From IMG/VR virus record IMGVR_UViG_3300034061_002332, positions 1 through 26,986 of that record: a DNA stretch of 26,986 nucleotides; one strand, given 5' to 3'. This DNA comes from a virus. The notes beneath the pieces are model-generated. The model did no database searches. It was not told the DNA's origin and saw only the letters and a list, made by a program, of their open reading frames with translations. Made by a program: the position numbers and the translations under genes. Below are positions 1 to 26,986 of the stretch, in pieces (position 1 is the first letter of the stretch; every line of letters begins with the position of its first letter).

Positions 1-2
1 TG

Positions 3-380
3 TCCTTGACGGATAACAAGACAGCTAACTCTCAGAAATACCAGACGGTATTGCGGGGTGGGAAGCTTTATGATAAGCTGGCCCATACCTATGAGTTTGT
101 TCCTGGAGAGACCATCAACTGCGATGTGGTTTGGCTCTTTGACTTTGAAGACCTCCCTCAACCATTCAAGGACTACATCACGCAACGAGCCACCAGAGTA
201 TTCGCTGGACGAGCGCTTGGTTCTCAGGAGATGGTGACCTTCAATGCACAGGATGAGACCATCCTCAGATCCAACTGTCTGGCCTACGATACCAGCACCT
301 CCGAAGTTAATATCTTTGGTCTGGAAAGTGGTCAGAATTTCTACGTCTCATACACTCCGTTCCGTACTATTGCACGCTAA
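3..380 (+). CDS. Tail tubular protein A (T7 gp11-like), C-terminal part, cut by left edge
   Basis: The reading frame is open to the left edge, and the visible 125 residues match the C-terminal part of podovirus tail tubular protein A in content: a region rich in aromatic residues (TYEFVPGETINCDVVWLF) followed by FKDYITQRATRVFAG. The T7 protein is about 196 aa, so roughly 70 residues are missing. The TTG at position 6 is most likely an internal leucine codon, not a start. In T7 the protein forms the adaptor ring between portal and nozzle. Its TAA stop overlaps the ATG of the tail tubular protein B gene by one base (TAATG), which implies translational coupling and supports the assignment by synteny. 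Confidence 0.85.
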   Translation, partial: SLTDNKTANSQKYQTVLRGGKLYDKLAHTYEFVPGETINCDVVWLFDFEDLPQPFKDYITQRATRVFAGRALGSQEMVTFNAQDETILRSNCLAYDTSTSEVNIFGLESGQNFYVSYTPFRTIAR

Positions 381-3070
381 TGGCTGCCGTTTCTCAGAAA
401 ATACCAAACTTGATTGGTGGGGTATCGCAGCAGCCTGATGCTTTCAAGGCAGCAAATCAGCTGCGAAAATGCACAAACTACTATCCAGATCCTACCTTTG
501 GTCTGGCTAAGCGTCCGGGTCTTCGGGGCATTCGTAAGCTTGATAATGCTGTCTCTGATGGCACTTGGTTTCCTATCTTCCGAGACGACGAAGAGAAGTA
601 CCTCATTGAGTTTACCAAGCAAGGTGTTCTGAGAATCTGGGACGCAAACAGTGGCATTCAACAGACAGTAAATACTCCAGCAGGATCGGCCACCACATAC
701 GCAACACATACCGATTCTTCAGATCTGGCCATCCTTCAGATCAACGACTACAACTTTGTATTGAACAGAACGGTTGTCGTGTTGGAGGATGCGGCAGATG
801 TGAGCGCAGCAGTTACCCCCTATGGGTTTGTGGTGCTCAACAGTGTGGCATACGACACGAGCTACGAAGTTAAGATTGCTGGTACATCGTTTACCTACAA
901 TACCCCCACAACTTCTGGTTCTTCTCTCAGTGCCTCAACGATCATCAACGCTCTGGTCTCTGCCATCAATGCTAACCCATTGTTTGTGGCAACCGGAGTG
1001 GGCAACAGCATCCATGTTCGAAGGGCCAACAATGCTGACTTCTCTCTGGAAGCAAAGGGTGGCACAGCAGGCAATGCCATTCAGGCATACAAAGGGACTG
1101 TCAGTGTTGTTGGTGAGTTGCCGAGGCAATTCCTTAATGGATCAATTATCAAGGTTCTCGCCTCAGAGAATTCAACTGGCGATGATTACTATGTGAAGTT
1201 CATCACCAGCGATGGAAGCTCAAGTGGCACAGGTGTCTGGGAGGAAACGATTGGTCCTGGGGTGGTGAAGTCTTTTGATGAAGCCACCATGCCCCATGTA
1301 ATTATTCGTGAGGCAAACGGCACATTCACCTTCCGTAAACTTGACGAGGCATCAGCACTTGCCACCCCACCTACTGCAACAGTAACGGGTGTTCCTTCTG
1401 CTGTTAGTATCCTCACTTCTGGGAACGGCAGGTATGCTGTTGGACAAAGCTTTCCAGTTTATGGTGGGACTGGTATCAACCTCCGTCTTAAAGTAACTTC
1501 GACATCCACTACCGGTGCCATCACTGGCATTAAGATCAGCCGGTCAGGTAGAGCATACACTGCCCTGGATGTTGTTACCAGTGCTGAGGGTGATACATTC
1601 CGGGTAGATACCGTCACTTCGGTAACTCAATCCGTAGATGGCATTGCATCCCAGTTCTGGCAGCCACGAGTTGTTGGAGACGCAGAAACCAACCTCATGC
1701 CCACATTTGTTGGGACAAACATTCATGGCATTTCATTTTTCAAGAATCGACTGATCTTGATGTCCAATGAAAATGTCATCTGCTCACGGGCTGGGGACTA
1801 CTTCAACTTCTTTGCAAGCACGGTCATCACCATCGTTGATAGCGATCCGATTGATCTCAGTTGCGGTTCGTTGAAGCCAATTGAATTGCGTCATGCGGTT
1901 CAAATTCCTCGGGGATTGGCCCTGTTTGCCGACAATGCTCAATACATCCTGGAGACCTCAACAGAGGCATTCTCTGCTGCTACGGCTGAGATTAACTTGG
2001 TTAGTAGCTTCAGCCAGTCGCCCCGCATTTCGCCTATCGACACTGGTTCTAGTATTGTTTTCGTAGAACAAAACGATACATCCACCGGTGCGTTTGAAAT
2101 GGTGATTGGTGGCCCAGGTGAGAAGCCTGCGGTTACCGAACTTACACGCGGCATTCCATCCTACATCCCCTCGGACATTCGTGATCTGAGGGTTACCACT
2201 TCTGCCAATACGTTCACCGCACTAAGCAATCGTGAACCCAAGTCCTTGTACCTCTTCCGCTTCTTTGAGGATGGAACCAAGCGACTGATGGCATCCTGGT
2301 TCAAGTGGGAAATGGCAGGCACCATCGCAATGGTGGAGTTTGAACATGATACAATGTTTGTGGTTACACAGCAGGGTAGTAATCATGTACTCAGCAAGCT
2401 CAATCTATTGACGGATACTCCTGGTGGTGCGGTGCTCTTTGAGGACAAGTACATCGATCTGCGCCTTGATCTTTTCGATTACAATCCCACCAAGGTTTAC
2501 TTTGCTGGAACAGACGAGACCCATATCTGCTTTAAGGATGGATTCAATGATTCCACCCTTCAGCCTGTTCTGGTATCCTTGGATCCGTTGGAGCCTGGTG
2601 TTGTTCTTGAGCTTCCTCTGGAGACAGATCTGGCACAGCCTGTTGGTCAACGGTACTTTGTGACGGTTGAGGAAAATCAAACAACCAAGAAATTCGCTCT
2701 TGGGTACAAGTATGAAGCCTCCGCTATTCTGCCTGCCTTCTACTTCTTGGTGAGTGAGGGACGAAAGGATACACTCAACATCCCCACAATCAACCGACTA
2801 TCAATCGATAGCTATGATTCTGGTCCGTACATCGTTAAGGTGCGGGCAGATGGTAGAGCAGAATTCTCCATCAATCTTCCCCAAATTGTGGGCAACCTTT
2901 ACCTGGCCAATGCCATTCCAGTTCTAAGGAATGCAAGGAATACCGTTCCTGTTCTTGCCAAAGGCGATCAGGTGGAGGTAGAGTTGGTGGCGGATAGCCC
3001 CTTCCCCACGGCACTTACGTCGATCACCTGGGAAGGCACCTACAACAACAAAGGAATCCCCCTTAAGTAG
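380..3070 (+). CDS. Tail tubular protein B (T7 gp12-like tail nozzle)
   Basis: This 896-aa protein opens with the hallmark of the gp12 family: KIPNLIGGVSQQPDAFKAAN, then a short stretch ending in KRPGLRG. T7 gp12 has the same start (NL.GG.SQQPD and QKRP). The rest is beta-rich with no membrane segment, as expected for the nozzle ring at the distal tail. It is about 100 residues longer than T7 gp12 (794 aa). The extra length is probably an insertion around residues 150-400, where serine-, threonine- and glycine-rich beta repeats occur; that placement is my estimate. The start codon overlaps the preceding stop, and the gp13-like gene follows two bases after the TAG. The assignment is firm from the N-terminal signature and gene order. 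Confidence 0.93.
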   Translation: MAAVSQKIPNLIGGVSQQPDAFKAANQLRKCTNYYPDPTFGLAKRPGLRGIRKLDNAVSDGTWFPIFRDDEEKYLIEFTKQGVLRIWDANSGIQQTVNTPAGSATTYATHTDSSDLAILQINDYNFVLNRTVVVLEDAADVSAAVTPYGFVVLNSVAYDTSYEVKIAGTSFTYNTPTTSGSSLSASTIINALVSAINANPLFVATGVGNSIHVRRANNADFSLEAKGGTAGNAIQAYKGTVSVVGELPRQFLNGSIIKVLASENSTGDDYYVKFITSDGSSSGTGVWEETIGPGVVKSFDEATMPHVIIREANGTFTFRKLDEASALATPPTATVTGVPSAVSILTSGNGRYAVGQSFPVYGGTGINLRLKVTSTSTTGAITGIKISRSGRAYTALDVVTSAEGDTFRVDTVTSVTQSVDGIASQFWQPRVVGDAETNLMPTFVGTNIHGISFFKNRLILMSNENVICSRAGDYFNFFASTVITIVDSDPIDLSCGSLKPIELRHAVQIPRGLALFADNAQYILETSTEAFSAATAEINLVSSFSQSPRISPIDTGSSIVFVEQNDTSTGAFEMVIGGPGEKPAVTELTRGIPSYIPSDIRDLRVTTSANTFTALSNREPKSLYLFRFFEDGTKRLMASWFKWEMAGTIAMVEFEHDTMFVVTQQGSNHVLSKLNLLTDTPGGAVLFEDKYIDLRLDLFDYNPTKVYFAGTDETHICFKDGFNDSTLQPVLVSLDPLEPGVVLELPLETDLAQPVGQRYFVTVEENQTTKKFALGYKYEASAILPAFYFLVSEGRKDTLNIPTINRLSIDSYDSGPYIVKVRADGRAEFSINLPQIVGNLYLANAIPVLRNARNTVPVLAKGDQVEVELVADSPFPTALTSITWEGTYNNKGIPLK

Positions 3071-3072
3071 TA

Positions 3073-3543
3073 ATGGGCGTTCTCACCAAACTCATTGATA
3101 AAGCGCGGCCATTCGACGTTGAGTGGGTGGCCGCCCATCTTCAGCCAGCAGATCGCAGAGAACTAGAGGGCCTTGGCATTACTGATATGCGAATGGCCCT
3201 TCTTCATGCTCTTGATGTCGAAGAGGATCCAATTTGTTTTTGGAATCCAGCTGGCATGATATGTGGGATGGCTGGGGTATCCAGAACAGATGCCCATAGC
3301 GGAGCCATCTGGATGTTAACCACACCCTATGTCCGCCAGTACCCAAAACTCTTTTTTAAGGAGGCAAGAAAATGGGTCGATCAACAAACCTCCTACCTGA
3401 TGCTTCACAACATTGCTGATCCACGAAATGAGATGCACATGAAACTGCTTCACATGCTTGGATTCAAGCGGTTGGCATATCGAAGTGTTGGTCCCAACAA
3501 TCTAACCTATGTAGAATTTGCTAAGTTAATGCCATGTGCGTAG
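3073..3543 (+). CDS. T7 gp13-like protein with GNAT-like fold
   Basis: The 156-aa product sits exactly where T7 gene 13 lies, between the nozzle and gp14 genes. It has the look of a GNAT-type fold: a beta segment around ICFWNPAGMICGMAGVS, a middle helix KLFFKEARKWVDQQ, and near the end the pattern N.ADPRNEMHMKLLHMLGFK. In acetyltransferases such a pattern (an Asn followed by a helix and LGF) closes the acetyl-CoA site. T7 gp13 (138 aa) shares this overall pattern (VWVGNTSHIRFLKTIGA) and is needed for core assembly; it is not known as an active enzyme. I therefore call it gp13-like and leave catalysis open. It overlaps the next gene by 10 bases. Confidence 0.75.
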   Translation: MGVLTKLIDKARPFDVEWVAAHLQPADRRELEGLGITDMRMALLHALDVEEDPICFWNPAGMICGMAGVSRTDAHSGAIWMLTTPYVRQYPKLFFKEARKWVDQQTSYLMLHNIADPRNEMHMKLLHMLGFKRLAYRSVGPNNLTYVEFAKLMPCA

Positions 3544-4214
3544 ATCCTGGAACACTAGCTGTTGTAACCGCGATTGGCTCCTTTGCTAGTGGAGCTATTG
3601 GCTCAATCGCTTCCTATCAGCAACAGCAACAGCAAGCAGATTATGCGAATGCTGTTGCCCAACAACAATATCAGGCTCAGCTGACAGCCTACAACCAATC
3701 CGAAAGAAGCTATGAAGCGCAAATGCGTCTCAATGCTGAGGCCGCCAATCGGGCCTATACTTCGGAACAGAGCAAGCTTCAAGCTGAGTATGTCCAAGCA
3801 GCCCAGAAGGCCCAGGAACGCACCATTCAAAGTCTTCAGCAGCAGGGGCTTGTGATGGCCACCGGACGCTCTGGACAGTCAATTGGGCTACTGCTGGCGG
3901 ATGCTGAAAGGACAGCTGATCGTGATATGGCAGTGCTGGGTCAGAACCTTGCGTATGCTAATCAGGATTACTGGATTGGTGCTGAAAGCATCTATAATCA
4001 GCAGGAGACTGCAAACAATATGGCAGCTTCTCAGCGCACCCTCAAGCCTTCCTCTCCAATTGCTATGCCGGGTCCTAGCGGTATTGGATTGGTAGCGGGA
4101 CTTGGATCTGCTGCTATTGGCGGGATAAGCACTTGGAATGAATTGAAGCCAAAACCGGCTTATAATCCTCTTCCTGATAACCCTAATAAACCCGATACTA
4201 AACCTCCTAGATAA
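3534..4214 (+). CDS. Internal virion protein B (T7 gp14-like)
   Basis: The 226-aa product begins MCVDPGTLAVVTAIGSFASG, close in style to T7 gp14 (MCWMAAIPIAISGAQAIS). A hydrophobic stretch at residues 8-27 is followed by six glutamines (about 30-35) and a long Ala/Gln-rich helical region to about residue 160. The segment RSGQSIGLLLADAERTADRD parallels the gp14 region around its ESMLEGSSMDRI motif. A second small hydrophobic Gly/Ala stretch (GIGLVAGLGSAAIGG) comes before a Pro/Asn-rich tail. In T7, gp14 is ejected first and forms the outer-membrane part of the trans-envelope channel. The gene overlaps the gp13-like gene and is followed after 5 bases by the gp15-like gene. Confidence 0.83.
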   Translation: MCVDPGTLAVVTAIGSFASGAIGSIASYQQQQQQADYANAVAQQQYQAQLTAYNQSERSYEAQMRLNAEAANRAYTSEQSKLQAEYVQAAQKAQERTIQSLQQQGLVMATGRSGQSIGLLLADAERTADRDMAVLGQNLAYANQDYWIGAESIYNQQETANNMAASQRTLKPSSPIAMPGPSGIGLVAGLGSAAIGGISTWNELKPKPAYNPLPDNPNKPDTKPPR

Positions 4215-4219
4215 GGCTA

Positions 4220-7200
4220 ATGGCTAGAATTTATGAATCAACTCCTGGACAAATTCAGCTAACTGGGCCACAGCGAGTTGCGGGGTTTAATCCAGTCCAA
4301 GCATTTGATCCTAGTTCCCAGTTCCTACGGGAAACACAGCGGCGCACCGAACAGTCCAATGCTGTTGCGGAGACTGTCCTCCAAAACAATAAACAAGACC
4401 TGGAGGCATTGACAGCCTTTTCTGAGACTCTCAACAAGGTCATGCTTGAAGAGACGAAAGGTCGCATTGAGAAGGACATCAAACTGGGAATTGCACGAGT
4501 ACTTAATGGTGATGTTACGGTCAATCCAAACGTTGCGGATAAGTACAAGCAGGAAAAGCAACAGTTTGAAGTAGCTGCTGATCAAGAACGTCAGACTGCC
4601 AATCAACTGACTGCGGTAAACCCAGGACTTGGTGAAACCTATCGCCAAGAAAACCCAACCCTCAACGCGTATCAGCGGTATGGGGAAGCGGTTGGGCGTG
4701 CTCAACTGGCTGCCACTCAGGCTGAATATGTTCTTGACACCTTTGTGCGTGATCGGGACACACAAATTCCTCTGGTTCAACCAGATGGATCCACGAGATT
4801 TATCACTCCAGCCACTGCTCAAACACAGCCAGAATTGATGGCAGTTTGGCAGGTAGGTCTTCAACGGTTTATGGAGACCGCTGGTGTTAGAGATCTCAAT
4901 CCTCTAATCATTTCTGAACATCTCACTCCAACCATGCTTCGGGTACGGCAACGTATTCTCGGAGAACGGATGAAGGAGATTGTCACCAATCGAGTTGCAC
5001 TTGATCAGGAACGGTTCATCGCTGGTGTTGGTGGTAAGATTAACGGCTTTGCCGATAAAACACAGGCGCAAAGTCTTGTTGCTACGGCATACAGGGACGC
5101 CTATGCTTTGACAGGCAATTGGCAGGCGGCCAACAAACTAGCCAACGATACCATCCTGACTCAGATCCAAAGGCTCGGGGCAACCAATCCGGTAGAGGCA
5201 AACACGGCTCTTGATAACTACGAAGCCTCCCTCATCAATCCAGATGATCCTAGTCTGCGGACTGTTGGTGAGCGGTTCGGCCTTGATATTGCTGAGATTC
5301 GAACCAAACTCAATAGTCAGATTGAACAGCAGGCCAAAGAGGTTGAAGAATCCGTAAGGGAAGAAATCTCTTTTATGCTCAATCAGTTCCAGGCCAACCC
5401 ATCTCCTCGTTTGTTTGAGACAACGCAGGCGAAACTGGAGGAGATGCAGTCCTTGTATCCTGAGGCAACCGAAGCACTGACTAAACTGAGAACCTTTGGC
5501 AAGAACTACAATCCAAAGAATGATCAGAATGTCATTGATGCCATTGGTAAGGGCATAATTAAAAGCTCTGCCGATATTGATCGCCTTGAAGCGATTGGTC
5601 ACATCAGCTCTAGTGCTGCCCAGAGTGCTAAAGCCTTGCTGCCCAGTGATGATAACGAAAAATTGCTTCCTGATCTATCGGCAATGAGAGGATATGCCCG
5701 CGATAAATTGCGGACCCTTATGAGAGCACAGGGTATCCCTGATGGTCAATTTGCCGATAAAACAGCTTCAACTGTAAATGCTGCTGTATCGCTGGCTAGA
5801 GCTGCAACTTTGGATAAGTTGGCTACAGTCAGAATGAATACGATGCAAGCGCAAAGTTTCTTTGAGCAGCAGCTAACTGAATACTTTACCCCCAATGTAG
5901 GCGGCCTCGCTCCAAGGCAAATAAATGGTCAATGGATCCTTCCAACTCCTGGAACCTTGCCTGGAATGGTTAAACCAACTCGTCGCGTTTCTGGACCTTC
6001 TGGTCTAGAGCTAGCCGAACAAGTGGCAGCCCGCCTTCCCCGCGTTGTCTCCGGACGCAGTAGTGTTCTCTTCCCACGAGAACGCCTTGAGTTGAACATG
6101 GATGTTCTTAATAACGGAGGCAAGCCATCTGCAGATTTGGAAGTCATGGCCAGGGCCAGCAACCTATCGGTTAATGAACTTCTGAAGAAACAGGCTGAAT
6201 TACAGGGGATTCCGTACACCGTAACTTCTTCTAATGTTTCTGCTCAACGCTACTCAGACAACGCTAGCTACGATCCTGTTGCTGCTGCCGGGCTGGCAAA
6301 TCCGAGAATTACAGGTCGCGCCAGAGAACGGCTACGACTTCGCCTTCAAAGAGCCAAAGCCGGTCAAGACCTCCAAAGTCAATCCCAAGGAGGCGCTGGT
6401 AAAGGCCTGGCTTCCCTCAGAGCCGCTCTAGGCGAACTGGAGGGTGGTCCTGGTGATGCTGGGTATGGTGGATATAACAATGGTGTTGCTGGAAGTCTAA
6501 CAGACCCACAGCTGCCTAAGATGACCATCGCCCAGGTCAAGCAACGTGGCTACCTCCACAACGGAAAGTATCAATTCAAAGTCAAGACCCTAGAAGCTGC
6601 TCAACAGTTGGCAGGGATTCCAGACACAGCAGTGTTTGATAAGGCTACGCAGGATCGCCTGTTTGATGCGGTGATCACCGAGGGATTCCCCTGGAGGAAG
6701 AGACTTAACTCGTATCTGCGAGGTCAAAGCAATGATCTTCGTGGTGCTGTTGAGGATCTGACAATGGAATGGGAAGCAACTCGCAAGATTGATGCCCCAC
6801 GCTACCTTCGTGCCCTTAGGCAGGAGATGGCAGGCGGCGGAAATTTTAATGGTGCCGGGCTCCAATCGTTTCGACAGCAGGTAAGTTCCATTACATTCGA
6901 ACGCCCTGATGGTCAACCCGGCCTCGATGTATTTTTTGAAAATAAGCAATTCCCAGCAGTACTTCCTGGCAGAATCAAGGACATCAACTTTGAACCTGGC
7001 TATGGAAACTACGTGGTTGTGGAATCAATTGATCCAGAGACTCGTCAACCCGTTGATGTGCTCTATGCCCACCTTGCTTCTCGACCCTCCTTGGGGATTG
7101 GGACACGGGTGGTTCCTGGTCAAATCATTGGCCGACAAGGCGGTACAGGCAATGTTCGATCTGCGGATGGTACAATTGCCAGCATCGACTTCCTAGCTCC

Positions 7201-7285
7201 AGCCCCGGCTGGCAGCACCAGCATGACTCCGTATCGAAACTTTGATCGCCTGCGGAGGCGCATTGCTGCTCAACTTGGGAAATAA
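4220..7285 (+). CDS. Internal virion protein C (gp15-like) with C-terminal lysozyme-like and degenerate M23-like domains
   Basis: By position this is the gp15-type core protein, but at 1021 aa it is far longer than T7 gp15 (747 aa). Residues 1 to about 700 are mostly helical and Gln/Ala/Glu-rich. The extra C-terminus holds two wall-related segments. Around 734-815 there is LGELEGGPGDAGYGGYNNG, then GKYQFKVKTL (782-791) and FDKATQDRL, the layout of phage muramidase-like domains (Glu near the start, GRYQF-T, then QDRL). Around 890-1000 comes an M23/LytM-like beta fold (GLDVFF, GYGNYVVVE, VLYAHLASRPSLGIGTRVVPGQ). In it the usual HxxxD and HxH zinc ligands are missing except Asp903 and His951, so metal catalysis is doubtful. 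In T7 the ejected wall-degrading activity is on gp16, so the module appears to have moved. Confidence 0.85.
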   Translation: MARIYESTPGQIQLTGPQRVAGFNPVQAFDPSSQFLRETQRRTEQSNAVAETVLQNNKQDLEALTAFSETLNKVMLEETKGRIEKDIKLGIARVLNGDVTVNPNVADKYKQEKQQFEVAADQERQTANQLTAVNPGLGETYRQENPTLNAYQRYGEAVGRAQLAATQAEYVLDTFVRDRDTQIPLVQPDGSTRFITPATAQTQPELMAVWQVGLQRFMETAGVRDLNPLIISEHLTPTMLRVRQRILGERMKEIVTNRVALDQERFIAGVGGKINGFADKTQAQSLVATAYRDAYALTGNWQAANKLANDTILTQIQRLGATNPVEANTALDNYEASLINPDDPSLRTVGERFGLDIAEIRTKLNSQIEQQAKEVEESVREEISFMLNQFQANPSPRLFETTQAKLEEMQSLYPEATEALTKLRTFGKNYNPKNDQNVIDAIGKGIIKSSADIDRLEAIGHISSSAAQSAKALLPSDDNEKLLPDLSAMRGYARDKLRTLMRAQGIPDGQFADKTASTVNAAVSLARAATLDKLATVRMNTMQAQSFFEQQLTEYFTPNVGGLAPRQINGQWILPTPGTLPGMVKPTRRVSGPSGLELAEQVAARLPRVVSGRSSVLFPRERLELNMDVLNNGGKPSADLEVMARASNLSVNELLKKQAELQGIPYTVTSSNVSAQRYSDNASYDPVAAAGLANPRITGRARERLRLRLQRAKAGQDLQSQSQGGAGKGLASLRAALGELEGGPGDAGYGGYNNGVAGSLTDPQLPKMTIAQVKQRGYLHNGKYQFKVKTLEAAQQLAGIPDTAVFDKATQDRLFDAVITEGFPWRKRLNSYLRGQSNDLRGAVEDLTMEWEATRKIDAPRYLRALRQEMAGGGNFNGAGLQSFRQQVSSITFERPDGQPGLDVFFENKQFPAVLPGRIKDINFEPGYGNYVVVESIDPETRQPVDVLYAHLASRPSLGIGTRVVPGQIIGRQGGTGNVRSADGTIASIDFLAPAPAGSTSMTPYRNFDRLRRRIAAQLGK

Positions 7286-7315
7286 GGCCCTTGTTCCTTG
7301 CGGGGAATAGGGCCT
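7285..7315 (+). terminator. Strong hairpin between gp15-like and gp16-like genes
   Basis: AGGCCCT (7285-7291) is the exact reverse complement of AGGGCCT (7309-7315), and inside it TTCC (7294-7297) pairs with GGAA (7304-7307) around a 6-base loop. It starts within the gp15-like stop codon region. A CCCTTTTAG stretch follows about 10 bases later, so it could be a partial terminator or an RNA-processing hairpin. A second small stem, GTCCC (7339-7343) with GGGAC (7350-7354), lies between it and the gp16-like ATG. This 87-base gap is the largest in the virion block. Confidence 0.5.
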
Positions 7316-7372
7316 CCCGCCCTTTTAGTCAATTCACTGTCCCTTGAGGGGGACCCTACTTCCCCAACGAAC

Positions 7373-10300
7373 ATGGCTGAATACAAAGAGATTGATGGTG
7401 TGCCGGTTCTGGATGCCGCTGCTATCACCAAACAAAATCGTGCCACAGCTGCGGCTAAAAAGAAAGCAGAGGAAGAGAAGCGTAAGCGCCAAGAAGCTGA
7501 AAAGCAGCGCGCTGCTGCCGAAAAGAAGGCCGCTCAAGAGAGACAGTTCAATGAATCTCTTGTCAATCCTCTGGAATCCGCTAAACCCTTTGGTCAGTTC
7601 ATTAGCGATCCTGGTGATGTTATCACAGGAGTGGCTGATCGGATGCTTGGCACCAAAACCCAAGAGATCTATCGCAAAGGTCAAAGTCAGATCCCAGGAC
7701 TTGGAGCCGCTAAGGAAGTTCTTGGCACTGTAAGACAGGCTGGTGCGGACATCATTGAGAGTCCAGTTGATCTGGTATCTCAGATCGCGTTGGATGCTAC
7801 GGTTAATCTTGGAAAGCGCCCCTACGAGGATGGGTACAAAAGAGCCCTCTCGGATATTGGTATTGAAGGACCCAAGACTGGTGTTGGTCAGGCTGCTTCC
7901 AAGCTTCTCAGTATTATCGCAACGGTTATAGCTGCTCGCCGTCTGCCTGGTGGTAAGTTTGGCACCGCCCCTATCGATCCAAAACTTCAAGGCGTTGCTA
8001 AGCTTGGAGCCAAAGGCAAGAAGCTGGCACTTGAGGATCTGGTTCCTGGTGCTGTTGCTGATTTCCTGCTTACCAACGTCAAGGATGGTAACTTTTCGGA
8101 TGCTGTTAAGTCGATGGTTCCCGAAGAATATCGGGATTCATTTGTGTTTGGATTGTCCACCGAACGCCTCGGTAACCCCTGGCTGAATCGAGCCAAGTCT
8201 GCTCTTGAAGGCGGCCCTCTTAACTTTGCGGGCAATGCCCTGGCGGCGATGGTTGCCGGTAGGTTTGCTGCTCAGGCAGCCAAGAAGGCCGGTAAATCAG
8301 ATGCGGAAGCTCTTGCGGAGGGTGTCAATGTAGCTGCTACCAAGTCAGATGAATTGGCTAAGGAGACCGACAATCTCCAATCCAAGGAGTCTGGTGCCTG
8401 GAATGATGTTCGAGAGGAGGAACTGAATAAGCTTCTCCAGGATGAACAGAAGATTCGGGAACGGATCTCAGCAACAGATCCAGAGGATGCGGATGTACTT
8501 GAGGGCCTCAACAAGGAACTCAACGATGTGATGGATAAGCAGAAAGAAATCGATAACACGATTCTTGAAGCTGGTAATCCTGAGTCAAAGTATGAGTATT
8601 GGGAAACTCAGGGCACAGTTAAACCCGAACCAATCAATAGGGTAGCTGCCGACCAACTGGAACTGGAAACCAGCAAGATTAGCATTCATGGTGCATCCGG
8701 CAAGACCATGACGGATTCGGCCATTCGTGGTGCTGGTTACAAGGATACCTGGGTAGAACAAGCAGTTCGCAAGTACGAAAAGGATGTTGATGTTGCTGAG
8801 ATTTCTCGTCTGACAGGTAAGACTGTTGATGAAGTTATCGGCAATGCGTCTCGCATCTATCGTGACTTTATGGATTCTCTTCGCCCCTACGATGAGATGG
8901 TGGCGGAAGAGGGTGAAGCTGCTCTGATTCGCAGGTTGTTTGAAGAGCAGAAGGCCACACTTACCCTCAATGAAACTGGTAGACAAGTTCCCACCAGTGA
9001 ATCATTGGTAGCCATGAAGGCTATTGTTGGTGACTTCTCCAACCAAATCTATGATCTGGCTAAGCAGGCCGAAGAGGCCGATCAGGCTCAGATCTATAAT
9101 TTCAACAGCTTTGATCGAGCCGTTGATAGGCTTGTGGGTGTTCTTGAATTCTACAAAGAAGGTACCAATTTCTTTGGTGGATCTCTCAACTCATTGAAGC
9201 AAAGCATCACCAAAAACGTTGAAGCGGGCGAAGCAGCAATGGCTGCCCGTGACTTCGAAATGGATGATGTTGTCACCCCACGTCGTTTGAAGAAGTGGGC
9301 ACAGGAAGTCAAGGATGCGTATCGAAAGGGCGATGCGGAAGCCGTAGATAAGATGCGAGCCTTGGTTCGTGCAATGGTTCTTGCTGGTGGTGATCCATCC
9401 CAGACCGTTTCTTTTGCTAGCACTGCGATGCAGATGTTTGGCAAGAACCAGATGTCGCTCTTCTACAATAGCATTCTTTCTGGCACCAAAACCATCATCC
9501 GAAACTTCTCTGGTGTCTATCGCTTGGTTGAGGCCCCCACTAGCATGGCCATCAGCGGTGCCTGGAAGGGCGATAAGGCCACGATCAAGGCTGCCCTTGC
9601 TGGGTATAGTGCCATCACTCAAAGCACCCAGGAGGCCCTTAGGGTGGCCCTTAGGACGTGGCAAACAGGTATCCCTGCTTCCTCCACTGTTCACCGGGTG
9701 GTTCAGGATGCGGAATCTCGTACCATGCTTGAAGCCATGGAGCAGGTTGCTAAGACTCCAACAGAGAAGTTGACGGTCGCCCTCCTCAAGGCTCAGTATC
9801 GTTCTGCTGAGTTTTTGGATTTCCCTAGCCGTCTGCTGGTCAGCATGGATGATGCCTTCAAGACCATTCTTGTGCGGCAACGGATTGCAGAAATTGCAAC
9901 CTATAAAGCCTATCAAGAAGGCCCCTTGGATGTGGCAGCTCGAACAAAGGCATACGTCAACGAGTATGCTAAGTATATCGATCCAAACACTGGTCAGATC
10001 AAAGATGCTGGTCTCCAAAAGTATGCGGAGATTGGCACCTATCAGAACGATCCAGGAGTGGGTCTGAATCACCTCTCGGCTGCTCTCGACAATCTTCCGT
10101 ATATTGGACCTGCTGGTCGCCTTGCGATTCCATTTATTCGTACCCCAGCAAACATCTTTGCATACCAACTTGAGCATCTGCCACTGACGGCTAAGTTCTC
10201 AAAGCAGTATCAGGATGCAATGGCTTCCGGTGATCCATTGTTGATTGCTGAATACGAAGGGCGTCAGGCCGTGGGGACAATGATTGTAGCAGCTGTTGCG

Positions 10301-11347
10301 CCTATGGCATGGAATGAGATGTTTACGGGCAACATTCCAATTGACTCAAAGGAACGTCAGCGGTGGCAGAAGCTAGGCATTCAGGCTCGTTCTGTCAAGA
10401 TTGGGGGCCAGTACATCTCGTATAATGCTCTGGAACCTCTTTCCAACATCATTGCTGCTGTTGCGGATATTATAGCGGTTTTCAAGGTAGGCGGTGCTGA
10501 TCTTGGCGAACGACTTCTTGGACAAGTTGTCCTGGCTATTGCAGCAAGCTTTACCGAAAAGAGTTACTTTTCTGGTTTGGCTGCTCTTGGTGAGTTTCTA
10601 ACCCCTGAAAACTGGACCTCCACTACGGCCATGAAGGGCCTCCTTAGCATGGCCAACAACCAAACACCCCTTGCTGGGGCTCGTAGGGCATTGTCGAACA
10701 GCATGAATCCATATATGCGGGAATACAGCAATGAGTTCGAACGCCTTCTGAATGTAGCTCTTCCTGGCTATGCTATGACTCGTCCAGAAGTCATTGATGT
10801 GCTTACGGGTAAACCACTCCGCAACCCAAATGGTGGGCTTTGGAATGCCAACGTCCCCTTCGAAGTGAGCCCTGAAAACAAGGATCCTGTGGCTAAATTC
10901 CTTATGGAGATTGAATTTGCCTGGAAAGACAGTCTGGATAAGGCCCCCAATGGTCGCCCCATGACTGCGGAACAGAAGCAATTCATCCGCAAGGAGATGT
11001 ACCGCAACGGACTTCGCAGGGACATTGATAGCCTCCGCAAACTGGATTGGGTTAAGGAGGACCTTACCAAGTGGAAGAACCGCAACAAGGGTGCCATGAG
11101 TGACTACACTCGTGATACTCCGCTGGTCAATGATGAGGTCAAGAAGCTTTGGGATGATTCCAAGCGTCGAGCCTTTGAAAAACTAGAGCTGGAAGATGCG
11201 GTGATTGCGGAACAGAACCGTAAAATTCGTGCTGCCCAGTATCAAACCCAACAGGGCAACTACAGCCCCGATCAACCCAAGGATTTCAGCACCGCTGATG
11301 TTGAAGGGTTGAACAGAGTCTATCAGGACATCATGAACTTCAAGTAA
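7373..11347 (+). CDS. Internal virion protein D (T7 gp16-like)
   Basis: I start this at the ATG at 7373 (MAEYKEIDG, 1324 aa). An in-frame TTG at 7298 would add 25 residues read straight through a hairpin. The length matches T7 gp16 (1318 aa), as does its place before the tail fibre. The N-terminus has a Lys/Ala/Glu coiled-coil-like segment at about residues 20-60. Long helical regions follow, with hydrophobic stretches near VAAVAPMAWNEMF and SNIIAAVADIIAVFKVGG that could enter the inner membrane. I see no lytic transglycosylase signature at the N-terminus, unlike T7 gp16. In T7 this protein forms the periplasmic/inner-membrane part of the ejection channel. The tail fibre gene follows after 3 bases. 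Confidence 0.85.
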   Translation: MAEYKEIDGVPVLDAAAITKQNRATAAAKKKAEEEKRKRQEAEKQRAAAEKKAAQERQFNESLVNPLESAKPFGQFISDPGDVITGVADRMLGTKTQEIYRKGQSQIPGLGAAKEVLGTVRQAGADIIESPVDLVSQIALDATVNLGKRPYEDGYKRALSDIGIEGPKTGVGQAASKLLSIIATVIAARRLPGGKFGTAPIDPKLQGVAKLGAKGKKLALEDLVPGAVADFLLTNVKDGNFSDAVKSMVPEEYRDSFVFGLSTERLGNPWLNRAKSALEGGPLNFAGNALAAMVAGRFAAQAAKKAGKSDAEALAEGVNVAATKSDELAKETDNLQSKESGAWNDVREEELNKLLQDEQKIRERISATDPEDADVLEGLNKELNDVMDKQKEIDNTILEAGNPESKYEYWETQGTVKPEPINRVAADQLELETSKISIHGASGKTMTDSAIRGAGYKDTWVEQAVRKYEKDVDVAEISRLTGKTVDEVIGNASRIYRDFMDSLRPYDEMVAEEGEAALIRRLFEEQKATLTLNETGRQVPTSESLVAMKAIVGDFSNQIYDLAKQAEEADQAQIYNFNSFDRAVDRLVGVLEFYKEGTNFFGGSLNSLKQSITKNVEAGEAAMAARDFEMDDVVTPRRLKKWAQEVKDAYRKGDAEAVDKMRALVRAMVLAGGDPSQTVSFASTAMQMFGKNQMSLFYNSILSGTKTIIRNFSGVYRLVEAPTSMAISGAWKGDKATIKAALAGYSAITQSTQEALRVALRTWQTGIPASSTVHRVVQDAESRTMLEAMEQVAKTPTEKLTVALLKAQYRSAEFLDFPSRLLVSMDDAFKTILVRQRIAEIATYKAYQEGPLDVAARTKAYVNEYAKYIDPNTGQIKDAGLQKYAEIGTYQNDPGVGLNHLSAALDNLPYIGPAGRLAIPFIRTPANIFAYQLEHLPLTAKFSKQYQDAMASGDPLLIAEYEGRQAVGTMIVAAVAPMAWNEMFTGNIPIDSKERQRWQKLGIQARSVKIGGQYISYNALEPLSNIIAAVADIIAVFKVGGADLGERLLGQVVLAIAASFTEKSYFSGLAALGEFLTPENWTSTTAMKGLLSMANNQTPLAGARRALSNSMNPYMREYSNEFERLLNVALPGYAMTRPEVIDVLTGKPLRNPNGGLWNANVPFEVSPENKDPVAKFLMEIEFAWKDSLDKAPNGRPMTAEQKQFIRKEMYRNGLRRDIDSLRKLDWVKEDLTKWKNRNKGAMSDYTRDTPLVNDEVKKLWDDSKRRAFEKLELEDAVIAEQNRKIRAAQYQTQQGNYSPDQPKDFSTADVEGLNRVYQDIMNFK

Positions 11348-11350
11348 ACC

Positions 11351-13642
11351 ATGGCTGTTACTCAGAACACCTATACGGGGAATGGGTCTACCACGATCTA
11401 TTCCCTGTCCTTTTCCTACCTGGATAAGGCCGATGTCAAGGTTACGGTTAACAACGTACTCGTAACCAACTACATCTTTGCCACCGCTTCGTCCATTCAG
11501 TTCTCGACGGCCCCTTCTGCTGGGGCTGCCATTCGAATCTATCGGGACACCGATACGGATCAGACAAAGGCCACCTTTTTTGCTGGTTCGGCCATCAAGG
11601 CCAAGGATCTGAATTCTAACTTCACTCAGACCCTTTACGCCGTTCAAGAGATTGCCTTTAGGGCCCTCAACAAGATTGGGGATACCATGCAAGGTATTCT
11701 CAACATGGGTGGGTTCAGGATTACCAACCTTGGGACGCCCGCTGCTGATGCTGATGGTGCCACCAAGAAGTACGTGGATGACCGCTATGGTGATCTAGAG
11801 ATTCCTGGTGTTACTCGGTGGCGGAAGACTGCTACTGCCGGTCAGACAACCTTTTCGGGCGGTGGAGACTACGGTGGGACTCTTGCCTACTCCGCCAGCA
11901 GGGAAACGGTCTATGTCAATGGTGCCCTTCAGCAGCGCAATGTAGACTATACAGCAGACAACGGAACCAGCATTGTCTTCACTCCAGCCCTTGTTCTTGG
12001 GGATGTGGTGGATGTTCACTGTGTCAATAACGCTGCTGGTATTACCACCGATCAGGCCAGTGGGGTCTATTGGGCGCAGAGTGGATCTGGTGCAACCACT
12101 AGGACTGTTGATTCCAAGCTTAAGGATGTGGTGTCCGTTAAGGACTTTGGAGCTGTAGCTGATGGCAATTTTACGTCTGGAGCAGGAGCCGACAATTCAG
12201 CCGCATTTCAGGCTGCCATCAATAGTCTTACGTCCCCACTGAATGGCGGAAGGGCGCTTTTTGTTCCAGCAGGTGTTTACAAGCTATCGTCTCAAATCAC
12301 GGTCCCATCTGGTATTTCAATTATTGGCGACGGTCCATGGTCGTCTATTGTCTTCTGCCCTAATGCTTTCGCAAACACGGGTGGCTTGATTCGGCTAAAT
12401 GGGGCTGGCGGTCCGCCCACGTCTATTAGCGGCCTAGGAATCCTTGCACAGACTGGAGGAGCTTCTGGTTATGGCCTTGTGTCCGTGGCAAATGGAGTAT
12501 TTCTGGATTGGCTTTGGGTCAACGGATTTGGCGTTGGGATTCAACTCAGTCAAACAGACAATTTCTTGTCTAATTTTGCATCTGAGCTTAATACTACCAA
12601 TGTCTACATTACTGAAACAGACGTCAATGTTGAGCACGGCACGGTTTATGGTGGTATTAACGGAATCACGGTAGCCAACTCCTCTTCTGTAGGGAATGGC
12701 CGGGTTCACATTACTGGCGTCAGAGCTACAACGTGCGCTCAAAATGGCTTCTTCATTGGTCCTGCCAAATACGTTGACATTAATGGATGCTCAGCCTCGC
12801 ATGTCAACAACGGGACGCTGACTGTTTCTGGAATTAGCGTTAACACATCCAGCGATGTTTCAATCAACGGATTCAATGGATCCTTGGGTACAACCTCTAC
12901 AACAAGTGTTGGCATTAAAGTGATTGCTTCCAACCGGGTAGCAATTAACGGGGGTCAGCTGCGAGGCTTTATTGACGGGGTTACAACTAATAACTCTGGA
13001 GACGTTACCATCAATGGTGTTCAAGCTACTTCTAATGGAAGAAGCGGGTTTTATCTGAACGCAGGGTCTCGCATTGTTGTCACAAATTGTATTGCTAGGT
13101 CTAACGGAACAGCAGGTGTGAGTGACTATGGCATTATCTCGGCCAACTCTGATGCCAACTCAACACATACCCTTGTCAACAATACTTGCACCGACGTATC
13201 CGGTGGAGTCCAGGACTACGGCATTGTTGCCTCGATTTCTCAGGCTACTAGCTTCACCGTCATAGATGGCAATGTCTGTCAAAACAATAACACGGCAGAC
13301 ATTTATCTTGAGGGGGCAAATAGTGGGAACATCAAACTTGGAAACTCCAACATCACAGGGTCAATCCTGGAAATAACGCCGCCTTCTGTTGCGTCGTCGG
13401 CAACGTTGACGCTCCCTCGTGGTGCCGACTTGGTGTCAGTCACTGGTACAACTGGTATTACATCTATTGTTGCAACTGGAAACGCCAGAAGGAGAGTGAC
13501 GTTGAACTTTGCTGGAGCGTTGACTGTAACCGATGGCTCCAACCTCAAGTTGGCTGGAAACTTCACAACAACGGCTGATGATACGTTGACTTTGTATTGC
13601 GACGGAACGAACTGGATTGAAATTGCTCGCTCTATTAACTAA
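11351..13642 (+). CDS. Tail fibre/tailspike: T7 gp17-type N-terminus fused to beta-helix
   Basis: Residues 1 to about 150 match the T7 tail fibre N-terminal domain that binds the tail: NGSTTIYSLSFSYLDKADV, then IRIYRDTD, ATFFAGSAIKAKDLN and ITNLGTPAADADGATKKYVD. From about residue 262 (SVKDFGAVADG) a right-handed beta-helix of the pectate-lyase-like superfamily begins, with many Asn/Gly/Val-rich turns up to about 640. The last ~85 residues (TLTLPRGADLVSVTGTTGI through DGTNWIEIARS) match a common tailspike C-terminal domain. The product (763 aa) probably binds, and may cleave, host surface polysaccharide; no catalytic residues can be assigned. Its TAA overlaps the ATG of a second tailspike. 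Confidence 0.9.
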   Translation: MAVTQNTYTGNGSTTIYSLSFSYLDKADVKVTVNNVLVTNYIFATASSIQFSTAPSAGAAIRIYRDTDTDQTKATFFAGSAIKAKDLNSNFTQTLYAVQEIAFRALNKIGDTMQGILNMGGFRITNLGTPAADADGATKKYVDDRYGDLEIPGVTRWRKTATAGQTTFSGGGDYGGTLAYSASRETVYVNGALQQRNVDYTADNGTSIVFTPALVLGDVVDVHCVNNAAGITTDQASGVYWAQSGSGATTRTVDSKLKDVVSVKDFGAVADGNFTSGAGADNSAAFQAAINSLTSPLNGGRALFVPAGVYKLSSQITVPSGISIIGDGPWSSIVFCPNAFANTGGLIRLNGAGGPPTSISGLGILAQTGGASGYGLVSVANGVFLDWLWVNGFGVGIQLSQTDNFLSNFASELNTTNVYITETDVNVEHGTVYGGINGITVANSSSVGNGRVHITGVRATTCAQNGFFIGPAKYVDINGCSASHVNNGTLTVSGISVNTSSDVSINGFNGSLGTTSTTSVGIKVIASNRVAINGGQLRGFIDGVTTNNSGDVTINGVQATSNGRSGFYLNAGSRIVVTNCIARSNGTAGVSDYGIISANSDANSTHTLVNNTCTDVSGGVQDYGIVASISQATSFTVIDGNVCQNNNTADIYLEGANSGNIKLGNSNITGSILEITPPSVASSATLTLPRGADLVSVTGTTGITSIVATGNARRRVTLNFAGALTVTDGSNLKLAGNFTTTADDTLTLYCDGTNWIEIARSIN

Positions 13643-15264
13643 TGACAAAAACACGAGACCTAGCCGACCTTGGTGGCGGCTTTATACAAACAGGAATTGG
13701 TGCTGTTCAGAGGACCGTTGAGGCGAAGCTAAGGGATGTTGTATCCGTAAAAGACTTTGGGGCCGTTGGAGATGGGGTTACGGATGATACGGCTGCGATT
13801 CAGGCCGCTATCAATGCTGTCAATTCCAAGGGGGGCGGAACTCTGTTTTTCCCCAATGGCGGTTACAGGTTAACGTCTACAATTACGTTGAAACCAAACG
13901 TTTCTATTATTGGAGAAACGAAAGGAGAGTGGGGGACTCCCAATACTGGCGTCTATTTCCGCAAAGCTTTTGTAACTGGTTCTGTGTTTCACTCACCAAG
14001 CAGTCAAACACTTTTGGGAATCACCTTTGAAAACTTCTGGATTCAAGGAAACAAAGGTGGAATTGGTGGAGCAAATGGAAACGGCATTTGGATTGAACTT
14101 GCCCACGATGTTATCTTTAGGAATGTATGGGTACATGAATGTCCAAGCAGTGGATTCGTCATTGGATCTGGTTCTGCATCTTATCATAACTATTTTTATA
14201 ATTGCTACGCATCTTTCAATGGAGCATGTGGCTATATAATTCAGTCAGACTGGGCGCGTCTTGTTGATTGTTGGGCCGATGGTAACTTCATTGGCATCCA
14301 ATTTCCAGCCACCAATGCCGGTAGTCACTCATTTATTAGTCGTTGCCACTTTGAGGAATGGGAACAGGCTGCCATTAGCATTGAAGGCAATCCTGGGATA
14401 GGCGGTGGCGGAAATCATTGCATTACTGAATGCAAGTTCTATAGCCGCCCATACAACGTTGGATGGGCAGCCCATGGAATCTTCTTCAATGGTGCAACTG
14501 GAGCAAGTGGCTGCAGTAGTAACAAGATTATCAATAATTTCTTCACTTATCAGACAACTTATGGCCCTACCAAAGTTGGAAAATACGCCATTTACTTGTT
14601 TGGTGGTGCCTGTCTAGATAACATAATTTCTGGAAACATTATCGGAAACTTTGAAAGAGGAATTAGCATCAACTCTGGCTCTATTCGCACAGCAGTTTCC
14701 AAAAATACCATTGAGAGTTGTACGCTAGCTATCAGTAATAATGCTGCGTACAGCGACATTAAAGGTAATACATTTCTTGCCAACACTGCTGACTTGTCGG
14801 ATACGGGGACGTTGGCATGGATAACCGACAACAACTTTGCGGTTGCTCCGGCACTCCATTTCTCTGATTTTTGTGCCAACAACAATAGCGGCAGTATTGG
14901 CAGCTTTTCTCCTGATGTTGCCTTTGGCGGTGGCAATACCGGCATTACTTACACACAGCGTAATGGCCGCTTTGAGAAAACTGGCAAGACCGTCCACTAC
15001 TGGTTTGACATCATTCTTTCCAACAAGGGTTCGTCAACAGGCACGCTTACATTAAATCTCCCTATTCCCCCAAGAGCTGGTATCTCTGCACCGGGTACGG
15101 CTTGGTTTTACCAAGGAAATACAGTTTCTGCGACCAGCTTCAGTTACGTGAACCCATCCAACGCATTGGTGTATTTCCTTGAAAGTCCAACTGCCTTTGT
15201 CAGTGACACACAGCTAACCAATACTGCCGGGTTTAGTGGGTATCTTTGCTATGAATCAGCCTAA
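13642..15264 (+). CDS. Second tailspike, beta-helix protein
   Basis: The 540-aa protein starts MTKTRDLADLGGGFIQTG and goes straight into VEAKLRDVVSVKDFGAVGDG, then DDTAAIQAAINAVNSKGGG, a standard entry into a pectate-lyase-like beta-helix. It lacks the T7-type tail-binding N-terminus, so it must attach through its short N-terminal peptide, the neighbouring fibre or another anchor. The junction SVKDFGAV.DG is shared with the preceding gene. About residues 400-540 form a separate beta-rich tip (RFEKTGKTVHYWFDIIL, then LNLPIPPRAG), a type seen in tail proteins. The last residues, GYLCYESA, are typical of such tips. The stop overlap (TAATG) with the fibre gene suggests co-translation in defined ratio. 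Confidence 0.85.
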   Translation: MTKTRDLADLGGGFIQTGIGAVQRTVEAKLRDVVSVKDFGAVGDGVTDDTAAIQAAINAVNSKGGGTLFFPNGGYRLTSTITLKPNVSIIGETKGEWGTPNTGVYFRKAFVTGSVFHSPSSQTLLGITFENFWIQGNKGGIGGANGNGIWIELAHDVIFRNVWVHECPSSGFVIGSGSASYHNYFYNCYASFNGACGYIIQSDWARLVDCWADGNFIGIQFPATNAGSHSFISRCHFEEWEQAAISIEGNPGIGGGGNHCITECKFYSRPYNVGWAAHGIFFNGATGASGCSSNKIINNFFTYQTTYGPTKVGKYAIYLFGGACLDNIISGNIIGNFERGISINSGSIRTAVSKNTIESCTLAISNNAAYSDIKGNTFLANTADLSDTGTLAWITDNNFAVAPALHFSDFCANNNSGSIGSFSPDVAFGGGNTGITYTQRNGRFEKTGKTVHYWFDIILSNKGSSTGTLTLNLPIPPRAGISAPGTAWFYQGNTVSATSFSYVNPSNALVYFLESPTAFVSDTQLTNTAGFSGYLCYESA

Positions 15265-15302
15265 ACGGATGCCCTATTTTCTAAACTCTGTCCAATGCAA
15301 TA

Positions 15303-15431
15303 ATGGGAAACCCCAAGTCACTCAATAAGACAACCCACGTCCCTGGTCCCCCGAAGAAAACTAAGCAGGGCCAGGGACAGCATTCTTTGCCCAATCACGG
15401 GCGTAAACAATCACGAGGTCAAGGTAAATGA
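15303..15431 (+). CDS. Small basic protein, 42 aa
   Basis: ATG at 15303 opens a 42-residue frame (MGNPKSLNKTTHVPGPPKKT and onwards, ending RGQGK) that stops at TGA 15429-15431, in ATGA overlap with the next gene. It has nine Lys/Arg and no Asp or Glu, and is rich in Gly, Gln and Pro, so it is probably unstructured. The overlap with a real gene and the protein-like composition support coding. I recall similar tiny basic proteins in cyanophage genomes, often near virion genes, but no function is known to me. It could bind nucleic acid or the virion interior. Confidence 0.65.
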   Translation: MGNPKSLNKTTHVPGPPKKTKQGQGQHSLPNHGRKQSRGQGK

Positions 15432-15625
15432 TTACCATCTTCGGCATCAAGCTGACCTATGAGGCAGCTATCTTTTTCGGACTCTTCATTGCTTCTGAGG
15501 TTATTGGTCTCAGCAAGTATCGCTCCAACAGCGTTGTTCAGGTTCTGCTGAAAGTCGTCACCCTGCTGAAGCCCCTTCGGTCTGAGGATGAGCGTCTTCA
15601 GAAGATTAAAGATTCCTTCAAATGA
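15428..15625 (+). CDS. Small single-span membrane protein, candidate holin
   Basis: The 65-aa product has one clear hydrophobic helix at about residues 9-27 (LTYEAAIFFGLFIASEVIGL) followed by an amphipathic, charged C-terminus (LKPLRSEDERLQKIKDSFK). It overlaps the preceding 42-aa gene (ATGA) and the endolysin gene (its TGA overlaps the endolysin ATG). Being immediately upstream of the endolysin makes holin or another lysis role the simplest reading, though small membrane proteins of this type in cyanophages are generally unnamed. A second membrane protein at 19619 competes for the holin role, since T7 gene 17.5 lies next to gene 18. Confidence 0.75.
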   Translation: MITIFGIKLTYEAAIFFGLFIASEVIGLSKYRSNSVVQVLLKVVTLLKPLRSEDERLQKIKDSFK

Positions 15626-16608
15626 CCAACATCCTACTGCCAATCAGCCAATACTACCCCCAAACAGATAGTCGCACGGCTCACGCAGATAGGATGTGCT
15701 TTTCGAGCACGATGGCCATGGGTATCAAGTACCTGTGGCCTTCTTCTTTAAGCGGATCAAATGCGGACGATGATTATCTCCGCACCGTGCTTAAGTTTGG
15801 AGACACTACAAATTTTGTAGCACAAACCCAAGCTGCCAAGGAGTATAAGGTACGTGCTACCTTCCACAAAAACGGCAACCTCAGTGCCCTCCAGAAGCGG
15901 CTAGAAGAGGGTGTTCCCGTGCCTGTTGGGTTTCTCCATCATGGTACGCCTACGGCCCCTCGTGGGGGCGGCCACTGGGTTCTCCTGGTGGGTATGACGG
16001 ATACTCATGGTATTTTTCACGATCCGTATGGGGAACTTGATAATGTCAACGGCGGCTATGTGAGTCGTGGAAGGGGCGGTAAACAGGTCAGCTACTCCTG
16101 GAAGAACTGGCTTCCACGTTGGGAGGTAGAGGGGCCTAATACTGGGTGGTTTATGGATCTTCGTAGGATCGAAGACGTTAAGCCTGCCCCCGCTGCGGTG
16201 CCATTCGAGAACAGCTTTAATGGTGTTAGGAAGGCTGCGGCTAGTCTTGGAGCCAAGTTTCCAGAGGTTGTAGCAGCACAGTGGGCACTTGAGTCCAGCT
16301 GGGGCGTCCACACGTCTGGAAAGAACAACTTTTTCGGCATTAAGGGCACTCCAGGCACCGCAAAACAAACATCGGAGTTCATCAATGGGAAGTGGATCAC
16401 CATTTCCGATACCTTTAAGAACTACGAGACCCCTGTCGAATGTATTGATCACTTGATCACTCTTTGGTACAAGGACTACAAGGGGTACAAAGGCGTCAAT
16501 CGTGCCTTGGATTGGAGGGAATGCTGCCATCTACTTCAAAAAGAGGGGTATGCAACAGATCCTACCTATCCATCCAAACTCATTCAAATCATCTTGGAGA
16601 ATAACTGA
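15622..16608 (+). CDS. Bifunctional endolysin: C39-like peptidase plus GH73-like glucosaminidase
   Basis: Residues 1 to about 185 resemble a C39-like cysteine peptidase: DRMCFSSTMAM carries the candidate nucleophile Cys26, RGGGHWVLLVG gives His118, and IFHDPYG gives Asp134. Residues about 200-328 look like a GH73-type N-acetylglucosaminidase: FPEVVAAQWALESSWG with candidate acid Glu224, followed by SGKNNFFGIKG (to about 242), the family's usual pair of motifs. The enzyme would cut both peptide and glycan bonds of cell-wall peptidoglycan at the end of infection. No signal peptide is visible, so release would depend on a holin. A membrane protein gene overlaps its start. It replaces the T7 amidase (gp3.5) as lysis enzyme in this region. 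Confidence 0.88.
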   Translation: MTNILLPISQYYPQTDSRTAHADRMCFSSTMAMGIKYLWPSSLSGSNADDDYLRTVLKFGDTTNFVAQTQAAKEYKVRATFHKNGNLSALQKRLEEGVPVPVGFLHHGTPTAPRGGGHWVLLVGMTDTHGIFHDPYGELDNVNGGYVSRGRGGKQVSYSWKNWLPRWEVEGPNTGWFMDLRRIEDVKPAPAAVPFENSFNGVRKAAASLGAKFPEVVAAQWALESSWGVHTSGKNNFFGIKGTPGTAKQTSEFINGKWITISDTFKNYETPVECIDHLITLWYKDYKGYKGVNRALDWRECCHLLQKEGYATDPTYPSKLIQIILENN

Positions 16609-16949
16609 TGGCATCCATTACAACCAACGGCTCTACCAGTCCTGGAACTTTTGCTACCGAAGTTAGCACTACGGCATTTTATCTTGGAGCATCACGTTCC
16701 ATTACTCTTGCGGCTACAAGTGTAAACCAAGCACTGACGACAACGTGTCGTTTTGTGTCAATTAAATGTGCTGGTGGTAATCACTGTCATTATACAATTG
16801 GTGTTGGGGCTCAAACTGCGACTAGTTCGTCTCATTACCTGCGTACTGGCGAACGAATTTTACTAGCAGTTCCTCCTAATGCTAATATTGCCGCTATTCA
16901 GGGTACTGGAGCAGCAACTACTTTGTATATTTCCGAACTGACTGACTGA
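16608..16949 (+). CDS. Hypothetical small beta-rich protein
   Basis: The 113-aa protein is rich in Thr, Ser, Ala and Gly with short alternating hydrophobic segments (SITLAATSVNQALTTT, ERILLAVPPNANIAAIQG, TLYISELTD), as in small virion decoration proteins. Two cysteines and two histidines sit close together in IKCAGGNHCHYTIG (about residues 57-70), which could bind metal, but that is only a possibility. The start overlaps the endolysin stop (TGATG) and the next gene begins 2 bases after its stop. I do not recognise a named family. Confidence 0.75.
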   Translation: MASITTNGSTSPGTFATEVSTTAFYLGASRSITLAATSVNQALTTTCRFVSIKCAGGNHCHYTIGVGAQTATSSSHYLRTGERILLAVPPNANIAAIQGTGAATTLYISELTD

Positions 16950-16951
16950 TC

Positions 16952-17368
16952 ATGGCTACTAGCGCATTTAACAAGTTCAACAGTTTCACCGAAGCTCTTG
17001 CTGAAAAGGTCCACAATCTTGGATCTGACACCCTTGAGGTGGCCCTGACCAACACAGCTCCGGTTAGCACCAACACCCAACTGAGTAACATTACTCAGAT
17101 CTCCTACACCTTCCTCAATGCTCGTACCGTTACGGTGAGTGGCAGTGCTCAAACGAGTGGGGTCTATAAGCTTACCATTGCGGACAAGACTCTTACCTCG
17201 ACGGGTGGTTCTACTGGTCCGTTCCGGTATGTGGTGCTGTTCAACCAGACCGCAACCAACGACGAACTGATTGGTTGGTATGATTATGGCAGCTCTATTA
17301 CGCTTGGTGATGGAGAGTCGCTGCTGCTTAACTTCGATGATGCCGCTGGTGTTCTGACGATTACCTGA
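16952..17368 (+). CDS. Hypothetical virion protein, 138 aa
   Basis: It begins MATSAFNKFNSFTEALAEKV, continues through LEVALTNTAPVS and the turn-rich stretch PFRYVVLFNQTATNDELIGW, and ends LLLNFDDAAGVLTIT. This layout is one I recognise from many tailed-phage structural genes of unknown role, often called tail or head fibre-associated. It has no membrane segment and no cysteines, and looks like a compact beta-sandwich. It sits between small beta-rich proteins and a glycine-rich adhesin, which fits a particle-surface role. The gene is surely real; the role is inferred. Confidence 0.8.
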   Translation: MATSAFNKFNSFTEALAEKVHNLGSDTLEVALTNTAPVSTNTQLSNITQISYTFLNARTVTVSGSAQTSGVYKLTIADKTLTSTGGSTGPFRYVVLFNQTATNDELIGWYDYGSSITLGDGESLLLNFDDAAGVLTIT

Positions 17369-17372
17369 TACT

Positions 17373-17528
17373 ATGACTTGCGATTTTTTTCTCATTAAGG
17401 GAAACGTTATTGAGAACATCATTTGCATTGAAAGCAAGGAACTAGCGCAGGAATTGTTTCCTGGGTACCAACTGATTGAACGCACAGACGACAACAAACA
17501 GTTCAATCCTGGAGACACAATGCCATGA
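17373..17528 (+). CDS. Small protein upstream of glycine-rich adhesin, 51 aa
   Basis: ATG at 17373 opens a 51-codon frame, MTCDFFLIKGNVIENIICIE and so on to NKQFNPGDTMP, ending TGA 17526-17528 in ATGA overlap with the downstream gene. The pattern (a first beta hairpin with 'I-nv-i', a helix, and a final 'NPGD') resembles the short proteins encoded beside tail fibres, some of which are fibre-assembly helpers. It fills an otherwise empty 156-base gap in the operon and is coupled to the adhesin gene, which supports coding. Function is unproven. Confidence 0.7.
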   Translation: MTCDFFLIKGNVIENIICIESKELAQELFPGYQLIERTDDNKQFNPGDTMP

Positions 17529-18859
17529 TTCTTCTTACTTCAACATCTGATGTAATTGAGGTTATCACTGGTTCTGCTGGTACGGTTACGGTCCATGCGT
17601 CCTACGTGGACAATGCCTCTGGAACGTTTACACCTGGCAGAACCAATACCTCCATCGTCACCGCAGCCACTACTACGGTTGTACCTGCTCCTGGTGCCAG
17701 TGTTCAGCGTAACCTGCGAACAATGGTTATTGCCAATACCAGCACAACTGTTACGAATGTCATTGATATTCAACACAACAACGGTACGACTATTTCTGAG
17801 CTGTGGAGTGGTACCCTTCTTCCTGGAGAATCGGTAGGTCTGACGCAGGAAGGCGAATTTCGTGCGTACTCGTCCGGCGGTATTCAAAAAACGGGCACCT
17901 TTGTTGGTCCTGTTGATGTCCAAGTCTTCACGTCAACCGGCACCTGGACAAAGCCAACCAGCTTCACTCCAAGGGTGATTAACCTTGAAATGTATGGTGC
18001 TGGCGGTGGAGGTGGTGGTGGAGCTAGTTTGGCCACTGCCGTTGTTGCAAAGGGTGGTGGAGGTGGTGGAGGTGGATCTTACATCAACCACACTTTCTCT
18101 GCTTCTGATGTTGGTGCCACGGTAACGGTTACTATTGGTTCATCTGGCGCTGCTGGCACTGGCGGTGGTGCTGGTGGTGCTGGTGGTGATGGAGGTATCG
18201 GTGGTAACACTACGTTTGGGTCGTTCTTCACTGCCTATGGCGGTGGGGGCGGGCGTGGCGGTGCCATCTCGGCTACTGCAACAGGCGGTGGTGGAGGTGG
18301 CGGCGTTGCCGGTGCTGGCGGTACCGGTAGTACTTCTGGCGGTACTGGTGGCCTTCCTACGGCAGCTACCAACGCAATTGGCGGCCAGGGTGTAACTGGT
18401 TCTGCTTCTGCTGCCTCTACTACGCACGTCGCAGAAGACGGCGGAGGTGGCGGTGCTGGCGAAGCAGCTACTCCAGCTGGCACTTCTAACGGTGGCGGAT
18501 CCATCAATGGCGGTGGTGGTGGCGGATCAGGTGGTGGCCACACGGCTACGCCTGCTGTTCGAGAACCTGGTGCTGGTGGTCGATCCAACGTCTATACATC
18601 TGGCGGTGGCGGTGCTGCTGGCACGTCTGGTCCTGCCCCTACGGCTGGCTCGGCTGGTGCTGCCTGCTCATCCATTGGTGGTGGTGGCGGAGGAGGCGGT
18701 GGCGGATCTACCGTCCAAGCTTCTACTGCTGGTGCTTCTGGCGGTGCTGGCGGTCAAGGTGGCGGCGGCGGCGGCGGAGGTGGTGTCGGCATGAACCCCG
18801 GTCTCGGTGGTGCTGGTGGTGCTGGTGGCACTGGTTGGTGTATCGTTTACTCCTGGTAA
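17525..18859 (+). CDS. Polyglycine-rich adhesin-like tail protein
   Basis: The N-terminal ~130 residues are beta-rich (VITGSAGTVTVHASYVDNAS, NVIDIQHNNG) and look like a virion-attachment domain. At about 131-143 comes VQVFTSTGTWTKP, the common lead-in to phage glycine-rich domains, then VINLEMYGAGGGG. From about residue 155 to the end (444) the sequence is dominated by repeated runs of four to eight glycines separated by short Ala/Ser/Thr segments, ending GGAGGTGWCIVYSW. Such stretches in other phages (for example T4-like gp38 adhesins) form polyglycine-II sheets used in receptor binding. The gene is coupled to the 51-aa gene by ATGA overlap. Receptor binding is inference. Confidence 0.8.
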   Translation: MILLTSTSDVIEVITGSAGTVTVHASYVDNASGTFTPGRTNTSIVTAATTTVVPAPGASVQRNLRTMVIANTSTTVTNVIDIQHNNGTTISELWSGTLLPGESVGLTQEGEFRAYSSGGIQKTGTFVGPVDVQVFTSTGTWTKPTSFTPRVINLEMYGAGGGGGGGASLATAVVAKGGGGGGGGSYINHTFSASDVGATVTVTIGSSGAAGTGGGAGGAGGDGGIGGNTTFGSFFTAYGGGGGRGGAISATATGGGGGGGVAGAGGTGSTSGGTGGLPTAATNAIGGQGVTGSASAASTTHVAEDGGGGGAGEAATPAGTSNGGGSINGGGGGGSGGGHTATPAVREPGAGGRSNVYTSGGGGAAGTSGPAPTAGSAGAACSSIGGGGGGGGGGSTVQASTAGASGGAGGQGGGGGGGGGVGMNPGLGGAGGAGGTGWCIVYSW

Positions 18860-18874
18860 GGGGAGGAACGATGA

Positions 18875-19408
18875 GTGCCGATTTTACCAGTATGGTTTGA
18901 TGATCCGTTAGAAGACTATAGTCCGATAGGGCAGTGGTTCGACGAGCAGTTCGATGTCGCTGCTGGTCCAACTGTTTATCCACTAGATGTTACAACTGGA
19001 TCCTTTACGGTTGGCTCGTCCACCCTTTCCAGTAACCTATTTTTCATCCTTAATGGCCTCAATACTTCCTACAATCTTGGTAGCAGCAGTACATCGCTAC
19101 TATTGACACGGCGTATTGACGGTTCAGTGCTGAATTTGTCTCTATTCCAGATACCTGCCGAGGTTATTCGCAGGTTCCCACTGAATCTCCAGCCTTCAAC
19201 CTTCAACCTTCAGGGCACAGGTCTAGATTATTTCGCTACCAGGACACTCAACGCCGGTAGCTTGGAATTGTTGGTATATGTTCAAACAAGGGACATTGTT
19301 TACCGCCCAAATCGACAACCATTTGTGCCCACACCGGTCCCTAGAGGTCGAAATGAGTGGATTTTGGGCAAATTTACATCAGGAGGAAAGGGCTCCTTTA
19401 GAGTATGA
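18875..19408 (+). CDS. Hypothetical virion-region protein, 177 aa, GTG start
   Basis: I use the GTG at 18875, with GGGGAGG (18860-18866) about 8 bases upstream. The ATG at 18871 lies in another frame and encodes only nine residues. The product begins MPILPVWFDDPLEDYSPIGQ and has a Ser/Thr/Leu-rich middle (SSSTSLLLTRRIDGS) and a basic end (KFTSGGKGSFRV). It has no membrane segment or known motif that I recognise. It comes after the adhesin gene and overlaps the candidate small terminase gene by 4 bases. A tandem heptamer CTTCAAC occurs within it at 19194-19212. Confidence 0.7.
   Translation: MPILPVWFDDPLEDYSPIGQWFDEQFDVAAGPTVYPLDVTTGSFTVGSSTLSSNLFFILNGLNTSYNLGSSSTSLLLTRRIDGSVLNLSLFQIPAEVIRRFPLNLQPSTFNLQGTGLDYFATRTLNAGSLELLVYVQTRDIVYRPNRQPFVPTPVPRGRNEWILGKFTSGGKGSFRV
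19194..19212 (+). repeat. Heptamer tandem repeat inside a gene
   Basis: CTTCAAC is repeated twice, then a third copy is cut after CTTCA. Because the unit is 7 bases, slippage here would change the reading frame of the 177-aa gene. Confidence 0.6.
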
Positions 19409-19632
19409 CACGCGCAACCGAAGATCAGTTCAACGAACTGCATGGATTGGTCACTAACGAGCTGATCAGCCGAATCAAAGGGGGCCTTGCAACGACGCAG
19501 GACCTCAAAGCAGCCGCCGATTGGCTGTCCAAGAACAACATTACTGGATTGGCTACGATGGGTTCTCCCCTGTCGGCACTTTTTGATTCCCTAGAATTGG
19601 AAATGGAGGACCTCGAACGTGCAATCCGGTAA
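19405..19632 (+). CDS. terS: Small terminase subunit / DNA maturase A (T7 gp18-like, candidate)
   Basis: The 75-aa product, ATEDQFNELHGLVTNELISR then IKGGLATTQDLKAAADWLSK and NNITGL, matches the short helical pattern of the T7 gp18-type DNA packaging protein as I remember it from related phages: an N-terminal helix with 'ELI.RI', then 'G.a...DL..A..wL..N.I'. T7 gp18 is 89 aa. This subunit recognises phage DNA and guides the large terminase. The gene lies about 2.2 kb before terL, with other genes in between, whereas in T7 genes 18 and 19 are almost adjacent. It overlaps genes on both sides. The call rests on pattern and position. Confidence 0.72.
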   Translation: MTRATEDQFNELHGLVTNELISRIKGGLATTQDLKAAADWLSKNNITGLATMGSPLSALFDSLELEMEDLERAIR

Positions 19633-19831
19633 CAATGGAGATGGTCTCCAAGAAACAATTCGAAATCTGATTGCCACAGCGGCCCTTGGGTTGTTTGGAT
19701 GGCATCTCGTGACCCTCCACAATATCGCTAAGTCGGTGGATGTGTTGGTCAATCGAGCCGACGCAGCCAACCAACGCTTGGAACGCCTGGAAAACTACGT
19801 CTTTGTAGAAGATGGCCCCAGCAAAAAGTAA
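19619..19831 (+). CDS. Small membrane protein with C-terminal coiled coil; candidate holin or spanin-like
   Basis: A GTG at 19619 is preceded by GGAGG at 19605-19609 and overlaps the previous gene by 14 bases; no other start fits the frame. The 70-aa product has one hydrophobic helix at about residues 13-32 (NLIATAALGLFGWHLVTLHN) and a likely coiled coil after it (SVDVLVNRADAANQRLERLE). T7 has its holin, gene 17.5 (67 aa, about the same size), next to gene 18, so position suggests a lysis protein. A one-span protein with a coiled coil could equally be an inner-membrane spanin. The 65-aa protein at 15428 is the rival holin candidate. Confidence 0.7.
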   Translation: MQSGNNGDGLQETIRNLIATAALGLFGWHLVTLHNIAKSVDVLVNRADAANQRLERLENYVFVEDGPSKK

Positions 19832-20078
19832 GTCCGCCAAGTATTACGCAGCCAATCCTGAGGCAGCAGCTAAGAAGGCGGCCTATCAACGAAAACTGAA
19901 TAAGAAACCTTCCGTCAAAAATGCCTCGGAGGAGCGGTGGACGGAACGACGGAAGCGAGGAATTGCTGGGAAGGGTGGCAAAGACCTCTCCCACACAAGA
20001 GACGGGCGTATGGTTCTCGAAAGCCCAAAACGGAACCGCGCCCGGAATGGACACAACGGCAAATCCACTAAGAAGTAA
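19812..20078 (+). CDS. Small highly basic protein, 88 aa
   Basis: MAPAKSKSAKYYAANPEAAAKK opens an 88-residue product with about 26 Lys/Arg against 7 acidic residues. A central segment, ERWTERRKRGIAG, leads into GGKDLSHTRDGRMVLESPKRN, a stretch I recall in other cyanophage small proteins that end with the same DVSHT..G..VLE..s.NR pattern. The gene overlaps the preceding membrane protein gene by 20 bases. It is likely nucleic-acid-binding or a component packed with DNA; neither has been shown. Confidence 0.78.
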   Translation: MAPAKSKSAKYYAANPEAAAKKAAYQRKLNKKPSVKNASEERWTERRKRGIAGKGGKDLSHTRDGRMVLESPKRNRARNGHNGKSTKK

Positions 20079-20092
20079 CCCACACAGGATCA

Positions 20093-20410
20093 ATGATTCT
20101 GGAAGCCCCTTCTGACTACCTCTTCCACCTAAAAGCCATGACTAGCGCAGAGGCAAAACGTCAATGGAGATCAGCCATTAAGGATCATTGGGATAACCAA
20201 TGTGTCTACTGTGGCTCTTCTGACAATTTGACGCTAGATCATGTCCATCCAAAGACCCACGGCGGGCACGACACCCTAAAAAATGTTGTGCCTGCTTGCC
20301 GCAGTTGTAACCAGTCTAAAGGTTCGAACCACTGGTTAGCGTGGTGGGTCGGTCAAGACTTCTTTGACCACAAAAACTTCTCCAGGGTTCTGTCCTGGAC
20401 TACCGGTTAG
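20093..20410 (+). CDS. HNH endonuclease
   Basis: The 105-aa protein has the full HNH signature: CVYCG (Cys37 and Cys40), LTLDHVHPKTHGG with Asp49-His50, KNVVPAC (Asn64, Cys69) and CRSCNQSKG (Cys72). It is a zinc-supported beta-beta-alpha metal nuclease. I start at ATG 20093; a second in-frame ATG at 20138 would give a 90-aa product that keeps the domain. Lying between the terminase genes, it may nick or cut DNA in packaging, as HNH proteins next to terminases do in some phages, or it may be a free-standing homing nuclease. The C-terminal region (WLAWWVGQDFFDHKNFSRVL) is tryptophan- and phenylalanine-rich. Confidence 0.88.
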   Translation: MILEAPSDYLFHLKAMTSAEAKRQWRSAIKDHWDNQCVYCGSSDNLTLDHVHPKTHGGHDTLKNVVPACRSCNQSKGSNHWLAWWVGQDFFDHKNFSRVLSWTTG

Positions 20411-20440
20411 TACTAACTTAATTCTTTTTAGGTAAATCAA

Positions 20441-21004
20441 ATGGCTACTCTTCCCGCAGGCGGTTCCAGCTACGGCAACATCTCGACGGCTCCTGGTCGT
20501 CAGAGCGAGGACGAACTCAAGAACCGGACGCACACCACTGTTAACGTGTCGGGTGGTGTGACCACGACGACCACCGTTCCCGCTACCTTCGCTACCACCG
20601 CCACGACCGTTGCTGTTAACGGTACCGTTGCTGCCTGTAAGACCGCAATCCGTACTGTTCGTCGGACCGATCGTATTCCCTCCTCGAACAACGCAAACAA
20701 GACCGGTCGTGTAACCCGCGTTGATGTGGTTCAGGGCCGCATCCTGACCCTCAACACCCTTGTTGGTGGTACGCTTTACACCAACGGCACCTATAACGGT
20801 GTGGCCCTGACGGGTGGTACGGGTACTGGCGCAACCGCAAACATCGTTGTGTCGGGTGGTGCCGTGACGACTGTAACCCTCGTCAGCGGTGGCTCTGGCT
20901 ACGACGTGACCGAAATCCTGAGCGCAGCAGCTGCTACTATTGGTGGCACCGGCTCTGGCTTCTCCATCCGCGTGGCAACCACCACCGGCCCCATCAACGC
21001 CTGA
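20441..21004 (+). CDS. Probable abundant virion/decoration protein
   Basis: The 187-aa product begins MATLPAGGSSYGNISTAPGR and is built mainly of Thr, Gly, Val and Ala. Its second half, GGTLYTNGTYNGVALTGGTG onwards, with VTTVTLVSGGSGYDVTEILS, is a beta-rich module I recognise from phage particle-surface proteins. Codon choice differs from the neighbours: ACC, GGT, AAC and CGT dominate, as in strongly expressed genes, suggesting a protein made in many copies. A 30-base gap (20411-20440) with AT-rich sequence precedes it, room for a promoter. Head-fibre or decoration protein is the best guess. Confidence 0.75.
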   Translation: MATLPAGGSSYGNISTAPGRQSEDELKNRTHTTVNVSGGVTTTTTVPATFATTATTVAVNGTVAACKTAIRTVRRTDRIPSSNNANKTGRVTRVDVVQGRILTLNTLVGGTLYTNGTYNGVALTGGTGTGATANIVVSGGAVTTVTLVSGGSGYDVTEILSAAAATIGGTGSGFSIRVATTTGPINA

Positions 21005-21017
21005 GGTATTTCTTAAA

Positions 21018-21656
21018 ATGGCAAAAGTTACTTCTTCTAAAAATCGCTCCACCCGCCGCGCCAGCAAGCCCCCAACCACGGGTCAGAATCCTGGCCGAGC
21101 CAATCGCCAGTCCATCAGTCAGGCAAAGGTTACCACCTCTCAGCAGCGCAGTAACCGCATGAAGGCCAGCACCGCAAATGTCACCTCTGCCTCTAATGGT
21201 AAGCCTAGCGGTGCTGGCTCTGCAAAGGTCACGACTGGACAAGGCAAGGCGCCTGGCACCCTGTCTTCCAGCGCCCAGGCCAAGGCCGAAGCACGAGGCA
21301 AGCAGGCCGTAAAGGATGCTCAGGTTAAGCGCAGTGCCCGTTCCGCCATGAAGAGCATGGAGGGCACGCTGAAGGCTGCTCGTACCGCCCGTAATGTTGC
21401 CAGCGCTGTTACTGGTGCCAGCCGTGGTGGTGCAGCTGCTGCGGGTCTTCAGGCCTACAATACTGGTGACTCCACCCTCAAGGCTGCCCTCAAGCGGGGC
21501 GACTATAAGCCCAAGCAGGGTCCCACCCAAAAGACCACCACAGCTTCCTTCAACAAGAAGTCCTTTAATGAGGCATTCAAGGCTGCTCGTAGTTCCGGCG
21601 CCAAAGAATTTAGCTGGCGTGGTAAGCGCTACAATACCAAGAAGAAGGGAGAGTGA
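21018..21656 (+). CDS. Basic Ala/Ser/Lys-rich protein, virion or DNA-associated
   Basis: I use ATG 21018 ([20 protein letters not shown], 212 aa); the in-frame TTG at 20940 lies inside the preceding gene. The N-terminal 110 residues are low complexity with many Lys/Arg and Ser, Ala and Thr, reminiscent of histone H1-like tails. The middle is an Ala-rich helix ([20 protein letters not shown]). The last ~40 residues, [20 protein letters not shown] then [12 protein letters not shown], match a C-terminal motif I recall from many phage virion proteins (SFN.AF..AR..G...F.WRGK.Y). Codon use is strongly biased like the gene before it. A DNA-binding or morphogenesis role is inferred. Confidence 0.78.
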
Positions 21657-21658
21657 TC

Positions 21659-21793
21659 ATGCCCCTTTCTCGTGGATCTTCAAAGAAGACGGTCTCCAAA
21701 AACATCTCCAAGATGGTAAAGGAGGGTCGTCCCCAAAAGCAGGCCATTGCGATTGCCCTTTCCAAAGCTGGGAAGAGCCAGAAGCGTAAATAG
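21659..21793 (+). CDS. DUF6496-like small basic protein, 44 aa
   Basis: ATG 21659 follows the previous stop after 2 bases and encodes 44 residues ([20 protein letters not shown], then [20 protein letters not shown]). The pattern KKT-S-NI--M---G-PQKQA-AIAL--A matches a small family I know as DUF6496, common in phages. It has 13 basic and 1 acidic residues. Codon use and frame are consistent with a real gene. A hairpin terminator follows at 21802. Confidence 0.78.
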
Positions 21794-21801
21794 CCACCAT
21801 C

Positions 21802-21828
21802 GGGGTCTAGGAGCTTCTCCTTGGCCCC
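21802..21828 (+). terminator. Rho-independent terminator-like hairpin before terL
   Basis: GGGG (21802-21805) pairs with CCCC (21825-21828) and GGAG (21810-21813) with CTCC (21817-21820) around a 3-base loop, with partial pairing between the two. TTTAT follows directly, a short U-rich tail. It separates the basic-protein operon from the terL start. Confidence 0.6.
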
Positions 21829-21855
21829 TTTATCCCCTTACAAATACATTCTATC

Positions 21856-23601
21856 GTGGATCAAAAAACAGCGGCCTTAGAAGAGCGTCTACGGGCTAGT
21901 TTCCCTTTGTTCCTGTCTCTTGTATGGAAGTCGCTAGACCTGCCTCGTCCAACAAGAGCACAGATCGCCATTGCGGATTATCTTCAAGGCGGCCCAAAGC
22001 GTCTCCAGATCCAAGCATTTCGGGGACTAGGAAAGAGCTGGATTGCTGCTGCCTTTACCCTGTGGATCCTGTTTCGGGACCGCGACAAGAAGATCATGGT
22101 GGTGTCGGCCAGCAAGCAACGTGCCGACGACTTTACCATCTTCTGCCAAAAGTGCCTCATTGAAATCCCCTGGCTCAACCACCTGACCCCACAGGACGAT
22201 GATCAGCGGTGGAGCCGCGTGTCCTTTGATGTTCGTGGGTGTCGGCCTGCTCAGTCTCCATCCGTTAAATCGGTTGGTATTACTGGCCAGCTTACCGGTT
22301 CTCGTGCTGACCTGATCATCTTTGATGACGTGGAAGTCCCAAGCAACTCCGCTACCGACCTTATGCGAGAGAAGCTGCTTCAGCTCGTGACGGAGGGTGA
22401 GTCCGTGCTGACCCCCAAGCAGGACAGCCGTATCGTGTTTCTTGGAACACCACAGACTACTTTTACCATTTACCGGACTCTGCGGGAACGCAACTACCAA
22501 CCAATGGTCTGGCCTGCTCGCTATCCAAAGTCCCTTGTCGGATACGAGGACGTGCTGGCCAAGGACCTCCAAGACGACATCAACCGCGAGGGCCTGGACA
22601 AACTTTCCTGGACTCCAACGGACACTCGCTTTTCGGAAATCAACCTTCTGGAGCGGGAACAAAGCATGAGCCGAAGCAACTTTATGCTTCAGTTTATGCT
22701 GGATACCAGCCTGAGTGACGCCCTCAAGTTCCCCCTAAAGCTGTCGGACTTTTCGGTTCTGCCGCTGGATTCCCAAAAGGGACCATCGGATGTGATCTGG
22801 GGTTCTGACAAGGAGACCCTTCTCGATCTTCCCGCCGTTGCCCTTCCCGGTGATCGGTGGCATAGGCCAAAGGCTGTCTCAGAATACATCCCCTGGAACG
22901 ACACCATCACGGCAGTGGACCCATCCGGTAGGGGCAAGGACGAAACCGTCTCCATCATCCTGTCACAGATCAACGGCTACCTCTTCATCCGAGACATCTT
23001 TGCTACACAGGATGGGTACTCGGATGCTACCCTAAGGGAGATCCTTAGACGCAGCCGCCAATACGGCAGTAAAATGTGTCTCATCGAATCCAACTTTGGT
23101 GACGGGGCGGTGATGGAGTTGATGAAGAAACACGCCCAAGAAATGAAGGTTGGGATGGCGTTTGAGGAGTCACGCGCCACCACAAGAAAGGAAGACCGCA
23201 TCATCGATACCCTGGAGCCGGTCCTTAATCAGCATCGACTGATCATTGACCAACGCCTCATCGATTGGGACTACCGCAGCAACCCCGAACAGGCACCCGA
23301 AGAACGCCTTCCCAGGATGTTGATGTACCAGCTGACCCGCATGTGTCGGGAAAAGGGGGCCGTCCGCCACGACGACAGGATTGACGCACTTGCCCTTGGG
23401 GTTAAACACTTTCAAGATGTCCTTGCTATCTCCGCAAAGGAGGCCCATATCCAAAACAAACGACACGAATGGAACACCATGATTGACGCCTTTTTGGAGC
23501 AGCCGACCCTTGCTACCGACATGCTCGTTGCCGGAAAGAGCTTTTCTGACCTCTCCACGGATGATATTCTCGTGGACTCCAATGTCTATTCCTGGACCTA
23601 G
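21856..23601 (+). CDS. terL: Terminase large subunit (T7 gp19-like packaging ATPase/nuclease)
   Basis: A 581-aa protein, nearly the size of T7 gp19 (586 aa). Walker A AFRGLGKS (residues 54-61) and Walker B LIIFDD (153-158) with Glu160 near it form the ATPase; FLGTPQT (195-201) is the coupling motif. The nuclease half has TAVDPSGRGKDE (Asp355), CLIESNFGDG (Glu411) and HDDRIDALA (Asp506/507, Asp510), the three acidic clusters of the RNase H-like nuclease. It translocates DNA into the prohead and cuts the concatemer. GTG at 21856 is the start; no strong Shine-Dalgarno sequence precedes it. A terminator-like hairpin lies 28 bases upstream, so it may need its own promoter or read-through. A long noncoding block follows. 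Confidence 0.97.
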   Translation: MDQKTAALEERLRASFPLFLSLVWKSLDLPRPTRAQIAIADYLQGGPKRLQIQAFRGLGKSWIAAAFTLWILFRDRDKKIMVVSASKQRADDFTIFCQKCLIEIPWLNHLTPQDDDQRWSRVSFDVRGCRPAQSPSVKSVGITGQLTGSRADLIIFDDVEVPSNSATDLMREKLLQLVTEGESVLTPKQDSRIVFLGTPQTTFTIYRTLRERNYQPMVWPARYPKSLVGYEDVLAKDLQDDINREGLDKLSWTPTDTRFSEINLLEREQSMSRSNFMLQFMLDTSLSDALKFPLKLSDFSVLPLDSQKGPSDVIWGSDKETLLDLPAVALPGDRWHRPKAVSEYIPWNDTITAVDPSGRGKDETVSIILSQINGYLFIRDIFATQDGYSDATLREILRRSRQYGSKMCLIESNFGDGAVMELMKKHAQEMKVGMAFEESRATTRKEDRIIDTLEPVLNQHRLIIDQRLIDWDYRSNPEQAPEERLPRMLMYQLTRMCREKGAVRHDDRIDALALGVKHFQDVLAISAKEAHIQNKRHEWNTMIDAFLEQPTLATDMLVAGKSFSDLSTDDILVDSNVYSWT

Positions 23602-23639
23602 AAAGGAGACCACCAACCCAAAAAAGACACATCGATTAA

Positions 23640-23659
23640 CCCCGGTTTACCCCGGTTTC
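23640..23659 (+). repeat. Two tandem decamers
   Basis: CCCCGGTTTA (23640-23649) is followed directly by CCCCGGTTTC (23650-23659), identical in nine of ten bases. They lie 38 bases after the terL stop. Confidence 0.6.
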
Positions 23660-23711
23660 CCAAAAAAGGTGCTTGCTTCTAGGGGGGAAAGAGGGGGGTA
23701 CCTCTGAGGAA

Positions 23712-23761
23712 GCCGCGCAAGCGGCGCCCCGAAGACCAAGGAAGACCCCCGATAGGGGGAC
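23712..23761 (+). terminator. Two hairpins downstream of terL
   Basis: GCCGC (23712-23716) and GCGGC (23721-23725) close a GCAA tetraloop, a GNRA loop that stabilises RNA hairpins. CCCCC (23746-23750) and GGGGG (23755-23759) close a GATA loop, with an outer G-C pair at 23744/23761. No U-run follows either, so termination or RNA 3'-end protection is inferred. Confidence 0.4.
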
Positions 23762-23821
23762 TGACGCGGAGCAGACCCCCACCCCAACCCCCATTACTGT
23801 CCATTGTATTTATAGTTGAAC

Positions 23822-23986
23822 ACTATGACTAGACTCAGCAGAACAAGAGTCTCCGGAGCGGAGCGGAGGAGAGTCGCAGTTCTTCGGACACTGAGTCGCA
23901 ATCATAGTTGAGCTATAATAGCCCCACCATCCCCCAACAGTAGCAACAGCAGTAATAACAACTATATTAGTCATAATAGTCATAGT
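23822..23986. repeat. Decamer inverted repeat flanking a possible promoter
   Basis: ACTATGACTA (23822-23831) is the exact reverse complement of TAGTCATAGT (23977-23986). A further direct copy, TAGTCATA, is at 23968-23975. The TATAAT at 23915-23920 lies between the arms. This could be a regulator site pair. Confidence 0.55.
23892..23920 (+). promoter_or_regulatory. Possible sigma70-type promoter for thyX
   Basis: A perfect TATAAT is at 23915-23920. The hexamer 17 bases upstream, CTGAGT (23892-23897), matches the -35 consensus in only three positions. The start of thyX lies 87 bases downstream. Support is from the -10 box alone. Confidence 0.35.
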
Positions 23987-24006
23987 ATCCATCCCTCCTC
24001 CAATAA

Positions 24007-24672
24007 ATGCCTCAAACAAAGCTCATCTGGATTACACCGGATGCTGAGTCCATTATTACCTACTGTGCTCGGGTATCCAACCCAAAGAACCAAGAAGCCA
24101 ATGCCAACCCAGAACGGTTGATCGACTACTTGGTTAAGCATAAGCACTGGAGTCCCTTTGAAATAGCGAGTGCCTGCTTTGAGGTGAACACGACCCGTGA
24201 CATCTCGGCACAGATCCTCCGTCATAGGTCGTTCTCCTTCCAGGAGTTCTCGCAGCGGTATGCGGAAGTTCAACTGAGGCCAGAACTTCCCGAAATGCGG
24301 AGGCAAGACACCAAGAACCGCCAGAACAGCTTTGATGACCTACCTCTTGAAGTGTTGGCTGAGTGCGACAAACTAATCGGTCAGGCCTTTGTGACCAGCT
24401 ATCGAGCGTACGATCGCCTCCTTAAACTTGGTGTGGCAAAGGAGTGTGCCAGAAAGGTCCTGCCCATGAACAGTCCTACTCGCCTTTATATGTCTGGGAC
24501 AATCCGCTCGTGGATCCATTACCTTTCGGTGCGTACGGGCGTGGAAACACAACTGGAACATCGACAGATCGCTCAAGAGATTAACACCATTCTCATTAAC
24601 CATCTTCCCTCGTTGACCAATGTCTTTAACTCTTTCTCAGGCCAAGCGTGTGGTGGCTGTGGCTCCCATTGA
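24007..24672 (+). CDS. thyX: FAD-dependent thymidylate synthase
   Basis: The 221-aa protein carries the ThyX motif RHR-x7-S as RHRSFSFQEFS (Arg72 to Ser82), extended by QRY. Flanking motifs also fit: KHWSPFEIA (His and Pro-Phe-Glu) near residue 50, and RTGVETQLEHRQIAQEI near 180. It converts dUMP to dTMP using methylenetetrahydrofolate, FAD and NADPH, supplying thymidine for phage DNA synthesis; ThyX is common in cyanobacteria and their podoviruses. Length is normal for the family. The C-terminus GQACGGCGSH carries two cysteines not needed by the fold. It stands apart from other genes: noncoding sequence precedes it and an overlapping small frame follows. Confidence 0.96.
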   Translation: MPQTKLIWITPDAESIITYCARVSNPKNQEANANPERLIDYLVKHKHWSPFEIASACFEVNTTRDISAQILRHRSFSFQEFSQRYAEVQLRPELPEMRRQDTKNRQNSFDDLPLEVLAECDKLIGQAFVTSYRAYDRLLKLGVAKECARKVLPMNSPTRLYMSGTIRSWIHYLSVRTGVETQLEHRQIAQEINTILINHLPSLTNVFNSFSGQACGGCGSH

Positions 24673-24793
24673 TTCGTACTACTACCACGAAGCTCTGCGT
24701 GTTCTTCAGGTGGCTGGGTATTATGGCACGCCTGCGCCAGTAACCGTGGATAAGGCTGAGAGGCCTCTGGAAGGTCCAGGAGCACCCCTCTGA
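24620..24793 (+). CDS. Possible 57-aa protein overlapping the thyX 3' end
   Basis: ATG 24620 opens a frame in another phase, MSLTLSQAKRVVAVAPIDSY then YYHEALRVLQVAGYYGTPAP, to a TGA at 24791-24793. It overlaps thyX by 53 bases and continues 121 bases beyond it. The composition (helical, Ala/Val/Leu, a Tyr run) looks protein-like, and no other frame occupies that stretch. No Shine-Dalgarno sequence is seen. The stop lies inside the stem of the long hairpin at 24776. No family is recognised. Confidence 0.5.
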   Translation: MSLTLSQAKRVVAVAPIDSYYYHEALRVLQVAGYYGTPAPVTVDKAERPLEGPGAPL

Positions 24794-24843
24794 CTCCCCG
24801 CAGGTGTCGTTGCACCTACGGCTCCTCAGAGGGCCTTTCCTGG
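24776..24843 (+). terminator. Long nested hairpin after thyX
   Basis: Four nested complementary arms are present: CCAGGA (24776-24781) with TCCTGG (24838-24843), CCCTCTGA (24786-24793) with TCAGAGGG (24826-24833), CCG (24798-24800) with CGG (24819-24821), and AGGTG (24802-24806) with CACCT (24813-24817), around a six-base loop. A decamer palindrome AGAGGCCTCT (24759-24768) stands just upstream. There is no U-run, so it may terminate, stabilise or be processed. It marks the border between the thyX unit and the next block. Confidence 0.6.
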
Positions 24844-24856
24844 GGCTTATACATGC

Positions 24857-24864
24857 CACCCGTA
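24857..24864 (+). promoter_or_regulatory. Octamer matching the core of the Syn5 phage RNA polymerase promoter
   Basis: CACCCGTA equals positions 7-14 of the promoter reported for cyanophage Syn5 RNA polymerase (ATTGGGCACCCGTAA, from memory). The upstream six bases match poorly (two of six). It lies 14 bases after the long hairpin in noncoding sequence, a sensible place for a promoter, but an octamer can occur by chance. Confidence 0.25.
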
Positions 24865-25032
24865 GATTTTGGTAGAAATTTGTGAAGTCCTTACGCTTGT
24901 TGTCGGCCCCGGTTCTCCCCCCGGTGGGGTAGTCGGCCTGGTGTGTCCAGTTTCCGTGTCCAAACCGGGCCCTGGCCAGCCGAGAACCGTTGCGGCGCAG
25001 TGGGTTTGGGGCGTTGCGTATCTGCGGAAGGG

Positions 25033-25100
25033 ACAGGTACGCATGGGTGGACATGGGTGACAGGTAACGCGCGTGTGGGCGTGTGCGGGCGCGTACCTGT
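25033..25100. repeat. Iteron-like repeats with decamer inverted pair
   Basis: ACAGGTACGC (25033-25042) is the exact reverse complement of GCGTACCTGT (25091-25100). A near copy, ACAGGTAACGC, begins at 25060. Between them CATGGGTG occurs twice with 10-base period (25042-25049, 25052-25059), and GTGTG-GGGC type units follow. Helical-turn spacing suggests protein binding sites. Confidence 0.55.
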
Positions 25101-25136
25101 GCGCGTGTTCTCATGTATTATCAAAAAATCTGTACG

Positions 25137-25173
25137 ATTCTCAATAAGCCCTCCTTGTTGAGAATGTTAAGAT
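25137..25173 (+). promoter_or_regulatory. Inverted repeat beside a possible extended -10 promoter
   Basis: ATTCTCAA (25137-25144) and TTGAGAAT (25158-25165) are perfect complements around a 13-base loop. Directly after, TG-T-TAAGAT (25165-25173) resembles an extended -10 element, without a good -35. An operator overlapping an early promoter is possible; the next gene starts 67 bases downstream. Confidence 0.3.
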
Positions 25174-25239
25174 ATCTTGAGCAGGATGCATTGATGGGCA
25201 GGGCTGTGGTTAGGATGGCGTCAGTTCACACCCAAACCA

Positions 25240-25533
25240 ATGAACACCTCAACCTTCGCCCGCAACATCACCACTTCTTTCCCTTTCATTGACTGGTTGG
25301 TCGCCTCTGCCCGCCTGAGCGATCTGCGCTGGCAGGATGACGAGACCGGTGTCTGGGTCCAACGTGTCCCTAGCGATGAGATTTTCGATAACGCCTCTGA
25401 AGCTCTGGCTGATGCATGGTCCGATCTGAACTGGTCTGAACAAAAGTATGTGATCAGCGCTGCTGCCGATCAGCTGGCTGAGATTGAAACCCTCAGCAGT
25501 GAGGCATCCTCCCTGATCCGTGATAGGATCTGA
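25240..25533 (+). CDS. Small acidic hypothetical protein, 97 aa
   Basis: MNTSTFARNITTSFPFIDWL begins a 97-aa product with 17 acidic and 7 basic residues and four tryptophans (WLVAS, LRWQDD, VWVQR, DAWSDLNW). It has no membrane segment, and the C-terminal half looks helical (SEQKYVISAAADQLAEIETL). The leader CACACCCAAACCA is C/A-rich with no Shine-Dalgarno sequence. As first gene after the long noncoding block it is probably expressed early. I do not recognise a family. Its high negative charge would fit a DNA mimic or host-protein binder, which is speculation. Confidence 0.72.
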   Translation: MNTSTFARNITTSFPFIDWLVASARLSDLRWQDDETGVWVQRVPSDEIFDNASEALADAWSDLNWSEQKYVISAAADQLAEIETLSSEASSLIRDRI

Positions 25534-25541
25534 ACCGACAC

Positions 25542-25565
25542 GGGCGGCCGTCTAAAAAGCCGCCC
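25542..25565 (+). terminator. Hairpin between two early-type genes
   Basis: GGGCGGC (25542-25548) pairs exactly with GCCGCCC (25559-25565) around a 10-base loop, starting 8 bases after the stop codon. A CA repeat follows in place of a U-run, so it may be an attenuator or an RNA-stability element. Confidence 0.5.
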
Positions 25566-25584
25566 ACACACACACACACACACA
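25565..25584 (+). repeat. CA dinucleotide repeat, ten units
   Basis: (CA)10 runs from 25565 to 25584, followed by a further C/A-rich stretch ending in seven Cs just before the ATG at 25600. It forms the leader of the 66-aa gene. Such a pure dinucleotide run is rare in a phage genome and prone to length change. Confidence 0.9.
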
Positions 25585-25599
25585 CCACACCCCCCCATC

Positions 25600-25800
25600 A
25601 TGAACTACCTCACCTACGAAGACTCAGTGTTGGCCGCTGCTGACCCTGACACCGGCAATCTCAGCCACAAAGATGCTGAACGTCTCCTGGCTGATCATTC
25701 CTTCACACTTGACGACGTCTACGAGGACAACCACGGCGTGAGCTGGGTTGCACTTGATGAGCGCAACGCTGAGGCCCTGCTAGCCTGGCTTGGCTACTGA
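25600..25800 (+). CDS. Small acidic hypothetical protein, 66 aa
   Basis: MNYLTYEDSVLAAADPDTGN starts a 66-aa product with 14 Asp/Glu against 3 Lys/Arg, spread along a mixed helix/strand sequence (HKDAERLLADHSFTLDDVYE, then VSWVALDERNAEALLAWLGY). There is no membrane segment. The leader is a CA repeat plus C-run without a Shine-Dalgarno sequence. The next gene's ATG lies 37 bases after its stop. It is like its neighbour at 25240 in size and charge, as expected for early podovirus proteins that act on host enzymes. No family is recognised. Confidence 0.72.
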   Translation: MNYLTYEDSVLAAADPDTGNLSHKDAERLLADHSFTLDDVYEDNHGVSWVALDERNAEALLAWLGY

Positions 25801-25814
25801 TCACAGCACGACAA

Positions 25815-25829
25815 CCACACCAACCACGG
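25815..25829 (+). repeat. 15-base direct repeat, first copy
   Basis: CCACACCAACCACGG occurs here in the leader of the glycosylase-like gene and again exactly at 26684-26698 inside the coding start of the right-edge gene, where it encodes part of HTTPTTE. Confidence 0.6.
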
Positions 25830-25837
25830 CAACCACC

Positions 25838-26470
25838 ATGACACGGGTCAAACCACGCGCCAACTCTCGCCACATCATCGGGATGCTCGGGCTAGCCTCA
25901 GCTGCCGACATCGCACAAGGTTGCAGCTGGTATCAACGCGCCTATGACATCTCGGTTAGCTTTATCCACGCATACGATGGGCTAACACTTGGGCAGGCCA
26001 TTGGGGTGATAGCAGCACTCAGCCCAAACAATAAATGGGTGCGTAATGTTGCTGATGCTGAGGCTATGATCAAACTCTGGCACGCTGGGGTTGATCCTAG
26101 AACTGTAAAGGTTTGCACCTACAACACCAATAAAGACAAGGCAGCTCGCATTCTTGAGCTGGAATCATCAGACGATGAGACCATCCAGGAAATTCTATCG
26201 GGTCAAAAAGTAGTCGCCTTCTACCGCTGCATCGCAGGCTACCGGGACACGGTGTGTGTTGACGGTCACGCGTTCGCCATCTTTATGGGTGAGCGCATCC
26301 CTACAACGCAAACTCCTAGCATCGGCAAGGCACTCTATGCTGCCATCACCCGCTCCTACATCCTCGCTAGTGAGCGATCCTTTGAAGCCTGCGGCCACCA
26401 CCTAACACCGGCTCAGGTTCAAGCTGTCACTTGGGTTACCTATCGGAGGCTTTTAGGGTATGACAATTGA
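25838..26470 (+). CDS. Divergent HhH-GPD (endonuclease III)-like protein, candidate DNA glycosylase
   Basis: I use ATG 25838 (MTRVKPRANSRHIIGML, 210 aa). A TTG at 25790 would add a 16-residue Thr-rich lead, probably untranslated C/A-rich leader. The order of motifs follows endonuclease III (211 aa): AIGVIAALSPNNKW (55-67) for its 'iavlLSaQ' helix, NKDKAARIL (98-106) for 'nsKAenI', EILSGQKVVAF (118-128) for the HhH with catalytic Lys (here Lys124), then TVCVDGHAFAIFM (138-150) for 'aVDTHifRv' with catalytic Asp (here Asp142), and a last helical part (AQVQAVTWVTYRRL). The hairpin loop is shortened and no iron-sulphur cysteines exist. I recall this as an uncharacterised phage family (DUF7178). 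The fold and activity are inference from motif order. Confidence 0.72.
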   Translation: MTRVKPRANSRHIIGMLGLASAADIAQGCSWYQRAYDISVSFIHAYDGLTLGQAIGVIAALSPNNKWVRNVADAEAMIKLWHAGVDPRTVKVCTYNTNKDKAARILELESSDDETIQEILSGQKVVAFYRCIAGYRDTVCVDGHAFAIFMGERIPTTQTPSIGKALYAAITRSYILASERSFEACGHHLTPAQVQAVTWVTYRRLLGYDN

Positions 26471-26642
26471 GCGTAAGTATTATGTGACGACCGGCACCCG
26501 TACCATGCGGGGAGGTTGGCGGGTGAATGAGGGCAGGGTAATCTACGCTGCCGACTATTCACAAGCCTATCGCATTGCCACCAGATCATGTTATCGTAGC
26601 GAACAAGTTATTACCCTTGAGGAGATCCCGAACCATGACTGA
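26460..26642 (+). CDS. Hypothetical protein, 60 aa
   Basis: MTIERKYYVTTGTRTMRGGW begins a 60-aa product that overlaps the glycosylase-like gene by 11 bases and the next gene by 8. Its pattern YYVTTGT...GGWRV..GRVIYAADYSQAYRIA...YRSEQVITLEE is beta-alpha-beta, a small compact domain. It contains a copy of CACCCGTA (26495-26502) by codon chance. The overlaps suggest one co-translated unit. No family is recognised. Confidence 0.7.
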   Translation: MTIERKYYVTTGTRTMRGGWRVNEGRVIYAADYSQAYRIATRSCYRSEQVITLEEIPNHD

Positions 26643-26986
26643 TTGTTCTACACTGTCTGCTGCGTGGCAGGCTGGCCAGCACACCACACCAACCACGGAG
26701 GAGCGAAACGCCTTTAGGCTCTGGCTTCTGTCTGAGTTCGGCAAGATGCGAGCATCAGGGATTGAACCACTGTTTGTCACCCGTGAGGTTCCAATCGGCG
26801 AGGCAATGGCGGCACTCGATAGGGTAGTGTTGCCGGGTGAGACTCGCTGGCTTCCGGTATCTCGCCTCAACAATGAGCCGAACCCTGATCTTATGTCGAC
26901 ACAACAGAACCTTATGTTCAGGGCAGTTCACGACTGGACCCATTGGAAGTTAGGCGCTGATGCTACATTTGAGGGTGAGTTTGCGG
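26635..26986 (+). CDS. Hypothetical protein with HDWTHW motif, cut by right edge
   Basis: ATG 26635 opens a frame that runs to the window end without a stop (117 full codons). It starts MTDCSTLSAAWQAGQHTTPT, then has a helix NAFRLWLLSEFGKM, a strand-rich middle (LPGETRWLPVSRL) and near the end LMFRAVHDWTHWKLG and FEGEF. The combination FRAVHD..xH......F.GE recurs in an unnamed phage family, as I recall, and the His and Asp could bind metal. The start overlaps the stop of the preceding gene. The rest of the protein lies outside the window. Confidence 0.7.
   Translation, partial: MTDCSTLSAAWQAGQHTTPTTEERNAFRLWLLSEFGKMRASGIEPLFVTREVPIGEAMAALDRVVLPGETRWLPVSRLNNEPNPDLMSTQQNLMFRAVHDWTHWKLGADATFEGEFA
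26684..26698 (+). repeat. 15-base direct repeat, second copy
   Basis: Exact copy of the sequence at 25815-25829, about 870 bases downstream, lying in coding sequence shortly after a gene start. Confidence 0.6.

Follow-up and report, generated by a model that had tools for sequence, protein, structure and literature searches.

A phage protein family of unknown function, DUF7178, is predicted to comprise OGG-like DNA glycosylases and is linked to a Coq4-like protein

Introduction

Among the DNA glycosylases of the HhH-GPD superfamily, the closest described relatives of the phage protein studied here are the 8-oxoguanine glycosylases, above all OGG2 (MjOgg, SsOgg, and Tm1821; Pfam PF22175), which, like the phage protein, are single-domain, all-alpha proteins of about 205 to 215 amino acids. 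A base-reading residue and a stacking aromatic residue lie four positions apart on the last helix of these enzymes, i.e., Q315/F319 in hOGG1, D194/W198 in MjOGG2, and D218/W222 in AGOG, and the canonical hairpin LPGVGxK is common but not universal in the superfamily, AGOG being a member that departs from it (PMC3397491). The base bound by AGOG is sandwiched between F146, located four residues after the catalytic K142, and W212 (PMC9638937).

Here, we describe a gene located close to the end of a 26,986-nucleotide stretch of viral DNA (referred to as the window) that encodes a member of the phage family DUF7178. An initial annotation, made from the sequence, had likened the product to endonuclease III. 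The terminal location of the gene, its linkage in both gene orders to a second gene, and the fusion of both domains in gp205 of Rhodococcus phage E3 are the new observations of this work.

Results

The gene product belongs to a phage-restricted family

The open reading frame extends on the plus strand from an ATG at position 25,838 to a TGA ending at 26,470, and encodes a polypeptide of 210 amino acids. Its length and the motifs singled out in the initial annotation were confirmed, namely LSPNNKW (residues 61–67), NKDKAARIL (98–106), ILSGQKVVAF (119–128, including K124), and VCVDGHAFAI (139–148, including D142). The protein matched Pfam DUF7178 (PF23802; E 7.4e-41, 140.6 bits against a cut-off of 27, profile positions 11–190 of 193) and PHROG 3842 (E 3e-52), both described as being of 'unknown function'. 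The family had been called uncharacterised, and this holds insofar as neither entry gives a function; on the other hand, it has a Pfam number, and scattered annotations ('glycosylase', 'DNA glycosylase', 'N-glycosylase/DNA lyase') already exist on a few of its GenBank relatives. The glycosylase label is hence not new, and a limited literature search retrieved no published test of it and no paper on DUF7178.

Relatives were found by tblastn in 129 phage records, mostly at 30–45% identity. These included Synechococcus and Prochlorococcus podoviruses, roseophages (among them SIO1, gp9), Anabaena phage A-4L, and many phages of Mycobacterium, Gordonia, Streptomyces, Rhodococcus, and Microbacterium; more than 500 viral stretches also carry relatives. 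Comparison with the two nearest relatives compared yielded dN 0.027/dS 0.42 and dN 0.039/dS 0.59, i.e., a dN/dS of about 0.06–0.07, indicating that the protein is under purifying selection. Cellular genomes are nearly devoid of the family, with six loci in about 85,000 species genomes scanned with a profile that would miss distant members, and a match above the cut-off in one of 292 cyanobacteria. DUF7178 is therefore phage-restricted.

The predicted fold and sequence profiles point to 8-oxoguanine glycosylases

An AlphaFold2 model built with 53 viral sequences was all-helical (pLDDT 93.3, pTM 0.88), and the solved structures that matched it best were HhH-GPD glycosylases, as expected from the fold proposed at the outset. 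Ranks 1 to 10 of a Foldseek search against the PDB were all occupied by 8-oxoguanine glycosylase chains (E 0.04–0.2, probability up to 0.99), followed by structures of the queuosine salvage family DUF2419 (E 0.2–0.6, probability 0.35–0.6). All 50 matches listed by VIA-align were HhH-GPD proteins. The Z values were 11.7 for both MjOgg (3knt) and SsOgg (3fhg), 11.3 for Tm1821, 9.4 for endonuclease III (1orn), 8.9 for hOGG1, 8.2–8.4 for Mag2, and 8.1 for AGOG, and even 11.7 is within the range for which the program warns that such values can arise from common helical arrangements. Since the Foldseek E values are weak as well, the fold evidence counts only in combination with that from profiles and motifs.

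HMMER matched the protein to neither the HhH-GPD nor the Ogg-HhH Pfam family, and there was no match to Pfam PF22175 (OGG2) at E ≤ 10. The profiles were then compared by hhalign. An alignment of 21 diverse DUF7178 sequences matched the OGG2 profile, which comprised only seven bacterial PF22175 (Ogg-HhH) proteins of two types (OGG2ab), with P 7e-6 and a score of 44.2 that was reached by none of 150 column shuffles (maximum 19.6; reversed profile 13.6). Type a alone gave P 0.0006 and type b alone P 0.006. With a larger DUF7178 alignment, which comprised 68 mostly close sequences and was more redundant, P for OGG2ab was 0.004; we relied on the 21-sequence set, which had been built before the comparisons, but the choice of alignment matters. 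A profile of Nth, MutY, and OGG1 was matched with P 0.002 (score 29.1, null maximum 20.0). In both alignments, K124 was paired with the catalytic Lys and D142 with the catalytic Asp, and in the one with OGG2, W199 coincided with the last-helix Trp. The initial placement of K124 and D142 at the catalytic sites of endonuclease III was thereby borne out, and the two residues coincide likewise with the OGG2 pair. The match to bacterial OGG1 alone did not rise above the null (2 of 150 shuffles), and a profile relationship with it is not claimed. When hOGG1 and E. coli Nth were used individually, hhalign gave no match because such one-sequence profiles are too thin, richer family profiles being needed.

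Thus, of the likeness to endonuclease III, membership of the HhH-GPD family and the catalytic pair stand, whereas the nearest structural and profile relatives are 8-oxoguanine glycosylases, with OGG2 first. As judged from profiles and model, the DUF7178 protein is predicted to be OGG-like rather than endonuclease III-like.

The putative active site is invariant and combines features of several glycosylases

K124 and D142 were conserved in all 68 distinct DUF7178 sequences, as were W67, N70, A74, F128, A145, Q195, T198, and W199. K124 (codon at 26,207–26,209; this and the following features are on the plus strand) is the predicted catalytic, Schiff base-forming Lys and is aligned to K120 of endonuclease III and the Lys of OGG2, while D142 in the VDGHA segment (26,261–26,263) is the predicted catalytic Asp, aligned to D138 of endonuclease III and the Asp of OGG2. 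F128, at position K+4 (26,219–26,221), is predicted to stack on the base, as does F146 of Pab-AGOG (PMC9638937), and Q195 and W199 in the last helix (Q195 to W199 codons at 26,420–26,434) would, according to the OGG2 alignment, form the base-reading and stacking pair. The LSPNNKW..N segment at the start of a helix (26,018–26,047, residues 61–70) resembles by eye the SSNNN of hOGG1; L61, S62, W67, and N70 never vary in the sequences that cover them, and N64/N65 differ in actinophage members.

The helix-hairpin-helix corresponds to 26,174–26,236 (residues 113–133), where DSSP assigns helices 113–120 and 123–133 in the model. Its hairpin, L-S/N-G-x-K versus the canonical L-P-G-V-G-x-K, is two residues shorter, as seen from a two-residue gap in hhalign, in agreement with the shortening noted initially. 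The absence of an iron-sulphur cluster was corroborated too, as the endonuclease III-type motif C-x6-C-x2-C-x5-C is missing from the protein, whose five Cys residues are at positions 29, 93, 131, 140, and 185.

Compared with endonuclease III, with which it shares the fold and the aligned pair, DUF7178 thus lacks the cluster, has a shortened hairpin, and is less similar to it than to OGG2. From OGG2, with which the Lys/Asp pair and the last-helix Trp align, it differs by a Gln (Q195, 68 of 68) for the Asp located four residues before the Trp, by a Phe in place of the His at K+4, by a shorter hairpin, and by the lack of a C-terminal Lys, the 8-oxoG sensor of OGG2: the window protein ends in LLGYDN, and no conserved Lys is present at the C-termini of the family. 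AGOG has a Phe at Lys+4, a last-helix Trp, and an unusual helix-hairpin-helix as well, although the hairpin of DUF7178 departs from the canonical form by being short, not by reorientation and a lengthened second helix, and Gln again replaces Asp. OGG1, both human and bacterial, shares the last-helix Gln and aromatic residue four apart, VDxH, and, by eye, an SxNN-like segment, but DUF7178 has no counterpart of its N-terminal A-domain.

The Q195/W199 spacing equals that of the last-helix pairs in OGG1, OGG2, and AGOG, and the K124/F128 spacing equals that of K142 and F146 in AGOG. From the motif register and the hhalign alignment, we infer a mixed base pocket with an OGG1-like Gln, an OGG2/AGOG-like Trp, and an AGOG-like Phe. 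Such a pocket without the C-terminal Lys sensor makes a purine-like substrate plausible, and we give a purine slightly less than an even chance; 8-oxoG itself is not assured as the substrate, given the missing sensor and the Gln in the position of the Asp.

The gene tends to lie near the ends of phage genomes

The terminase large subunit gene (21,856–23,601, plus strand), whose product is about 60% identical to T7-like cyanophage terminases, lies about 4 kb upstream of the DUF7178 gene in the window; in 61 of 94 related viral loci, this upstream distance is about 3.9 kb. The gene of the flavin-dependent thymidylate synthase ThyX (24,007–24,672, plus strand) is found about 1.9 kb upstream in 45 of the 94, and about 3.7 kb downstream, 42 of them encode a member of a protein family in which the longest sequence is the S-CBP2 protein annotated as RNA polymerase; these terminase and RNA polymerase spacings derive from cyanophage-like contigs. 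In T7, the genome segment that precedes the RNA polymerase gene enters the cell first. By analogy, the DUF7178 gene would be situated in the first-entering, first-expressed region, early expression being deduced from position, and the protein is probably used at the start of infection. Outside the cyanophages, 24 of the 26 records sampled have the gene within their outer 10% (20% expected); because these records are akin to each other, the nominal p value is not reliable. Microbacterium phage Cece has two equal-scoring copies 168 kb apart, an arrangement resembling a terminal repeat. DNA methyltransferase genes (C5 type PF00145 or phrog_757) are located about 0.9 kb downstream in 22 of the 94 viral loci (L036, L039, L067, L068, L071–L074, L078, L081, L083–L085, L089, L091–L095, L098, L100, and L102).

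Several further features of the neighborhood were seen. ThyX is placed between the terminase and the early genes, and a thymidylate synthase is also found near SIO1 gp9. Between 21,856 and 26,986, the terminase directly precedes a stretch corresponding to the early region of relatives, as would be the case if the window spanned a joined genome end. An HNH endonuclease gene (PF01844; 20,093–20,410) is present upstream of the terminase.

A Coq4-like protein is linked to DUF7178

The DUF7178 gene is followed on the plus strand by a small open reading frame of 60 codons (26,460–26,642), without a convincing Pfam or PHROG family match, and by a partner gene (26,635–26,986, cut by the window end) for a Coq4-like, phrog_3170-like HDxxHx11E protein. 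The motif (H99, D100, H103, and E115), followed by SE...Q, is invariant in 58 of 58 sequences of the partner family. When viral contigs were scanned with this family alone, 47 loci were retrieved, which are mutually related and include some contigs of the DUF7178 scans; 40 of them carry DUF7178, in 39 cases adjacent and on the same strand, with DUF7178 first in 26 and the partner first in 13. Of 108 DUF7178 loci, in turn, 25 had the partner, which is therefore an optional addition.

Both domains occur in a single polypeptide in E3 gp205 (L169:3846-6422), annotated as a 'structural protein', in which the partner domain (residues 173–299) precedes a DUF7178 domain with insertions (392–783). Phage E3 is reportedly the subject of a genome and proteome study by Salifu et al. 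from 2013, cited in PMC7150772. A DUF7178-like domain with insertions is also present in gp102 of Mycobacterium phage Myrna (L170:3794-5704), encoded near the gene of the major head protein. The two proteins score 63 bits (gp205) and 72 bits (gp102), above the DUF7178 cut-off of 27 bits, and by reading they retain K-x3-F (GDKYNAF and GPKISHF), the Asp (TIDTQHM and TIDSHHM), and Q-x3-W (VQAVVW and LQAIVW), respectively.

The similarity of the partner to Coq4 consists of the HDxxHx11E metal motif and an hhalign match with P 2.8e-5 and a score of 39.8 (null maximum 24.8 in 100 shuffles) over a short aligned core of 26–50 columns. Pfam Coq4 gave no match at E ≤ 1, PDB entry 3msq was matched at E 0.1, and structure searches with the predicted model (pLDDT 93.7) gave no clear PDB match. 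Judging from these data, the protein is best called Coq4-like, not Coq4. A selecase or SprT-like metallopeptidase was weakly suggested by Foldseek and VIA-align (Z under 4) and is not claimed. Three unrelated loci, i.e., L024 (Cece gp19), L029 (Sheen gp78), and L106:10792-11280, have an SprT-like protease, either annotated or recognized by eye from HExxH (L106), at most a few kb from DUF7178, which could be due to chance.

Discussion

Computation supports the fold, the position of the catalytic pair, the conservation of residues, the terminal location, and the linkage and fusion with the partner. DUF7178 is very probably an HhH-GPD DNA glycosylase, and the reading we favor with reasonable confidence is that of a small, single-domain, bifunctional DNA N-glycosylase/AP lyase, closest to OGG, which clears a base from incoming phage DNA at the start of infection. 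Once flipped from the DNA, the base would be sandwiched by F128 and W199 while Q195 reads its edge; D142 would activate K124 for attack on C1', releasing the base, and the resulting Schiff base at K124 might permit strand cleavage 3' of the site. In this way, the phage genome may be cleared, before it replicates, of a base, probably a purine, that is damaged or unwanted for another reason. Repair of incoming phage DNA is tentatively regarded as the single most likely role, ahead of attack on the host or counter-defence and of base exchange.

The same enzyme could instead serve early takeover or counter-defence by excising a base from host or host-marked DNA, leaving AP sites and nicks. The terminal, probably earliest-entering location across unrelated phages, the two copies in phage Cece, the distant copy in a protein annotated as structural (E3 gp205), and the methyltransferase genes downstream are consistent with such a role, which we nonetheless consider unlikely, as methyltransferases occur in a minority of loci and repair genes can be early, too. 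Less probable still is a nucleoside or nucleotide N-glycosylase, or a base-exchange enzyme, that would serve DNA modification and not excision. The proposed alpha-glutamyl/putrescinyl-thymine pyrophosphorylases are a base-exchange-type example on this fold. The appearance of DUF2419 (Qng1 queuosine salvage) structures right after the OGGs in Foldseek, the shortening of a hairpin that normally grips the DNA backbone, and a metalloprotein partner suggestive of a multi-step pathway would fit this explanation, whereas the Lys-to-Asp spacing of 18, identical to that of K120 and D138 in endonuclease III, a profile alignment that covers the OGG base-pocket helix, and the VIA-align Z values, highest for DNA glycosylases, argue for excision from DNA.

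The Mag2 structures in the fold list bring to mind a DNA-binding protein of the HhH fold without catalytic activity or with a purely structural role, as presumed for Mag2. Such a protein is nevertheless very improbable, since the whole Lys/Asp/aromatic/Gln constellation is strictly invariant in the 68 sequences and by reading also seems intact in E3 gp205 and Myrna gp102, whose domains are interrupted.

Returning to the repair glycosylase, no element of the system is more surprising, or less explained, than the linked Coq4-like protein. In one branch of the family, to which the window belongs, this metalloprotein may work with the glycosylase. A bolder and rather improbable proposal is that the two, adjacent in either order or fused in a protein annotated as structural, form a two-component phage DNA-base system, where the metalloprotein would alter the base or process the product and the glycosylase would excise or exchange it, acting in the first minutes of infection and in some phages being injected with the genome. 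A paper on polyvalent proteins (PMC5512222) includes no glycosylase domain among its domains.

The combination of an invariant glycosylase site, a terminal location, and linkage or fusion with a Coq4-like protein is unexplained by standard base-excision repair and, if true, would be new in phage biology; the glycosylase and its metal-binding partner can now be tested as a unit. The present proposal provides a testable function for a family whose members occur in well over 100 sequenced phage records and in over 500 viral stretches; marine cyanophages and SIO1, a roseophage with a long history of study, are among the carriers. Relatives in the BTCU-1, Madraxi, and prophiT49-2 records bear labels such as 'repressor', 'glycosyltransferase', and 'endonuclease', which are probably misannotations.
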